From: Megasphaera stantonii
Lineage (GTDB): Bacteria; Bacillota; Negativicutes; Veillonellales; Megasphaeraceae
Reading direction: 5' to 3'
Assembly: GCF_003367905.1 (NCBI RefSeq)
Contig: NZ_CP029462.1
Span: 2,356,001 to 2,420,000, forward strand
DNA: 64,000 nucleotides
How positions within the stretch are numbered: position 1 is the first letter of the stretch; each line of letters begins with the position of its first letter. Position numbers and translations under genes: made by a program. Below, in pieces: positions 1 through 64,000 of the stretch. Under the pieces are notes generated by a model. The model worked only from the letters and a program-made list of their open reading frames with translations. It had not been told where the DNA came from and did not search any database.

Positions 1-2
1 TC

Positions 3-506
3 AACGGATGGAGGATTCAGGATTTAAACTTACTTCATGTACCGTCCATTCGGAGAAATCCGGTAATATCAGATATGTTTGGCCGTATGCATTTTATGGA
101 TAGAAAGGGGAGCGGAATTCAGAGAATAATGAGCGCGTATGCTGCTTCTGAACGTCAACCCAAATTTTATTCCGAGGCTTCAGCTTTTTTTGTTGAACTG
201 CCTAATATGACGTATGATTCTGTAAAAACGCCTGATTCTGACAAGACTAACGATATAGCTGCTGCACGTCAAGAAGCTGATGGCGCGTCTGTTATTAAAG
301 AACGGCTGCAGCATGTATGTCATAAAAAGACCATTGATTCCGTCCTCTTGTTTTATAATGCTGAAAGAGCGAATCATTGGGGAAGGGCAGTGCTGCGAGA
401 AAGGCTAGGGATAAGTGATAGCGCCGTTTCGCGGATACTAAATATTTTATTAGAAAGACAGATTATTTGCAGAATGCGTCGAGGCCAATACAAATTTTTG
501 TGGTAA
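3..506 (+). CDS. ATP-binding regulator, C-terminal part (partial)
   Basis: The reading frame is open to the left edge, so this is the 3' end of a longer gene; the first Met at 75 lies inside the domain. The visible part has the signature of the C-terminal HATPase_c_4-type region of AlbA_2 (divergent AAA-4) proteins: an R-R-N-P-V-I segment, then F-x-x-M-D-R-K-G-S-G at the loop that normally closes the ATP site. After a polar linker comes a winged-helix-like end (about residues 115-165 of the visible part) with L-G-I-S-D-S-A-V-S-R-I-L as recognition helix. Family members are usually treated as transcriptional regulators; no target is known here. A 21-bp tandem repeat begins 12 bases after the stop, and a +1 shift near the T5 run at 495-499 would read into it. 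Function is by family only. Confidence 0.7.
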   Translation, partial: NGWRIQDLNLLHVPSIRRNPVISDMFGRMHFMDRKGSGIQRIMSAYAASERQPKFYSEASAFFVELPNMTYDSVKTPDSDKTNDIAAARQEADGASVIKERLQHVCHKKTIDSVLLFYNAERANHWGRAVLRERLGISDSAVSRILNILLERQIICRMRRGQYKFLW

Positions 507-517
507 CTCATGGACAC

Positions 518-659
518 TGAACAACACATTTAGTGTGCTGAACAACACATTTAGTGTGTTGAACAACACATTTAGTGTGCTGAACAACACATTTAGTGTG
601 TTGAACAACACATTTAGTGTGCTGAACAACACATTTAGTGTGTTAAACAATACTTTTGA
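518..659. repeat. 21-bp tandem repeat, six units plus a degenerate seventh
   Basis: Six units follow each other at 518, 539, 560, 581, 602 and 623, with a diverged seventh from 644. Each unit reads TGAACAACACATTTAGTGTG plus one base, and that last base strictly alternates C, T, C, T, C, T, giving a 42-bp higher-order period. In the T-type junction CAACACA and TGTGTTG form a 7-bp inverted repeat around TTTAG. The unit is seven codons long; one forward frame reads as repeated L-N-N-T-F-S-V. The array lies between the regulator gene and the DUF4422 gene, so it may be an operator or iteron array, or a recombination relic. Confidence 0.95.
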
Positions 660-679
660 AAAGAAAGGTAGACGTGCCG

Positions 680-1456
680 TTGAATATAAAAATTTTGATT
701 GCTGCCCATAAAAAATACTGGATGCCTGATGACGACGTATACTTGCCGATTCATGTTGGAGCAGCGGGAAAAGCCGATTTGGGCTATACAAGGGATGATA
801 CTGGTGATAATATAAGTGAGAAGAATCCAAACTTCTGCGAATTGACTGCCTTATATTGGGCTTGGAAAAATCTGGATGCAGACTATGTTGGATTGGTACA
901 CTACCGCCGCTATTTTTCCCATACCCAGTGGGCTATGACGACAGAGGCTAAGCGAAGGAATATTCTTCATGGTGACGATTTTCAGCGGCTTTTGCAGGCT
1001 GCACCGATCATCGTTCCTGGAAAGCGCAATTACGTTATCGAAACGACACAGAGCCAGTATGAACATGCCCACTATTCCGGCGATTTAAAGGCCGTCAAAG
1101 AATTGCTTCATCGTCAATGTCCGCAGTATGACCCGGCATTTGAGCTAGTAATGCAGCGGACATGGGGCCATCGGTTCAATATGTTTGTCATGCGCCGAGA
1201 CTACTATGACGCATATTGTTTTTGGCTGTTTAGATTGCTTTTTGAATTGGAAAAGCAGCTGGATATCAGCCAATACGATGCCTATCAGGCAAGGGTATAT
1301 GGTTTCCTTGCAGAACGCTTATTGGACGTATGGCTGGAAACCAATCATGTGTCCTACGTAGAGCAAAGGGTTTCTTTTTTGGAAAAGCAAAATTGGCTGA
1401 AAAAGGGTGGAAAATTTATACAACGAAAACTATACCATAGAAAGGTTGGAAAGTAA
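680..1456 (+). CDS. DUF4422 family glycosyltransferase
   Basis: DUF4422 proteins occur in capsule and exopolysaccharide clusters and are regarded as glycosyltransferases. The start shows A-A-H-K-K-Y-W-M-P, then D-T-G-D-N-I-S-x-K-N-P-N-F-C-E-L-T and W-A-W-K-N-L-D-A-D-Y-V-G-L-V-H-Y-R-R, all hallmarks of the family. Length is about 258 residues, as expected. A longer frame opens at a TTG at 656, but the TTG at 680 is preferred: AAAGGT at 664-669 is correctly spaced for it, and translation from there begins in the family style (M-N-I-K-I). It is the first gene of the AT-rich glycan island, and the ABC permease begins directly after its stop. The donor and acceptor sugars cannot be read from the sequence. 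Confidence 0.85.
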   Translation: MNIKILIAAHKKYWMPDDDVYLPIHVGAAGKADLGYTRDDTGDNISEKNPNFCELTALYWAWKNLDADYVGLVHYRRYFSHTQWAMTTEAKRRNILHGDDFQRLLQAAPIIVPGKRNYVIETTQSQYEHAHYSGDLKAVKELLHRQCPQYDPAFELVMQRTWGHRFNMFVMRRDYYDAYCFWLFRLLFELEKQLDISQYDAYQARVYGFLAERLLDVWLETNHVSYVEQRVSFLEKQNWLKKGGKFIQRKLYHRKVGK

Positions 1457-2233
1457 GTGAACAGCGATATATCACAGTTACATAAATATATCCCGCTGCT
1501 AAGAGAGCTAGTCGTGCGGGATTTAAAAATCAAATATAGACGATCTTTTTTAGGATACCTTTGGAGCTTGATGAATCCATTATTAATGATGTGGATTTTA
1601 ACTATTGTATTTTCTTATGTCTTTCGATTTGATATTCCTAATTATCCTTTATATTTAATCATAGGGCAAGTAGTATTTAATTTTGTTTCTGAATCTACAA
1701 CGGCATCTATGTACTCCATTGTAGGTAATGCGGCTTTGTTGAAAAAAGTGTATGTTCCTAAGCCGATTTTTCCGTTAGCTCGTGTGGCTTCTAGCTTCGT
1801 AACGATGTTATTTAGTATGGTTGCTATATTTATTGTCATGATTGCGACCGATGTTTCCTTGACGCCGACGTTGTTACTTTTGCCAATACCTTTATTTTTC
1901 CTTTTTATATTTTCTTTAGGAGTAAGCTTAATTGTATCGGCAGTTGCCGTATATTTGCGGGATATGTTTCATTTGTACAGCGTATTTACGACGGCTTGGT
2001 CTTTTTTGACGCCGATCTTTTATCCTATTTCTATTGTTCCAGATGATTTTCGATGGATGTTATTTTGGAATCCTTTATTTTATATCGTATCGTATTTTCG
2101 AGAAATCATATTAAATGATGCGGTGCCGACTCTTGACAGTACGATGGTGTGTTTTGAATTGAGTATCGGAACATTAATTTTAGGGATGTTAATATTTAAG
2201 AAGCTGCAAAATAAGTTTCTATTATATGTATAA
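1457..2233 (+). CDS. Polysaccharide ABC exporter, permease subunit
   Basis: An integral membrane subunit of an ABC-2 type exporter (Wzm/KpsM/TagG family) that moves lipid-linked glycan across the inner membrane. The N-terminus carries the family signature V-R-D-L-K-I-K-Y-R-R-S-F-L-G-Y-L-W-S followed by L-M-N-P, then about six hydrophobic segments over 258 residues. The start is GTG at 1457, one base after the DUF4422 stop. It is followed directly by the ATPase gene, so the two almost certainly form one transporter. Whether the cargo is O-antigen or capsule is not decided by the sequence; the galactofuranose and CDP-sugar genes downstream fit either. Confidence 0.9.
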   Translation: MNSDISQLHKYIPLLRELVVRDLKIKYRRSFLGYLWSLMNPLLMMWILTIVFSYVFRFDIPNYPLYLIIGQVVFNFVSESTTASMYSIVGNAALLKKVYVPKPIFPLARVASSFVTMLFSMVAIFIVMIATDVSLTPTLLLLPIPLFFLFIFSLGVSLIVSAVAVYLRDMFHLYSVFTTAWSFLTPIFYPISIVPDDFRWMLFWNPLFYIVSYFREIILNDAVPTLDSTMVCFELSIGTLILGMLIFKKLQNKFLLYV

Positions 2234-2248
2234 ATGGAGGCTGTACTA

Positions 2249-3001
2249 GTGAAAGATCAACCAATCGTCAGTGTCCAAAACGTATCTATGCGCTTTAATC
2301 TAGCGCAAGAACAATTTTCAGGACTAAAAGATTTATTAATTATGGCAACTAAAGGAAAATTAAAATTCCATGAATTTTATGCCTTGAAAGATATAAGCTT
2401 TGATATTAAGCGTGGTGAATCATGGGCGCTTATTGGGAAGAATGGCTGTGGAAAAAGTACGCTTTTAAAAGTCATATCGGGCATATACAAACCGACGAGT
2501 GGTAAGGTCATCGTTCGTGGGACGATTGCCCCCCTTATTGAATTAGGTGCCGGTTTTGATATGGAACTTACGGCACGGGAAAATATTTTTTTAAACGGAG
2601 CGGTACTAGGCCATAGCCGCAAGGTCATGGAACAGCACTTTGATGAAATTGTAGAGTTTTCAGAACTTAAAGATTTTATTGACGTGCCTATTAAAAACTT
2701 TTCTTCAGGAATGATTGCCCGTCTTGGCTTTTCGATTGCTACTATCGTCCGGGCAGATATTCTTATCATTGATGAGATTTTAGCTGTTGGTGATTATGCT
2801 TTTCAACAAAAATGTTATAAGCGAATGGAAGATTTGATGGCTAATGGAACCACAGTAATTTTTGTTTCACATGATGATGGACAAGTACGAAAAATGTGTG
2901 ATCATGCAGTATGGTTAAATAAAGGTAAAGTACAAATGATTGGAATTGCTGATAGTATTTGTGATGAATATAATGCAAGTATAAAGGATGGGAGTATGTA
3001 G
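2249..3001 (+). CDS. Polysaccharide ABC exporter, ATP-binding subunit
   Basis: ATPase partner of the preceding permease (Wzt/KpsT/TagH family). From the chosen start the Walker A G-K-N-G-C-G-K-S-T lies at residues 63-71, the signature N-F-S-S-G-M near 150, the Walker B I-L-I-I-D-E near 172, and an H-loop V-S-H-D follows. At 250 residues it lacks the C-terminal glycan-binding extension of long Wzt proteins, so chain recognition, if any, is elsewhere. An ATG at 2234 is in frame, but GGAGG at 2236-2240 sits correctly for GTG 2249, which is preferred. The end overlaps or nearly touches the next glycosyltransferase gene. Confidence 0.92.
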   Translation: MKDQPIVSVQNVSMRFNLAQEQFSGLKDLLIMATKGKLKFHEFYALKDISFDIKRGESWALIGKNGCGKSTLLKVISGIYKPTSGKVIVRGTIAPLIELGAGFDMELTARENIFLNGAVLGHSRKVMEQHFDEIVEFSELKDFIDVPIKNFSSGMIARLGFSIATIVRADILIIDEILAVGDYAFQQKCYKRMEDLMANGTTVIFVSHDDGQVRKMCDHAVWLNKGKVQMIGIADSICDEYNASIKDGSM

Positions 3002-3008
3002 AGTAGTT

Positions 3009-3920
3009 ATGAATCGGGTTGCAGCTGTTATCGTAACATATAATAGAATTTCCCTGTTAAAAGAATGTATAAAAAATCTACTTATGCAGACTGTCTCTTG
3101 TGATATTTTAATCGTAGATAATAATTCTAATGATGGTACGCAACAATATATTGAAGATGCATATGAGAATTTTGAACAAGTGTTGTATAGAAATATGGGT
3201 AGCAATCTTGGTGGTGCTGGCGGATTTAATTATGGAATGAGGTGGGCTGTTGAAAAGGGATATAGTTTTGTATGGGTGATGGATGATGACTGTATTCCTA
3301 AAAAAGATGCACTTCAGCATTTTCTTGAATTTGAAAAAAAAAATACGAATGCATATGGATATCTGTCGAGTAAAGTTTTATGGAAAGATCATTCGATTTG
3401 TAAAATGAATGTTCAACGAAAAACAATGTACAGAGCTGTGCACGATTTTGAGAGTGATTATGTTCCAATTGTAATGGCATCTTTTGTTTCTCTTTTTATA
3501 CCAGCGAAAATTATAAAAGAGGTTGGATTACCTATTAAAGAATTTTTTATTTGGACTGATGACTGGGAATTTACTAGAAGAATTTCTTTAAAATATAAGT
3601 GTTATTTATTGAATAATAGTGTTGTAATGCATAAATCAATAAATAATGTGGGGGCCAGTATTGTGTATGCTCCTACAAATCAATTATTTAGGTTTAATTA
3701 TCTTTATAGAAATGATATTTATTTATATAGAAGAGAAGGCTTTAATGGTTGGATATATGAAGGTATTAGATTACTGTTTCATATAATTAGAGTTTTGATT
3801 TTCTCGAAAGATAGCAAAGCTAAGAGAATAAAAGCTATTATTTACAATTCATTTAGAGGAATACTGTTTAAGCCATTCGTTGAAAAAGTAAATAAAGATG
3901 ACAGTGTCAATGGAGGATGA
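3009..3920 (+). CDS. GT2 glycosyltransferase, galactofuranosyltransferase-like
   Basis: A GT-A fold family 2 transferase. The N-terminus V-A-A-V-I-V-T-Y-N-R and I-V-D-N-N-S-N-D-G-T are standard. The segment N-L-G-G-A-G-G-F-N-Y-G followed by V-M-D-D-D-C is typical of the GlfT2-like branch that uses UDP-galactofuranose, which agrees with the UDP-galactopyranose mutase gene at 12825. Two starts compete: ATG 2988, overlapping the ATPase gene, and ATG 3009, preceded by GGGAG at 2991-2995; 3009 gives a typical family N-terminus. Acceptor specificity is unknown; Galf transfer is an inference from motif and context. Confidence 0.8.
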   Translation: MNRVAAVIVTYNRISLLKECIKNLLMQTVSCDILIVDNNSNDGTQQYIEDAYENFEQVLYRNMGSNLGGAGGFNYGMRWAVEKGYSFVWVMDDDCIPKKDALQHFLEFEKKNTNAYGYLSSKVLWKDHSICKMNVQRKTMYRAVHDFESDYVPIVMASFVSLFIPAKIIKEVGLPIKEFFIWTDDWEFTRRISLKYKCYLLNNSVVMHKSINNVGASIVYAPTNQLFRFNYLYRNDIYLYRREGFNGWIYEGIRLLFHIIRVLIFSKDSKAKRIKAIIYNSFRGILFKPFVEKVNKDDSVNGG

Positions 3921-3921
3921 A

Positions 3922-4914
3922 ATGATAACTGTAATTATTCCTACTAATAGATTCGAGTGTTTGAAGGTAATATTTGAAAAGTGCATTAATTTATATAAAG
4001 GAACTTTATTTAAATTTGCAGTACATGATAGTAGTGAAGACAATGATATTAAAAACTTATGTTTACAATATTGCAAAACAAAGAAATGTAATTTGCAGTA
4101 TTATCAATATAATCCCTCTTTATCTGTTGACATTAAAGCGATAAATGCTATAAAAACGATTAACTCTGATTATTTTTGGCTTTTTGGAGATGGTAATTTA
4201 GTCAACTTTAATGAGATGGAGCAATTGTTAATTTCTAATGATTTTATGCGATATGATGTTTTAAATATAGATACTTTAGATCGTAGAGGCTATTTAGGGC
4301 AAGATAAGGAAAAATGTGCAAATTATATATATGCATATGAAAAACCTGTAGAGTATGCAAGAAAATATTTTTCTAGATTAACTTATTGGGGTTCTGCTAT
4401 TATTAGGACTAAATATTATAATTGTATATTTTCTGAAAATATAATTGATAAATATGTTGATAATCAAATACCTTGGTGGATTGCATGTTCAATTTTTGAA
4501 GCTATTGCATATTGGAATGAAAAGAATATTAGATCTATTTTGGGCGTGGTTTATACTGATTGTATTTCATATAATCCAGCTAAAAAAGATCATTGGTGGA
4601 CACAAGATGAAAAATATTACTTTTATGTATTCACTAAATTTAATCAAGGAATAAATTTATTACCTAAGATATATAGTTCAGAAAGAAAAACAATAATCTG
4701 TTTTTTTAGAAATGATGCATTGGTTAGCAATAGCTATTTATTATATTTGCGTAGTATAGGGACTCTTAATAGAATCTTTGTAAAAAAGTATAAAAGTGAA
4801 ATAGTAGTAGTAGATGGATTTTATTATAAAATGCTATTTTTTTGCTGTATTCCACAAACGATAGCGGTTATTGGAAATAGATTAAAATACATAATAAAAA
4901 AATTTTTTAGTTAA
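3922..4914 (+). CDS. Glycosyltransferase, GT2-like
   Basis: About 330 residues, beginning M-I-T-V-I-I-P-T-N-R, a family 2 N-terminus. The metal-binding region reads W-L-F-G-D-G-N, a variant of D-x-D seen in some GT2 proteins, and the protein ends in a hydrophobic, basic tail. The start ATG 3922 is chosen because GGAGG at 3912-3916, inside the end of the preceding gene, fits it; a longer frame from 3898 would overlap that gene more. The codon use is very AT-rich, like its neighbours. The sugar specificity cannot be told. Confidence 0.75.
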   Translation: MITVIIPTNRFECLKVIFEKCINLYKGTLFKFAVHDSSEDNDIKNLCLQYCKTKKCNLQYYQYNPSLSVDIKAINAIKTINSDYFWLFGDGNLVNFNEMEQLLISNDFMRYDVLNIDTLDRRGYLGQDKEKCANYIYAYEKPVEYARKYFSRLTYWGSAIIRTKYYNCIFSENIIDKYVDNQIPWWIACSIFEAIAYWNEKNIRSILGVVYTDCISYNPAKKDHWWTQDEKYYFYVFTKFNQGINLLPKIYSSERKTIICFFRNDALVSNSYLLYLRSIGTLNRIFVKKYKSEIVVVDGFYYKMLFFCCIPQTIAVIGNRLKYIIKKFFS

Positions 4915-5047
4915 ATGTAAATTGTTTATGAAAGGAGATCAGTAATGAAAGTTGTTCTTTTAGCAGGAGGTTTTGGAACTCGTATTTCAGAGGAAAGCCA
5001 GTTTAAACCTAAACCTATGATTGAAATTGGAGGCATGCCTATTTTAT

Positions 5048-6149
5048 GGGGCGAATTGTCAAGCTAAGTGCAACTTTTTAGAGTAATGTACTTCGTATGG
5101 CGTTTTGTATCCTAAACATTTTCGGGGACGGCGATTTAGTTCTGCAAAAACAGCTTGCACATAGGCTTCTGGAACGAGTGTGATGTCCGTCCCTTTCGGG
5201 AAATACTCTCGGACTAGGCCATTGGTATTTTCGTTGCTTCCCCGCTGCCAGGGCTGATGCGGCGGCGGGAAATAAAACGGCACGCCGTTCAAGGCCTCCG
5301 TGACAGCGGCATGATGGGCGAACTCTTTTCCTCTGTCCGGCGTAAGGCTTTTTACAGGTTGCCCTTGCAGTACCTGAAGCAATACCGTATTGACGGCTTG
5401 TGCTGTCTTTTTGGCTGCTTTGCCTCCTACCAGATACCGGCTCTTTCTATCTACCAACGTAACCAGACAGGCTTTTCCTGTCTTTCCTGCTATGGTATCA
5501 CATTCCCAATGTCCTCGCCGGGAGCGGTTAGCGGCTCCTGCTGGCCGTTCCGAAATATCGTGAGAGATGGGAATAGAACCCCGTCGTTCCTGATATTGCC
5601 GGGTATGCCGGGATTTTCCATGATGCCGCAAGCGGCGGACCGCACCGCGGGACCCATGGGAGGACGACGTTTCATCAAACATACCGGCATATATGGCGCG
5701 GTAAATCGTTGCATAGCTAAGGAGTGCCTTCTGATGTTCCAGCTGCAAGCGTCCGGCAATTTCTTCTGGGGACCAATGATGCACCAGGAAGAGATTTTTA
5801 ACCAATGCGAATAGCTCGGCATTCTCTAACCGCTTGTGAGGCTTGCATGCCTTACGGCGGCGGGCATACTGTTGTTGTGCGGTGATGGGCAGATACTTGC
5901 CGTTCACTGTATTTCTGCGTAGTTCCCGTGAGATCGTGGATTTATCTCGGCCGAGGGCCGCCGCAATTCGAGAGATAGAATAGGACTGCGCGCGAAAAAA
6001 GAGTAGATTTTCTCGTTCAGATAGAGTAAGATGATGATAGTGGCACATAGGTTTCCTCCGAGATATAGATTTTGTTTGGTAGCATTATTATATCAGAAAC
6101 CTATGTGTCATTTTTTATAGGTGTTGCACTTGTATTGTAAATTCGCCGG
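5048..6149 (-). mobile_element. IS30-family insertion sequence, copy 1, inside rfbF
   Basis: The element spans 5050-6147 (1098 bp). Its ends begin GGCGAATT on both strands and share GTGCAAC at the inner side, giving imperfect 25-bp terminal inverted repeats. It is flanked by the 2-bp duplication GG (5048-5049 and 6148-6149). Copies 2 and 3 in this window encode the same transposase, residue for residue, so spread is recent. The right end may form a hybrid promoter with flanking DNA: TTGTAT at 6130-6135 and TATTAT at 6152-6157, spaced by 16 bases, pointing into the rest of the cluster. Confidence 0.97.
5059..6048 (-). CDS. IS30-family transposase, copy 1
   Basis: A 329-residue DDE transposase. 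The N-terminus holds the IS30 helix-turn-helix with [19 protein letters not shown]. The catalytic acidic residues lie in [17 protein letters not shown] and [12 protein letters not shown]. It fills nearly the whole element, ending nine bases from the left terminus side. The same protein is encoded at 14530 and 31990. Confidence 0.97.
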
Positions 6150-6824
6150 CATATTATGAAAGGATATACTTTTTATGGATTTACAGAATTTATTATTTGC
6201 GCTGGCTATAAACAGCACTATATAAAAGAATGGTTTGCAGATTATTTTTTACATACTTCTGATATTACATTTGATTTTACAGAAGGGAACAGAATGATTG
6301 TTCATGATAAGCATTGTGAGCCATGGAAGGTAACTGTAGTAGATACGGGATTGACAACAATGACTGGAGGGAGAATAAAACGGATTCAATCATATATTGG
6401 AAATGAAACATTTATGATGACGTATGGAGATGGAGTTTGTGATGTGAATATAAAAGAGTTGTTGAAATTTCATAAAAAATGGGGGAAAATTGCAACATTG
6501 ACTGCAGTACAATTAGAACAATCTAAAGGTGTTTTAAATGTAGATTCAGATAATGCTGTACGTTCCTTTAGAGAGAAATCAGTTAGAGATAGTGCTCTTA
6601 TTAATGCAGGATTTATGGTGCTAGAGCCCCAGATATTTAATTATCTCGATGGTGATAACTGCATTTTTGAAAGAACACCACTTGAAAAGTTAGCTAAAGA
6701 AGGGCAATTGATGAGCTATACCCATAAAGGTTTTTGGCAATGTATGGACACCAAGCGCGAAAAAGATGAATTAGAAAAAATATGGGCATCTGGGGGTGCT
6801 CCTTGGAAAGTGTGGGAAGATTAA

Positions 6825-7889
6825 ATGCGTGAATTTGATGTATGTTTTTATAAAGATAAAAAGGTTTTTGTTACAGGACATACGGGATTTAAAGGATCTT
6901 GGTTATGTAAAATTTTATCAAATCTCGGAGCGAAAGTAACTGGATTTTCATTAGTTCCACCAACAAATCCATCTCTGTATGAACTTGCAGAAATTGATAA
7001 AGACGTTTATTCTGTCATTGGTGATATTAGAGATTATACATCTTTGAAGAGGGCTTTTGATGAAGCAAATCCTGAAATTGTATTTCATTTAGCTGCTCAA
7101 CCTCTTGTTAGAGAAAGCTATAAAAATCCTGTCTATACATACGAGACGAATGTAATGGGAACAGTCAATATTCTAGAATGCATTCGAACAAGCGGTTCTG
7201 TAAAATCATTTTTAAATATTACTACAGATAAAGTGTACTTAAATAAGGAATGGGAATGGGGATATAGGGAAAACGAGGAATTGGATGGATTTGATCCTTA
7301 TTCTAACTCTAAGTCTTGCAGTGAATTAGTTACTCATTCTTACGTAAATAGTTTCTTTTCTGATAGTAATATTGCAATATCTACAGCTCGGGCAGGCAAT
7401 GTTATTGGTGGAGGAGATTTTGCAATGGATCGAATTATTCCAGATTGTGTTCGAGCTGCTAGTAAAAATAAAGATATTATAGTACGAAATCCTTACTCAA
7501 CCCGGCCTTATCAGCATGTGTTGGAACCTCTATATGCTTATTTAATGATTGCTGCTAAACAGTATGAAGACATTCAGTTTTCAGGATATTATAATGTTGG
7601 ACCAAATGATGTTGATTGTTTTCGAACTGGGCAATTAGTTGATTTATTTGTGAAATATTGGGGAAATGACATTAAATGGATTAATAAATTTGATGGCGGT
7701 CCACATGAGGCTAACTTTTTAAAATTAGATTGTTCTAAATTAAAAAAAACTTTTGGTTGGAGCCCGCGATGGAACTTAGAAAGAGCTATTGAAATGACAG
7801 TTGTATGGAGTAAATGTTGGATTAATAAAGAGGATATAAGAACTTGTATGGATAAACAAATAGAATTATTTTTTAATCAAAATTTATAA
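6825..7889 (+). CDS. rfbG: CDP-glucose 4,6-dehydratase
   Basis: Converts CDP-glucose to CDP-4-dehydro-6-deoxyglucose, the branch point to 3,6-dideoxy and branched hexoses. It is an extended short-chain dehydrogenase of 354 residues: the NAD motif G-H-T-G-F-K-G lies at residues 18-24 (the H-T-G-F-K-G-S-W form is characteristic of RfbG), and the catalytic Y-S-N-S-K is near residue 159, with T-T-D-K-V-Y before it. It starts immediately after the rfbF stop. Because rfbF is broken, CDP-glucose would have to come from elsewhere. No rfbH (3-dehydrase) is seen; instead a transketolase pair follows. Confidence 0.95.
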   Translation: MREFDVCFYKDKKVFVTGHTGFKGSWLCKILSNLGAKVTGFSLVPPTNPSLYELAEIDKDVYSVIGDIRDYTSLKRAFDEANPEIVFHLAAQPLVRESYKNPVYTYETNVMGTVNILECIRTSGSVKSFLNITTDKVYLNKEWEWGYRENEELDGFDPYSNSKSCSELVTHSYVNSFFSDSNIAISTARAGNVIGGGDFAMDRIIPDCVRAASKNKDIIVRNPYSTRPYQHVLEPLYAYLMIAAKQYEDIQFSGYYNVGPNDVDCFRTGQLVDLFVKYWGNDIKWINKFDGGPHEANFLKLDCSKLKKTFGWSPRWNLERAIEMTVVWSKCWINKEDIRTCMDKQIELFFNQNL

Positions 7890-7902
7890 AAGGAGTAATG
7901 TT

Positions 7903-8703
7903 ATGACAAGCGAAGAATTAGCAAAAAGAATACGTTTTCATGCTATTAAAATGGTTAACCATGCACATGCTTCTCATATAGGGGGAATATTGTCTTGTGC
8001 GGACATAGTTGCTGTTTTATACAGTGAGATAGCTAGAATTTATCCGCATGATCCTGAAAATGAAAGCAGAGATCGTATTATTTTAAGCAAGGGACATAAT
8101 GGAGTAGCAATATATGCAGCTTTAGCAGAATGTGGTTTCTTTAATAAAGAGTTGTTGAAAACGTATGGTGATAATGGCAGTTGTTTTTCTTGTCATATTT
8201 CACATAGGCATGTTCCAGGAGTAGAAATTTCTACTGGCAGTCTTGGTCAAGGTGTGGGTGTTGCTTGTGGAATGGCATTAAATGGAAAATTAAAGCACAG
8301 ATCTTATCAAGTTTATGCTATTGTAGGAGATGGGGAATGTAATGAAGGAGCAATTTGGGAAATGGCTTCATTTGCTTCTCATCAGTGTTTAGATAATTTT
8401 ACTGTAATTGTAGATAGAAATCGTATGCAGGCTATGGGGTGGTGTGAAGATGTTCTTAAAATGGAACCTTTTCAAGAAAAGTGGAGAGCTTTTGGTTGGC
8501 ATGTAGTAAACGTTATAGATGGCAATAATCATAAAGAATTAAAAAGGGCATTTAGTCAAAAATCCAATAATAATAAACCGCGAGTAATTATTGCTAATAC
8601 TGTGAAAGGAAAAGGTATTTCATTTATGGAAAATCAACTTTTGTGGCATTATCGAGATCCACAGGGAGAAGATTATTTTAATGCATTAAAAGAATTGGAG
8701 TGA
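7903..8703 (+). CDS. Transketolase-like, N-terminal (ThDP-binding) subunit
   Basis: The pyrophosphate-binding half of a split transketolase, 266 residues. Visible features are H-A-S-H-I-G-G near residue 25, S-K-G-H-N near 65, S-T-G-S-L-G-Q-G near 110, and the ThDP motif G-D-G-E-C-N-E-G with V-D-R-N about 25 residues later. A clear AGGAG precedes ATG 7903. The partner half follows at once. Placement inside a CDP-sugar block, rather than beside pentose-phosphate genes, suggests a two-carbon transfer to a keto-sugar nucleotide and not central metabolism; that is inference. Confidence 0.9.
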   Translation: MTSEELAKRIRFHAIKMVNHAHASHIGGILSCADIVAVLYSEIARIYPHDPENESRDRIILSKGHNGVAIYAALAECGFFNKELLKTYGDNGSCFSCHISHRHVPGVEISTGSLGQGVGVACGMALNGKLKHRSYQVYAIVGDGECNEGAIWEMASFASHQCLDNFTVIVDRNRMQAMGWCEDVLKMEPFQEKWRAFGWHVVNVIDGNNHKELKRAFSQKSNNNKPRVIIANTVKGKGISFMENQLLWHYRDPQGEDYFNALKELE

Positions 8704-8708
8704 AATAA

Positions 8709-9638
8709 ATGAGAAATCATGTAATTGCTAGAATTGCAGAACTTGCTCAAACAGATAAACGAGTCATGTTATTAACTGCAGATCTTGGATTCAATGTCGT
8801 GAATATATTTAGTGGAAAATACCCTGATAGATATATTAATGTAGGCATTGCCGAACAAAATATGACATCTATTGCTGCTGGATTAGCTTTAGAAGGAAAT
8901 ATGGTTTTTACATATTCTATTGGTAATTTTCCTACACTACGCTGTATTGAACAAATAAGAAATTTGGTCTGTTATCATAATGCGAATGTTAAAATTTTAG
9001 CTGTTGGAGGGGGATTTGCTTATGGTTCATTAGGAATGACTCATCATGCTACTGAAGATATCGCTATGATGCGTTCCCTACCTAATATGAAAGTGTATGT
9101 TCCTTCTGACGAAATAGAGGCTGTAGCGTGTTTAAATGAAATATATTGGGAGGATGGTCCTGCCTATTTGAGAATGGCACGAGGAAAAGAAGAGTGCATT
9201 CATTTTAAAGGTGATAAATTTGATATAAATAAATTAGTTAAAATTGAAGGTAATGAATTTAATATTTGTATTCTGGCTTCGGGAACTATTCTGTCGGAAG
9301 CTGTAAAAGTAAAAAAAGCTTTAGAAAATTATGGTGTTCATGGTAGCGTTTATTCGGTTCCCAGAATAAAGCCTATTGATTCTAAAGGTATATTAGATTT
9401 AGCAAAAAAAGCCCAATTAATTATCACGATGGAAGAACATAACATTATTGGCGGTTTAGGTGGTGCAGTAGCAGAGCTTTTAAGTAGTTTAAAAGAACAC
9501 GCTCCGCTGTTGCGTTTTGGATTGTCAGATGTATTTACTGGTGAGGTAGGCAGTCAAACGTATTTACGTGAATACTATGGATTAAGTTCAGATAAAGTAA
9601 TAGATAAAATAATTCATCATTTAAATGTAGAGGTATAA
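8709..9638 (+). CDS. Transketolase-like, C-terminal (pyrimidine-binding) subunit
   Basis: The second half of the split enzyme, 309 residues, with the pyrimidine-binding domain (V-G-I-A-E-Q-N-M with the catalytic Glu) and the transketolase C-terminal domain. Other family marks are Y-G-S-L-G-M-T-H-H-A-T-E-D and M-E-E-H-N-I-I-G-G-L-G. It starts five bases after the partner stop and three bases before the next gene, so co-translation is likely. The pair resembles the stand-alone split transketolases found in polysaccharide and secondary-metabolite clusters. Confidence 0.9.
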   Translation: MRNHVIARIAELAQTDKRVMLLTADLGFNVVNIFSGKYPDRYINVGIAEQNMTSIAAGLALEGNMVFTYSIGNFPTLRCIEQIRNLVCYHNANVKILAVGGGFAYGSLGMTHHATEDIAMMRSLPNMKVYVPSDEIEAVACLNEIYWEDGPAYLRMARGKEECIHFKGDKFDINKLVKIEGNEFNICILASGTILSEAVKVKKALENYGVHGSVYSVPRIKPIDSKGILDLAKKAQLIITMEEHNIIGGLGGAVAELLSSLKEHAPLLRFGLSDVFTGEVGSQTYLREYYGLSSDKVIDKIIHHLNVEV

Positions 9639-9641
9639 AGT

Positions 9642-10550
9642 ATGAAGAAAATTGCAATTATTGGAGCTACTAGTTTTATTGGTAGAAATTTGATTGAGCC
9701 ACTTGTCAAAGATGATTGGGATGTAGTAGCAGTTGTTCGTACTAATAGTGTTAAAAGAGGATATCTTGAGCGTTTTTCTAATATTAAGATTTTAGAATGC
9801 GATATGAGCGAATATGATAAATTAGGGAATTTATTAGGCCCTGTAGATTGTTCAATTTATTTAACTTGGGATGGAACACGAGGACAAGAACGTTCGAATT
9901 ATGAATTACAATTAAAAAATTATACTCAAGGTATGCTTGCTATTCAGTCTATTATTGAAAATGGATGCAAAAAAATATTGACTGCTGGGTCACAAGCTGA
10001 ATATGGTCCTTGGTTTCAAAGTCGTAATCTTTGTGAGTTTGATAAAGAAAATCCTAATACTGAATATGGAAAGTTTAAGTTAAAATTTTATAAAGATATA
10101 AAATCGCTATGTGATAATCATAAGGTAAAATTAATAGAACCCAGGTTTTTTAGTTTGTATGGACCTGATGATTATGAGGGGACTATGATTATTTCGATCT
10201 TGAAAAAAATGCTTCATAATGAGCCGTGTGATTTAACTGAGTGTAAACAAATTTGGGATTTTTTATATATCACAGATGCAATTAATGGATTGATGTTATT
10301 GATCAATAAAAATATAGAATCTGGTGTTTATAATTTTGGATTTGGAGAAGGATATCCCTTAAAGTATTATATAGAGAAAATGTATAGTATAACAAAAAGT
10401 AAAAGTATACTGAATTATGGAACTATACCGTATCCAATAACCGGAATGGTTAATGTTAATCCTTGCATAGATAAACTAAAAAGTGTTGGATGGACGCCTA
10501 AAATTAGTTTTACTGAAGGAATAAATAGAATAGTTAATGTATTAAAATAA
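9642..10550 (+). CDS. NAD-dependent epimerase/dehydratase (SDR)
   Basis: An extended SDR of 302 residues. The nucleotide-binding loop is G-A-T-S-F-I-G at residues 8-14, where the usual central Gly is Ser. The catalytic pair appears as Y-G-K-F-K, preceded by the S-Q-A-E-Y-G strand. In clusters that make branched CDP-sugars, an SDR normally reduces the keto group left after carbon transfer; that is a reasonable role here, directly downstream of the transketolase pair, but epimerase activity is equally possible from sequence alone. Confidence 0.8.
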   Translation: MKKIAIIGATSFIGRNLIEPLVKDDWDVVAVVRTNSVKRGYLERFSNIKILECDMSEYDKLGNLLGPVDCSIYLTWDGTRGQERSNYELQLKNYTQGMLAIQSIIENGCKKILTAGSQAEYGPWFQSRNLCEFDKENPNTEYGKFKLKFYKDIKSLCDNHKVKLIEPRFFSLYGPDDYEGTMIISILKKMLHNEPCDLTECKQIWDFLYITDAINGLMLLINKNIESGVYNFGFGEGYPLKYYIEKMYSITKSKSILNYGTIPYPITGMVNVNPCIDKLKSVGWTPKISFTEGINRIVNVLK

Positions 10551-10580
10551 AGTTTATTAGAATGGAGAGCAATAGATTAT

Positions 10581-11708
10581 ATGTACGAACATGAAATGAA
10601 TAAGTCTCTTTATAGCAAAGATTTAAAACCTGCCTTTTCTTCATATAAGAAGGCTATAGTTTTTGAGTCTAGTGAATTATTTGTGCCTTATTTACATGTA
10701 GTTTTATTATCTTTGTTAGATCATGTTTGTCATGGCAATAAATATGATATTATTATTCTTACTCACGAGATAGATATTCATGATTGTGAAAATTTAATCC
10801 AATTAGTTAGCAAATTTGATAATGTTCGATTACGTTTTTTTGATCCCACTGGAATTGTTGAATCCTACATAAAAAAAAGTAGATATAAATATTTAGATAT
10901 AAATTATTATAGAATGGCTTTGCCATGGATACTAAGTGAATATGAAATAGTTCTGAATTTAGGAGCAGATATAGTAATCAATAAAGATGTAAATCTTTTA
11001 TTAGAATGTGAGGAAGTAAAAAATAGATATTTGGCCGGTGTAACAGATTTAGGTTATTTGGGAAGATTGAATTTAGATATTCCAATAAAAGAGCTAGATT
11101 TATCTGCTCCTGAAGGGTATGTTAATGCCGATGTTCTTGTTATTAATTTAAAAAAGATACGTCAAGATTTTTCAAAAGAAACTGTTATGAATATATGGCA
11201 AAAATATAGATTTCGATGTGCGGAGCAAGATGCATTTAATGTTTTATTTGATGGAAAAATTCATTACTTAAATTTACGATGGAATTTATTTCCAGAACGC
11301 ATGTCATCTGTTGAACATATTATGTTAAATAAGCCTGAAAGAATAAAACAATGGAGAGAAGCTTTAAAAGAACCTTTTATAATTCATTATGCGGCATATC
11401 CTAAGCCTTGGGATTATCCTAATGTTGGCTTTGGTAATGTGTGGTGGCAATATGCTAGAAAATCTGTGTATTATGAGGAAATTGTTCGTAGAATGTGTTT
11501 AGCTTCTGTGAAAAGTGAATATTTTAGAAAGCAGATTTGGATAAGGCGCTGGGGAGATGTTTTTTTTCCAAGAGGGACAAAGCGACGAAAAGTTTTAAAC
11601 TTAATTTTTCCTAAACAATCTAAACAACGCGAATTGGTAAAAAAAATATATTATACATTTTTTAGTAATCCTAATAAAGAATGGAATAAAAAATTTGGTA
11701 AATATTAA
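10581..11708 (+). CDS. GT8-family glycosyltransferase
   Basis: A 375-residue family 8 transferase related to LPS galactosyl/glucosyl enzymes. The core shows Y-Y-R-M-A-L-P-W-I-L, then L-N-L-G-A-D-I-V-I in place of the common D-x-D strand (the first Asp is Gly), N-A-D-V-L-V-I-N-L, A-E-Q-D-A-F-N, and the C-terminal I-I-H-Y-A-x-x-P-K-P-W motif. The altered D-x-D may change metal binding or specificity. It is in the same direction as the CDP-sugar genes, with a 30-base gap. Confidence 0.82.
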   Translation: MYEHEMNKSLYSKDLKPAFSSYKKAIVFESSELFVPYLHVVLLSLLDHVCHGNKYDIIILTHEIDIHDCENLIQLVSKFDNVRLRFFDPTGIVESYIKKSRYKYLDINYYRMALPWILSEYEIVLNLGADIVINKDVNLLLECEEVKNRYLAGVTDLGYLGRLNLDIPIKELDLSAPEGYVNADVLVINLKKIRQDFSKETVMNIWQKYRFRCAEQDAFNVLFDGKIHYLNLRWNLFPERMSSVEHIMLNKPERIKQWREALKEPFIIHYAAYPKPWDYPNVGFGNVWWQYARKSVYYEEIVRRMCLASVKSEYFRKQIWIRRWGDVFFPRGTKRRKVLNLIFPKQSKQRELVKKIYYTFFSNPNKEWNKKFGKY

Positions 11709-11732
11709 TATTTATATGAAAGATGGGATAGA

Positions 11733-12759
11733 ATGTTTTATAAAGATTTAGATGTTATAATTCCTACGTATAATAGAGCACCTTATTTAAAAATTGCTTT
11801 AGAGAGTCTTTGTGAATCTATCGCAACATGGAGAAAAATTATAATTTTAAATAATGCTTCAACAGATAATACTTTAGAAGTTATTGAGTATATTTGTAAA
11901 AAATATCCGGAAAGAAAGATTGAAGTAGTTACCAATAAATGTAATATTGGTAATCCTGCCAATTTTAAAAAAACACAGACTTTAGCAACTAACAAATATG
12001 TAGCTATTTTCCATGATGATGATGCCATTCATCCAGAATATATTGATAGAGCGATGCAATTATTTATTGAAAATGAAAAAAAGGTTGTAATGATATCTGG
12101 AGGTGCATCTGCTTTATATAATGTAAATCATGAAAATTGGAGTATTTGTCCAGATAGCTATTGGTATTATCCAGCCAATAAAAATATTTTTTTACAATTG
12201 TTAATTGGACGGCCAATTTTTTGCAATTGTATTTATAAAACTGATGTATATAAAAATGTGAAATATGAACCAGAGAAATTTGGAAAATTGCATGACATAA
12301 TTTTTATGGCAAAGCTTTGTGAGCAAGGAGATTTTATATTTGTACATGGAGAATGTGTACGATGGAGACAACATGCTAAAAGTGATTCCAATACTTTAAA
12401 AACGGGGCCGTTTCCAAGTGAAATATTAAATATCTTAAAAGAATTAAAGAAAATATTTTGTTTAGAAAACAAAAAAAAACAATTGTTCTGCGTTAACAAA
12501 TAAGGCTTATAATATATTGTTTATTACATTATTATATAATTTTTCATTGTTCTTGTATCAATGGTCAGATTTAAAAAGATTTTTAACTTGGGATGATTTT
12601 AAAAAAGCGATGTTAGATGAACAAATATTTACAGTTAAAAATTATTTATTCTTTGATAAAATAATTGATTTGATTTTAAATCCGTGGATTCGTAAAATGG
12701 CTGAGAATTATAGACGAAAATGTAGTAAATCATATTCTTATCGAGTTGGTGCATCGTAA
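11733..12759 (+). pseudogene. GT2 glycosyltransferase, frameshifted at an A9 run
   Basis: The first frame (11733-12503) gives a GT2 domain: D-V-I-I-P-T-Y-N-R, N-N-A-S-T-D-N-T, and F-H-D-D-D-A as the D-x-D. It stops shortly after nine adenines at 12471-12479. Reading one base less through the run continues without a stop to 12759, adding the segment later seen as an 80-residue frame from TTG 12517. With eight adenines the gene would encode one 341-residue protein. This may be a true off state, slippage-tolerant expression, phase variation or a sequencing error; the call as pseudogene is for the given sequence only. Confidence 0.75.
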
Positions 12760-12824
12760 TTTTTTTAGAGTATGCTATAAATAATGTATAAAGTCTCATT
12801 AACTATAAAGTATAAGAGGTTGTC

Positions 12825-13919
12825 ATGTACGATTATTTAATAATAGGAAGCGGTCTTTTCGGTAGCGTATTTGCCCATGAAATGAAAAAAGCGGGGAAGT
12901 CCTGCCTTGTTTTAGAAAAGCGAGATCATATCGGCGGCAATGTGTATTGTGAAGAAAAAGATGGGATTCGCATTCACAAGTATGGAGCTCATATTTTCCA
13001 TACATCTAATAAAAAGGTTTGGGATTATGTGAATCAGTTTGTTGAATTTAATAACTATGTTAATTCTCCTGTTGCCAATTACAAAGGGGAACTATACAAT
13101 TTGCCGTTTAACATGAATACCTTTTCCAAGATGTGGGGCGTTGCGACGCCGACTGAAGCGGCGGCAAAGATTGCCGAACAGCGCACGGCCATTCAGGGCG
13201 AGCCGAAGAACTTGGAAGAACAAGCCATTTCTTTGATCGGTACAGATATTTATACGAAGCTGATCAAAGGCTATACGGAGAAGCAATGGGGACGGAGTTG
13301 TACAGAATTGCCGGCATTTATCATTAAACGCTTGCCGATTCGCTATACCTTTGATAATAATTACTTCAACGACCGCTATCAGGGGATTCCTATCGGCGGC
13401 TATAATGTCCTTATTCATGCTTTGCTTGACGGCATTGAAGTGCGTACTGGCGTCGACTATAATGAACACAGGGACGAATATCGGAAACTGGCTAAGACTA
13501 TTATATATACCGGGCCGATTGACGCATACTTTGATTATAAACTCGGCCAGCTGGAATATCGGGGCCTGCGCTTTGAAACGGAACGGCTGGAAGAAGAAAA
13601 TCATCAGGGCGTAGCGGTCATGAATTATACGGACAGGGAAACGCCGTATACGCGCAGCATTGAGCATAAGCATTTTGAATTCGGCACACAGCCCGTAACG
13701 TATGTAACGAAAGAATATCCGGCAGACTGGCATCCCGGCGAAGAAGCGTACTATCCCGTAAATGACAGCAGAAATTCGGAATTGTATAATCAGTATGCGG
13801 CCTTGGCCGCTAAGGAAGAAAACGTTATCTTTGGAGGACGCTTGGCAGAGTACAAGTATTATGATATGGATGACGTTATTGCCAGCGCATTGCAGGCTGT
13901 AGCAACACAAAAGGAGTAA
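12825..13919 (+). CDS. glf: UDP-galactopyranose mutase
   Basis: A flavoenzyme that converts UDP-galactopyranose to UDP-galactofuranose, the donor for Galf residues. The N-terminus Y-L-I-I-G-S-G-L-F-G-S-V-F-A is the FAD-binding loop, then L-E-K-R-D-H-I-G-G-N and Y-G-A-H-I-F-H-T, and later T-E-K-Q-W-G; all are hallmark Glf segments. Length, 364 residues, is normal. The base composition is clearly richer in G+C than the genes before it, so the island may end here or this gene may have a separate origin. It pairs logically with the Galf-transferase-like gene at 3009. Confidence 0.96.
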   Translation: MYDYLIIGSGLFGSVFAHEMKKAGKSCLVLEKRDHIGGNVYCEEKDGIRIHKYGAHIFHTSNKKVWDYVNQFVEFNNYVNSPVANYKGELYNLPFNMNTFSKMWGVATPTEAAAKIAEQRTAIQGEPKNLEEQAISLIGTDIYTKLIKGYTEKQWGRSCTELPAFIIKRLPIRYTFDNNYFNDRYQGIPIGGYNVLIHALLDGIEVRTGVDYNEHRDEYRKLAKTIIYTGPIDAYFDYKLGQLEYRGLRFETERLEEENHQGVAVMNYTDRETPYTRSIEHKHFEFGTQPVTYVTKEYPADWHPGEEAYYPVNDSRNSELYNQYAALAAKEENVIFGGRLAEYKYYDMDDVIASALQAVATQKE

Positions 13920-14430
13920 GATAATAGACTAAATGTGTAAAGCTGTTATTTCGACAGCTGATTATGGTTTATGTTTTTGGCCTATGATTTATACAGTCGT
14001 GTCGAGTATTTTTTTGTAAATGCTAGCATTAGAAATAATGATATTAGCTGATTGTGGAATAATTTTTTAACGAGGCTTTCACGTGCTTCGTGTATCTTTT
14101 ATTGTTCCTTTTGGTTTCTGCAATGTATTGCAGCGATGTATAGATACTGGATGAGTTGCTATTGGGAAAGTTTCCTATCAATTTCCTGATTTTCATGCTG
14201 CTGCTGGTGCAAATGGGCAACCAAATGCTTACTAGTGAAGACTTTAGTGGGTTAGAGTATCTGTAATGCCGTGTATCATTGGCTGGCGGATTTTGTATGG
14301 TTTCCTTATCATGGCTTAGTCTTTAAAAGTTTTTTTGCTCTTTTTTTATGTAGAACACTTTGAAAATCGTGGCGATTAAGCCTTATTAAGATTAATGTGA
14401 ACAAATACATCGTTGGTATAACAAATATAT
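13920..14430. other. 511-bp stretch without an intact gene
   Basis: No frame longer than about 60 codons with a good ribosome site is seen. One forward frame around 14120-14270 reads as a hydrophobic segment (C-Y-W-E-S-F-L-S-I-S-L-I-F-M-L-L-L) broken by stops, which suggests a decayed membrane protein gene of the glycan cluster. The second IS30 copy begins directly after it. Confidence 0.5.
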
Positions 14431-15530
14431 GGCGAATTTACAATACAAGTGCAACACCTATAAAAAATGACACATAGGTTTCTGATATAATAATGCTACC
14501 AAACAAAATCTATATCTCGGAGGAAACCTATGTGCCACTATCATCATCTTACTCTATCTGAACGAGAAAATCTACTCTTTTTTCGCGCGCAGTCCTATTC
14601 TATCTCTCGAATTGCGGCGGCCCTCGGCCGAGATAAATCCACGATCTCACGGGAACTACGCAGAAATACAGTGAACGGCAAGTATCTGCCCATCACCGCA
14701 CAACAACAGTATGCCCGCCGCCGTAAGGCATGCAAGCCTCACAAGCGGTTAGAGAATGCCGAGCTATTCGCATTGGTTAAAAATCTCTTCCTGGTGCATC
14801 ATTGGTCCCCAGAAGAAATTGCCGGACGCTTGCAGCTGGAACATCAGAAGGCACTCCTTAGCTATGCAACGATTTACCGCGCCATATATGCCGGTATGTT
14901 TGATGAAACGTCGTCCTCCCATGGGTCCCGCGGTGCGGTCCGCCGCTTGCGGCATCATGGAAAATCCCGGCATACCCGGCAATATCAGGAACGACGGGGT
15001 TCTATTCCCATCTCTCACGATATTTCGGAACGGCCAGCAGGAGCCGCTAACCGCTCCCGGCGAGGACATTGGGAATGTGATACCATAGCAGGAAAGACAG
15101 GAAAAGCCTGTCTGGTTACGTTGGTAGATAGAAAGAGCCGGTATCTGGTAGGAGGCAAAGCAGCCAAAAAGACAGCACAAGCCGTCAATACGGTATTGCT
15201 TCAGGTACTGCAAGGGCAACCTGTAAAAAGCCTTACGCCGGACAGAGGAAAAGAGTTCGCCCATCATGCCGCTGTCACGGAGGCCTTGAACGGCGTGCCG
15301 TTTTATTTCCCGCCGCCGCATCAGCCCTGGCAGCGGGGAAGCAACGAAAATACCAATGGCCTAGTCCGAGAGTATTTCCCGAAAGGGACGGACATCACAC
15401 TCGTTCCAGAAGCCTATGTGCAAGCTGTTTTTGCAGAACTAAATCGCCGTCCCCGAAAATGTTTAGGATACAAAACGCCATACGAAGTACATTACTCTAA
15501 AAAGTTGCACTTAGCTTGACAATTCGCCAT
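14429..15530 (+). mobile_element. IS30-family insertion sequence, copy 2
   Basis: The element spans 14431-15528, again 1098 bp, in the opposite orientation to copies 1 and 3, and is flanked by the 2-bp duplication AT (14429-14430 and 15529-15530). Together with copy 1 it brackets 8.3 kb that hold rfbG to glf in inverted orientation, so recombination between them would flip that block. Confidence 0.97.
14530..15519 (+). CDS. IS30-family transposase, copy 2
   Basis: It encodes the same 329 residues as the transposase at 5059. The start ATG has GGAGG at 14518-14522, upstream by seven bases. The helix-turn-helix and DDE motifs are intact, so the copy looks able to move. Confidence 0.97.
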   Translation: MCHYHHLTLSERENLLFFRAQSYSISRIAAALGRDKSTISRELRRNTVNGKYLPITAQQQYARRRKACKPHKRLENAELFALVKNLFLVHHWSPEEIAGRLQLEHQKALLSYATIYRAIYAGMFDETSSSHGSRGAVRRLRHHGKSRHTRQYQERRGSIPISHDISERPAGAANRSRRGHWECDTIAGKTGKACLVTLVDRKSRYLVGGKAAKKTAQAVNTVLLQVLQGQPVKSLTPDRGKEFAHHAAVTEALNGVPFYFPPPHQPWQRGSNENTNGLVREYFPKGTDITLVPEAYVQAVFAELNRRPRKCLGYKTPYEVHYSKKLHLA

Positions 15531-15531
15531 G

Positions 15532-15577
15532 AAAAAACTCTTGCAATATAGCTTATAGTTAGTTTGCAAGAGTTTTT
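15532..15577 (-). terminator. Intrinsic terminator, able to act both ways
   Basis: ACTCTTGCAA and TTGCAAGAGT form a stem with A- and T-runs on both sides. It lies just after the stop of the secreted protein gene at 15598 and four bases beyond the end of IS30 copy 2. Confidence 0.85.
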
Positions 15578-15597
15578 ATTTATTCTATTATTTATTC

Positions 15598-16011
15598 CTA
15601 ATTAGCAATAAACGGAATACCATAAGCTTTCATGAACAGCTTATTGAACAGGTCTCGGGACGAGGTGGTGGCTGTGGTGATGGGGAACCATTCTGGTTTT
15701 TTCAGGGTCAGGAGCCAGGCTTCTTTTGTTTCGTAGTTCAGCTTATAGGTTGTACGGCCGATGTTTTTCGTCGTGCCGTCGGGCGAGACGAGGAAGGAGT
15801 TGACGGACAGGACGTAAATGGGCGGCGCATATTCGTCGATGGAGAGGGTGTCGACCAGGTCGACTTGATAGTAGCCTTGGTGCATGGCTGTCGGTGCATA
15901 GTGCGGGCTTTCGTCGTAATCGTTCCAGTCCATAGCGTGTGATGCGCAGGGAAATAAAATGGCTCCGCTGAGCAGGATGGCGGCAATGCTTTTTTGCAGG
16001 ATCTTTGCCAT
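15598..16011 (-). CDS. Small secreted protein of unknown function
   Basis: 137 residues with a clear signal peptide (basic start, hydrophobic core I-A-A-I-L-L-S-G-A-I-L, cleavage near A-S-H-A). The mature part is rich in Tyr and Thr, with the pattern Q-V-D-L-V-D-T-L, then V-L-S-V-N-S-F-L-V and T-Y-K-L-N-Y-E-T-K-E-A-W, which looks like a small beta-rich periplasmic domain. I do not recognise the family. GGAGG-type ribosome site precedes the start on the minus strand. It is transcribed alone, divergently from the gene at 16240. Confidence 0.75.
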   Translation of the reverse strand: MAKILQKSIAAILLSGAILFPCASHAMDWNDYDESPHYAPTAMHQGYYQVDLVDTLSIDEYAPPIYVLSVNSFLVSPDGTTKNIGRTTYKLNYETKEAWLLTLKKPEWFPITTATTSSRDLFNKLFMKAYGIPFIAN

Positions 16012-16160
16012 AAGGGATACCTCCTAATAATAAGTATAATTTTTGATTATATTACTATTTATTATGCTGCTTTGTCAATAGAATAATTGCTGTGGGAACA
16101 TCCTGTTCCAATCGATTTTTGCAAGTGCGAGCAGTACATATAAACTTTTTGGAACGAATA

Positions 16161-16190
16161 TTGATTTCTATATATAGGCAGATATATAAT
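16161..16190 (+). promoter_or_regulatory. Promoter for the secreted coiled-coil protein
   Basis: TTGATT at 16161-16166 and TATAAT at 16185-16190, spaced by 18 bases, about 50 bases before ATG 16240. Confidence 0.6.
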
Positions 16191-16239
16191 GGTCGTAATC
16201 CAATAGAGGATAGAATATTACCGGAAAGGATGACTGACG

Positions 16240-16818
16240 ATGAGACATCAAAGGGTATCTAATATAATTATGACGGCTGTGATGGGGCTATGTGCTGTCA
16301 TGGGTGCGCAGGCTGCCGATATGAGAAATCCGAGTCAGGAGCCTAATGTCGTTTCCAGCTATGAATACCAGTCTGTTTCCTATGGAAATACGGCTGACGG
16401 CAAGACCTATCATCGCGTCGTGACGAAGCGCAACGGCGTGACGGAATCGGATGTGACGACGGTCGATGGAAACGGCGGCGTTCTGACGTGGGATACGGAC
16501 GACAGGGGACGCCATGTGGAAGGCTATATGAACGGCATCCAGCTGAAAGACGGCAACGTGACGGCGAATACCATAGCGGCGAAGCATGTGCAGGCTTCCG
16601 GTGCGGATTTAGGAAATATATACGGCAGACGCGTGGAAGCACCGACAGGGACGATTGGCGGCGTTGCCTTTGCAGGGCAGGGCGTTGTGAAGGGAATACA
16701 GACGGATGAAACCGATCCGACGTCGGCGGTCAGTGTAGCGTACTTGCAGCAAAAGTTAGCCGAGGTGGAAGCGGAAAATCAAAAGCTGCGGGAAGAGCTT
16801 GAAGCCTTAAAAAAGTAA
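16240..16818 (+). CDS. Secreted protein with YadA-neck-like motif and coiled coil
   Basis: 192 residues. Residues 1-25 form a signal peptide ending A-Q-A-A-D. The middle has short Gly/Asn-rich beta-type repeats (G-N-G-G-V-L-T-W-D-T-D, L-K-D-G-N-V-T-A-N-T-I) as found in stalk or head parts of trimeric surface proteins. Near residue 150, V-V-K-G-I-Q-T-D followed by A-V-S-V-A-Y-L-Q-Q resembles the neck motif of trimeric autotransporters, and the end is a leucine-heptad coiled coil. No membrane anchor is seen after the coil, so it is either a shortened relative or a periplasmic linker. Function is unknown. Confidence 0.7.
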   Translation: MRHQRVSNIIMTAVMGLCAVMGAQAADMRNPSQEPNVVSSYEYQSVSYGNTADGKTYHRVVTKRNGVTESDVTTVDGNGGVLTWDTDDRGRHVEGYMNGIQLKDGNVTANTIAAKHVQASGADLGNIYGRRVEAPTGTIGGVAFAGQGVVKGIQTDETDPTSAVSVAYLQQKLAEVEAENQKLREELEALKK

Positions 16819-16839
16819 AGATATAACTTCACATAACCT

Positions 16840-16897
16840 AAGAGCATCCCTTTGTTTTAGTGCGTCAGCGCTGGAATCTAGGAGGATGCTCTTTTTT
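16840..16897 (+). terminator. Intrinsic terminator after the coiled-coil protein gene
   Basis: AAGAGCATCC at 16840-16849 pairs with GGATGCTCTT followed by a T-run ending near 16897. Confidence 0.85.
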
Positions 16898-17004
16898 ATC
16901 GCTCCAAGTTCTTGCTGTTGGCCGTTGTTTATGATATATTTATAAAATGTTTACAGTATATTTACGAATGACGGCGACGTCGCGCTGAACGGCCGGGAGG
17001 GAGA

Positions 17005-17634
17005 ATGGTTGTGTTGAAAGAAGGGAATTCGATGCCGGAATTGGCTTTGAAAATCGGCATTGTCGTATATTTTTTACTGATTGTTCCCGTGGCGTTTGTC
17101 ATGCCTAATTATTTGGCATGGGAAAACGGCTTGTTGGAAATGCTGCAAAATATGGTGTTATTTTTCAATGTAATCCTTTGTTTTTCTTTTTTTCGCAAAA
17201 CAGCAGGACAGCAGTTTCATAAATTGTGGTTAGCTGTGTCTGGATATTTTTTGCTGTTGTTTGGGCGAGAAATCAGCTGGGGGCGAATCTTTTTTCAGAC
17301 AGACATGGATGAGCATGGGCCAACGTTCATCTCTATGAGCTCTGTGCCGGGTCATCAGTATATTCATGGCGGTATCTCTATTTATACGGCGATTGTGCTG
17401 GTATCTTTAATTTGGCTTGTTCCTTGGAAGAGAATTTTTCGCGAAATTCCGGTGCCTAAATTGGGATTTGCTATCCTGATCGTGACAGCTGTATTAGCGG
17501 CCTGCGGCGATAAAGGGCTGTTGTTTCATTCGTATGTAGACAGCAATATAGAAGAATTGGCCGAGTTATTGTCGTATATCATGCAGGGCGGATTTGCCGC
17601 TTGGTATTACAAGCAATTTAAAATGTTGAAATAG
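17005..17634 (+). CDS. Integral membrane protein of unknown function
   Basis: 209 residues with about five hydrophobic segments (near residues 12-30, 45-62, 75-92, 125-143 and 152-168). A conserved-looking loop holds F-G-R-E-I-S-W-G-R and later H-Q-Y-I-H-G-G and D-S-N-I-E-E-L-A-E, polar residues in or near the membrane that could form a metal or substrate site. GGAGGG at 16997-17002 supports ATG 17005. It stands alone between two terminators. I recognise the R-E-I-S-W-G-R type only as a family of uncharacterised membrane proteins. Confidence 0.7.
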   Translation: MVVLKEGNSMPELALKIGIVVYFLLIVPVAFVMPNYLAWENGLLEMLQNMVLFFNVILCFSFFRKTAGQQFHKLWLAVSGYFLLLFGREISWGRIFFQTDMDEHGPTFISMSSVPGHQYIHGGISIYTAIVLVSLIWLVPWKRIFREIPVPKLGFAILIVTAVLAACGDKGLLFHSYVDSNIEELAELLSYIMQGGFAAWYYKQFKMLK

Positions 17635-17665
17635 CGTTAACGGGCAAGAAAATATTCAAAAAATG

Positions 17666-17699
17666 AACGCCGTACATCCGATGTGTGATGTACGGCGTT
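17666..17699. terminator. Bidirectional hairpin between convergent genes
   Basis: AACGCCGTACATC at 17666-17678 and GATGTACGGCGTT at 17687-17699 form a perfect 13-bp stem between the convergent genes ending at 17634 and 17716. Confidence 0.85.
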
Positions 17700-17715
17700 G
17701 TTGTCGTATATGAGA

Positions 17716-18264
17716 TTAAAATGACGGCGGAGAAACGGCGAAGATGACGACGGCTGGTTCTTCGCCTACGTTTTGCCAGGTATGCTTCGTTTCGCTTTTG
17801 ATGCGCACGCTGTCGCCGGCATAGAGGACGCAGGTTTCGAAATCCAGGGTCAGCTCGACGGTGCCGGACTGGACGAGAGCGACTTCTTCTCCCTTATGGG
17901 CCAGCGGTTCCTGGCAGCTCTTGGCCTTAGGCGGCAAGGTGAGCTGCATCATTTCGATGGTGCCGTTCATGTCCGGCGTCAGGACTTCGTAATGAATGCC
18001 CTGGTCGATGAGCTGGCGGCGGTTTTCCTTGCGGACGACGTCGCTTTGGATGTCGGGGCTGTCCAAAAAAAATCGGTATAGCGGTTCGTCTAAGGCGATG
18101 GACAAGAGGCGAATCGTATTCAGCGACGGAGACGCCTGCCCTCGCTCTATCTGGCTGAGCATAGACGACGTGATTTGCGACGCCTCAGCCAGTTCTTTTA
18201 TTGTCAGGCCGCGGGCCAGGCGGTAGCTTTTTATTTTTTGACCTAATTGCAGTGATAAATCCAT
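17716..18264 (-). CDS. XRE-family regulator with cupin domain
   Basis: 182 residues. An N-terminal helix-turn-helix (L-T-I-K-E-L-A-E-A-S, then S-M-L-S-Q-I-E-R-G-Q-A-S-P-S) covers about residues 8-60. A C-terminal cupin (about 105-180) has G-E-E-V-A-L-V-Q-S-G-T-V and K-H-T-W-Q-N. This architecture is that of PuuR/SutR-like repressors that sense small metabolites through the cupin. It is transcribed alone, next to the SWIM gene on the same strand 65 bases away, so target genes are uncertain. Confidence 0.88.
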   Translation of the reverse strand: MDLSLQLGQKIKSYRLARGLTIKELAEASQITSSMLSQIERGQASPSLNTIRLLSIALDEPLYRFFLDSPDIQSDVVRKENRRQLIDQGIHYEVLTPDMNGTIEMMQLTLPPKAKSCQEPLAHKGEEVALVQSGTVELTLDFETCVLYAGDSVRIKSETKHTWQNVGEEPAVVIFAVSPPSF

Positions 18265-18329
18265 GACAGGCTCCTTTCTGTATTGATACTAGCAGACGAA
18301 GGCCTTCTTCGTCAACTATGCGGGCCGCC

Positions 18330-20081
18330 TCACGTCAGCTTATCCAGCTCTTCCATCATGGCCCGGCGCCGCTTGTACTGCTGCCGCCATTGGCCGACGA
18401 GGGCCTGTACGAAGGGCGGCCCGCCGGGAAGGCGTTTCATCTTGCGCAGAATCCGTACGATTTTGACGTAGCTCGGACGGCCAAGGCCTTGAACGGCAAT
18501 CTCTGTGACGATGTGTTCGTAAAGCTGAAGGAGCTCGTCGGGAAAATTCTCTTTGAGGATGGATTCGTATTGCTGTACTTCCGACAGGCGGCAATGCTTT
18601 TGGACGTGGCAAAGGAGGCGGTCGTAGAGCTTTTCTTCGGCGTATAGTTGTCCGGCGTAGGGATTGGTTCCCCAGCTGGTCAGGATTTTTTCCCGTTGCT
18701 CCCGCCATTCCTCCGGCTTATACTGACTTTTTAATTCCCTGTACAAATCGATATTGGCGACGTGGATGGTCAGGGCTAAATCCCACAGCATTTGGAGGTA
18801 ACGTTCCTGATTTTCTGTCTTTTTGTATAACTCCTTGAGTTTTTCGCAGCATTCGCGGGCGATGTACGACGGCGTGCTGTCGGCGGCGTAGGCTTGTTCC
18901 AAGACGGCAATCGCATTGGCGTCGTCTTGCTGCCATTCGTAAAATTCGCTCAGCAGCAGGCAGACGCTGCCGTACTGTTTGTATTGGGCAATATAGGCTG
19001 CTTGTTCCTCGGCAGGACAGCCTTTTTGCTCCATCAGAAGGACATGGGTTTTTATTTTTTGCGGCAAGATGACGTTTTCAAAATCTGTCTGCCGAGCAGC
19101 TTTTTGTACTTCCTTATCGGTCAAGGCCAGCTTTTTGTCTAAAAAGTCCGGGCCGGGGAACTGCTGCAGGATAAACTGCATGGCACAGTCCTGGGCCAGC
19201 TCATACCATAGGCCGTCCTTATGGGTGTAATCGAGCTGCCGGGCTGCCCAGTCGAAGATGCGGAGCTGGTTTTCTGCCGTGCAGTAGGGAAGCAGCTTGC
19301 CGACGATTTGATAGCAGAAATCGAACAAGCACCACAGCCCGCCGTCGGAGTCGTCCATATCCGTGGATTGCAGCTGCGACAGGGTGTAATCTACCGTTTT
19401 GAAAATACCGTCTGCCGTAGCGGCGGATATACGCTGGTCCAGGGACGATAAAAAAGAGTACAGCTCTCCTGTAAAATAACTGGCCTGTTCATAATCTATA
19501 TAGTCATCCCAGCCGGCGTCGGCGAAAATGCGATCGATTTCCCGTCTCCATTCTTTCAGCAGGCCCTTGGTCATGACGTTTTGCGTGAGCATGCGGAACC
19601 GGTTCTGCAGGGCCGGATCTTTTTCTAAGATGGAGTATAAAAAGGCGCGGACCGTCAGGTCGTCGGCGTTGTGTATGAGTTCAGCGAGGATGGTTTCCTG
19701 GTCCGGCTTGCAGGTCATTCCGGGGAAATCAGGCAGAACGTCGGCTTTCCAGTCGTCTAAGACATCATCTTCGTCCTCTCCGCTTTCCCATTCCGATTCA
19801 TCGGGCTTTGCTGACAATATGAGGTCCTCCGTTTCCTGACAGGCGAACAGGACGGCGGCCATGTGCTTGCAGTGATTGTCGTCAGCCGCATAAGGGCAGG
19901 TGCAGGACATCGCCTGAATGATCCCGTCTTTTATGCCGATTTCAACGTCATAGTCTTCCGTTCCCAATACGACAGCTGTTATTTGCGTGTCTGTAATTTT
20001 GAGATCCTCGACGGCGGCATCGCGGTAATACTCTGCTCCGCGATGCAGTATATGCGGTTTAAATAAGAGTTCCCAGTCCAT
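18330..20081 (-). CDS. SWIM zinc-finger protein
   Basis: 583 residues. The SWIM motif is exact: Cys60, Cys62, Cys71 and His73 in the C-x-C-x8-C-x-H pattern, after a typical R-G-A-E-Y-Y-R-D start. The acidic segment S-E-W-E-S-G-E-D-E-D-D-V-L-D-D follows, and the rest is helical and repeat-like (A-I-A-V-L-E-Q-A-Y-A-A-D), similar to TPR-type folds. SWIM proteins of this kind often sit next to an SNF2 helicase; none is present here. The ribosome site GGAGGAGGG precedes ATG. A role in nucleic acid or protein binding is likely but not proven. Confidence 0.85.
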   Translation of the reverse strand: MDWELLFKPHILHRGAEYYRDAAVEDLKITDTQITAVVLGTEDYDVEIGIKDGIIQAMSCTCPYAADDNHCKHMAAVLFACQETEDLILSAKPDESEWESGEDEDDVLDDWKADVLPDFPGMTCKPDQETILAELIHNADDLTVRAFLYSILEKDPALQNRFRMLTQNVMTKGLLKEWRREIDRIFADAGWDDYIDYEQASYFTGELYSFLSSLDQRISAATADGIFKTVDYTLSQLQSTDMDDSDGGLWCLFDFCYQIVGKLLPYCTAENQLRIFDWAARQLDYTHKDGLWYELAQDCAMQFILQQFPGPDFLDKKLALTDKEVQKAARQTDFENVILPQKIKTHVLLMEQKGCPAEEQAAYIAQYKQYGSVCLLLSEFYEWQQDDANAIAVLEQAYAADSTPSYIARECCEKLKELYKKTENQERYLQMLWDLALTIHVANIDLYRELKSQYKPEEWREQREKILTSWGTNPYAGQLYAEEKLYDRLLCHVQKHCRLSEVQQYESILKENFPDELLQLYEHIVTEIAVQGLGRPSYVKIVRILRKMKRLPGGPPFVQALVGQWRQQYKRRRAMMEELDKLT

Positions 20082-20137
20082 TGTATGCCCTCCTCCTTCG
20101 CATAGTTGTACATAATAGTCTTATTTGAAGATATATC

Positions 20138-20171
20138 AAAACGTTGCCGTCAGGCGAGAGGGCAACGTTTT
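20138..20171 (-). terminator. Terminator of putP
   Basis: AAAACGTTGCC at 20138-20148 pairs with GGCAACGTTTT at 20161-20171; the minus-strand side ends in a T-run, downstream of the putP stop. Confidence 0.85.
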
Positions 20172-20179
20172 GCAGAATC

Positions 20180-21685
20180 TTATCGTTCATCACCTTTTAA
20201 GATGGTGATTTTTTGTTTAAAATGAATGGCTTCGTCAAATTCCTTGAGCATTTCCGGGCTTGGTTCCTTGTCCATCTTGCTGACGACGTAGATGGCGATG
20301 AGGGAGAAAATGAATCCCGGTACGATTTCGTACAGTCCCAGCCAGCCGAATTGCTTCCAAATGAGGACGGTCAGGCCGCCGACGATGATGCCGGCCAGAG
20401 CGCCGTTTTTCGTCATGCGCCGCCAGTACAGGGACAGGAGAATCGTCGGGCCGAAGGCTGCGCCGAAGCCTGCCCAGGCATAGGCGACCATGGTAAGGAT
20501 ATAGCTGTTTGGATTCAGGGCCAGGATGATGGCCAGGGCCGAGACGACGAGAACGGTGATGCGGCTGACGAGGATCAATTCCTTGTCGCTGGCGTTCTTA
20601 CGGATAAAGGTATGGTAGAAGTCTTTGGAAATGGCCGACGCCGTGACGAGAAGCTGAGACGACGCCGTACTCATGATAGCCGCCAGTACGGCCGATAAAA
20701 TCAAGCCGGTGACGAAGGGCGAGAAGAGCATCTGGCTCATGACCAGGAAAACCTTTTCCGTATCGGCGCCGGTCAGCGGGTCGATCAGCACGACCTTGCC
20801 GACGAGGCCGACGAGAACGGCCGCGGCCAGGGAAATGACGACCCAGGTCATAGCGATGTGTTTCGATTTCTTCAATTCATCGGGATTGCCGATAGCCATG
20901 AAGCGGACGAGGATGTGAGGCTGGCCGAAGTATCCTACGCCCCAGGCCAGGGAAGAAATGATGCCGATAATGCCGGCCGTGCTCGAGTCGGGCACCATAT
21001 CCAGCAGCTGCGGCGCATCGGCAGCGATGCGGGTCATCGTTTCGACGGGGCCGCCGACGACGATCATGCCGACGAGAGGCACGAGGACGATAGCCAGGAA
21101 CATCATGCAGCCTTGGATGAAGTCGGTCCAGCAGACGGCCATGAAGCCGCCCAGGAAGGTGTACACGACGACGACGCCGGCGCTGAGGAGCAGCGCTGAG
21201 AAGTAATCCATGCCGAAGACCGTTTCAAACAGCTTCCCGCCGGATACGAAGCCCGACGACGTATAAATCAGGAAGAAGATGAGGATAAATACGGCCGAAA
21301 TGATGCGGATCAGGTTCTGGTCGTCGTGGAAGCGGTTTTTTAAGTAGTCCGGCATGGTCAGGCTGTTGTTGGCGATTTCCGTATAATTGCGCAGGCGCTG
21401 CGAAATATAATGCCAGTTTAAATAGGTGCCGATGGCGATGCCGATGGCGATCCACGACGCGGATACGCCCGTAGAGTAGGCCAGGCCCGGCACGCCCATG
21501 AGCATCCAGCCGCTCATGTCGGACGCTTCGGCGCTCATGGACGTAATCCACGGACCGAGGCTGCGGCCGCCGAGGATGTAGTCGCTCAGGTGCCGCTGGG
21601 AGCGTGAATAATATACGCCAATGAGCAGCATTGCCAGCAGGTAAATAGCAAATGCCGTAATTACGGACACATTAGATTCTAGCAT
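20180..21685 (-). CDS. putP: Sodium/proline symporter
   Basis: A sodium:solute symporter of 501 residues with about 13 membrane segments. PutP marks include Y-I-L-G-G-R-S-L-G-P-W, M-S-A-E-A-S-D-M-S-G-W-M-L-M-G-V-P-G and G-F-G-A-A-F-G-P. It imports proline with Na+ into the cytoplasm. An upstream in-frame Met at 21709 exists, but GGGAGG lies correctly for the ATG whose complement ends at 21685, giving the family start M-L-E-S-N. It is monocistronic, with its own terminator. Confidence 0.93.
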   Translation of the reverse strand: MLESNVSVITAFAIYLLAMLLIGVYYSRSQRHLSDYILGGRSLGPWITSMSAEASDMSGWMLMGVPGLAYSTGVSASWIAIGIAIGTYLNWHYISQRLRNYTEIANNSLTMPDYLKNRFHDDQNLIRIISAVFILIFFLIYTSSGFVSGGKLFETVFGMDYFSALLLSAGVVVVYTFLGGFMAVCWTDFIQGCMMFLAIVLVPLVGMIVVGGPVETMTRIAADAPQLLDMVPDSSTAGIIGIISSLAWGVGYFGQPHILVRFMAIGNPDELKKSKHIAMTWVVISLAAAVLVGLVGKVVLIDPLTGADTEKVFLVMSQMLFSPFVTGLILSAVLAAIMSTASSQLLVTASAISKDFYHTFIRKNASDKELILVSRITVLVVSALAIILALNPNSYILTMVAYAWAGFGAAFGPTILLSLYWRRMTKNGALAGIIVGGLTVLIWKQFGWLGLYEIVPGFIFSLIAIYVVSKMDKEPSPEMLKEFDEAIHFKQKITILKGDER

Positions 21686-21970
21686 GAAATAATTCCTCCC
21701 CCTGCTCAAACAGGCCGAACGGACGCATCGGCAGACCTGCTCGAGCGATTGTCTTGTAATAGCATTCTGTATATAAATAAAATAATGGTTTCATTGTACT
21801 GTACTTTTGCCCGGCAGGCAAGGGTTTTATCGTGATAAAGTGGAAAAAATTATTAAATGTATTTATAATAATAGAATCTAAATACATTTTTGATGAATTT
21901 TCCCATGCGGCGCGCCGCTGCCCGGCGAAACGCATGCCAATCACTGCATACAGAAGAATGGGAGACAGTT

Positions 21971-23842
21971 ATGAATATACTGACGTTAGACAAGGTAAAA
22001 AAATCATACGGCCTGCGGGTTCTCTTCGACGACGTGACCTTCGCCGTCGACGGCGGGCAGAAATTGGGCCTCATCGGCTTAAACGGCGCCGGCAAGACGA
22101 CGCTGCTGAAAATTATCGCCGGTCTGGCTGAAGCCGACAGCGGGGAAATCTGGAAAAATCAGAAGGCCCGCATTCATTTCCTGCCGCAGGAACCGCAGTT
22201 TTTGCCGGGCCGCACCGTACTGGAAAGCGTGCTGGACGGCGACCTGCCGGTCATGCAGCTCCTGCGCCGCTATGAAGAAGCGGTCCAGCGCGGCGACGAC
22301 GAGGGAGTCGTCAAGCTGACGGAAGAAATGGATGCGAGCCATGCCTGGGAGCTGGAGCAGCACGCCAAGGTCATTTTGCAGAAACTGGGCATTGACGACC
22401 TGACGCAGCGCGTCGACGAGTTATCCGGCGGCCAGCGCAAGCGGCTGGGGCTGGCCCGAGCCCTGATCATGCCCTGCGATCTTCTCATCATGGACGAACC
22501 GACGAACCATTTAGACGACAAGACGATCCTGTGGCTGGAAGCGTATCTTCGGGACAGTAAAGCGGCCCTCATCGTCAGCACTCATGACCGGTATTTTCTC
22601 GATACGGTCGTCGACTCCATGATTGAACTCGACAGGGGCCATGTGTATACGTATGAAGGAAACTATGCGGCTTATTTGGAGCTGCGGCAGGCCCGGCTGG
22701 AACAGGAAGAAGCGTCGGCAGAAAAGCGGCGCAACCTCATACGGCGCGAGACGGCCTGGATTCGCCGGGGCGCTCAGGCTCGCTCGACGAAGCAGAAGGC
22801 CCGCCGCGACCGGTACGAGCAGCTCTGCGCCATTGAAGACGGCAAGCCTGTGGAAAACGTGGAAATCTTCGATACGTCCGTACGGCTCGGCAAGACCATA
22901 TTGGATATTGACGACGTGGCCTTTGCCTATCCGGGGCAGGAGGCGTTGTTCAGCGGCGTGACGTATCACGTCGTCAAGCACGACCGCATCGGCATCATCG
23001 GCGAAAACGGCGTAGGGAAGTCAACGATGCTGAAAGTGCTGTCCGGTGAGCTGCAGCCTACGGCGGGAACACTGACTATCGGCCAGACCGTCCGCTTCGG
23101 TTTCTTTACGCAGCAGCTGCCGGAGTTCGACGAGTCCATGCGGGTCATCGACTACATCCAGGAGCGCGGCCATTTCGTGACCAACCAGTTTGGCCAGCGC
23201 ATATCGGCGACGCGCCTGCTGGAGCAATTTCTCTTTTCCGACGAGATGCAGTATACCTATATTTATAAACTAAGCGGCGGCGAGCGGCGGCGGCTCTATT
23301 TGCTCAGGCTGCTCATGGAGCAGCCTAACGTCCTTTTGCTGGACGAACCGACCAATGATTTGGATATACCGACGCTTACTGTATTGGAACGGTATCTCGA
23401 TACATATCAGGGCGTTGTTCTCGTCGTATCCCACGACCGCTATTTCCTGGATCGCGTAGCCGATAAGCTGTTCATCATCGAAAACGGGACGTGGAAAAGA
23501 TATTACGGCGATTACAGCGACTATCTGGCCGAAACCCTTGCCGTCCGCAGCGAGAAAGACGACGTGAAAAAATCGCCGGCTGCGGCGCAGTCAAAGGGTG
23601 AAGCGGCTCCGGTTGCCCGCAAAGTTGGTCTGACGGCCCGGCAGGAGGAAGAACTCCGGCGTATTTTGGAGGAACTGCCGCAGTATGAAGGATTACTAAA
23701 AGGCATCAACGCGGCCATCGCGGCGGCCGGAAGCGATTACGAACAGGTAGAATCGCTCTTAAAAGAGCAGCAGGAGACGCAGCGGAAGGTCGACGAGCTG
23801 ACAGAACGATGGTGCGAGATGGAAGACTTGAAAGCGGAGTAA
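21971..23842 (+). CDS. ABC-F family ATPase, Uup-like
   Basis: 623 residues with two ABC domains and no membrane segments, as in translation factors of the ABC-F class. Walker A motifs are G-L-N-G-A-G-K-T-T (about residue 36) and G-E-N-G-V-G-K-S-T (about 350). Both signatures (L-S-G-G-Q, L-S-G-G-E) and both D-E-P-T-N Walker B ends are intact. A basic linker lies between domains and the last 70 residues form a charged coiled coil, which points to the Uup branch. The true start is ATG 21971 with GGAGA before it; a frame from 21890 adds 27 unlikely residues. Ribosome-associated rescue or structure-specific DNA roles are known for relatives; which applies is unclear. Confidence 0.9.
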   Translation: MNILTLDKVKKSYGLRVLFDDVTFAVDGGQKLGLIGLNGAGKTTLLKIIAGLAEADSGEIWKNQKARIHFLPQEPQFLPGRTVLESVLDGDLPVMQLLRRYEEAVQRGDDEGVVKLTEEMDASHAWELEQHAKVILQKLGIDDLTQRVDELSGGQRKRLGLARALIMPCDLLIMDEPTNHLDDKTILWLEAYLRDSKAALIVSTHDRYFLDTVVDSMIELDRGHVYTYEGNYAAYLELRQARLEQEEASAEKRRNLIRRETAWIRRGAQARSTKQKARRDRYEQLCAIEDGKPVENVEIFDTSVRLGKTILDIDDVAFAYPGQEALFSGVTYHVVKHDRIGIIGENGVGKSTMLKVLSGELQPTAGTLTIGQTVRFGFFTQQLPEFDESMRVIDYIQERGHFVTNQFGQRISATRLLEQFLFSDEMQYTYIYKLSGGERRRLYLLRLLMEQPNVLLLDEPTNDLDIPTLTVLERYLDTYQGVVLVVSHDRYFLDRVADKLFIIENGTWKRYYGDYSDYLAETLAVRSEKDDVKKSPAAAQSKGEAAPVARKVGLTARQEEELRRILEELPQYEGLLKGINAAIAAAGSDYEQVESLLKEQQETQRKVDELTERWCEMEDLKAE

Positions 23843-24020
23843 AAATATAAACATATGGACGGGTATGACATGGTATTTTTCGTATCTATGATAGTTTGAG
23901 CATTCATTCTTAACTATGCAAAATCAGCATAAAAATCATGTAAAAATCAGTAAATAAAATACGGTAAAGTAATGGAAATCAATTCTCTGTTTATGTTATT
24001 CTATAGGTAACGAAAAAAGT

Positions 24021-24041
24021 TTGTGATAAATGATTACATAG
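24021..24041 (+). promoter_or_regulatory. Imperfect palindrome upstream of the hydrogenase gene
   Basis: TGTGAT and ATTACA flank AAATG at 24022-24038, an inverted repeat with one mismatch, about 40 bases before the ATG. It resembles Crp/Fnr- or Rex-type operators but matches neither consensus exactly. Confidence 0.35.
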
Positions 24042-24078
24042 TTTGCATGTAAATATTTTTTACAAAAAGGAGAAAAAG

Positions 24079-25539
24079 ATGTCTGTATTCCGTTCCAGAT
24101 TCAAAGAACTTCAGCGGCGCGTTCCCATAGATGAACACAACTGTGCCGTTCAATTTGACGAAACTAAGTGCAAAAATTGCACATTGTGCCGCCGAGCCTG
24201 CTCCAACACGCAGAGCATCATGGACTATTACAGTTTGGCAAGTACGGGCGATATGCCGATTTGCGTCCATTGCGGTCAATGCGCTTCAGCTTGCCCCTTT
24301 GACGCTATTACGGAAGTAAACGACGTAGAAAAAGTAAAAGCAGCAATTCAGGATCCGGATAAAATCGTTATTTTCCAAACGGCTCCGGCCGTCCGCGTCG
24401 GCCTTGGCGAATCCTTCGGCATGGAGCCGGGGACTTTCGTTGAAGGCAAGATGGTCGCAGCCCTGCGGGCTCTTGGCGGCGATTACGTATTCGATACGGA
24501 CTTCGGCGCCGATCTGACGATTATGGAAGAAGCGACGGAGCTGCTCCACCGCCTCCAGTCCGAAGAAATCCCTATCCCGCAGTTTACGAGCTGCTGCCCG
24601 GCCTGGGTAGAATTTGCTGAAATTTTCTATCCCGATCTCCTTCCGCATTTATCCTCGACGAAGAGCCCGATCAGCATTTTGAGCCCGGTCATCAAAACCT
24701 TCTTTGCGCAAAAGAAAGATATCGACCCGAGCAAGATCGTCAACGTCTGCGTTACGCCCTGTACGGCGAAAAAAGCGGAAATTCTTCGTCCTGAATTCAA
24801 CAGCTCGTCTATTTTCTGGGATGTTCCGGAAATGCGCGACACCGATATCTGTATTACGACGCGTGAATTGGCGAACTGGATTAAAGAAGAAAATATCGAC
24901 TTTGCTGCCTTGGAAGACAGCAAGTTCGATACCGCCTTCGGCGAATCGTCTGGCGGCGGCAAGATTTTCGGCAACTCCGGCGGCGTTATGGAAGCGGCTA
25001 TCCGCACGGCGTACCACCTGTTTACAGGCCGTCCGGCTCCGAAGGATTTCATTCCCTTTGAAGAAGTCCGCGGCCAGGAAGGCGTCAAAAAAGCCAGCGT
25101 CGCCTTCGGCCATTTCGTACTTCACGTCGCCTCTATCAGCGGCTTGGCCAACGCTCGCGCCTTTATCGACGACCTCATCAAAAACAACGATTTCGAAAAC
25201 TATTCCTTTATCGAAGTCATGGCCTGCCCCGGCGGCTGTATCGGCGGCGGCGGCCAGCCTAAGGTCAAACTGCCTCAGGTGAAAAAGGTCAACGAAGCCC
25301 GCATTGCCTCGCTGTACAAATCGGACGAAGAAACGGATATCAAAGCCAGCTGGCAGAATCCGGAAATCGAAGAATTGTACAAGCTCTTCCTTGATGAACC
25401 GCTGTCGGAAATGGCCGAATGGGCCCTTCATACCTACTTCAGCGACAAGTCCGATCAGCTGGGCAAGATGAAGAACTTGACGCCGGAAACGAACCCCATG
25501 TCTACGCGATTCAAACCGACGGTACATCAGCCGTTGTAA
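24079..25539 (+). CDS. hydA: [FeFe] hydrogenase, monomeric, two [4Fe4S] clusters
   Basis: 486 residues, close in size and layout to the Megasphaera elsdenii enzyme. Two ferredoxin-type clusters are bound by Cys31, 34, 37, 41 and Cys62, 65, 68, 72. The H-cluster motifs follow: T-S-C-C-P-A-W from residue 170, T-P-C-T-A-K-K from 226, and A-C-P-G-G-C-I-G-G-G-G-Q-P with Cys383 and Cys387. The second motif has Thr where most enzymes have Met. It lacks the extra N-terminal [2Fe2S] domain of clostridial enzymes and a C-terminal extension; ferredoxin or flavodoxin is the likely partner. Start ATG 24079 has AAAGGAG upstream; a frame from 24043 is too long. Monocistronic. Confidence 0.95.
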   Translation: MSVFRSRFKELQRRVPIDEHNCAVQFDETKCKNCTLCRRACSNTQSIMDYYSLASTGDMPICVHCGQCASACPFDAITEVNDVEKVKAAIQDPDKIVIFQTAPAVRVGLGESFGMEPGTFVEGKMVAALRALGGDYVFDTDFGADLTIMEEATELLHRLQSEEIPIPQFTSCCPAWVEFAEIFYPDLLPHLSSTKSPISILSPVIKTFFAQKKDIDPSKIVNVCVTPCTAKKAEILRPEFNSSSIFWDVPEMRDTDICITTRELANWIKEENIDFAALEDSKFDTAFGESSGGGKIFGNSGGVMEAAIRTAYHLFTGRPAPKDFIPFEEVRGQEGVKKASVAFGHFVLHVASISGLANARAFIDDLIKNNDFENYSFIEVMACPGGCIGGGGQPKVKLPQVKKVNEARIASLYKSDEETDIKASWQNPEIEELYKLFLDEPLSEMAEWALHTYFSDKSDQLGKMKNLTPETNPMSTRFKPTVHQPL

Positions 25540-25567
25540 TAGACCCATCATAGTTGAATAGAGACGT

Positions 25568-25603
25568 AAGACCAGCCTGACGTGTGCGGGCTGGTCTTTT
25601 TTT
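25568..25603 (+). terminator. Terminator of hydA
   Basis: AAGACCAGCC pairs with GGCTGGTCTT followed by seven T residues. Confidence 0.9.
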
Positions 25604-25643
25604 GCATGCGAACAATATAAATGATAAAATGAATCAATGTCTA

Positions 25644-25672
25644 TTGACTTATGAGAATTATTCTTGTATAAT
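25644..25672 (+). promoter_or_regulatory. Promoter of ompM copy 1
   Basis: TTGACT at 25644-25649 and TATAAT at 25667-25672 with a 17-base spacer; predicted start near 25679, giving a leader of about 175 bases. Confidence 0.85.
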
Positions 25673-25727
25673 TTGGTTGTCACCAAGGTAATGAAAATGC
25701 ATACATGCCTTGCATATTGCCGGAGTC

Positions 25728-25846
25728 TATCGTTTTCACAAGAGTAAAAGAGAGGAAACTAGGCGCACTCGTCACTGAAATTGCTGAGAACGATACCCAT
25801 CTGACAAATGTAAAAAAAAGAAAACATATTTCATTTGGAAGGGGTA
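25728..25846 (+). promoter_or_regulatory. Structured leader RNA of ompM copy 1
   Basis: Stem 25728-25738 with 25785-25795 (11 pairs, one G-U) encloses the conserved block GAGAGGAAACTAGG. Downstream, TACCC (25794-25798) and CAAATG (25805-25810) can pair with GGGTA (25842-25846) and CATTTG (25832-25837), covering the ribosome site. The two states share bases 25794-25795. Confidence 0.7.
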
Positions 25847-25853
25847 ATTCATC

Positions 25854-27161
25854 ATGAAATCAAAAGTATTCGCATCCTTAGCGGCCGTTATGGCAGTCAG
25901 CGCGACTTGCGCCTTTGCGGCCAATCCCTTTGTTGACGTACCGACAGATAGCTGGGCCTACAAATCGGTCGTAGAATTAGCTGACGCCGGCGTCATTCAG
26001 GGCGTCGACGGCCAGTACTTCCAGGGCCAGCGCAGCATTACCCGCTATGAAGCGGCGGAAATGGTAGCTAAAGCGATGGCTCATATGGATAAGGCGTCGG
26101 TGGAACAGCGGGCCCTTATCAACAAGCTTGCCGATGAATATGCCGACGAGCTGAACAACCTCGGCGTCCGCGTGTCGAATCTAGAAAACCGCGTCGGCAA
26201 TATTAAATTCAGCGGCGACGCCCGCGTTCGCTTCCAGCACAGCAGTGATGCCGGCTTGAAAAATGATGATGCCTGGGATTACCGTATTCGCCTCCGCGGC
26301 GTAGCCCAGGTCAATGACCGTACGACGGCGACAGTGGGCATCAGTACAGGTGACGTAAGCTTTGGCGGCAACGGCGCGGCCAGTGAAAATGCCGACGTAT
26401 TTGCCGATGACATCAAAATCGATTACAATTTCGGCAGCCCGAACTGGAATTTGAGCTTGGGTCGCACGGATACGTACGTCCTCGGCGGCGAGAACGCCTA
26501 TGGCTACCAATACGGCGACGTATTTGACCGGGCCGAATTGAAATACCAGAACGATTCCTTTGCCGTAACGGCTGGCTACGGTAAATTTAAGGAAGGCGAC
26601 ATCGCCGGCGACAGCGAACTGACATTGGACGGTGTAAAGACCGGCTACGGTGAAATCGAAGGATTCTTCGGCAACGGCTCGGCTGTCGGCGTATACTACA
26701 ATGATTTCTCTACTGCCGGAGGAAGCGACCGGACAGCTGCCGATTATTATGACGTCGACGATCTGTGGGGCGCTTATGCCAGCGTAAATGTCGGTTCGAA
26801 ATGGAATCTTTTAGCAAACTACGAAAGCATCAGCCGTGATAAATCAGATGACAGTGTCAGCGATCCGAAGGTCTGGATTGGAAAGGTTACCTATGGATCG
26901 GTCAGCGAAGAACAGAAAGGCTCTTGGGATGCCTGGTTAGAATATATCGACGCGGAAAAAGGAGCACTTATTGGCGGGGCGACGAACTCCTGGCGCGACG
27001 ACAGTGTTCTCAACGGCGTTACCTCGTGGGGCGTCGGATTTGATTATGCCGTAGGCAAAAACGTAGTGTTGACAGTAGGACAAACCTTTGGTACTGAAGG
27101 CAAAAACGGCTTGAAAGACCCTGACGAATTTACCGATATAGAGTTAAATTTCTTCTTCTAA
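25854..27161 (+). CDS. ompM: SLH-domain outer-membrane porin, OmpM type, copy 1
   Basis: 435 residues. A signal peptide (cleavage near A-F-A-A-N-P) is followed by one SLH domain (about residues 24-85: N-P-F-V-D-V-P-T-D-S-W-A-Y, then I-T-R-Y-E-A-A-E-M-V), a coiled coil (about 85-120) and a beta-barrel ending in Phe (L-N-F-F-F). In Negativicutes this architecture tethers the outer membrane to peptidoglycan and makes a porin; the SLH domain binds decorated peptidoglycan. It has its own promoter, leader and terminator. The barrel contains repeated aromatic strands such as G-Y-G-K-F-K-E-G. It is the most diverged of the four clustered copies at the ribosome site. Confidence 0.95.
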   Translation: MKSKVFASLAAVMAVSATCAFAANPFVDVPTDSWAYKSVVELADAGVIQGVDGQYFQGQRSITRYEAAEMVAKAMAHMDKASVEQRALINKLADEYADELNNLGVRVSNLENRVGNIKFSGDARVRFQHSSDAGLKNDDAWDYRIRLRGVAQVNDRTTATVGISTGDVSFGGNGAASENADVFADDIKIDYNFGSPNWNLSLGRTDTYVLGGENAYGYQYGDVFDRAELKYQNDSFAVTAGYGKFKEGDIAGDSELTLDGVKTGYGEIEGFFGNGSAVGVYYNDFSTAGGSDRTAADYYDVDDLWGAYASVNVGSKWNLLANYESISRDKSDDSVSDPKVWIGKVTYGSVSEEQKGSWDAWLEYIDAEKGALIGGATNSWRDDSVLNGVTSWGVGFDYAVGKNVVLTVGQTFGTEGKNGLKDPDEFTDIELNFFF

Positions 27162-27236
27162 GAGACAAAAAGAGCCATTGTCTTTTACGTAAAATGTAGG
27201 AAAAGAAACAGAAAAATCTCTGTAATAAGCGTGTAA

Positions 27237-27280
27237 AAACGGCTGAAAATCGCATGGTGATGCGGTTTTCAGCCGTTTTG
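27237..27280 (+). terminator. Terminator of ompM copy 1
   Basis: A long stem (AAACGGCTGAAAA with TTTTCAGCCGTTT) ends in TTTT, and its last bases overlap the -35 box of the next promoter. Confidence 0.85.
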
Positions 27281-27306
27281 ACGTACTGGCGGACTTTCGG
27301 TATACT
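27278..27306 (+). promoter_or_regulatory. Promoter of ompM copy 2
   Basis: TTGACG at 27278-27283 and TATACT at 27301-27306, 17-base spacer. Confidence 0.85.
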
Positions 27307-27380
27307 AAGTTACGAAAAGAGCGGTGCCGGGAATGAATCCTGGGCAGGCGTCTCTTTGTAAAAGAGCGGAATAGAAAGAC

Positions 27381-27498
27381 AAGAAAAGGCAGTAAAAGAG
27401 AGGAAACCAGGATGACTCGCCAATGAACCCTTTTCTTTTTTCCTAAAGACGCTCGCATGTAACGAGATAGGAAGAGTACTTAACTTTAAGAAAAGAGG
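27381..27498 (+). promoter_or_regulatory. Structured leader RNA of ompM copy 2
   Basis: AAGAAAAGG (27381-27389) pairs perfectly with CCTTTTCTT (27429-27437) around a 39-base loop holding the conserved block. The same CCCTTTTCTT (27428-27437) can instead pair with AAGAAAAGAGG (27488-27498), the ribosome site, with one bulged A. The two pairings exclude each other. A second conserved block, GACGCTCGCATGTAACGA, lies at 27448-27465. Confidence 0.75.
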
Positions 27499-27506
27499 TT
27501 TTCCAA

Positions 27507-28826
27507 ATGAAATCCAAAGTATTAGCATCTGTAGCAGCACTGATGGCTGTAGGCGCGACCTGCGCCTTTGCGGCCAATCCCTTCGTCGACGTACCGACAG
27601 ACAGCTGGGCTTACAAATCTGTTGTAGAATTGGCCGATGCCGGCATTATTCAGGGCGTCGACGGTCAATATTTCCAGGGCGAACGCAACATTACCCGTTA
27701 TGAAGCTGCTGAAATGGTAGCGAAAGCCATGGCTCACATGGACCGGGCAACGGTGGAACAGCGGGCTCTCATCAACAAATTGGCTGACGAATACGCCGAC
27801 GAATTGAACAACCTCGGCGTCCGCGTATCGAACCTCGAAAACAAAGTCGGCAACATCAAATTTACTGGCGACGCTCGTCTCCGTTATCGCTATCAGGATG
27901 GCAATAAAGATAACGACAGTTCTTGGGATTATCGTATCCGCCTTCGCGGCAAAGCGCAGATCAATGACCGCATGACGGCTACATTGGGCATCAGCACTGA
28001 TAACCAGAGCTTTGCTGACAATGGTAAAGCTAGCGAGGAAAGTGATATTTTTGCCGACGATATCAAAGTCGATTACAATACCAAGTCCTTTGGCCTCAGC
28101 CTCGGCCGTACGGATAAGTATAAAATCGGTGGCCCCCGCGGCTACGGTTATGCATACGGCGATGTATTTGACCGCGTAGAAGCGCAGTTCCGCGGCGATA
28201 AATTCGCTGTAACGGCTGGCTATGGTAAATTTAAAGAAGGCAATACGGCTGGCAAAGTAGACGGCGGATGGCGTAATGGCAAGGAGGTTGACATTAACGG
28301 CGTAAAAACTGGCTATGCGGAAATCGAAGGCTTCTTTGGCAATGGTTCGGCTGCCGGCGTATACTATAATGACTTCAATGCAACCGGCGACGGTGTAGTC
28401 GGCGACTTTAACGCCGATGACCTCTGGGGCGCTTATGCTAGCGTAAACTTCGGCTCCAAATGGAACCTCCTGGCTCAGTATGAAAACACCAGCCTCGAAA
28501 CCGCTTCGAAGGTTACGAACGATGACAGTGCTAACATGTTTATCGGTCGCTTGATGTATGGCAAGACTAGCATGTCGACGCCGAAATCCTGGGACATCTG
28601 GGTTGAATACCTTGACGCCGAAGACGGCGCTGATATCGGCGGTTCGACGGACTCTTGGAGATTTGGACAGATGGATAACATCACCTCCTGGGGCGCCGGT
28701 ATTGATTATGTCTTCGCTAAAAATGCGAAGTTCAGCGTTATGCAGTCCTTTGCTTCGGATATCAAAGACGGCAACGATTCCGATCCGGAAGAACAGACCC
28801 GCGCAGAATTTACCTTTGCATTCTAA
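27507..28826 (+). CDS. ompM: SLH-domain outer-membrane porin, OmpM type, copy 2
   Basis: 439 residues with the same order: signal peptide, SLH domain, coiled coil, barrel, terminal Phe (E-F-T-F-A-F). The SLH domain is nearly identical to copy 1, while the barrel differs in loop lengths, for example the insert with K-V-D-G-G-W-R-N-G-K. The M-S-T-P-K-S-W-D-I-W-V-E-Y strand is shared with copies 3 and 4. Differences confined to loops fit selection by phages or immunity, or different pore preference; this is inference. Confidence 0.95.
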   Translation: MKSKVLASVAALMAVGATCAFAANPFVDVPTDSWAYKSVVELADAGIIQGVDGQYFQGERNITRYEAAEMVAKAMAHMDRATVEQRALINKLADEYADELNNLGVRVSNLENKVGNIKFTGDARLRYRYQDGNKDNDSSWDYRIRLRGKAQINDRMTATLGISTDNQSFADNGKASEESDIFADDIKVDYNTKSFGLSLGRTDKYKIGGPRGYGYAYGDVFDRVEAQFRGDKFAVTAGYGKFKEGNTAGKVDGGWRNGKEVDINGVKTGYAEIEGFFGNGSAAGVYYNDFNATGDGVVGDFNADDLWGAYASVNFGSKWNLLAQYENTSLETASKVTNDDSANMFIGRLMYGKTSMSTPKSWDIWVEYLDAEDGADIGGSTDSWRFGQMDNITSWGAGIDYVFAKNAKFSVMQSFASDIKDGNDSDPEEQTRAEFTFAF

Positions 28827-28848
28827 TTCCATTGCAGCTATATACACG

Positions 28849-28878
28849 GAGACCGCTCAACTACGGGCGGTCTTCTTT
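28849..28878 (+). terminator. Terminator of ompM copy 2
   Basis: AGACCGC pairs with GCGGTCT, followed by TCTTTT. Confidence 0.75.
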
Positions 28879-28924
28879 TGCATGAAAACTCAGTTAAATA
28901 GCTCGAAAATATCTATATTTAGCC

Positions 28925-28952
28925 TTGCCTTTTCTGAATTTCCTGTTATACT
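28925..28952 (+). promoter_or_regulatory. Promoter of the candidate antitoxin RNA
   Basis: TTGCCT at 28925-28930 and TATACT at 28947-28952 with a 16-base spacer and an extended -10 TG at 28944-28945. Predicted start near 28959. Confidence 0.7.
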
Positions 28953-28958
28953 AAAGAC

Positions 28959-29030
28959 AGGCAAAAGGGAGAACGCAATTTGCCATGACGCACAAACCCC
29001 TCCATAGCTGGTATCTATGGAGGGGTTTTA
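28959..29030 (+). ncRNA. Candidate type I antitoxin RNA, Fst-RNAII-like
   Basis: A short transcript is predicted from the promoter to the strong hairpin at 28994-29030. GGCAAA (28960-28965) and TTTGCC (28979-28984) form a 5' hairpin whose 13-base loop AGGGAGAACGCAA is complementary, except one base, to codons of the convergent 29-residue ORF (DNA repeat 29139-29152). A second segment, 28984-28993, matches the region over its start codon (29159-29168) in nine of ten bases. Complementarity through direct repeats of convergently transcribed RNAs is the layout of the par locus of pAD1. Confidence 0.7.
28994..29030. terminator. Bidirectional terminator shared by antitoxin RNA and toxin mRNA
   Basis: AACCCCTCCATAG pairs with CTATGGAGGGGTT in a perfect 13-bp stem, with a T4 tail on the plus strand and T3 on the minus strand. 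It is the likely shared end of the two convergent transcripts. Confidence 0.85.
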
Positions 29031-29071
29031 ACGTTTATTCTATGCCGAACGCTGACGGCCAGTCTGGCTGC

Positions 29072-29161
29072 TTATCCTTTTCTATCCAGACATTTGCAAA
29101 TGTAATAAGATATCACATTTGCCGCGATAGAAAGTAACAGGGAGACCGCAATCTCAAACAT
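29072..29161 (-). CDS. 29-residue hydrophobic peptide, candidate type I toxin
   Basis: A short ORF with a near-perfect ribosome site, GGAAGGAGG, before its ATG. The peptide starts M-F-E-I, has a hydrophobic stretch rich in Ala, Ile, Leu, Ser and Val (residues 4-22), then S-Y-Y-I-C-K-C-L-D-R-K-G with a charged end. This matches the plan of Fst/Ldr-type membrane toxins, and the Y-Y-I-C-K-x-L-D ending resembles small hypothetical peptides common in Firmicutes. In the mRNA leader CTTCCTG and CAGGAAG form a hairpin that reaches into the ribosome site, as in other type I toxins. The opposing RNA is complementary to the start region. Toxicity is inferred, not shown. Confidence 0.72.
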   Translation of the reverse strand: MFEIAVSLLLSIAANVISYYICKCLDRKG

Positions 29162-29213
29162 GGCGCACCTCCTTCCTGTTGCAGAAATTTCAGGAAGTAC
29201 AAGCAACGCGTTT

Positions 29214-29242
29214 AGTATAGCATAGATGGATTCGCATTGTCT
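29214..29242 (-). promoter_or_regulatory. Promoter of the candidate toxin
   Basis: On the minus strand AGACAA (complement of 29237-29242), 17-base spacer and TATACT (complement of 29214-29219), with an extended -10 TGC. The -10 and following bases, TATACTAAA, are the same as in the opposing promoter. Confidence 0.65.
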
Positions 29243-29554
29243 GTAGGTGAAACTCGCGGCATTTCATTTTTAACTAAATTTTAATCTTAATTAAATTGCT
29301 AGTAATGTATGGCAAGAGAAATGTGATTATTTGAAATATGTTTTTGAAGAATAAGGATTTATGCTTTTCGACTAATAATTCGACTAATAAAATGATAAAT
29401 TGCTGGAGATATTATATCGGAGAGACTATTGAAGTATAGATTACTGAATGAATCAGTGTTTTTACCGCTATGAGACGCAGCCTGAAAAATGTTATGTGAA
29501 AAGTGCAGTATCATGCCGTTGTCTGGTGTGGAATGAATAAAAGTTTACAGAATT
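29243..29554. other. Intergenic stretch, nothing recognised
   Basis: An AT-rich stretch between the toxin promoter and the promoter of ompM copy 3. No ORF with a ribosome site, no hairpin with a T-run and no repeat was found. Confidence 0.6.
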
Positions 29555-29583
29555 TTGACAAAAAGTAAATTTTGCGTTACAAT
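29555..29583 (+). promoter_or_regulatory. Promoter of ompM copy 3
   Basis: Consensus TTGACA at 29555-29560 and TACAAT at 29578-29583 with a 17-base spacer. The spacer resembles that of copy 4 before IS insertion. Confidence 0.9.
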
Positions 29584-29645
29584 ATAGGCAAAGCTGAGGT
29601 ACGCTTTAGGCGTAGGTGCAGCTAAATAGAGCGCATATCTGTTGA

Positions 29646-29766
29646 GTTTTAAGGTAGTAAAAGAGAGGAAACTAGGACAACTCGCCAATGACCCCTTAAA
29701 ACGAACGATATATGGCTCGACTGTAACACATCATGTATCGTTTTATATTTTAGAAAAGAGGTCATT
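29646..29766 (+). promoter_or_regulatory. Structured leader RNA of ompM copy 3
   Basis: GTTTTAAGG (29646-29654) pairs with CCTTAAAAC (29694-29702) around a 39-base loop. AATGACCCCTT (29687-29697) can instead pair with AAGAGGTCATT (29756-29766), the ribosome site, in ten of eleven positions. A second stem, CGATATATG (29706-29714) with CATGTATCG (29732-29740), lies between. Confidence 0.75.
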
Positions 29767-29771
29767 TAACA

Positions 29772-31118
29772 ATGAAAGCAAAAGTTTTAGCAGCATTGGC
29801 AGCAACAATGGCAGTAAGCGCAACGTGTGCATTCGCAGCTAACCCGTTTGTCGACGTACCGACGGATAGCTGGGCATACAAATCCGTAGTAGAATTGGCT
29901 GACGCCGGTATCATTCAGGGCGTTGATGGCGAATACTTCCAGGGCCAGCGCAACATTACCCGTTATGAAGCCGCTGAAATGGTAGCCAAAGCTATGGCAC
30001 ACATGGACAAAGCATCTGTTGAACAGCGCGCTTTGATCAACAAATTGGCCGATGAATATGCTGACGAACTGAACAACCTCGGCGTTCGCGTATCGAACCT
30101 CGAAAACAAAGTCGGCAACATCAAATTCACTGGCGACGCTCGTCTCCGTTATCGGTATATGCATGGCAGTGAAGGCAAAGAAAATGATAATTCTTGGGAT
30201 TATCGTATTCGCCTTCGCGGGCAGGCTCAGGTCAACGACCGTACGACTGTAACGGTAGGTTTGACGACTGATAACCAGAATTTTGGTTCTAATGGGACAA
30301 CAACTGATACTAACGAAGACGGTGATGTATTTGCAGACATCATTAATGTAGATTACAACTTCGGCAGCCCGAACTGGAAGCTCAGCCTCGGTCGTGAAGC
30401 CGGATGGATGCTCGGTGGTCCTCGTTCTTATGGCTATCAGTACGGTGATGTATTTGACCGTGCTCAGTTACAATATAGCAATGATAAGTTTGCTGTAACA
30501 GCTGGTTATGGTAAATTTAAAGAAGCTGACGCCTTCTTTGCTGGCGATGCTGATTTAGATGGTGTTAAAACTGGCTATGGCATGATTGAAGGTTTCTTTG
30601 GCAATGGTTCGGCTGTAGGGGTATATTATAATGATTTTACTCGTGCAGGTGGCGAAGGTCGTTTAAATGGAGATGCAACTGAGTATCTCGATGCTGACGA
30701 TCTCTGGGGTGCATATGCTAGTGTAAACATTGGCTCTAAATGGAATATTCTTGCTAACTATGAAAAAGTTAGTAAAGATGGAGTTAGCATGAATACTGAC
30801 AAAGATGTAAATGATCCGGAAGTTTGGATTGGAAAAGTAACTTATGGTAAAGCTATTATGGCTCAACCGAAATCTTGGGATATCTGGGTTGAATACCTTG
30901 ATGCGGAAGACGGTGCATTCCTCGGCGGTTCCACGAACTCCTGGAGATTTGGCCAGATGGATAACATTACCTCTTGGGGCGCAGGTGTCGATTATGTATT
31001 TGCTAAAAATGCAATGTTCAGTGTAATGCAGTCCTTTGCAACAGATACAAAACGTTCTCAGGATGACTCTTATGCTGATAAAGAACAGACTCGTGCTCAG
31101 TTCGTATTCGCATTCTAA
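29772..31118 (+). CDS. ompM: SLH-domain outer-membrane porin, OmpM type, copy 3
   Basis: 448 residues: signal peptide ending A-F-A-A-N-P, SLH domain, coiled coil, barrel, terminal Phe (Q-F-V-F-A-F). The first 120 residues are almost the same as copy 4, including the signal peptide K-A-K-V-L-A-A-L-A-A-T-M, while barrel loops differ. It has a strong promoter and the best ribosome-site-sequestering leader. Terminator follows at 31141. Confidence 0.95.
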   Translation: MKAKVLAALAATMAVSATCAFAANPFVDVPTDSWAYKSVVELADAGIIQGVDGEYFQGQRNITRYEAAEMVAKAMAHMDKASVEQRALINKLADEYADELNNLGVRVSNLENKVGNIKFTGDARLRYRYMHGSEGKENDNSWDYRIRLRGQAQVNDRTTVTVGLTTDNQNFGSNGTTTDTNEDGDVFADIINVDYNFGSPNWKLSLGREAGWMLGGPRSYGYQYGDVFDRAQLQYSNDKFAVTAGYGKFKEADAFFAGDADLDGVKTGYGMIEGFFGNGSAVGVYYNDFTRAGGEGRLNGDATEYLDADDLWGAYASVNIGSKWNILANYEKVSKDGVSMNTDKDVNDPEVWIGKVTYGKAIMAQPKSWDIWVEYLDAEDGAFLGGSTNSWRFGQMDNITSWGAGVDYVFAKNAMFSVMQSFATDTKRSQDDSYADKEQTRAQFVFAF

Positions 31119-31140
31119 TTTCATCTTTTAGAAAACAATC

Positions 31141-31170
31141 AAAGGCCGTCCGGCAACGGGCGGTCTTTTT
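31141..31170 (+). terminator. Terminator of ompM copy 3
   Basis: AAAGGCCGTCC pairs with GGGCGGTCTTT, with two G-U pairs, and runs into T5. Confidence 0.8.
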
Positions 31171-31182
31171 GCTAATGTGCTA

Positions 31183-31211
31183 TTAATATGTTTTCTGGAA
31201 TTTAGTATAAT
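31183..31211 (+). promoter_or_regulatory. Promoter before the type III-like RNA
   Basis: TTAATA at 31183-31188 and TATAAT at 31206-31211 with a 17-base spacer. Confidence 0.55.
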
Positions 31212-31216
31212 GACAA

Positions 31217-31304
31217 GCAGAAAGATAAGTAATGCTGGTGAATCTCTACCGTAAGTGAGAACATAATTTGAAAAGGGACAGGCCGATGGTCTGCCTCTTT
31301 TTTT
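31217..31304 (+). ncRNA. Possible type III antitoxin RNA remnant (ToxI-like)
   Basis: About 88 bases between a promoter and a hairpin with a T7 tail (stem built from GACAGGCC and GGTCTG, about 31277-31304), directly before the broken toxN/abiQ gene. This is the order of type III systems, in which an RNA and a terminator precede the toxin. A possible H-type pseudoknot is GGT/ACC with TCTC (in its loop) pairing to GAGA downstream. No clear tandem repeats are visible, so the unit may be single or degenerate. Confidence 0.45.
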
Positions 31305-31319
31305 ATAGAAAGGATATCT

Positions 31320-31715
31320 ATGCGGTTTTATCATGTGCATAACCTATTTACAGCAATATGAGCCTAAAGTTACCAATATAGGATATGCCGGTCATACTAA
31401 ATTTGTCTGCGGCATTGTCTTGAAGATTCACGATGCCAATTATTTTGCGCCTATATCTTCGAATACTAAAAAGTTCAGAACCTCCTTTGCTATCAAAAAT
31501 AATATGGGTACTATCCTTTCGACTGTACGATTGTCATTTATGTTCCCGGCCATAGTGTTTTGTCGGAATTGAATTTTGAACAGATCAGAAAAACGGATGA
31601 AACATATTGGAGATTGCTGGAAATCAAGCGCAGATATTGCAGAAAGCATGCGGAGCAAATTCATGAGTTAGCATATAAAAAGTGTATAAAATTGGCTGCA
31701 ACAGCAATCATGTAG
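31320..31715 (+). pseudogene. toxN/abiQ-type toxin gene, broken by two frameshifts
   Basis: Three frame segments together give a ToxN/AbiQ-family endoribonuclease: M-R-F-Y-H-V-H-N from ATG 31320, then Y-L-Q-Q-Y-E-P-K-V-T-N-I, F-V-C-G-I-V-L-K-I, Y-F-A-P-I-S-S-N-T-K-K and L-S-F-M-F-P in the +1 frame, and finally S-V-L-S-E-L-N-F-E-Q-I-R-K with the helical end in the first frame. The first break is near 31340 and the second near 31555, where the usual F-P-V-P-D becomes F-P-A. Intact members cleave RNA and are held by a pseudoknotted RNA, and many act in phage defence. This copy should be inactive. Confidence 0.8.
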
Positions 31716-31978
31716 TGTATCTATTGTGATTTTACGCTGTTAGAAAAGATATGTAGAAATTATACTTGTAGTATGCATGAAAAGAGGAGTGCAGAGACTT
31801 AATATCCATACGATTTCTTTTATATTCTTAAGACGGATCTGTGGATATGCTGTAAAGGAATATGTAAAAAAAGTTAAAAATAGTACAAGCGTATCTTGCT
31901 TATGAATAATTTTCCCGGCCTGTATAGTTAAAAAATTACTTTTTGGTTTACTGTTTTTTGACAAAGTAAAGATTTTCT

Positions 31979-33080
31979 GGGGCGAATTGTCAAGCTAAGT
32001 GCAACTTTTTAGAGTAATGTACTTCGTATGGCGTTTTGTATCCTAAACATTTTCGGGGACGGCGATTTAGTTCTGCAAAAACAGCTTGCACATAGGCTTC
32101 TGGAACGAGTGTGATGTCCGTCCCTTTCGGGAAATACTCTCGGACTAGGCCATTGGTATTTTCGTTGCTTCCCCGCTGCCAGGGCTGATGCGGCGGCGGG
32201 AAATAAAACGGCACGCCGTTCAAGGCCTCCGTGACAGCGGCATGATGGGCGAACTCTTTTCCTCTGTCCGGCGTAAGGCTTTTTACAGGTTGCCCTTGCA
32301 GTACCTGAAGCAATACCGTATTGACGGCTTGTGCTGTCTTTTTGGCTGCTTTGCCTCCTACCAGATACCGGCTCTTTCTATCTACCAACGTAACCAGACA
32401 GGCTTTTCCTGTCTTTCCTGCTATGGTATCACATTCCCAATGTCCTCGCCGGGAGCGGTTAGCGGCTCCTGCTGGCCGTTCCGAAATATCGTGAGAGATG
32501 GGAATAGAACCCCGTCGTTCCTGATATTGCCGGGTATGCCGGGATTTTCCATGATGCCGCAAGCGGCGGACCGCACCGCGGGACCCATGGGAGGACGACG
32601 TTTCATCAAACATACCGGCATATATGGCGCGGTAAATCGTTGCATAGCTAAGGAGTGCCTTCTGATGTTCCAGCTGCAAGCGTCCGGCAATTTCTTCTGG
32701 GGACCAATGATGCACCAGGAAGAGATTTTTAACCAATGCGAATAGCTCGGCATTCTCTAACCGCTTGTGAGGCTTGCATGCCTTACGGCGGCGGGCATAC
32801 TGTTGTTGTGCGGTGATGGGCAGATACTTGCCGTTCACTGTATTTCTGCGTAGTTCCCGTGAGATCGTGGATTTATCTCGGCCGAGGGCCGCCGCAATTC
32901 GAGAGATAGAATAGGACTGCGCGCGAAAAAAGAGTAGATTTTCTCGTTCAGATAGAGTAAGATGATGATAGTGGCACATAGGTTTCCTCCGAGATATAGA
33001 TTTTGTTTGGTAGCATTATTATATCAGAAACCTATGTGTCATTTTTTATAGGTGTTGCACTTGTATTGTAAATTCGCCGG
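31979..33080 (-). mobile_element. IS30-family insertion sequence, copy 3
   Basis: The element spans 31981-33078 (1098 bp), orientation as copy 1, with the target duplication GG at 31979-31980 and 33079-33080. It sits in the promoter spacer of ompM copy 4. The end facing that gene carries TTGCAC (20 bases from TAAAAT) and TTGTAT (14 bases), both badly spaced as new -35 boxes. Confidence 0.97.
31990..32979 (-). CDS. IS30-family transposase, copy 3
   Basis: It encodes the same 329 residues as the transposases at 5059 and 14530, with intact DNA-binding and DDE motifs. It is transcribed away from ompM copy 4. Confidence 0.97.
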   Translation of the reverse strand: MCHYHHLTLSERENLLFFRAQSYSISRIAAALGRDKSTISRELRRNTVNGKYLPITAQQQYARRRKACKPHKRLENAELFALVKNLFLVHHWSPEEIAGRLQLEHQKALLSYATIYRAIYAGMFDETSSSHGSRGAVRRLRHHGKSRHTRQYQERRGSIPISHDISERPAGAANRSRRGHWECDTIAGKTGKACLVTLVDRKSRYLVGGKAAKKTAQAVNTVLLQVLQGQPVKSLTPDRGKEFAHHAAVTEALNGVPFYFPPPHQPWQRGSNENTNGLVREYFPKGTDITLVPEAYVQAVFAELNRRPRKCLGYKTPYEVHYSKKLHLA

Positions 33081-33150
33081 TAAAATGATACACATAGTTG
33101 CGGTACGATATATTGTAGGCGTGACTCGTATAGAGTGAAACATGGTACAA

Positions 33151-33273
33151 TGTGAGGCAGTAAGAGAGAGGAAACTAGGACAACTCGCCAATGACCCCTT
33201 GCAGCGTATATGGGACGCTCGCACGTAACGATGTAAGGCTTATTTTACATTATTTTATCGAAAAGAGGTCATT
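33151..33273 (+). promoter_or_regulatory. Structured leader RNA of ompM copy 4
   Basis: TGTGAGG (33151-33157) pairs with CCTTGCA (33197-33203), using G-U pairs, around a 39-base loop. AATGACCCCTT (33190-33200) can instead pair with AAGAGGTCATT at the ribosome site (33263-33273). GACGCTCGCACGTAACGA at 33214-33231 matches copy 2 in 17 of 18 bases. Confidence 0.75.
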
Positions 33274-33278
33274 TCACA

Positions 33279-34655
33279 ATGAAAGCAAAAGTATTAGCAG
33301 CATTGGCAGCAACGATGGCAGTAAGCGCAACGTGTGCATTCGCAGCTAATCCGTTTGTCGATGTACCGACGGATAGCTGGGCATACAAGTCCGTAGTAGA
33401 ATTGGCTGACGCAGGCGTTATCCAAGGCGTAGACGGCGAATACTTCCAGGGTCAGCGCAACATTACTCGTTATGAAGCCGCTGAAATGGTAGCAAAAGCT
33501 ATGGCACACATGGATAAAGCTTCCGTTGAGCAGCGCGCTTTGATTAACAAATTGGCTGACGAATATGCTGATGAATTGAACAACCTCGGCGTTCGCGTAT
33601 CGAATCTCGAAAACAAAGTCGGCAACATTAAATTTACCGGCGATGCTCGTCTCCGTTATCGTTATCGTCATGGTGACTCTACTAAGGAAAATGATAACTC
33701 TTGGGATTATCGTATCCGTCTCCGTGGCCAAGCGCAGGTCAATGACCGTGTTACGGCTACAGTAGGTTTGTCTACAGATAATCAGAATTTTGGTCATAAT
33801 GGCACAACGACTGACACTAATAAAGATGGTGATGTATACGCTGATATCATTAAAGTTGACTACAATTTCGGCAGCCCGAATTGGAATCTTAGTCTCGGTC
33901 GTGACGCTGCATATTTCCTTGGCGGTGCTCGTTCTTATGCTTATCAATATGGCGATACCTTCGATCGTGCTGAATTGAAGTATAACAATGGTAAAGTTGC
34001 TGTAACGGCTGGTTATGGTAAATTTAAAGAAAATGCAGGTAATGACTTTGCAGAAGGCACAACTGCCGGTATGAAGGTTGCTGGTTATGAGGACATGGAT
34101 GGATTGAAGACCGGCTATGGCGAGATCGAAGCTTTCTTTGGTAATGATTCGGCTGCAGGCGTATACTACAACCAGTTCAGCCGTGCGGGTGGTGCTAATG
34201 ATACGGTAGTTGATGCTGATGCTGATAATTTGTGGGGTGCTTATGCAAGCATCAACCTTGGTTCTAAGTGGAATATCTTGGCTAACTACGAAAGTGTTGA
34301 TAGAGATTTCAGCTCTACGACTGGCAATGCAGTAAGTGATCCGCAAGTATGGATTGGCAAGGTTACGTATGGCAAAGCTGTTATGGCTCAGCCGAAATCT
34401 TGGGACATCTGGGTTGAATACATCGATGCTGAAGACGGTGCATTCCTCGGTGGTTCGACAGGCTCTTGGAGAAACTTCGGTCTGATGGATAATATGACGT
34501 CTTGGGGCGTAGGTATCGACTACGTATTCGCTAAAAATGCTAAATTCAGCGTTATGCAGTCCTTTGCTACTGACGTTAAAGACCATGCAAGTGATGGTGT
34601 TTCTGGTCAGAATGATGAAGAAATCACTCGCGCAGAATTCAACTTCGCATTCTAA
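33279..34655 (+). CDS. ompM: SLH-domain outer-membrane porin, OmpM type, copy 4
   Basis: 458 residues, the longest of the cluster. The order is signal peptide, SLH domain (D-V-P-T-D-S-W-A-Y-K-S-V), coiled coil with L-N-N-L-G-V-R-V-S-N-L-E, then the barrel ending E-F-N-F-A-F. The N-terminal third is almost that of copy 3. Its original promoter is cut by IS30, so expression is probably changed or lost unless a new promoter, such as TACAAT at 33146-33151, is used. Confidence 0.95.
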   Translation: MKAKVLAALAATMAVSATCAFAANPFVDVPTDSWAYKSVVELADAGVIQGVDGEYFQGQRNITRYEAAEMVAKAMAHMDKASVEQRALINKLADEYADELNNLGVRVSNLENKVGNIKFTGDARLRYRYRHGDSTKENDNSWDYRIRLRGQAQVNDRVTATVGLSTDNQNFGHNGTTTDTNKDGDVYADIIKVDYNFGSPNWNLSLGRDAAYFLGGARSYAYQYGDTFDRAELKYNNGKVAVTAGYGKFKENAGNDFAEGTTAGMKVAGYEDMDGLKTGYGEIEAFFGNDSAAGVYYNQFSRAGGANDTVVDADADNLWGAYASINLGSKWNILANYESVDRDFSSTTGNAVSDPQVWIGKVTYGKAVMAQPKSWDIWVEYIDAEDGAFLGGSTGSWRNFGLMDNMTSWGVGIDYVFAKNAKFSVMQSFATDVKDHASDGVSGQNDEEITRAEFNFAF

Positions 34656-34676
34656 TCGAATCCTTAGGTTATATAC

Positions 34677-34709
34677 AAAAGACTACTCAGTAATGGGTAG
34701 TCTTTTTGT
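34677..34709 (+). terminator. Terminator of ompM copy 4
   Basis: AAAAGACTACTC pairs with GGGTAGTCTTTT. Confidence 0.88.
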
Positions 34710-34723
34710 TATACCTGCTGTCG

Positions 34724-34752
34724 TTGAATTTTGCCGCCAATATTGATACTAT
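34724..34752 (+). promoter_or_regulatory. Promoter of the first AAA/PD-(D/E)XK gene
   Basis: TTGAAT at 34724-34729 and TACTAT at 34747-34752, spacer 17. The surrounding 35 bases recur before the second paralogue (36480-36508). Confidence 0.55.
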
Positions 34753-34830
34753 ATACGTAACAGGACAATATCAATCAGCGTAATGGTAAGCGTAACAATA
34801 TCGGTAACATATTCATGATGGAGGAGAGCC

Positions 34831-36402
34831 ATGGGAATCTATTTAAATCCAGGCAGCGATAAATTCCAAGAAGCGCTGCGTTCTGCTATATATGTAGATA
34901 AAAGCAGTATGATTGCCTATACAAATCGTATATTCAAATCATCCAATAAGTATATCTGCGTCAGCCGACCCCGGCGATTCGGAAAATCCATGGCGGCTAA
35001 TATGTTGTCGGCATATTACGACAGGACTGTAGACGGCAGCAGGGTGTTTCGGGGATTAAATATTACTGACGATGCGGATTTTGATACGTATCGGAATCAA
35101 TGTGATGTGTTATTCCTCAACATGCAGGAATTTTTGAGCCGAAGCATGGATATGGCTTCTATGTTGGATTTGTTGAAACGGCGAATTTTGCATGACGTAC
35201 TGCGGGAATATCCTGATGTGGAATATTTTGACAGAGCTGATATGATAGGCTGTTTGGGTGATGTATATGCTGAAACGAATTGTCCATTTGTCGTCATTAT
35301 CGACGAATGGGACTGCATTTTCCGTGAATACCGAAACGATTACCAGGCTCAGCGGCAGTATTTGGATTTCCTGCGCGACTGGCTCAAGGACAAGGCCTAC
35401 ATTGGCTTGGCTTATATGACGGGGATACTGCCTATCAAAAAGTACGGAACCCATTCGGCGCTGAATATGTTTACGGAGTTTTCCATGACCAATCCGCGGG
35501 AGCTGATGCCGTTTGTAGGTTTTACGGCTGAAGAAGTTCGGAATTTGTGCGAACAGTACCATATGGATTATGAAGAAACCATGAGCTGGTATGATGGATA
35601 CCAATTTCGAGATATGACGTCTATATGCAATCCCCGCTCTGTCGCATCGGCGATGGAAAGCGGTATATTAGATACGTACTGGACGGAAACGGAAACCTTT
35701 GAAGCGCTGAAAGTCTATATCGACATGAACTTCTCCGGCCTGCGGGATACCATCGTCAGGCTCATGGCCGGGGGACGGCAGAAAATCGATACGAGGTCTT
35801 TCGTCAATGACATGACGACCTTCCATTCGGCCGACGATGTGTTGACCTTACTTGTTCATTTGGGGTATTTAGGCTATGATTTTGATACGAAGGAAGTTTT
35901 CATTCCCAATCGGGAAATCATGGGCGAATACGTGACGGCGACGCGCGTATCCCAATGGTCGGAAATCGTTCATTCCGTGCTGCAGTCGGACAGGCTTTTA
36001 CAGGCTACATGGAACGGCGACGAAGAAGCCGTAGCGAAAGGCCTTGAAGAAGCGCACTTGCATACGTCTCATCTGCAGTATAACGACGAAAATGCCTTGA
36101 GCTATACCGTCTCACTGGCCTATTACAGCGCGCGGCAGTACTATACGATTATCCGCGAACTGCCGACGGGCAAAGGCTTTGCCGACATGGCATTTCTTCC
36201 AAAGAAAAAATACGCCGACAAGCCGGCTATGATCGTGGAACTGAAATGGGATGGTACTGCCGACACGGCATTGCGGCAAATACGGGATAAACACTGTACG
36301 GAGGCTTTGAAGGATTACAAAGGAAATATCTTCTGCGTCGGCATTACGTATGACAGAGGCAGCAAAAAGCATACCTGCCGTATAGAAACAGAAACCATGT
36401 AA
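34831..36402 (+). CDS. AAA-ATPase-like / PD-(D/E)XK nuclease-like protein, paralogue 1
   Basis: 523 residues. The N-terminal AAA-ATPase-like domain has I-Y-V-D-K-S and the P-loop variant R-P-R-R-F-G-K-S near residue 53, with a Walker B-like V-V-I-I-D-E-W-D near 155. The C-terminal part is a PD-(D/E)XK nuclease-superfamily domain with V-E-L-K-W-D (core E-x-K) near residue 470 and G-K-G-F-A-D-M before it. Such proteins are abundant in gut Firmicutes and Bacteroidetes, with unproven function; links to mobile DNA or defence are proposed. Ribosome site GGAGG is near ATG 34831. Confidence 0.88.
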   Translation: MGIYLNPGSDKFQEALRSAIYVDKSSMIAYTNRIFKSSNKYICVSRPRRFGKSMAANMLSAYYDRTVDGSRVFRGLNITDDADFDTYRNQCDVLFLNMQEFLSRSMDMASMLDLLKRRILHDVLREYPDVEYFDRADMIGCLGDVYAETNCPFVVIIDEWDCIFREYRNDYQAQRQYLDFLRDWLKDKAYIGLAYMTGILPIKKYGTHSALNMFTEFSMTNPRELMPFVGFTAEEVRNLCEQYHMDYEETMSWYDGYQFRDMTSICNPRSVASAMESGILDTYWTETETFEALKVYIDMNFSGLRDTIVRLMAGGRQKIDTRSFVNDMTTFHSADDVLTLLVHLGYLGYDFDTKEVFIPNREIMGEYVTATRVSQWSEIVHSVLQSDRLLQATWNGDEEAVAKGLEEAHLHTSHLQYNDENALSYTVSLAYYSARQYYTIIRELPTGKGFADMAFLPKKKYADKPAMIVELKWDGTADTALRQIRDKHCTEALKDYKGNIFCVGITYDRGSKKHTCRIETETM

Positions 36403-36423
36403 TATGGGGTAGAAATCGGTTAG

Positions 36424-36464
36424 AAGCAATGACAGGAGGAGTATTCTGAGTGTCATTGCTTTTT
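36424..36464 (+). terminator. Terminator of paralogue 1
   Basis: AAGCAATGACA pairs with TGTCATTGCTT, followed by T residues. Confidence 0.85.
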
Positions 36465-36479
36465 CATGCCATACCGTCG

Positions 36480-36508
36480 TTGAATTTTGCCGCTGATGCT
36501 GATACTAT
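36480..36508 (+). promoter_or_regulatory. Promoter of the second AAA/PD-(D/E)XK gene
   Basis: TTGAAT at 36480-36485 and TACTAT at 36503-36508, spacer 17, duplicated from the region before paralogue 1. Confidence 0.55.
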
Positions 36509-36584
36509 ATACATATATTATGTACGCAATATGAAGTATGTCGGTTAACGTACTCGTAACCAATGTCATAACGGGAGGACGACC

Positions 36585-38156
36585 ATGGGTATTTATTTGA
36601 ATCCGGGAGACAGGAAATTTAAAATGGCGCGAAACAGCCGCATATATGTCGATAAAAGCGGTCTGATTCGGTATCTGAATTCGGTTTTTGATACGGAGAG
36701 CCGGTTTATCTGCGTCAGCCGTCCCAGGCGATTCGGCAAGTCTATGGCGGCCAATATGATATCAGCGTATTATGACCGAACTGTAGACGGTGAGGCTGCT
36801 TTTCAGGGATTAGAGATCGCTGGCGATGCGGCGTTTGCTATGTATTGCAACCAGTGCGATGTTTTATTTATTAATATGCAGGAATTTTTGAGTTGCAGTC
36901 AGACCATGAAAGATATGTTGGATTTGCTGAAGCAAAAAATACTGCATGATGTATTGCGGGAATATTCCCATATCTCTTATTTTGATCGTACGGATATGGT
37001 TGGGTGTTTGGACGATGTTTTTGTAGAAACGCAGCGTCCTTTTGTCGTCATTATTGACGAATGGGACTGCATCTTCCGCGAATACCGAAACGATTATCAG
37101 GCCCAGCGGCAGTATCTGGATTTCCTGCGTGGCTGGCTCAAGGACAAAGCCTATATCGGCTTGGCCTATATGACGGGGATACTGCCTATCAAAAAGTATG
37201 GGACCCATTCGGCGCTGAATATGTTTACGGAGTTTTCCATGACCAATCCGCGGGAGCTAACGCCGTTTGTAGGCTTTACGGCAGAAGAAGTTCGGAAATT
37301 GTGCGAACAGTATCATATGGATTATGAAGAAACCATGAGCTGGTATGATGGATACCAATTTCGAGATATGACGTCTATATGCAATCCCCGCTCGGTCGTA
37401 TCGGCGATGGAAAGCGGTATATTAGATACGTACTGGACGGAAACGGAGACCTTTGAAGCGTTGAAAATTTATATCGACATGAACTTCTCAGGTCTGCGGG
37501 ATACCGTTGTCAAGCTCATGGCCGGCGGGCGGCAGAAAATCGACACGCGGTCCTTTGTCAACGATATGACGACCTTCCATTCGGCTGACGACGTGCTGAC
37601 CTTGCTCGTTCATTTGGGGTATTTAGGCTATGACTTCGATACGAAGGAAGTCTTTATTCCTAATCGGGAAATCATGGGCGAATACGTAACAGCGACGCGG
37701 GTGTCCCAGTGGTCAGAAATTATTCATTCCGTGCTGCAGTCGGATAAGCTTCTCCAGGCTACGTGGAACGGCGACGAAGAAGCCGTAGCGAAAGGCATGG
37801 AGGAAGCGCACTTGAATACGTCCCATCTGCAATATAACGATGAAAATGCGTTGAGCTATACCGTCTCGCTGGCCTACTACAGCGCAAGGCAGTACTATAC
37901 GGTTATCCGCGAACTGCCGACGGGCAAAGGCTTTGCCGACATGGCATTTCTGCCGAAGAAAAAATATGCCGACAAGCCGGCTATGGTCGTGGAACTGAAA
38001 TGGGATAGCACTGCCGATACGGCGCTTCGGCAAATACGGGATAAACAGTATACGGGGGCTTTGCAGGATTACACAGGAAATATCCTATGTGTCGGCATTA
38101 CGTATGACCGAGGAAGCAAGAAGCATACCTGCCGTATAGAAAAAGAAACAACATAA
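36585..38156 (+). CDS. AAA-ATPase-like / PD-(D/E)XK nuclease-like protein, paralogue 2
   Basis: 523 residues, the same length and architecture as the gene before it. The first 150 residues differ at many places (for example D-R-K-F-K-M-A-R against S-D-K-F-Q-E-A-L), yet from V-V-I-I-D-E-W-D-C-I-F-R onward the two proteins are nearly identical. This mosaic is best explained by gene conversion after tandem duplication, or by selection for divergence of the ATPase half. The P-loop R-F-G-K-S and the E-L-K-W nuclease core are intact. Confidence 0.88.
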   Translation: MGIYLNPGDRKFKMARNSRIYVDKSGLIRYLNSVFDTESRFICVSRPRRFGKSMAANMISAYYDRTVDGEAAFQGLEIAGDAAFAMYCNQCDVLFINMQEFLSCSQTMKDMLDLLKQKILHDVLREYSHISYFDRTDMVGCLDDVFVETQRPFVVIIDEWDCIFREYRNDYQAQRQYLDFLRGWLKDKAYIGLAYMTGILPIKKYGTHSALNMFTEFSMTNPRELTPFVGFTAEEVRKLCEQYHMDYEETMSWYDGYQFRDMTSICNPRSVVSAMESGILDTYWTETETFEALKIYIDMNFSGLRDTVVKLMAGGRQKIDTRSFVNDMTTFHSADDVLTLLVHLGYLGYDFDTKEVFIPNREIMGEYVTATRVSQWSEIIHSVLQSDKLLQATWNGDEEAVAKGMEEAHLNTSHLQYNDENALSYTVSLAYYSARQYYTVIRELPTGKGFADMAFLPKKKYADKPAMVVELKWDSTADTALRQIRDKQYTGALQDYTGNILCVGITYDRGSKKHTCRIEKETT

Positions 38157-38176
38157 TATCATATAAATATATTTAG

Positions 38177-38219
38177 AAGCAATGGCAAGGGAGTATGTCT
38201 CATTAAGTCATTGCTTTTT
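38177..38219 (+). terminator. Terminator of paralogue 2
   Basis: AAGCAATG pairs with CATTGCTT, followed by T residues. Confidence 0.75.
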
Positions 38220-38427
38220 CTTTTGCCAGAAAAAATGAAACGGCATGTTTTGAAGGGTGCGACTACGGAGCACATTGCTCGATATGGCTGAAAACTCGGG
38301 GAGAGAATGAAATTTTTGTCCCATTCAGAGTCGGGCCGATGGTGCAATTTATGTAGTGTATAAGCGGCAAATATGCTATAATACAATATGATAAAAGCGT
38401 ATTAAGTACGGTTTGAGGAGTCGCAGC

Positions 38428-39186
38428 ATGAGTTCATTAGCTATTTTGATTTTGACGAAAAATGAAGAGGATAATATCGTAGACGTCGTTCGTAACGCCA
38501 AGACGTGTACGGACGAAGTCGTCATCATAGATTCGGGCAGTACGGATCGGACGGTAGAATTAGCGGAGCAAGAAGGGGCCAAAGTAGCTTTTCGGGCCTG
38601 GGATGGAGACTTTTCTGCCCAGCGGAATTTTGCTTTGTCGCAGACGGAGGCTGACTGGGTGTTGTATTTGGATGCTGACGAACGTATGGATGATGCTATG
38701 TGCCAGCATGTTAAACAGATTGCGGCGCAGAATGAGGCAGGGCAGTACGGCATGATACGTCATATGGTATTCAATGGATATCGGTTTCATCATGGCATTT
38801 TTGCACCCGATACGGTATATCGCATGTTTCTAAGAAAAGATGTAATTTGGGTTGGAAAAGTTCATGAACATGCAGAATGCCGTTCCCCAAGGAAAATGCT
38901 GACAGGGAGAGTAGACCATTATACGTATGAAAGTTGGCATCAGTGGTTGGAAAAGGCTGATCACTATACGACGATTTGGGCAAAAGAACGTTATGAGTCT
39001 GGGAAGCGGACTTCATTGAGCAGCGCTTTTCTGCATTCCTTTTTTGGCGGATTGCGGGCTTTGTTGATAAAAAAGGCCTTTTTAGATGGATGGATGGGAA
39101 TCCTTTCTTGTGGTCAGCACGCCTTTTATACAATGCTGAAATATGTTAAGCTGTATGAGATGCAGATAAATCATAAAGAGGGATAG
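38428..39186 (+). CDS. GT2 glycosyltransferase, LPS-core type
   Basis: 252 residues of the WaaE/KdtX-like family 2 branch. The features are I-L-T-K-N-E-E-D-N-I, I-I-D-S-G-S-T-D-R-T and Y-L-D-A-D-E-R with D-A-D as metal site. Relatives add glucose to the inner core of LPS, which fits an outer-membrane bacterium. GAGGAG at 38415-38420 supports ATG 38428; the frame itself opens at 38413. It is the first gene of the second glycan locus. Confidence 0.87.
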   Translation: MSSLAILILTKNEEDNIVDVVRNAKTCTDEVVIIDSGSTDRTVELAEQEGAKVAFRAWDGDFSAQRNFALSQTEADWVLYLDADERMDDAMCQHVKQIAAQNEAGQYGMIRHMVFNGYRFHHGIFAPDTVYRMFLRKDVIWVGKVHEHAECRSPRKMLTGRVDHYTYESWHQWLEKADHYTTIWAKERYESGKRTSLSSAFLHSFFGGLRALLIKKAFLDGWMGILSCGQHAFYTMLKYVKLYEMQINHKEG

Positions 39187-39189
39187 CAC

Positions 39190-40119
39190 ATGGATAGAAT
39201 TTCTATTGTATTGGCATCAGACAATAATTATGCTCAGCACGTGGCTGTAGCTTGCGCGTCTGTATTAAAAAATGCGTCTTATCCTGAACATATAGATATT
39301 TACGTGCTAAGTGATGCTATAGCGGCGGCGCAGCGCAGCCGTATTGAGAAAACGGTTTTATCTCTAGGGGGGCATATCTCCTTTATTGAGGCAGATAGTG
39401 CGGCATTACAGGGATTTGTGAGCGGTCATTTAAGCAAGGCCGCATATTTGCGTCTTTTAATTCCGCAGCTGCTGCCAGAACATGTTCAAAAAGCGATTTA
39501 TTTTGATACTGATTTAGTGGTGTTGGATGATGTAGAAACGCTGTGGAATATATCGCTGCAGGGATACCCTTTAGGTGCTGTGTGCGATTACGGCATTATG
39601 GCGTCTAAACGAATGCGTCGGCAAAAAAGAGAAACGATCGGATTGTCTGAAGGAAAACCATACTTTAATTCAGGAATGCTCGTAATTGACACCGTGCAGT
39701 GGCGAGAAAAGCAATACGGACAAGCCGTTATAGATTGCATTTCTTCCAATCAATTCAGACATCATGATCAAGATGGACTCAATATGATATTTCAAAATCA
39801 CTGGCTTCCGTTGCCGCTGCGCTGGAATATCATTCCGCCAGTATTTTCATTGCCTCTCAAGGTATTTCTTTGCAGTGATATGAGAAAAGAAGCGGTCCAG
39901 GCATTAAAGTCGCCGGCAGTATTTCATTGGGCTGGCCGATACAAGCCGTGGGAGTTTTCTGTAAGCTCTTTATTTAATTCCTTGTATTATACATATTTGC
40001 AATACACTGAGTTTAAAGATGTGTCTATGCCGCAGCCGGGAAAAGATATGAAGGGGAAAAGTATTCGGCGGCAGGAATGGCGTATGAAATGGGCTCATTT
40101 TTGGACTCATATACTATAA
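39190..40119 (+). CDS. GT8 glycosyltransferase
   Basis: 309 residues. Family 8 marks are I-V-L-A-S-D-N-N-Y, Y-L-R-L-L-I-P, the metal site Y-F-D-T-D-L-V-V, Y-F-N-S-G-M-L-V-I and, near the end, F-H-W-A-G-R-Y-K-P-W. Relatives (WaaI/WaaJ type, LgtC) transfer galactose or glucose to LPS core. It follows the GT2 gene by three bases and is co-oriented with the ligase-like gene. Confidence 0.88.
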   Translation: MDRISIVLASDNNYAQHVAVACASVLKNASYPEHIDIYVLSDAIAAAQRSRIEKTVLSLGGHISFIEADSAALQGFVSGHLSKAAYLRLLIPQLLPEHVQKAIYFDTDLVVLDDVETLWNISLQGYPLGAVCDYGIMASKRMRRQKRETIGLSEGKPYFNSGMLVIDTVQWREKQYGQAVIDCISSNQFRHHDQDGLNMIFQNHWLPLPLRWNIIPPVFSLPLKVFLCSDMRKEAVQALKSPAVFHWAGRYKPWEFSVSSLFNSLYYTYLQYTEFKDVSMPQPGKDMKGKSIRRQEWRMKWAHFWTHIL

Positions 40120-40138
40120 TTATTGAGGAGAATTTTTA

Positions 40139-41347
40139 ATGAAAGCAACCCTAACTCCGCAGCGGTTAACCTTTGCGATTGCTGTGTGTATTACTTGTAT
40201 GGTGTGTCTAACCCGTCTTTCCATGGCGGCAGGCCAGGTATTTAATGGATTAGCTTTATTATTTGGCATTATTTTACTTTATAAGCAACGAGACTATCTC
40301 TCTTTCCCGGAAGAAACAAAGGGATATTGCATTGCGTATGGCATTTTTGTGTTAAGTACGCTTCCAGCTGCATTATTTTCCGGAGATCTTTCTAAGGGAA
40401 TGCATGAATTTTTACAAATGTGGTTTTGGAGATATGCTGTATTTCTTATAATACTTTTCTGTATTCGCCGACGTGATTATTTAGTCAACATGCTGACTGT
40501 ATTTACCGCTGTTTTTGGTATTGATTGTTTAGTTACGCTGGTTCAGGTTTTATTTGATTTAAGTGATAATGGACGAGGGTGGGGGCTTGGCGGCAGTCAA
40601 TTAGGCATTGCCAGTTTGATGTGTATTATGATGCCGTTGGCAGTAGTCATATTATTTGACTCAGCATTTGAAAGACGGCTGAAGAAGGTTTCTGCGTTTA
40701 CTTTGCTATGTATTTGCATAGGGCTTCTTTGCAATAAAAGCCGAGGTTCCTGGCTTTCTAATATGGTATTAGTTCCTTTTTCAGCTTGGAGGTATGTTGT
40801 TTGTAATAAAAAATTCTTAGGTATTATTATTGGATTATTTATTGCTTTTGGTGCTTTCTTTGCATCTCAGCCACAGTACACTGCGCGTTTTGCTTCCATA
40901 ACAAACATAACGACAGATCGGTCTAATGGGGATAGAATTGTTGTGTGGGAAGCTTGTATTGAAATGTATAAAGATCATCCAATTGCAGGCATAGGATTGG
41001 GCCAATTTAGCAAAACGTATAAAACTTATTACCGGACTGCTGATGATACACAGGGATTAAATCATGCGCATAACAATTTCTTCCATTTGTTAGCGGAAAC
41101 GGGAACTCTTGGTATGGCCGGACTATTATATTTTACAGGTTATTTTGTCATGACAAGTTTTCGTAGATGGAAAAAAGATAAAAATCCCTATGATTTACTC
41201 ATTTTAACAACTGTTCTTAGCTATATTTGTATTTTTGGTCAAGTTGAATATACGATGGATCTATCTTCTGGCGTGCGAATTTTCTGGTTTATTTTAGCGA
41301 TCATGATGCAGCTGAAAGCATTGTCCCAAAAAGATACTTTCAATTAA
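40139..41347 (+). CDS. O-antigen ligase/polymerase family membrane protein
   Basis: 402 residues with about ten to eleven membrane segments and a periplasmic loop containing S-N-G-D-R-I-V-V-W-E-A and H-P-I-A-G-I-G-L-G-Q-F, followed by H-A-H-N-N-F-F-H-L-L-A-E-T-G. These are hallmark Wzy_C/WaaL segments. It could ligate the ABC-exported chain to lipid A core, or polymerise it; position among core-type transferases favours ligase. Ribosome site GAGGAG precedes ATG 40139. Confidence 0.85.
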   Translation: MKATLTPQRLTFAIAVCITCMVCLTRLSMAAGQVFNGLALLFGIILLYKQRDYLSFPEETKGYCIAYGIFVLSTLPAALFSGDLSKGMHEFLQMWFWRYAVFLIILFCIRRRDYLVNMLTVFTAVFGIDCLVTLVQVLFDLSDNGRGWGLGGSQLGIASLMCIMMPLAVVILFDSAFERRLKKVSAFTLLCICIGLLCNKSRGSWLSNMVLVPFSAWRYVVCNKKFLGIIIGLFIAFGAFFASQPQYTARFASITNITTDRSNGDRIVVWEACIEMYKDHPIAGIGLGQFSKTYKTYYRTADDTQGLNHAHNNFFHLLAETGTLGMAGLLYFTGYFVMTSFRRWKKDKNPYDLLILTTVLSYICIFGQVEYTMDLSSGVRIFWFILAIMMQLKALSQKDTFN

Positions 41348-41398
41348 AGAAGAATTGCGTCACTTTTGTATTATAATACGTGGAAGTGGAGAAGGTAT

Positions 41399-42004
41399 AT
41401 GGTATCTACATTTGAAAAAGTAAGTTGTAGCTTTTTGCGATATGTGCGAGGGACGACGAATCCACCCAAGTCGATATACACTTGGTCTAGAAAAAAATAT
41501 GGTTATCGGGAAGATTTAATCCGATATTGGCTGAAAAAATATAAGAATGTATCTATTGGCAAATATACATATGGTTGGCAAAATATGTCCCCGTTTGATA
41601 TGATTGCATCGATTGGCGCGTTTACTTCTATAGGAAAAAATATTTTGTTGGTTCCGACGAATACGCATAATATTCATTATGTGACAACAAGTCCTATTTT
41701 GGCGAATCCATCTTTTCGGATGATGAACAATATGACGTATGAAGAACGGCATCCTGCTCAATCAATTCATATAGGGAATGATGTATGGATTGGAAGTAAT
41801 TCAATGATTTTTCAAGATGTGACTATCGGTGATGGGGCTGTTATCGGTGCAGGAAGTATTGTGCGAAAAGATGTCCCTCCATATGCAGTTGTTATTAACA
41901 CAGATCAAATTTTAAAATATCGTTTTGATAAGGAAATTTGCAGGAAGTTGTTAGAAATAAAGTGGTGGGATTGGGAAGATAATAAGATAAAAAAAAGAAA
42001 TTGA
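41399..42004 (+). CDS. Left-handed beta-helix acyltransferase (CatB-like)
   Basis: 201 residues. Hexapeptide repeats appear as V-S-I-G-K-Y-T-Y-G, I-G-A-F-T-S-I-G-K, then I-G-N-D-V-W-I-G-S-N and V-T-I-G-D-G-A-V-I-G-A-G-S-I-V. The N-T-H-N-I-H loop holds the catalytic-type His. Such enzymes O-acetylate sugars of LPS or capsule. The longer frame from TTG 41366 is rejected because GGAGAAGG at 41387-41394 fits ATG 41399. The acceptor is unknown. Confidence 0.85.
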   Translation: MVSTFEKVSCSFLRYVRGTTNPPKSIYTWSRKKYGYREDLIRYWLKKYKNVSIGKYTYGWQNMSPFDMIASIGAFTSIGKNILLVPTNTHNIHYVTTSPILANPSFRMMNNMTYEERHPAQSIHIGNDVWIGSNSMIFQDVTIGDGAVIGAGSIVRKDVPPYAVVINTDQILKYRFDKEICRKLLEIKWWDWEDNKIKKRN

Positions 42005-42077
42005 TAATCTTTATAATATTGATAAGTTTATTAATTCACTAGAAATATCTTAATTAGGTATGGGGTGGAAATGAATA

Positions 42078-43028
42078 ATGACTAACGCAGGGCTTTTGTC
42101 TGTTATTGTTCCGGTATATAATGTAGAAACCTACTTGAATCAATGTATAAGTTCTATTATCAATCAGACTTATGAAAATTTAGAAATTCTGTTAATTGAT
42201 GATGGTTCTACTGACCGTAGTGGTATGATTTGTGATCAATATGCAGTTAAGGATACACGTATACGGGTTGTGCATCAAGAAAATCAAGGATTAAGCGGGG
42301 CGAGAAATGTTGGAACGGACCTTGCTCAAGGCCAATATGTAGCGTATGTTGATAGTGATGATTGGCTTGATATACACATGTATGATGAACTGCTTCGAAT
42401 ATTGCAGAAACATAAGCTGGACATGGTTCGATGTGCCGCGTTTTTTTCTGATGGAGAGAAAAAAGAAATCCTTTCTCCCAAAAAAGAATTTCAGAATCAG
42501 CTTTTTATTAATGAAGATGTTTTTAAACGATACTTTGATGAATTCCTTTGCAAGGTTGTATGGAATGCTGTTTATAAAAAAGATATTGTGAAAGGGATTC
42601 TGTCTCCGGAAAGATGTCATTCGCAGGATAATTATGTCTCTGGGATGTATTTATATCGTAGTAAAAGAATGATGATTATTGATAAACCATTATATTACTA
42701 TCGCCAGAATCCCCAGAGCATTACACGGTCAGGTAACCGAAGGCCGTTAGATATTTGTATATGTACTAATAAACTTATTCATGATCTACAAGCCGATGGC
42801 TTCTCGGATACGTATTTTTTACATCTTTTATATAAGAAGTTAGCAAGAGAGCTATTTCATTTCGTCAGAGCAACGAATGATGGATATAAAATTAAAAGCA
42901 TGAAAGATAAATTATATTGTTTTATATCAGAAAATTTGAGTTTTCGTAGGAGATTAGAATTTAAATACTTAATAAAAAGCAGAAACATTAAAGTTATTGA
43001 TGCTGATAGTGAGGAATTTTTGTCATGA
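42078..43028 (+). CDS. GT2 glycosyltransferase
   Basis: 316 residues with a classical family 2 domain: S-V-I-V-P-V-Y-N-V-E, I-D-D-G-S-T-D-R-S, G-L-S-G-A-R-N and the metal site Y-V-D-S-D-D-W-L. The C-terminal third is helical and basic, typical of EpsJ/CpsI-like enzymes. It overlaps the following GT8 gene by four bases (ATGA), so translation is probably coupled. Confidence 0.9.
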   Translation: MTNAGLLSVIVPVYNVETYLNQCISSIINQTYENLEILLIDDGSTDRSGMICDQYAVKDTRIRVVHQENQGLSGARNVGTDLAQGQYVAYVDSDDWLDIHMYDELLRILQKHKLDMVRCAAFFSDGEKKEILSPKKEFQNQLFINEDVFKRYFDEFLCKVVWNAVYKKDIVKGILSPERCHSQDNYVSGMYLYRSKRMMIIDKPLYYYRQNPQSITRSGNRRPLDICICTNKLIHDLQADGFSDTYFLHLLYKKLARELFHFVRATNDGYKIKSMKDKLYCFISENLSFRRRLEFKYLIKSRNIKVIDADSEEFLS

Positions 43029-44038
43029 ATCATATTATGAAAAAAATTGCTTTTAATGAGATTTCTGATTATTCTAAAGTATATAGTATTGCTGTTTGTA
43101 CAGATAAAAATGTTGTTCGGGCGATGGGAGTGCTGTTATTTTCAATACTGCAAAATAATCCTTCGCGCTTTGCATTTCATATATTTTTTCGAGGGAAGCT
43201 TGATTTAGAAAATAAGATAAAAATTCAATATTTATCTGAGGAATTTCATGTTCCGATTATCATATACTTTATGAAAGATGAAATGCTATATGATTTACAT
43301 AAGACGGAAAATATAAGTATTACAGCATATTATCGATTGCTAATGCCATATGTATTGGAGGAAGAAGGGGTTACTAAGGTATTGTATCTAGATGTTGATA
43401 TGTTGTGCAAAGGGAATATTGAAGAATTATTTTCTATCGATATGCAGAAAAATATTGCTTATGTAGTCAAAGGGTTTACGTCTATACCTGAATGGTGGAA
43501 GCGTTATTGTGCTTTTCTTGGCATGCGTGGAAATCGCTATTTTAATTCTGGAATGATGTTAATTAATATTCCAACATATATAAGGCAGGATATTGGAAAT
43601 AAAGCAATCCAATTAGCTAGAGAAGAAAATTATAAATATATGGATCAGGATGTATTAAATATATTATTGGAAGATAAGGTGATATGTGATACGGCTAGTC
43701 AGTATAATTGCACAATGTCTGTTCGGAACCATGAATTTGATGAAAATAAAGTAAAAATTGTTCATTTTACTGGGAGTAAAAAGCCATGGAAATTATATAC
43801 TACTTTATGGGATAGTAATTATTGCTTTGGCGATAAAGAGCATTCTTGGAAATATTCGTATTATGAACAATGGAGAATTTGTGCAGGACAATCTCCATGG
43901 AAAAATGTTCCATATGATAAACCCAAGTCATATACTGAATGGAGATATTTATCCGATATGTATCGGCATGCTGGTGAGTATAAAAAGGCATGTAATGCAT
44001 ATGTAAAATATTTGTTATATAAATTGAAATCGAGGTAA
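43025..44038 (+). CDS. GT8 glycosyltransferase, LPS type
   Basis: 337 residues. The marks are S-I-A-V-C-T-D-K-N, Y-Y-R-L-L-M-P-Y, the metal site Y-L-D-V-D-M-L, Y-F-N-S-G-M-M-L-I-N, D-Q-D-V-L-N and V-H-F-T-G-S-K-K-P-W. The C-terminal part resembles the Glyco_transf_8C extension of WaaI/WaaJ. It may add a hexose to the outer core. Stop and the next start overlap. Confidence 0.9.
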   Translation: MNHIMKKIAFNEISDYSKVYSIAVCTDKNVVRAMGVLLFSILQNNPSRFAFHIFFRGKLDLENKIKIQYLSEEFHVPIIIYFMKDEMLYDLHKTENISITAYYRLLMPYVLEEEGVTKVLYLDVDMLCKGNIEELFSIDMQKNIAYVVKGFTSIPEWWKRYCAFLGMRGNRYFNSGMMLINIPTYIRQDIGNKAIQLAREENYKYMDQDVLNILLEDKVICDTASQYNCTMSVRNHEFDENKVKIVHFTGSKKPWKLYTTLWDSNYCFGDKEHSWKYSYYEQWRICAGQSPWKNVPYDKPKSYTEWRYLSDMYRHAGEYKKACNAYVKYLLYKLKSR

Positions 44039-44043
44039 TGTAT

Positions 44044-45033
44044 ATGAACAATAAATTTACAACTGCGTATTTTGAGTCAGCAAAGTTATATACCGAAAAA
44101 TACGATTTTAAATATATGGATGCAAATGAATCCCGAGACAGAATGCACGTTTGTTTTAATATAAATGACCCATTTTTTAAGCCATTAGGTGCAGAAATTA
44201 CATCTATCTTAGAGGTTAATGATGATATTGCCTTTAATTTCTATGTTTTTGTGGACGTATATAGCGAAGATAATAAAGAAAATCTGCGTAAAACAGCAGA
44301 AAAGTATAAATGTAATATCTATTTATATGTCATGGATATGAGTATTTACCAGGATTTCCATATAAAAGTAAAACGATTTTCTCGTGTGACCTATATTCGC
44401 ATCGTTATGCCCTGGATATTGCGTCAGTATACGAAATATTATTTGTATTTAGATTCAGATATGATTTGTGTTGGTAGTTTAAGGCGATTTTTAAATATTG
44501 ATTTGGGAGATAAGGCAATAGGGGCTTTAACCTATCCGACACCAGATCGAGTTGCATTTTTGAAAATGAAGCAGGATGTTTATTTTTCTGATGGATTGAT
44601 GTGGATTCAAGTAGATGAATGGATAAAACAGAAGATTACAGAACAAGTCTTTTCTTACCAAGGTGCTGATCCACGGCGATTTAAAGGTCAAACACAAGAT
44701 TTATTAAATTTAGTGGTAGAAGGTAATATGAAACCAATTCCGGAATTATTTCATCATAAAAACAAAGATTTCAGTGTTCAAGGAATTTTGATTCACTATT
44801 CAGGAAGAGATAAGCCGTGGGAAATTGTACTGGATGAAGATGATGAATTATGGCGGCACTACTTAGATATTTCATTCTGGCCGAGTATGCCTGATCCTAT
44901 GCCGCCTAAGAAACCGGAGTTTTATCATAGTTTTAAAAAATTAGCCGAAGTGTATCATAAAAAAGGAAATACCATGAAGCGGCTGCAATGCTTATTTTGG
45001 TATAGTGTGCTAAAGATTCAAAATAAATTATAA
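44044..45033 (+). CDS. GT8 glycosyltransferase
   Basis: 329 residues. It shares the order seen in the preceding gene: F-N-I-N-D-P, Y-I-R-I-V-M-P-W-I-L, metal site Y-L-D-S-D-M-I, F-S-D-G-L-M-W-I in place of F-N-S-G, and I-H-Y-S-G-R-D-K-P-W. An ATG at 44038 overlaps the previous stop, but GAGG at 44032-44035 suits ATG 44044 better. Together the three transferases build one short chain, order unknown. Confidence 0.85.
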   Translation: MNNKFTTAYFESAKLYTEKYDFKYMDANESRDRMHVCFNINDPFFKPLGAEITSILEVNDDIAFNFYVFVDVYSEDNKENLRKTAEKYKCNIYLYVMDMSIYQDFHIKVKRFSRVTYIRIVMPWILRQYTKYYLYLDSDMICVGSLRRFLNIDLGDKAIGALTYPTPDRVAFLKMKQDVYFSDGLMWIQVDEWIKQKITEQVFSYQGADPRRFKGQTQDLLNLVVEGNMKPIPELFHHKNKDFSVQGILIHYSGRDKPWEIVLDEDDELWRHYLDISFWPSMPDPMPPKKPEFYHSFKKLAEVYHKKGNTMKRLQCLFWYSVLKIQNKL

Positions 45034-45051
45034 AGATAGGAAGTTGGTTGT

Positions 45052-46218
45052 ATGAAAATAGCAATTGCCGGGACTGGATATGTTGGCCTTTCCAATGCCC
45101 TTTTGTTGGCTCAGCATAATGAGGTCGTTGCATTAGATATTGTGCCGGAAAAGGTAACAATGATGAATAAAGGAAGGTCGCCTATTGTTGATGCAGATAT
45201 TATTGCTTTTTTACAGCGTGATGACCTGCATTTTAAGGCGACTTTAGATGCTAAAGAAGCTTTTGCAGATGCTGATTTTGTCATTATTTCTACGCCGACA
45301 AATTATGATACGGATAGAAATTTCTTTGATACATCGTCTGTAGAGACGGTAATTGAAGAAGTGCTGGACATTAATCCTCAGGCGGTGATGGTCATCAAAT
45401 CTACTGTCCCTGTGGGATATACGGAAAGCGTTAAAAAGAAGTACCATACGGATAATATCATGTTTTCGCCGGAATTTCTCCGCGAAGGAAAGGCTTTGTA
45501 TGACAACCTTCATCCGTCGCGCATCGTCGTCGGTGAGGATTCGGAACGGGCCCGCGTATTTGCCAATCTTTTGGCTGAAGGAGCAGTAAAGAAAGATATT
45601 CCCATGTTGTTTACGGGTTCTACGGAAGCCGAGGCGATTAAATTATTTGCCAATACGTATTTGGCCCTGCGCGTAGCGTACTTCAATGAGCTTGATTCGT
45701 ATGCCGAAATGCGGGGCCTCCATACGGAGCAGATTATCCGCGGCGTATGTCTCGACCCGCGTATCGGCGATTTCTACAACAATCCGTCTTTTGGTTACGG
45801 TGGTTATTGCCTGCCGAAGGATACGAAACAGCTGCTGGCGAATTACAGCGACGTACCGCAGAATTTGATTTCCGCCATCGTAGCGGCTAACCGGACGCGA
45901 AAGGATCATATTGCCGATATGATTATCGCTAAAAACCCCCGCGTCGTCGGCGTGTACCGCCTGACGATGAAGACGGCGTCCGATAATTTCCGCGCTTCGG
46001 CGATTCAAGGCGTCATGAAGCGGATCAAAGCGAAGGGGATTCCCGTCGTCGTGTATGAGCCGACGTTGGATGCGGATGACTTTTTCCGTTCGCCCGTCGT
46101 CAAGGATTTGCGTGCTTTCAAGGACATGTGCGACGTCATCGTGACCAACCGCTGGTCCGACGAGCTGGCCGACGTGAAGGATAAGGTGTATACGCGGGAT
46201 TTATTTGACCGCGATTAG
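45052..46218 (+). CDS. ugd: UDP-glucose 6-dehydrogenase
   Basis: Oxidises UDP-glucose to UDP-glucuronate with two NAD+. 388 residues: Rossmann loop G-T-G-Y-V-G at 7-12, the catalytic Cys in G-G-Y-C-L-P-K-D-T near residue 257, and F-S-P-E-F-L-R-E-G. The next gene uses its product. Base composition rises in G+C from here on compared with the AT-rich transferases, so this pair may be older chromosomal DNA. Confidence 0.95.
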
Positions 46219-46233
46219 ATGGAGGAATATATT

Positions 46234-47238
46234 ATGGCTGCATATCAGGCGTTTGACATAACTAAAAAGGTGCTTATTACGGGAGCCGCCGGGTTTATCG
46301 GCTTTCATTTGGCGAAGCGGTTGCTGGAAATGGGCGCCGTCGTACTGGGATTTGACAATATGAACGACTATTACGACGTGTCGCTGAAAGAAAACCGGTT
46401 GGGCGTGTTACGTGCATTTTCTAATTTTTCCTTTATCAAGGGCGATTTAGCGGACGAACAGGCTGTAACCACTGCGTTTAAATCGTTTCAGCCCGATATC
46501 GTTGTGAACTTGGCGGCCCAAGCCGGTGTGCGGTACAGCCTCGACAACCCGCGGGCGTATATTGATTCGAACATCGTCGGCTTCTTTAATATATTGGAAG
46601 CATGCCGTCAGTATCCCGTGCAGCATCTGCTGTTTGCTTCCAGCTCGTCTGTATACGGCAATCAGGAAAAAACGCCCTTTTCGACGACGGACAACGTAGA
46701 CCATCCCATCAGCTTATATGCGGCGACGAAGAAATCGAACGAACTCATGGCGTATACGTACAGCCATTTATACGGCATCCCGGCGACAGGGCTGCGGTTC
46801 TTTACCGTATACGGCCCGTATGGCCGGCCCGATATGGCTTACTTTAAATTTGCCAACATGATGTATCGAAACGAGCCGATCAAGATTTACAATCACGGCG
46901 ATATGTACCGCGATTTTACCTATGTAGACGATATCGTCGAAGGCATTGAGCACATGCTGTGCAATCCGCCGAAAGAAAATAAAGCCGGCGACAAATATAA
47001 GGTATATAATATTGGCAACAACAAGCCAGAACGGCTCATGCATTTTATCGAAGTATTGGAACAGGCTCTTGGCAAGACGGCGGAAAAAGAGTATCTGCCG
47101 ATGCAGCCCGGCGATGTGTACCAGACCTACGCTGACGTAAGCGAATTGGAACAAGATTTTGATTTCAAGCCCAACACGAGTATTGAAGAGGGATTGGGAA
47201 AATTTGCTGCGTGGTATAAGGACCATTATAGAATGTGA
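46234..47238 (+). CDS. UDP-glucuronate 4-epimerase-like SDR
   Basis: 334 residues. The NAD loop is G-A-A-G-F-I-G at 17-23, the active site S-S-S-V-Y-G and Y-A-A-T-K. The early segment D-N-M-N-D-Y-Y-D-V-S-L-K is characteristic of UDP-glucuronate 4-epimerases, which make UDP-galacturonate; this agrees with ugd upstream. ATG 46219 exists, but GGAGGA at 46221-46226 points to ATG 46234. A strong hairpin follows the stop. Confidence 0.9.
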   Translation: MAAYQAFDITKKVLITGAAGFIGFHLAKRLLEMGAVVLGFDNMNDYYDVSLKENRLGVLRAFSNFSFIKGDLADEQAVTTAFKSFQPDIVVNLAAQAGVRYSLDNPRAYIDSNIVGFFNILEACRQYPVQHLLFASSSSVYGNQEKTPFSTTDNVDHPISLYAATKKSNELMAYTYSHLYGIPATGLRFFTVYGPYGRPDMAYFKFANMMYRNEPIKIYNHGDMYRDFTYVDDIVEGIEHMLCNPPKENKAGDKYKVYNIGNNKPERLMHFIEVLEQALGKTAEKEYLPMQPGDVYQTYADVSELEQDFDFKPNTSIEEGLGKFAAWYKDHYRM

Positions 47239-47241
47239 TGT

Positions 47242-47274
47242 CAGAGGCAACTAATGTTTTGTTAGTTGCCTCTG
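47242..47274 (+). terminator. Hairpin after the epimerase gene
   Basis: CAGAGGCAACTAA pairs with TTAGTTGCCTCTG; there is no T-run, so termination may be weak or the hairpin may protect the mRNA end. Confidence 0.6.
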
Positions 47275-47287
47275 TTCGTGCTATAAT
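47259..47287 (+). promoter_or_regulatory. Promoter of the sulfatase-fold gene
   Basis: TTGTTA at 47259-47264 and TATAAT at 47282-47287, 17-base spacer; the -35 box lies inside the preceding hairpin. Confidence 0.6.
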
Positions 47288-47335
47288 ACTGTTTTGAAAA
47301 GAGGATGTAACTATATCTGTGAAAAGAGGCATAAC

Positions 47336-49369
47336 ATGTTTGAGTATTTCTTTTTAGGAATTCAGCAAGATATCAAGTTAGCAGTTTTAGCACCTGTCGT
47401 ATGCGCTTTATTTCGTTTGGCATTTATTGGCGTGTATCGGCCTAAAAAGAGATTGGCCCACGACGCAAAAAGGATAATCCGCTGCTTTCAGTTTGGCTTT
47501 TGGTGGGGAATGGATTTCAATGCATATGTCTTTTTGATTTCCATGATTGTAGTCAGTATTCCGGCTGCATTTGTTAGCTCCTATTATGCTGTCAGTGATG
47601 AGGTTCGTCTGGTTTTAAATACGGCATATATGGTGATCTTATATACTGCATTTATGGGAAAAATGATTTTTTATTATCATTTTCACGACATCTTTAACTC
47701 ATTGGTGAAACTAGGAAAAAATGCAGATAAGATGAATTTTTTAGATATTTTTTTCAATCAAAATCATGGTTTTTTTATTTTATTAGGATATATTCCATAC
47801 GTTGGATTTTGTGTTTTGGCAACGCAAGTATTATTATCTGTGCCGAGTATTCCTTATCCTGTTTTTAATGATCCATGGATACAATATCTGTTTAATGTCG
47901 TGGTAGTTCTTTGCAGCATTATAGGTTTTTATTATTTTCGATTTGGCGGAACTTTGCGCCATGCGAACAAACCTGAACGTGACACTATCCCTACTATTGT
48001 AAAAGAGGATGATTTTTTATCGAAAGCTGTTGTTGATGATTTAGTTGCTTTGGAAATGGCATTAAAATATCCTGTGCAGACTATTCTGACTCATGATGAT
48101 GCTACATCTGAAAAAATTATGGAACCGCTTATTCTTAAAAGCACAGAAAGTGACAAGCTGATTTTAAAGAATTTTAAGCATATTGCTGCGGGTCCTCGTA
48201 TACATACTCCATCACATATTTTCTTTGTTGTAGGAGAAAGTTATACTCAATCTATGTTAGATGAATTTTTTGATGTATTGCATTTGACTGATAGAGGAAA
48301 GCTTTTTAGAAATAATCCACATACATTTAAAGTAGAAAACTTTTTGCCGGCAGGACTGATATCGCAGCCGGCAGTTACAAGTCTCATGGCTGGTATTTAC
48401 GACTGCCAATTGGAAATAAATGAGACGAATGAATTTTGGCATAATAGTCTTAGGACATCGTTGCCGTTGCAATTAAAAAAGTTAGGATATCGTACCTCTT
48501 TATGGTATGGAGGCAGCTTGTCTTGGGCTAGTATCGGTAATTTTGCGAGGGCTATCGGCTTTGATGAAGCCTATGGAGGACCGGATATTTGTGCGAAGGG
48601 GACGCCGTCAACTTGGCTGGGGATTTATGATCATCTGTTTTTGGAGGAAGTTGCTAAGCGAATTAAAGCTGATATGACTGTCCAGCCTACCTTTCATTTT
48701 GTATATACTACGTCAAATCATGGGCCGTATACGATTCCTATTAAGAAATATGGATGGGATCCTGACAAAATAATGCCCGATGCGCCGGAATCACTGCGTC
48801 GGAATAAAACGATGATGGTTAATATGGGAACTTACTGGTATACGGATAAATCGATGTTTTCCTTCATTGAAGAAATGCAGAAAACATATGAAGACAGCCT
48901 TATTATTGCAACGGGCGATCATGCGCGGCGTGTATATAATTATGACGGCAGCATTATAAAACGGACAACGGAAACGTTAAGGGAAAAATTTGCTACGTCC
49001 TTTGCCATGTATCATCGAGAATTTACTCCAGATATGTTTGCTAATAATACGATTGGCGGACATATGAATATATTGCCGACTATTTTTGAAGCGATTGCGC
49101 CGAAAGGGTTTGAATACTATTCGCTCATGGAGTCTTTCTTTAAACCGATTGATCGAGTTGTGACGCCGACGCATTGGATGACAAAAGATAGAATAGGCGA
49201 TTATAGAGAACAAATCTCTCAGCAGTTAATTGTTACTGGCGATGAGGTGCCTGTTGAACATGACAGCATGCAATTTAAGAAGGAAAGAGATGCCTATTGT
49301 GAAATAACGGGTTGGATTTTACGCCATCCGGAATTGCTGGAACCTGTGGAAAAGCTTTTAAAATCTTAA
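47336..49369 (+). CDS. Membrane sulfatase-fold transferase (LtaS/EptA-like)
   Basis: 677 residues. About five N-terminal membrane segments (to about residue 210) precede an extracytoplasmic alkaline-phosphatase/sulfatase-fold domain. The metal and nucleophile region reads V-V-G-E-S-Y-T-Q-S, and later metal ligands are in A-T-G-D-H-A-R-R and G-G-H-M-N. Relatives transfer phosphoethanolamine or glycerophosphate to LPS or polymers. Next to LPS-core genes, modification of LPS with a phospho-group is likely. ATG 47336 has AAAAGAGG before it; a TTG at 47294 is rejected. Confidence 0.83.
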   Translation: MFEYFFLGIQQDIKLAVLAPVVCALFRLAFIGVYRPKKRLAHDAKRIIRCFQFGFWWGMDFNAYVFLISMIVVSIPAAFVSSYYAVSDEVRLVLNTAYMVILYTAFMGKMIFYYHFHDIFNSLVKLGKNADKMNFLDIFFNQNHGFFILLGYIPYVGFCVLATQVLLSVPSIPYPVFNDPWIQYLFNVVVVLCSIIGFYYFRFGGTLRHANKPERDTIPTIVKEDDFLSKAVVDDLVALEMALKYPVQTILTHDDATSEKIMEPLILKSTESDKLILKNFKHIAAGPRIHTPSHIFFVVGESYTQSMLDEFFDVLHLTDRGKLFRNNPHTFKVENFLPAGLISQPAVTSLMAGIYDCQLEINETNEFWHNSLRTSLPLQLKKLGYRTSLWYGGSLSWASIGNFARAIGFDEAYGGPDICAKGTPSTWLGIYDHLFLEEVAKRIKADMTVQPTFHFVYTTSNHGPYTIPIKKYGWDPDKIMPDAPESLRRNKTMMVNMGTYWYTDKSMFSFIEEMQKTYEDSLIIATGDHARRVYNYDGSIIKRTTETLREKFATSFAMYHREFTPDMFANNTIGGHMNILPTIFEAIAPKGFEYYSLMESFFKPIDRVVTPTHWMTKDRIGDYREQISQQLIVTGDEVPVEHDSMQFKKERDAYCEITGWILRHPELLEPVEKLLKS

Positions 49370-49393
49370 AAACAAACATAAGGAGGCTGGAAT

Positions 49394-49846
49394 ATGTTAG
49401 AAGTAGGGACGAAAGCGCCGGCGTTTACCTTGCCGGATCAGAATGGTACTATGGTATCGTTGAGCGATTTTGCCGGGAAGAAGGTCGTGCTGTATTTTTA
49501 CCCCAAGGACAACACGTCGGGATGCACGAAGCAGGCCTGCGGATTTGCTGAATTGTATCCCCAGTTTGAGGAAAAGGGAGCTGTCGTACTGGGCGTCAGC
49601 AAGGACAGCGTGGCGTCGCATAAGAAGTTTGAGGAAACTTACGGCCTGCCCTTTACGCTGTTGTCCGACCCGGAGCTGACGGTGATTCAGGCATACGACG
49701 TGTGGGTGGAAAAGAGCATGTACGGCCGTAAGTACATGGGCATCGAGCGCTCGACATATTTAATTGATGAAGACGGCGTAATCGTCAAAGCTTTCGGTAA
49801 AGTTCGGCCTGGCGATAATCCGAAAAAAATGCTGAAAGAAATATAA
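49394..49846 (+). CDS. bcp: Thiol peroxidase, Bcp/PrxQ type
   Basis: 150 residues of the PrxQ class of peroxiredoxins. The peroxidatic Cys44 and resolving Cys49 lie in N-T-S-G-C-T-K-Q-A-C; most relatives have Pro where Ser42 stands here, an unusual substitution beside the active site. The reductant is normally thioredoxin, the location cytoplasm. GGAGG at 49382-49386 supports the start. It is in line with the upstream gene by a 24-base gap and ends at a strong terminator. Confidence 0.93.
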   Translation: MLEVGTKAPAFTLPDQNGTMVSLSDFAGKKVVLYFYPKDNTSGCTKQACGFAELYPQFEEKGAVVLGVSKDSVASHKKFEETYGLPFTLLSDPELTVIQAYDVWVEKSMYGRKYMGIERSTYLIDEDGVIVKAFGKVRPGDNPKKMLKEI

Positions 49847-49854
49847 AGAAATAC

Positions 49855-49896
49855 AAAAGGAAGCCCGCTGCGTGATGCAGACTGGGCTTCCTTTTG
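49855..49896 (+). terminator. Terminator of bcp
   Basis: AAAAGGAAGCCC pairs with GGGCTTCCTTTT. Confidence 0.9.
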
Positions 49897-49908
49897 TATC
49901 ATGCATGG

Positions 49909-51271
49909 TTATGAGTGATAAGGTACAATAAGTTTCGCAAAAATAAAAAGAGACATGGCTTGCAGAACTCTGGTAGAATGAAGTCGCGACACACCATTCT
50001 GAAAGGAGCAAGCAAACCATGTCTGAAAAGATTGTACAGCTTAACGAGGAAGTAATCAAGGGACAGCTCAAGGATCTTGTGCGTGGCAGCGTAGAGGAGA
50101 CTCTCAACGAGCTGCTGGAGGCCGAGGCAGAGAAACTGACTCAGGCGGCCCGATACGAGCGCAATGAGAAGCGTCAGGGCTATCGCAGCGGCCACTACAG
50201 GCGCAGCCTCACTACCACTTCCGGGGACGTTACCCTCAAGGTACCCAAGCTCAAAGGGATTTCCTTTGAGACCGCCATTATTGAGCGGTATCGCCGCCGT
50301 GAAAGCAGCGTAGAAGAAGCCCTCATCGAGATGTATCTGGCCGGTGTATCCGTCCGGCGTGTGGAAGACATTACAGAGGCGCTGTGGGGCAGCAAAGTGT
50401 CGCCCTCAACCATCAGTGAACTGAATAAGAAGGCATATGTCCACATTGAGGATTGGCGTAACCGCCCCTTACAGGGAGGGCATTACCCGTATGTCTATGT
50501 GGACGGCATCTACTTGCGTCGCAACTGGGGCGGAGAGTTTGAGAATGTGGCCATTCTGGTAGCGATTGCGGTAAATGAAGATGGATACCGTGAGGTTCTT
50601 GGGGCTGCCGAGGGCATGAAGGAGGACAAGGCTAGCTGGGTCAGCTTCTTTCAATGGCTGCGAGGCCGGGGCCTGGATGGAGTTAAACTGGTAGTTGGCG
50701 ACAAGTGCCTGGGTATGCTGGAAGCTGTAGGAGAAGTGTTTCCAGAGGCCAAGTACCAGCGGTGTACTGTACACTTTTACCGCAATATCTTCTCTGTAAC
50801 GCCTCGTTCCAAGGTGAAGCTGGTGGCCAAAATGCTCAAAGCGATCCATGCGCAGGAGAGCAAGAAAGCTGCCCGTGAGAAAGCCCGGGCCGTGGTAGAA
50901 GAACTGCGTTCCATGAAACTGAAAGAGGCTGCCAAGAAGGTGGAGGATGGCATTGAGGAAACGCTGACTTACTGCGATTTTCCCTGTGAACATTGGACCC
51001 GTATCCGTACTAATAACGTCATGGAACGGCTTAACCGGGAGATCCGCCGCCGTACCCGTGTGGTGGGCAGCTTCCCGGACGGCAACTCCGCCCTCATGCT
51101 GGTCTGTGCCCGGCTGCGCCATGTGGCCGGTACCCAGTGGGGCAACAAGAAGTACATGAACATGAAGCACCTACAGGCGGCTCTGGAGGATACCTCCATT
51201 GCTGGGTGACTTCACTCATATCAGGGCCTGCAAACCATTTTGCGAAAAATACTTGACACTACCTTATGAGT
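49909..51271 (+). mobile_element. IS256-family insertion sequence
   Basis: The element spans 49917-51263 (1347 bp). Imperfect 26-bp inverted repeats end in the shared TTTCGCAAAA on the inner side, and TTATGAGT is duplicated at 49909-49916 and 51264-51271. The right-hand copy contains the stop codon of lgt, which therefore stays intact. Confidence 0.93.
50019..51209 (+). CDS. IS256-family transposase
   Basis: 396 residues of the mutator-type DDE family. Marks are R-N-G-x-like region G-Y-R-S-G-H-Y-R-R, the first Asp in V-Y-V-D-G-I-Y-L-R, the second in V-V-G-D-K-C-L-G-M, C-T-V-H-F-Y-R-N after it, and the Glu in R-T-N-N-V-M-E-R-L-N-R-E-I-R-R-R-T. AAAGGAG stands 11 bases before ATG. No frameshift is seen; the element appears able to move. 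Its G+C-rich, even codon use differs from the IS30 elements, suggesting another source. Confidence 0.96.
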   Translation: MSEKIVQLNEEVIKGQLKDLVRGSVEETLNELLEAEAEKLTQAARYERNEKRQGYRSGHYRRSLTTTSGDVTLKVPKLKGISFETAIIERYRRRESSVEEALIEMYLAGVSVRRVEDITEALWGSKVSPSTISELNKKAYVHIEDWRNRPLQGGHYPYVYVDGIYLRRNWGGEFENVAILVAIAVNEDGYREVLGAAEGMKEDKASWVSFFQWLRGRGLDGVKLVVGDKCLGMLEAVGEVFPEAKYQRCTVHFYRNIFSVTPRSKVKLVAKMLKAIHAQESKKAAREKARAVVEELRSMKLKEAAKKVEDGIEETLTYCDFPCEHWTRIRTNNVMERLNREIRRRTRVVGSFPDGNSALMLVCARLRHVAGTQWGNKKYMNMKHLQAALEDTSIAG

Positions 51272-52061
51272 TTTGAAGTTTGTCTTTCGTGTCCGTCGTG
51301 CCCTTCCATTGAAGTAGTATGAAGATGATGAAGGCGGCAGCAAAGGCGACGACGCTGGTCAGCTGGGCTGATTTGAGGCCCAGAGTCAGGCTGACGTAGT
51401 CGCCGCGCAGAAATTCCAGAAAGAACCGTTCCGCCGCATAAAGCATGACGTACAGGCAGAAAACCTGTCCTTTTTTATGGGGAAAACAGCTGTAGAACAA
51501 TAAGACGATGAATACGAGGACATCAAGCTGGCCTTCCCAGACTTCTGCCGGCCATAGGGGCTGGCTGCCGTAGGTTCGGTAGGCCAGGGTCGTTTCGGGA
51601 TAGATAATGCCGAAATTACCGCCAGTGGGATGACCGAAGGCATCGCCGTTCATGAGGTTGGCCATGCGGCCGACGGACTGGCCGAGAATGATGGCCGGTG
51701 CGATGAGGTCGGCAAAAGCCCAGGTGTCGATGTCGTGGCGGCGCGTGTACCAGTAGCCGGCGACAGCTCCGAATACCAGGCCGCCCTGGATAGCCATGCC
51801 GCCCTGCCAGACGAAGGGGATTTCCAACAGGTGGTTGTGATAATAGGCCCAGTCGAAGAAGAAGACGTCCCAAAGGCGGCCGCCGACGATGCCGGCTAGG
51901 CCGCAGCAGAGGGTAAAGTCGAATATGTGGACGTGCCAGCCCCGGCCATCCCGCTTCGTGATGTAGTAGGCTGTAATGCCGGCGGAGATGATGCCGAGCA
52001 TAAATAACAATCCGTAGGCCCGGATTGGGAAATCGCCGATAAAAAAGAGATATTGATGCAA
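51264..52061 (-). CDS. lgt: Prolipoprotein diacylglyceryl transferase
   Basis: An inner-membrane enzyme that attaches diacylglycerol to the lipobox Cys of prolipoproteins. 265 residues with about seven membrane segments. The family signature G-R-M-A-N-L-M-N-G-D-A-F-G lies in the middle, with G-G-R-L-W-D-V before and the Arg of R-F-F-L-E-F-L-R later. The long open frame to 52373 is rejected: AAAGGAGG sits eight bases before a TTG start whose complement ends at 52061, giving the family N-terminus. IS256 has landed exactly at its stop codon, so its native terminator is displaced. Confidence 0.92.
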   Translation of the reverse strand: MHQYLFFIGDFPIRAYGLLFMLGIISAGITAYYITKRDGRGWHVHIFDFTLCCGLAGIVGGRLWDVFFFDWAYYHNHLLEIPFVWQGGMAIQGGLVFGAVAGYWYTRRHDIDTWAFADLIAPAIILGQSVGRMANLMNGDAFGHPTGGNFGIIYPETTLAYRTYGSQPLWPAEVWEGQLDVLVFIVLLFYSCFPHKKGQVFCLYVMLYAAERFFLEFLRGDYVSLTLGLKSAQLTSVVAFAAAFIIFILLQWKGTTDTKDKLQNS

Positions 52062-52102
52062 TAGAATAGCCTCCTTTGATGTTTTATACTTTCTCTTTAT
52101 GG

Positions 52103-52108
52103 TATAAT
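52103..52108 (+). promoter_or_regulatory. Possible extended -10 promoter of the GH18 gene
   Basis: TGGTATAAT at 52100-52108, an extended -10 with a weak -35 region, 95 bases before ATG 52203 and divergent to lgt. Confidence 0.45.
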
Positions 52109-52202
52109 AGCCATGCAGTATACCTAGAGAGGAAAATTGCATTTTTTTCATTATACCTGATTTCAGAGAAATTTCCACCTGTTTTGCAAAAGGAGGGTGT
52201 CT

Positions 52203-53879
52203 ATGAAACATACATCGCGGCTGCGGACGCTGTGCCTGGCGTCGCTGCTCGCCGTGTCTCTTCAAGTTGTCGTGGCGGCGTCCGGCGGAGAGGCCGTATC
52301 GGAACAAGCCGTGCCGGACCGCGGGCCGTGGGCTGCCATTCCGCGGGCAGCCATACCGGCAGCGGCGGAACATCCGGCGTCTATGGCGATTCGGGAAGAA
52401 GAAGGCCGCTGGCTCGTATCGGAAAAAGCTTTGCAGGAGTATGGCCTGTACAAGGCCGATGCCAAGAAGGGGACGTATTGGCTGCGACTGCCGCCGGCAA
52501 AGGATGGATCCGTCTTATGGAAGGATATGCAGGCGGCGCTGCGCCTGCCTGCGCGGCAAAGTGACGGCGAAACGAGCCTGAATATACGCCGTATTTACCG
52601 CACGATGGGCCTTTCCCTGACGTGGGAAGAGGGGAAGCGGGAGTTGATGCGGCCCGTGTCTCCGACTCGTATCGCTCCGGCGCTGCGTTCCTTGGAGGAC
52701 AGCAATAGAACGGCGGTGTCTACTAACGCTGATACCAAAAAAGAGAAGAAAAAGAACAAGAAGAACCGGAAGAAGAAGGAACGAAAGATGGGATTGGTCT
52801 TGTTTTGGGATCCTCTCATGCAGGGAGATGAAAATCTGCCGTCCTTGGATACGGCGCAGCCTGTCATGTCGCCCTGCGCTTTCCGCCTGACCGATAAGGG
52901 CGTAGCGCTGCGGCACGATGATTTCGCTATGCTGGCTGACGCCTATGCTGCGAAGGGCTACGCCATGTGGCCCCTCATCGACAATAACTTCGACCCGGCC
53001 CTGACCCATGCCGTATTGAGCGACGACAAGCTTCAGGACACGATGATTAAAGAACTGATAGGCTATGCGCTGCTGTACGATTTCAAGGGCTATAATATTG
53101 ATTTTGAAAACATCAACTATGCCGACAAAGACAAGCTGACGGCTTTTGTAGGGCGTTTGAGCCGGGCCTGCCGGGCTTACGGGCTGAAATTGTCCATGGA
53201 CGTGACGCCCATATCGAACAGCATGAACTGGTCCCGCGTATACGACCGGGCGGCCTTAGCGCCGCATCTCGATTACCTGATGATCATGGCCTACGACCAA
53301 TTCAGCCGCACGAGCGATGTAGCCGGCCCCGTAGCATCGTATCCCTGGGTAGAAAAGGCTGTGCAGAACGTGACGGCTATCGTGCCGGCGGAAAAGGTCG
53401 TCCTGGGCATGCCGCTGTACATGCGCCTGTGGTATGAAACGACGGAAGAACAGGACTTGCCTCTGGATATCAATGAATGGCCGCCTGTTGCCGGGACGGA
53501 GGGAGCGGCTGAGAAGAACGCTGCGGCAGAGGTTTTGGCGCCGCAAAGGAAGAACGAGGCGAAGGGCAAGACGGCCGTTTCCAAAGAGGCGAAGCCGAAG
53601 AAGCCGGTGCTGCTGGTACGGACGCTGCCCATGTCGGCCAGCGGACTGCTGCTTGAAAAATACAAGGACTACGTTACGTGGAACGACGAGCTGGGCCTGT
53701 ACTACATGGATTTGCCCTTGACGACGGGCCGGGTCCAGGTATGGTTTGAAGATGAAAAGTCCTTGACGGAAAAAGCTAAATTAATTACGAAATACAACCT
53801 CGGCGGCGCAAGTTTTTGGAGAAAAGGCTTCGAAGCGCCCCATTTTTGGCAGAGTTTTGCTCCGCAAGAATTGACTTGA
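52203..53879 (+). CDS. Secreted GH18-family protein (YaaH/SleL-like)
   Basis: 558 residues. A signal peptide (about 1-26) leads to a copper-amine-oxidase-N or SLH-like small domain (W-L-V-S-E-K-A-L-Q-E-Y-G), then a lysine-rich linker near residue 185-200, then a GH18 barrel. The catalytic strand reads K-G-Y-N-I-D-F-E-N with Asp300 and Glu302 kept; the first Asp of the long consensus is Lys. In spore-former relatives such enzymes cleave peptidoglycan. An insert with poly-Lys/Ala runs near residue 440 interrupts the barrel. Start ATG 52203 has AGGAGGG before it. A peptidoglycan-acting role in the periplasm is likely. Confidence 0.8.
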   Translation: MKHTSRLRTLCLASLLAVSLQVVVAASGGEAVSEQAVPDRGPWAAIPRAAIPAAAEHPASMAIREEEGRWLVSEKALQEYGLYKADAKKGTYWLRLPPAKDGSVLWKDMQAALRLPARQSDGETSLNIRRIYRTMGLSLTWEEGKRELMRPVSPTRIAPALRSLEDSNRTAVSTNADTKKEKKKNKKNRKKKERKMGLVLFWDPLMQGDENLPSLDTAQPVMSPCAFRLTDKGVALRHDDFAMLADAYAAKGYAMWPLIDNNFDPALTHAVLSDDKLQDTMIKELIGYALLYDFKGYNIDFENINYADKDKLTAFVGRLSRACRAYGLKLSMDVTPISNSMNWSRVYDRAALAPHLDYLMIMAYDQFSRTSDVAGPVASYPWVEKAVQNVTAIVPAEKVVLGMPLYMRLWYETTEEQDLPLDINEWPPVAGTEGAAEKNAAAEVLAPQRKNEAKGKTAVSKEAKPKKPVLLVRTLPMSASGLLLEKYKDYVTWNDELGLYYMDLPLTTGRVQVWFEDEKSLTEKAKLITKYNLGGASFWRKGFEAPHFWQSFAPQELT

Positions 53880-53963
53880 CGGCACGGGAACACTATAATA
53901 AGAAGAAGACCCTGCAGCAGCGCGGCACCGCCCACTGTACGCAGCGATAGGAGGCATAAGTAA

Positions 53964-56441
53964 TTGGAAAAATATATTCCCCAAGAAATAGAAAAGAAAT
54001 GGCAGCATAAATGGCTGGAAGACAAGACAGACCGTTGCCCCGACGACAACGGCAAGCCGCCGTATTATGTACTGGAAATGTTTCCGTATCCTTCGGGCAA
54101 TCTCCATATGGGGCATGTCCGCAACTACACCATCGGCGACGTCATCGCCCGCTACCGCCGCATGAACGGCTACAACGTCCTGCATCCCATGGGCTACGAC
54201 GCTTTCGGCATGCCTGCTGAAAACGCGGCTATCAAACACGGCACGCCGCCGGCAGATTGGACGTTCAGCAATATTGAAAACATGACGCGCCAGCAGAAGG
54301 CCCTCGGCCTTTCCTATGACTGGGACCGCGAAGTGGCTACGTGCCATGAAAAATATTATAAATGGACGCAGTGGATTTTCGAGCTGCTGTACAAGCGTGG
54401 CCTGGCATACCGCAAGGAAGCTAAGGTAAACTGGTGCGAAAAGTGCAACACTGTACTGGCTAACGAACAGGTTATCGACGGCTTGTGCTGGCGCTGCGAT
54501 TCGCCCGTCGTCAAAAAGGATTTGAAGCAGTGGTTCTTCAAAATTACCGATTATGCCGACCGCCTTCTCGACGATTTGAAGCTCCTTCCCGGCTGGCCGG
54601 AACGGGTTAAAACGATGCAGAAAAACTGGATTGGCCGCAGCGAAGGGGCGGAATTCTCCTTTGAAATCCCAGAAATCGGCAAATCCATTCCCATGTTCTC
54701 TACACGCGTCGATACGGTGTTCGGCGTAACCTACATCGTACTGGCTCCGGAACATCCCTATGTGGAAGAACTCATTAAGGGACGGGACAACGAAGAAGAA
54801 CTTCGCGCCTTTATTACGCGCATGAAGAACATGAACGACATCGAACGGACATCGAACGACGCCGAAAAAGAAGGCATGTTCACCGGCGCTTACGCTGTCA
54901 ATCCCCTGAATAACGAACAAGTGCCGATCTGGATTGCCAACTACGTCCTGGTAGATTACGGTACGGGCGCTGTCATGGGCGTTCCGGGCCACGACCAGCG
55001 CGACTGGGAATTCGCTAAGAAATTCAACCTGCCTATCCGCTTAGTCGTACAGAATAAAGATATGAGCCTCGATTTGAATACGATGGAAGGGGCGTACCAC
55101 GACCCGGGCGTTCTGGTCAACTCCGGCGAATTCAACGGCCTGACTGACGAAGAAGGCCGCAAAGCCATTACGAAATGGCTCGTCGACCACAACCTCGGCA
55201 AGGGCACGGTCAACTTCAAGCTCCGCGACTGGCTTATTTCCCGTCAGCGCTATTGGGGCGCGCCGATTCCTATTATTTACTGCCCGAAATGCGGCGAACA
55301 GCTCGTGCCGGAAGATCAGCTGCCGGTTAAGCTGCCGACGGATGTCCAGTTTACGGCCGGCGCCGTATCTCCCTTGGCGACGAGCGAAGAATTCGTTCAC
55401 TGCACCTGCCCGAAATGCGGCGGCCCGGCGACGAGAGAAACCGATACGATGGATACCTTCGTCTGCTCGTCCTGGTATTTCCTGCGCTATACCGATGCCC
55501 GCAACGATGAACAGGCCTGGGACCCGAAGAAGGCCAACCACTGGATGAATGTAGACCAGTACATCGGCGGCATTGAACACGCAATTCTGCACCTGATGTA
55601 TTCCCGTTTCTTCATGAAGGTCTTCCACGACGCCGGCCTCGTCGACAATGTAGAACCGTTCGAACGCCTGCTGACCCAGGGCATGGTCCTCATGGACGGC
55701 AGCAAGATGTCGAAATCAAAGGGCAACGTCGTATCGCCGGAAGAAATCCTCGCCAAATACGGCGCCGATACGGGCCGGCTGTTTATCCTGTTTGCCGCGC
55801 CGCCGGAACGTGACCTCGAATGGTCCGATCAGGGCGTAGAAGGTTCGTACCGTTTCCTCAACCGAGTATGGCGTATCGTCCACCAGTACATTGACCTGGC
55901 TAAGAACGGCGAAAGGGACCGCGATTTGACGGAAGCAGAAAAGGCGCTTCGCCTGCAGGAACATAAAACCATCGCCAAGGTGACGGAAGACGTCAAAGGC
56001 GTAGACGGCGACTATGCGCTGAATACGGCTGTCAGCTCAATTATGGAGCTGGTAAATGCCATGTATGCCTATGTCGGCGCCAATACATCTATCCGCAGCG
56101 ACGTTGCCTTAGAGGTCAACACCAATCTCTTAAAGCTCCTGGCTCCCTTTACGCCGCACATTACAGAAGAATTGTGGCAGATTGCCGGCTTTGAAGGCAG
56201 TGTTCACGAACAGGATTGGCCGGAAGTAGATGCTGGCGCTTTGGTCGTCGATGAAATCGAACTGCCTGTCCAGATTAACGGCAAGGTACGCGAACGTATC
56301 ACTGTTCCCGTTGAAATCGGTCAGGATGAATTGAGGGAAAAGGTATTGTCTATGCCGCGCGTCAAAGATTTCACCGACGGCAAGACGATTGTTAAATTTA
56401 TCGTTGTACCTAAAAAAATCATCAATATCGTCGTAAAATAA
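53964..56441 (+). CDS. leuS: Leucine-tRNA ligase
   Basis: 825 residues, class Ia. The HIGH motif is H-M-G-H at residues 48-51 within [11 protein letters not shown], the editing domain holds the T-x-x-x-x-T-type segment (about 220-420), a zinc-like C-x-x-C pair is at C-P-K-C-G, and the KMSKS loop is at about 579-583 in D-G-S-K-M-S-K-S. The start is TTG 53964 with GGAGG at 53950-53954. No T-box was found upstream. A terminator follows. Confidence 0.98.
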
Positions 56442-56463
56442 AGGCGGCAATATATGAAGTATA

Positions 56464-56498
56464 GAGGAGGATGTCTGAACGGCATCCTCTTTTTTTTG
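56464..56498 (+). terminator. Terminator of leuS
   Basis: GAGGATG and CATCCTC form the stem around 56465-56490, with eight T residues following. Confidence 0.85.
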
Positions 56499-56515
56499 CA
56501 ATGAGGAGGAAGGTC

Positions 56516-57130
56516 ATGGATGAGTTCAAGCCCTGGCCGGAAAGAATTGTCCGGCAGAATCCCTGCATGAATACGGTGCCGTGCGCCGTGCTGGCTCCTG
56601 TCGTCTGCGTGGACGGCGAAGAACATCTGGTATTCGAGGTACGCAGCAGTAAGCTGAGCTGGCAGCCCGGAGATATCTGCTTTCCCGGCGGCGTCATAGA
56701 AAAAAGCGACAGCAGCCCGTTGGAAGCGGCCCTGAGGGAAACGCAGGAGGAATTAGGCGTCAGCCCTTCTCATATTCACGTCTGGGGGCCTTTGGATTAC
56801 GTCGAGTCTCCTGTCGGCGTAAAGATATATCCCTTTGCGGCGTATATCGACACGACGGATTTCGTCATCAGCAGAGGAGAAATAGACCATATCTTTACCG
56901 TGCCGCTGGACTGGTTTGCTGCCCATGAGCCGGAAATCGCCCAGGTCGAACTGGCAACGCGGCCGGGGCCGGGGTTTCCGGCGGGACTGCCCGTATCGAA
57001 CCAAGTGGGATGGAAAAAACGAAGTACCTATAATGTGCTCTTCTATGCATATAAAGAATACAAAATATGGGGGATTACGGCCCAGATTCTTGACAACTTC
57101 AGGGGGATTCGTGATATAATAAACACGTAG
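56516..57130 (+). CDS. Nudix hydrolase, CoA-pyrophosphatase-like
   Basis: 204 residues. The Nudix box runs from Gly59 (G-G-V-I-E-K) to R-E-T-Q-E-E-L-G-V with Glu78 and Glu79, and G-D-I-C-F-P-G-G before it; this form (with L-S-x-Q-P-G-D-I-C-F-P-G-G) is that of the NudL/CoAse branch, which splits CoA and derivatives. Start ATG 56516 has GAGGAGGAAGG upstream; an in-frame ATG at 56471 lies inside the leuS terminator and is rejected. Its place before the acyl-CoA dehydrogenase genes fits CoA housekeeping but may be chance. Confidence 0.88.
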   Translation: MDEFKPWPERIVRQNPCMNTVPCAVLAPVVCVDGEEHLVFEVRSSKLSWQPGDICFPGGVIEKSDSSPLEAALRETQEELGVSPSHIHVWGPLDYVESPVGVKIYPFAAYIDTTDFVISRGEIDHIFTVPLDWFAAHEPEIAQVELATRPGPGFPAGLPVSNQVGWKKRSTYNVLFYAYKEYKIWGITAQILDNFRGIRDIINT

Positions 57131-57516
57131 CTTTCCTTAATTTTTGTATCAAGCATAATTTGCTATACGTAATGTTAAAGGTGGAACAAATTCATCTCTG
57201 CAGGGTATCTCTGTGCTGCAGGGGGACAGAACGAAGAACGGTATACCTATTTCACAGTTGAACCATTTCGGCATTTGTCAAGATGTTTTTTACACATTTT
57301 CACAGGTAGTCCGAAAAAGTCTGATTAAAAGTTAATGATTACAAAAAGGCATAGCTATATTCTGCCTTAGGCGGGATTTGCTATTGATTTAACATGTGAA
57401 AAGTTGTACAATTCAGGTGTAAGCACTTAAAGGTTGTGTATATGTGCCCCAAACAGTATGCACTGCACGGGAACGTTTCACTATTCACACTATTATTTAA
57501 GGAGAGTGGAAGTATC
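57131..57516 (+). other. 386-bp regulatory stretch before bcd
   Basis: No ORF is supported. A hairpin CTGCAG...CTGCAG lies at about 57199-57225 and may end the Nudix transcript or an upstream RNA. The bcd promoter is at 57384-57412. A longer in-frame extension from 57436 is not preceded by a ribosome site. Confidence 0.5.
57384..57412 (+). promoter_or_regulatory. Promoter of bcd-etfBA
   Basis: TTGATT at 57384-57389 and TACAAT at 57407-57412 with a 17-base spacer; leader of about 98 bases. Confidence 0.75.
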
Positions 57517-58659
57517 ATGAATTTTAACTTGACAGACGTACAACAGGAATTTGTAAAATTGGCTAAAGACTTTGGCGAAAAGAAATTGGCCCCGACGATT
57601 ACGGAACGCGACCATCAGGGTATTTTCGACCGTGCTCTCGTTGACGAAATGCTCAGCCTCGGCTTGGCTGGCGCTTATTTCGAAGAAAAATACGGCGGCG
57701 CTGAATGCGACGTATTGAGCTATATCCTGGCCGTTGAAGAATTGGCTAAATATGACGCTGGTATGTCCATCACATTGTCCGCTCACGTATCCCTCTGCAT
57801 CAACCCGATTTGGCAGTTTGGTACGGAAGAACAGAAAGAAAAATACCTGCCCGGCTTGATCGAAGGCACGAAACTCGGCGCTTTCGGCTTGACAGAACCG
57901 AACGCTGGTACTGACGCTTCCGGCCAGCAGACCGTTGCTACGAAAGACGAAAACGGCGACTACATCCTGAATGGCTCCAAAGTATTCATCACGAATGCCG
58001 GCGAAGCTGACGTTTACATCGTATTCGCTATGACCGATAAATCCCAGGGCACGAAGGGCATCAGCGCCTTCATCATCGAAAAAGGCTGGGAAGGCTTCAC
58101 ATTCGGCAAGAAAGAAGACAAATTGGGCATCCATACTTCCCAGACGATGGAATTAGTATTCCAGAACGTAAAAGTTCCGAAAGAAAACCTCCTCGGCGGC
58201 GAAGGCAAAGGCTTCAAAGTTGCTATGATGACCTTGGACGGCGGCCGTATCGGCGTTGCTGCTCAGGCTCTCGGCATTGCAGAAGCTGCTTTGAACGATG
58301 CAGTTGAATACTCCAAACAGCGTGTTCAGTTCGGCAAACCGCTTTGCAAATTCCAGTCCGTTTCCTTCAAACTGGCTGACATGAAGATGAAGATTGAAGC
58401 TGCTCGTAACCTCGTTTACAAAGCTGCTTTCTTGAAACACGAAGGCCAGCCGTTCACGGTTGACGCTGCTATCGCTAAGAGATTCGCTTCCGACGTAGCT
58501 ATGGAAGTTTCCGTTGAAGCTGTTCAGATCTTCGGCGGCTATGGCTACAGCGAAGAATATCCGGTTGCTCGTCATATGCGTGACGCTAAGATCACTCAGA
58601 TCTATGAAGGCACCAACGAAGTTCAGTTGATGGTAACATCCGGCGCTTTGTTGCGGTAA
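57517..58659 (+). CDS. bcd: Butyryl-CoA dehydrogenase
   Basis: 380 residues of the acyl-CoA dehydrogenase family, closely following the known Megasphaera elsdenii enzyme but with many changes. It reduces crotonyl-CoA to butyryl-CoA, with EtfAB as electron partner. FAD-binding segments F-G-L-T-E-P-N-A-G-T-D-A-S and Q-I-F-G-G-Y-G-Y-S-E-E-Y-P-V are exact, and the catalytic base is Glu364 in Y-E-G-T-N-E. ATG 57517 with AAGGAG upstream is chosen; a frame from 57436 is an extension. Codon use is strongly biased, as for an abundant enzyme. Confidence 0.97.
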   Translation: MNFNLTDVQQEFVKLAKDFGEKKLAPTITERDHQGIFDRALVDEMLSLGLAGAYFEEKYGGAECDVLSYILAVEELAKYDAGMSITLSAHVSLCINPIWQFGTEEQKEKYLPGLIEGTKLGAFGLTEPNAGTDASGQQTVATKDENGDYILNGSKVFITNAGEADVYIVFAMTDKSQGTKGISAFIIEKGWEGFTFGKKEDKLGIHTSQTMELVFQNVKVPKENLLGGEGKGFKVAMMTLDGGRIGVAAQALGIAEAALNDAVEYSKQRVQFGKPLCKFQSVSFKLADMKMKIEAARNLVYKAAFLKHEGQPFTVDAAIAKRFASDVAMEVSVEAVQIFGGYGYSEEYPVARHMRDAKITQIYEGTNEVQLMVTSGALLR

Positions 58660-58680
58660 GCAATTTTTAAGGTTTATGAT

Positions 58681-58710
58681 ACGGGCTTGGTCTGAAAAGA
58701 CCAAGCCTGT
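58681..58710 (+). promoter_or_regulatory. Intercistronic hairpin between bcd and etfB
   Basis: ACGGGCTTGGTCT pairs with AGACCAAGCCTGT (one G-U) around GAAA, without a T-run. It may stabilise the bcd part of the mRNA or reduce read-through. Confidence 0.7.
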
Positions 58711-58747
58711 TGAATAAAAAGATACTTTTTTTAGGAGGCAAACGTAA

Positions 58748-59551
58748 ATGGAAATATTGGTATGTGTCAAACAAGTTCCGGACACAGCAGAAGTTAAGAT
58801 TGACCCCGTAAAACATACCGTCATTCGTGCTGGTGTTCCTAACATTTTCAACCCCTTTGACCAGAACGCTTTGGAAGCAGCTTTGCAGTTGAAGGACAAT
58901 CAGGGTGCAAAGGTTACTGTCCTTTCCATGGGTCCCCCGCAGGCAAAAGACGTATTGCGCGAAGCTCTGGCAATGGGCGCTGACGACGCTTATCTCCTGA
59001 CAGACCGCAAAGTTGGCGGCTCTGATACATTGGCTACAGGTTATTGCCTGGCTCAGGCTGTTAAAAAAGTTGCTGAACTCAAAGGCATCGAACAGTTCGA
59101 TATCATCCTTTGCGGCAAACAGGCTATCGACGGCGACACGGCTCAGGTTGGCCCGCAGATCGCTTGCGAACTCGGCATTCCTCAGATTACATATGCTGCC
59201 GAAATCAAAGTTGAAGGCACGACTGTAACGGTTAAACAGCAGAACGAAGAAGGCTACATCGTAACGGAAGCTCAGTTCCCCGTTTTGATTACAGCCGTTA
59301 AAGAATTGAACGAACCGCGCTTCCCGACCATCCGTGGTACGATGAAAGCAAAACGTCGTGAAATTCCTGAATTGTCTGCTGCTGACATCAACGCTGACGA
59401 ATCTCAGATTGGTTTGAGCGGTTCTCCGACAAAAGTTCGTAAGATTTTCACACCGCCTCAGAGAACACAGGGTCTCGTTATTAACGAAGAAGACGCCCAG
59501 GTAGCAGTAGATCAGTTGATGGCTAAATTGACTGAAAACAAAATCATCTAA
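58748..59551 (+). CDS. etfB: Electron transfer flavoprotein, beta subunit
   Basis: 267 residues. Marks are C-V-K-Q-V-P-D-T-A at the start, A-L-A-M-G-A-D-D-A-Y-L-L, the nucleotide loop G-K-Q-A-I-D-G-D-T-A-Q-V-G-P-Q, and the C-terminal peptide with S-P-T-K-V-R-K-I-F-T-P-P. It forms a heterodimer with EtfA; in Megasphaera this Etf carries two FAD molecules and can bifurcate electrons from NADH to ferredoxin and the dehydrogenase. AGGAGG lies before ATG. Confidence 0.97.
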   Translation: MEILVCVKQVPDTAEVKIDPVKHTVIRAGVPNIFNPFDQNALEAALQLKDNQGAKVTVLSMGPPQAKDVLREALAMGADDAYLLTDRKVGGSDTLATGYCLAQAVKKVAELKGIEQFDIILCGKQAIDGDTAQVGPQIACELGIPQITYAAEIKVEGTTVTVKQQNEEGYIVTEAQFPVLITAVKELNEPRFPTIRGTMKAKRREIPELSAADINADESQIGLSGSPTKVRKIFTPPQRTQGLVINEEDAQVAVDQLMAKLTENKII

Positions 59552-59573
59552 TTTCTAAGGAGGAACAGTGAAA

Positions 59574-60593
59574 ATGGATTTAGCAGAATACAAAGGCGTA
59601 TATGTAATCGCTGAACAATTCGAAGGCAAATTACGTAACGTATCTTTCGAACTGTTGGGCCAGGGCCGTAAATTGGCTGACGGCATCGGTGACGAAGTAG
59701 GTGCGGTACTGATTGGTTATAACGTAAAACCGTTGGCACAGGAACTCATCGCTCATGGCGCTCACAAAGTATATGTATATGACGATGAAAAATTGGCTAA
59801 CTACAACACAACGGCTTACTCTAAAGTTCTGTGCGACTTCTTCCATGAAGTTAAACCGAACGTATTCCTCGTAGGCGCTACGAACATCGGCCGCGATCTC
59901 GGCCCCCGCGTCGCTAACTCCCTGAAAACGGGCTTGACGGCTGACTGCACGGGTCTTTCCGTTGACGAAGACGGCAAGACGATCGTTTGGACTCGTCCGG
60001 CTTTGGGCGGCAACATCATGGCTGAAATCATTTGCCCGGATAACCGTCCGCAGATGGGTACTGTTCGTCCGAACGTATTCAAAAAACCGGAAGCTGATCC
60101 GAGCGCTACAGGCGAAGTTATCGAAATGGAAGCAAAACTTTCCGACGCTGACTTCATGACGAAATTCGTTGAACTCATTAAAATGGGCGGCGAAGGCGTT
60201 AAGATCGAAGAAGCTGACGTTATCGTTGCCGGCGGCCGCGGCATGAACGGCGCTGAACCGTTTGTTGGCGGCGGTATCCTGAAAGAATTGGCAGACGTAT
60301 TGGGCGGCGCTGTCGGCGCATCCCGTGCAGCTGTTGACGCTGGCTGGATCGACGCTCTCCATCAGGTTGGCCAGACAGGTAAGACTGTTGGCCCGAAACT
60401 CTACATCGCTTGCGCTATTTCCGGTGCTATTCAGCACTTGGCAGGCATGACGGGTTCTGACTGCATCATCGCTATCAACAAAGACGAAGATGCTCCGATC
60501 TTCAAAGTTTGCGACTACGGTATCGTTGGCGACGCTTTCGAAGTAGTTCCCAAACTCACAGCAGCTATTAAAGCAGCCAAAGGTATGGCATAA
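59574..60593 (+). CDS. etfA: Electron transfer flavoprotein, alpha subunit
   Basis: 339 residues. The FAD domain holds S-R-A-A-V-D-A-G-W, Q-V-G-Q-T-G-K-T-V-G-P and C-A-I-S-G-A-I-Q-H-L-A-G-M. The N-terminus M-D-L-A-E-Y-K-G matches the known Megasphaera protein, so ATG 59574 is preferred over GTG 59568; both lie near GGAGG at 59559-59563. It completes the bcd-etfB-etfA operon. Crotonase, thiolase and hydroxybutyryl-CoA dehydrogenase are not in this window. Confidence 0.97.
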   Translation: MDLAEYKGVYVIAEQFEGKLRNVSFELLGQGRKLADGIGDEVGAVLIGYNVKPLAQELIAHGAHKVYVYDDEKLANYNTTAYSKVLCDFFHEVKPNVFLVGATNIGRDLGPRVANSLKTGLTADCTGLSVDEDGKTIVWTRPALGGNIMAEIICPDNRPQMGTVRPNVFKKPEADPSATGEVIEMEAKLSDADFMTKFVELIKMGGEGVKIEEADVIVAGGRGMNGAEPFVGGGILKELADVLGGAVGASRAAVDAGWIDALHQVGQTGKTVGPKLYIACAISGAIQHLAGMTGSDCIIAINKDEDAPIFKVCDYGIVGDAFEVVPKLTAAIKAAKGMA

Positions 60594-60612
60594 TACCTAG
60601 ATTTCCATAAGC

Positions 60613-60646
60613 CTAAAAAAGGACTGTCTTCGGGCAGTCCTTTTTA
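60613..60646 (+). terminator. Terminator of the bcd-etfBA operon
   Basis: AAAAAGGACTGTC-like stem pairs with GGCAGTCCTTTTT around a small loop. Confidence 0.9.
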
Positions 60647-60700
60647 CGTAGCTGCAGTTCTTTAAGTTCTTAATTTGAAGTAAAAAAAGACTAAAGTTTC

Positions 60701-60729
60701 TTGACAAGGTACATCGCACGTCGTATAAT
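60701..60729 (+). promoter_or_regulatory. Promoter of thrS
   Basis: Consensus TTGACA at 60701-60706 and TATAAT at 60724-60729 with a 17-base spacer. Confidence 0.92.
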
Positions 60730-60763
60730 TTACGCATACATAGAAATATGTAACAAGCCTTGA

Positions 60764-60990
60764 AAAGGACATGATATTTTCAGCGGCTTTATCAGAGAGG
60801 GGCATAGTTGGTGTGAGTGTCCTTAAAGCGTGAAAGTGTTACCCCCTTGGAGCTAATCGCCGGAAGTTGCAGTACGGCGGTTCGGTCGCCACGTTATAGC
60901 GTTTGAGTACATCGGTATTTTACTGATGAACTAGGGTGGAACCACGTGAGCATGCTCTCGTCCCTTGAGGACGGGAGCTTTTTTATTAAG
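60764..60990 (+). promoter_or_regulatory. Threonine T-box riboswitch
   Basis: A tRNA-sensing leader. AGGGTGGAACCACG (60933-60946) is the T-box sequence that binds the tRNA acceptor end. AGAGAG at 60794-60799 belongs to stem I, and ACC at 60841-60843, before CCCTTGGAG, is the likely threonine specifier codon. The terminator stem GCTCTCGTCC/GGACGGGAGC is followed by T6 at about 60954-60984. Uncharged tRNA-Thr should stabilise the antiterminator and turn thrS on. Confidence 0.93.
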
Positions 60991-61001
60991 GAGGATGTAT
61001 T

Positions 61002-62909
61002 ATGGCAGAATTAGTGTTAAAAGACGGCAGCAAAAAAGTATTTGCCGACGGCATTTCGTTGTATGATGCCGCAAAAGAGCTGAGCAACAGCTTGGCTAAG
61101 AAAGTATTGGTAGCGAAAGTCAATGGAGACGTAACGGATTTGCGGGAAACCATCGTCGACGGTTCTACCGTTGAATTCCTGACTTTTGACGCCCAGGAAG
61201 GGAAGGACACGCTCCGCCATACGGCATCCCATATCATGGCGCAGGCCGTTCAGCGTTTGTTCAAGGATGTTAAACTCGCTATCGGCCCGTCCATCGAAAA
61301 CGGTTTTTACTACGATTTCGATACGGAACACCGGTTTACGCAGGAAGATTTCGCCTCCATCGAAGCAGAAATGGAAAAAATCGTCAAAGAAAATCTCGCT
61401 TTGACGAAAGAAGTCGTATCCCGCGACGAAGCGCTGAAAATGTTTAAAGACGCCGGTCAGGACTACAAGGTAGAATTGATTGAAGACCTGCCGGAGGGCG
61501 AACAGATTTCCTTATACCGCCAGGGAGATTTCGTCGATTTGTGCGCAGGACCGCACTGCGAAACGACGGGCCGGGTCAAAGCTTTTAAGCTGCTGACGGT
61601 GGCCGGTGCGTACTGGCGCGGCGATGAACATAATAAGATGCTTCAGCGTATTTACGGCACGGCTTTCGAAAAGAAAGACGACTTGGATGCATATCTGCAC
61701 ATGCTGGCTGAAGCGGAAAAGCGTGACCATCGTAAATTGGGCAAGCAGCTCGACTTGTTCAGCTTCCACGAAGAAGGCCCGGGCTTCCCGTTCTTCCACG
61801 CAAAAGGCATGGTTCTCCGCAAGACGCTGCTCAAATTCTGGTATGAACTGCACGATGAAGCGGAATACGACGAAATCAGCACGCCGACGATCCTGAGCCG
61901 CCACCTGTGGGAACAGTCCGGTCACTGGGATCATTACCGTGACAATATGTACTTCACGACTATCGACGACGAACCGTACGCGATTAAGCCGATGAACTGC
62001 CCCGGCGGTATCCTCGTATATAAGAGCGACGTCCATAGTTATCGTGATTTCCCCATGCGGATGGCTGAATTAGGCCTGGTTCACCGCCATGAGCTCCACG
62101 GCGCCCTCCACGGCTTGTTCCGCGTTCGCTGCTTCACCCAGGACGACGCCCACATCTTCATGCTGCCGAGCCAGATGGAAGAAGAAATTTCCGGCGTTAT
62201 CGACTTGTTTGACAAGGCTTACAACGTATTCGGCTTGGAATACCGCGTCGAATTGTCCACTCGTCCGGAAGACTCCATGGGCTCCGACGAAATTTGGGAA
62301 TTAGCGACGAGCACCCTGCGCAAGGTATTGGAAGACAGAAACATTCCGTACCAGGTCAACGAAGGCGACGGCGCTTTCTACGGTCCAAAGCTCGACTTCC
62401 ACGTCAAGGATTCCATCGGCCGTACTTGGCAGTGCGGTACGATTCAGCTCGATATGCTCATGCCGGAACGCTTCGACATGACCTATGTCGGCGAAGACGG
62501 CCAGAAGCATCGCCCGGTCATGGTACACCGTACCTGCTTCGGCAGCATCGAACGCTTCCTGGGCATCCTCATCGAAAACTATGCTGGAGCCTTCCCCGTA
62601 TGGCTCGCTCCGGTACAGATCAAATTCCTGCCCATTTCCGATAAGCATTTGGCCTATGCTTTGGAACTGCGCAAGAAATTCAAGAAGCTGGGCATCCGCG
62701 TAGAAGTAGACGAAAGCAACGAAAAGATCGGCTACAAGATTCGCAAGGCCCAGATGGAAAAGGTTCCGTACATGGCTATCATCGGCGACAAGGAAATCGA
62801 AACGAATACCTTGTCCCTCCGTGACAGAGCAAAAGGCGATCTCGGCGCAAAACCGGTCGACGAAGTCGTCGCTCATATTCAGGAACTGACGGCTACGCGC
62901 AAAGGATAA
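61002..62909 (+). CDS. thrS: Threonine-tRNA ligase
   Basis: 635 residues, class II. Domains in order are TGS (1-60), the editing domain with H-T-A-S-H-I-M-A-Q-A, the catalytic core (about 245-530) with M-N-C-P-G-G and F-R-V-R-C-F-T-Q-D-D-A-H-I-F, and the anticodon-binding domain. AAGGAGG lies before ATG. It is controlled by the T-box directly upstream. Confidence 0.98.
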   Translation: MAELVLKDGSKKVFADGISLYDAAKELSNSLAKKVLVAKVNGDVTDLRETIVDGSTVEFLTFDAQEGKDTLRHTASHIMAQAVQRLFKDVKLAIGPSIENGFYYDFDTEHRFTQEDFASIEAEMEKIVKENLALTKEVVSRDEALKMFKDAGQDYKVELIEDLPEGEQISLYRQGDFVDLCAGPHCETTGRVKAFKLLTVAGAYWRGDEHNKMLQRIYGTAFEKKDDLDAYLHMLAEAEKRDHRKLGKQLDLFSFHEEGPGFPFFHAKGMVLRKTLLKFWYELHDEAEYDEISTPTILSRHLWEQSGHWDHYRDNMYFTTIDDEPYAIKPMNCPGGILVYKSDVHSYRDFPMRMAELGLVHRHELHGALHGLFRVRCFTQDDAHIFMLPSQMEEEISGVIDLFDKAYNVFGLEYRVELSTRPEDSMGSDEIWELATSTLRKVLEDRNIPYQVNEGDGAFYGPKLDFHVKDSIGRTWQCGTIQLDMLMPERFDMTYVGEDGQKHRPVMVHRTCFGSIERFLGILIENYAGAFPVWLAPVQIKFLPISDKHLAYALELRKKFKKLGIRVEVDESNEKIGYKIRKAQMEKVPYMAIIGDKEIETNTLSLRDRAKGDLGAKPVDEVVAHIQELTATRKG

Positions 62910-62929
62910 TAGCATAGGATATACGTTAG

Positions 62930-62957
62930 GGCATGCCCGTGCAGGGCATGTCCTTTT
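62930..62957 (+). terminator. Terminator of thrS
   Basis: GGGCATGCCC-type stem pairs with GGGCATGTCC and ends in TTTT. Confidence 0.75.
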
Positions 62958-63004
62958 CCTATTACAAAACGGTTCGTCTGGCCATACTTTTTCTCATTTC
63001 ATAG

Positions 63005-63033
63005 TTGACAAGAGCGGATATATCAGGCAAAAT
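63005..63033 (+). promoter_or_regulatory. Possible promoter of ompM copy 5
   Basis: TTGACA at 63005-63010 with CAAAAT at 63028-63033, 17-base spacer; the -10 is weak. Confidence 0.45.
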
Positions 63034-63145
63034 AAGTAGCGTTGTGTCTTCATAAGGCGTACAAGCCGCGTGGCATGCGACGGCTGGAAATGCTGCGTAC
63101 GGAGTGGAGATAGAACGCACTATACGTTTGAAATGAGGGTTATAC

Positions 63146-64000
63146 ATGATGAAGAAACTAATCGCTATGGCGGCGGCCAGTATCCTGACAATGGGCATGA
63201 CGAGTGCCGGTGCTGCCAATCCCTTTGCCGACGTGCCTGCCGACAGCTGGGCTTACCGCTCTGTGGCGGAGCTGGCTGAGGCCGGCGTGATTCAGGGCGT
63301 AGACGGAAATTATTTTCAGGGAAACCGTTCCATTACGCGGTATGAAGCGGCTGAAATGGTCGCTAAGGCCATGGCTCATATGGACAGGGCGTCGGTAGAA
63401 CAGCGGGCCGTGATTCACAAGCTGGCCGACGAGTACGCCGAAGAGCTGAACCGCCTCGGCCTTCGCGTCGCGGCTTTAGAGAACAAGGTCGGCAATGTGA
63501 AGTTCAGCGGCGACGCCCGCTTCCGCTATCGCTATCAGAATTCTGCAGGCAGCCGCGTCGGCAAGGAAAATGACGATTCCTGGGATTACCGCATCCGCCT
63601 TCGCGGACAGGCACAGCTCGACGAACGGCTGAAAGCCACCGTAAGCATCAGCTCGGACTGGCAGAGCTTCAGTGAAAACGGCGCGGTCAGCGGCGGCACG
63701 AACGACGCCTTTGCCGACGCCCTCAAAGTCGACTACGAGGCGGATTCCTTTTATCTGAGCCTTGGCCGGACGGATATATACAAGATCGGCGGCCCGCGCA
63801 GCTATGGTTACACGTACAGCGATATCTTCGACCGCATAGAAGGGCAGTACCATGGGGATACATTTGCTCTTACGGCGGGCTACGGCAAATTCAAAAAGGG
63901 GAATGTCATGGCCGGCAGCGTCCAAGGCGATGATTCCATCAACGGCGTAAAGACCGGCTACGGCGAAATCGAAGCTTTTTTTGGCAGCGATTCGGCTGCC
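63146..64000 (+). CDS. ompM: SLH-domain outer-membrane porin, OmpM type, copy 5 (partial)
   Basis: The frame is open to the right edge; 285 codons are visible. Signal peptide (about 1-23, ending A-G-A-A-N-P), SLH domain with D-V-P-A-D-S-W-A-Y-R-S-V and R-S-I-T-R-Y-E-A-A-E-M-V, coiled coil with L-N-R-L-G-L-R-V-A-A-L-E, and barrel strands as in the others (G-Y-G-K-F-K-K-G-N). The body is more G+C-rich than copies 3 and 4 and resembles copies 1 and 2. ATG ATG at 63146 and 63149 both fit; GAGGG at 63135-63139 favours the first. The conserved leader of the other four is absent. Confidence 0.93.
   Translation, partial: MMKKLIAMAAASILTMGMTSAGAANPFADVPADSWAYRSVAELAEAGVIQGVDGNYFQGNRSITRYEAAEMVAKAMAHMDRASVEQRAVIHKLADEYAEELNRLGLRVAALENKVGNVKFSGDARFRYRYQNSAGSRVGKENDDSWDYRIRLRGQAQLDERLKATVSISSDWQSFSENGAVSGGTNDAFADALKVDYEADSFYLSLGRTDIYKIGGPRSYGYTYSDIFDRIEGQYHGDTFALTAGYGKFKKGNVMAGSVQGDDSINGVKTGYGEIEAFFGSDSAA

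Follow-up and report, generated by a model that had tools for sequence, protein, structure and literature searches.

A tandem pair of DUF1703 genes in Megasphaera stantonii, a mosaic of ages probably left by gene conversion

The gene pair and its identity step

How do two neighbouring genes of the same length come to agree closely over their last two thirds and much less over their first 150 codons? Two such genes lie in a 64,000-nucleotide stretch of the Megasphaera stantonii genome (contig NZ_CP029462.1; hereafter the window): gene A at 34,831-36,402 and gene B at 36,585-38,156, both on the forward strand, separated by 182 bases and each encoding 523 amino acids, with the length, coordinates and strand that a sequence-only reading of this DNA had given them. 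A Pfam profile search found an AAA-ATPase_like domain (PF09820; 87.8 and 84.6 bits in A and B, cut-off 26.1) and a PDDEXK_9 domain (PF08011; 39.2 and 38.8 bits, cut-off 25.5) in both, which is the combination given for DUF1703 in the available text of Knizewski et al. (2007, PMC1913061). The genome is a single contig of 2.65 Mb, and counting the family in it, as that reading had proposed, gave three PF09820 genes: A, B, and a far copy at 28% identity.

We compared A and B gapless, codon by codon. In the front (codons 1-150) they share 307 of 450 nucleotides (68%) and 101 of 150 amino acids (67%); in the back (codons 151-523) they share 1017 of 1119 nucleotides (91%) and 350 of 373 amino acids (94%). 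The best single change-point in the codon-aligned DNA identity (68% vs 91%) is at residue 153, with a log-likelihood gain of 58.3; both this gain and the gap between C- and N-terminal identity are the largest in 7875 pairwise comparisons within a set of 126 distinct full-length family members, retained from the top 80 of 450 related stretches and from loci of other genomes. With same-residue codons only, the change-point lies at codon 141, and none of 200 permutations matched it. The sequence-only reading had thus placed a sharp boundary correctly, although its wording, of fronts that differ widely and of backs nearly identical also at the DNA level, is slightly strong for 67% amino acid and 91% nucleotide identity.

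Synonymous divergence in the pair and in the family

Synonymous divergence, which that reading had proposed to follow site by site, is not even along the pair but steps. When a codon model was fitted by profiling over a grid, with kappa fixed at 2, 3 or 4, the front dS was 1.75, 2.25, and 3.0, respectively (intervals 1.25-4, where 4 is the top of the grid), values that are rough, being near saturation, and the back dS was 0.30-0.35. Equal dS in the two parts was rejected (2dlnL of 41.1, 43.9, and 47.9), also when codons 1-40 were left out (28.0-32.1), and simple synonymous counts agree with this step. The back is itself patchy: dS is 0.40 in codons 151-210, 0.15 in 211-300, 0.60-0.65 in 301-360, and 0.35 in 361-523, and an even dS within the back was rejected (2dlnL 12.5-12.9, 3 df).

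The ratio omega behaves differently, being 0.09-0.14 in the front and 0.08-0.09 in the back, with no significant difference between the two parts of A/B (equal-omega 2dlnL 0.8); the front is under purifying selection. Since dS steps and omega is alike on both sides, the step is one of age, as expected from gene conversion, and not of selection. Selection for divergence of the N-terminal domain had been one of two causes offered by the sequence-only reading; in its full form, the front would be a module that sets specificity and is under diversifying selection, and recombination would have no part in the pattern. We regard this as very improbable: the low omega on both sides, together with a step that is present at synonymous sites too, rules out diversifying selection as the cause of the A/B boundary and refutes it as a sole cause. 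In a model built by AlphaFold2 from an alignment of 50 sequences (mean pLDDT 87.2), moreover, the step at 150-153 follows a helix (138-149) and lies just before the Walker B strand (153-158), that is, inside the predicted nucleotide-binding fold, so that it marks no domain border. A weaker form of the claim stands, namely that, family-wide, residues 1-150 are more diverse or under weaker constraint, with a mean protein identity of 0.50 in the front and 0.61 in the back (3625 cross-genome pairs); this lower conservation of the front in protein adds to the visible step between A and B.

For controls we hand-picked 24 family pairs, mostly for moderate divergence, and took a 2dlnL over 6.6 as significant. 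Equal dS was rejected in six of the 24, A/B included. The front was older in three (A/B, L099/L042, and the tandem pair of L097) and the back was older in the other three (L045/L050, L005/L006, and L144/L145). Equal omega was rejected in eight of the 24, and all eight had the higher omega in the front, which is the other observation that speaks for selection on this part. Single-copy orthologues of the same genus were compared too: G009 against G012 and G013 had a dS of 0.85 in both parts (2dlnL 0.0, vs 41-48 for the step inside A/B) and, in the front, an omega two- to threefold that of the back (2dlnL 9.0 and 8.5), and G012 against G013 had an uneven dS of 0.15 in the front and 0.25 in the back (2dlnL 7.8). 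Together, the hand-picked pairs and the orthologues indicate two effects: recombination can take place at any point along the gene, and the protein sequence evolves faster in its front.

These comparisons also bear on whether an uneven mutation rate or a constraint on codon usage might have lowered the back dS with no conversion at all. In both genes GC3 rises at the boundary (from 0.43 to 0.60 in A and from 0.48 to 0.60 in B, ranks 1 and 8 of 126), which would favour such a constraint, but the even dS of G009 against G012 and G013, the lower front dS of G012 against G013, and the opposite polarity of other pairs all oppose it, and we consider this the least probable of the alternatives, with next to no chance of being right. 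The GC3 rise is an independent, modest sign that the back of A/B has a separate history; it would be expected from GC-biased conversion, and equally from a donor of higher GC.

Synonymous change-points were sought in 216 pairs with more than 68% DNA identity, skipping those with fewer than 150 same-residue codons. In the 15 clearest listed pairs (at most two of 200 permutations as good), the breakpoints were spread over codons 21 to 498. At the DNA level, change-points across the family frequently fall at 148-157; given the scatter of the synonymous breakpoints, this recurrence at 153 looks like an effect of constraint, and we rejected a recombination hot spot at this residue.

Other members of the family have histories of their own. 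Clostridia bacterium MS499-83 (L097) carries a second tandem pair of near full-length copies, at 438-2054 and 3953-5572, in which the front is older (dS 0.95 vs 0.45, 2dlnL 12.1); in the 34 genomes that were positive among 380 Negativicutes no further adjacent pair was found, with at most three candidates scored per genome, which makes this count a lower bound. L099 and L042, from two Selenomonas-type genomes, have a DNA identity of 77% before codon 412 and 98% after it, a break that is a very recent recombination between genomes. Large expansions, with 10 to 17 gene matches per genome at E 1e-60, occur in four genomes (G070, G071, G067, and G065), where truncated and stop-bearing copies are mixed with full-length ones, as under rapid gain and loss. 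In two Selenomonas-type genomes a tRNA-Gly gene (L022 3852-3925 and L028 3859-3932) is followed, after about 70 bases, by the start of a DUF1703 gene; a tRNA gene was present in four of the 40 loci scanned.

Origin of the pair

We consider it probable that an old duplication placed two whole cassettes in tandem and that gene conversion between A and B later acted on the back. The other cause that the sequence-only reading had offered, conversion of the C-terminal two thirds, agrees with this and is supported by the step in dS at the boundary, by an omega that shows no such step, and by the patchy dS of the back. The even dS of G009 against G012 and G013, the recombination seen in other pairs, and the published recombination within DUF1703 all count for conversion. 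An entire DUF1703 cassette of promoter, gene, and terminator would have been duplicated long ago, and homologous recombination between the direct copies would then have homogenised codons from about 151 to 523 (35,281-36,399 in A, 37,035-38,153 in B), probably in several episodes of differing age, the youngest part being codons 211-300. Codons 1-150 and the flanks would retain the old divergence, which is seen in codons 46-150 (34,966-35,280 in A, 36,720-37,034 in B; 75 of 105 amino acids shared), and the sharp step would be a mosaic of ages under ordinary purifying selection. We infer from the whole pattern that the donor of the back was the other copy, and likewise the order of these events.

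The flanks fit this history. The DNA upstream of A and B has diverged, yet one 37-bp stretch is 89% identical, with a promoter-like element, TTGAAT-17-TACTAT, at 34,724-34,752 before A and 36,480-36,508 before B. Its 15-mer has no further exact match in the genome, and a promoter common to the whole family was rejected, because among 125 upstream stretches only three poor, loose matches were found apart from those of A and B. Similar terminator-like hairpins with a T run follow both genes (36,423-36,465 and 38,176-38,220), and a tree built on residues 1-150 joins A and B as sister branches (support 98/97 among 126 rows, the bootstrap being not fully settled). Sister fronts, a common promoter-like stretch, and similar hairpins are what an old duplication of the whole cassette would leave.

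The main rival is a recent duplication of the whole gene, followed in one copy by replacement of the 5′ third through recombination with a diverged homologue from another strain or species. It would yield the same dS step, and foreign copies may arrive, since the family is patchy in the genus: close copies were found in 3 of 14 other genomes, one each, at 56-58% identity. In two of these three genomes, G009 and G013, the family gene has beside it none of the 12 further genes of the window that were tested, and this lack of common neighbours indicates that the family probably moves horizontally; nor did the 8-8.5 kb regions of four same-genus genomes contain an A/B-like gene near a glycosyltransferase resembling the one downstream of B. 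Nevertheless, we judge a 5′ replacement unlikely, though with a real chance of being right. Over residues 46-150, A has its closest relative in B and B in A (0.71, with runners-up at 0.61 for A and 0.57 for B), and the tree of the front groups them too; their flanks have diverged like the front and still carry an element found before no other copy; and a single replacement leaves the uneven age of the C-terminal part unexplained.

One observation in favour of replacement is that the first 45 residues of A and B resemble different relatives. Here A (34,831-34,965) is nearest to L052 (0.71) and B (36,585-36,719) to L036 (0.78), and the two share only 26 of 45 residues with each other; in 18 of 20 further loci, several of them repeated genes, this part is closer to B than to A. 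A site test on B gave a best candidate with p 2.6e-7 and p below 0.01 for 61 of 124 candidates, and the same test on A gave a best p of 1.4e-4 and 9 of 124. The 20 control tests (10 hand-picked pairs, both ways) reached a smallest p of 3.3e-4, with at most two candidates under 0.01. With only 45 sites to go on, the comparison suggests a second breakpoint of A/B, left by an exchange close to the conserved Walker A region; alternatively, A itself may have changed fast there. Under the duplication and conversion that we prefer, an additional exchange of this kind, no later than about codon 45, would probably have given the two front ends their different types. A family-wide division into two discrete front types was rejected, because identities over residues 1-43 form a single broad hump.

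Predicted fold, known systems, and neighbourhood

All 50 aligned rows keep the Walker A motif RPRRFGK (47-52, with S45-R46), D158-E159, and the nuclease residues D452, E470, and K472 unchanged. A and B resemble the rest of DUF1703 in having both Pfam domains above cut-off and the unusual Walker A RPRRFGKS reported for this family in the available text of PMC1913061; they do not differ from it in architecture, and only their tandem, partly homogenised state sets them apart. A search of the PDB by sequence gave no match up to E 1. By structure, VIA-align 2 placed the model closest to the archaeal ATPases PABY2304 (2qen; Z 15.6, rmsd 4.3, 286 aligned) and SSO1545 (2fna; Z 14.9, rmsd 4.3, 276 aligned), which superpose on model residues of about 10-369, followed by plant NLRs and CED-4 (Z of about 13-14) and, lower, Avs3 (Z 10.3); the comparison covers model residues of about 1-435 and is a likeness of fold, which does not show function. 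STAND NTPases, to which CED-4, plant NLRs, and Avs3 belong, have a fold of nucleotide-binding, helical and winged-helix domains and carry C-terminal sensor repeats (TPR, WD, LRR, and the like). A and B have no predicted sensor repeats: their Pfam domains are the ATPase and the nuclease only, the last part of the model is a nuclease-like alpha/beta region, and, at about 12% sequence identity to the archaeal and STAND proteins, they differ from these also in that a nuclease domain follows the ATPase.

By their predicted fold, A and B would be archaeal/STAND-like ATPases with a nuclease tail. The likeliest way of working is that a nucleotide-dependent switch lets the putative nuclease domain cut. 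We tentatively propose, at rather less than an even chance, a nucleotide-switched NTPase of this kind with a C-terminal PD-(D/E)XK domain that cleaves nucleic acid and might act against mobile DNA. A role in such defence is guesswork and gets no backing from PADLOC, which returned a single row at chance level for A (E 0.021) and none for B; NCBIfam likewise returned chance-level rows only. A long shot is that DUF1703 fronts (1-45 and 46-150, around Walker A) are exchangeable and set the trigger of the ATPase, and that recombination keeps the nuclease half uniform, so that tandem copies would amount to a limited set of sensors sharing one effector.

Recombination among the DUF1703 paralogues of one genome is already known. 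In Cardinium cCpun, according to the available text of PMC6387759, 25 divergent paralogues recombine within the gene, as A and B probably do, but without apparent homogenisation, whereas A and B are a tandem pair with a homogenised back. The A/B mosaic is an ordinary kind of gene-family recombination, and it adds a tandem, partly homogenised example in a bacterial group other than that of Cardinium. It provides a clear case, in a complete genome, of partial homogenisation of tandem DUF1703 copies with the step in synonymous age measured, in a widespread gene family that is common in gut bacteria. It is also a warning that the conserved-back, variable-front look of such pairs stems largely from recombination; the faster front in same-genus orthologues is a pointer to where an interaction surface might lie.

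Upstream of A lie four SLH-domain (porin) genes and an IS30-like transposase, and downstream of B lie glycosyltransferase and O-antigen-ligase genes. The four SLH-domain genes, of outer-membrane type and consecutive (25,854-27,161, 27,507-28,826, 29,772-31,118, and 33,279-34,655, forward strand), are 69-79% identical in DNA and make a second tandem family of the region, a candidate for testing mosaic age. The IS30-like element is present in three copies in the window (5,059-6,048, reverse strand; 14,530-15,519, forward strand; and 31,990-32,979, reverse strand), one of them about 1.9 kb 5′ of gene A, each with a transposase of 329 amino acids (HTH_38 and rve); the copies are identical or 99.9% identical across about 1.1 kb, which indicates that the element was recently active.
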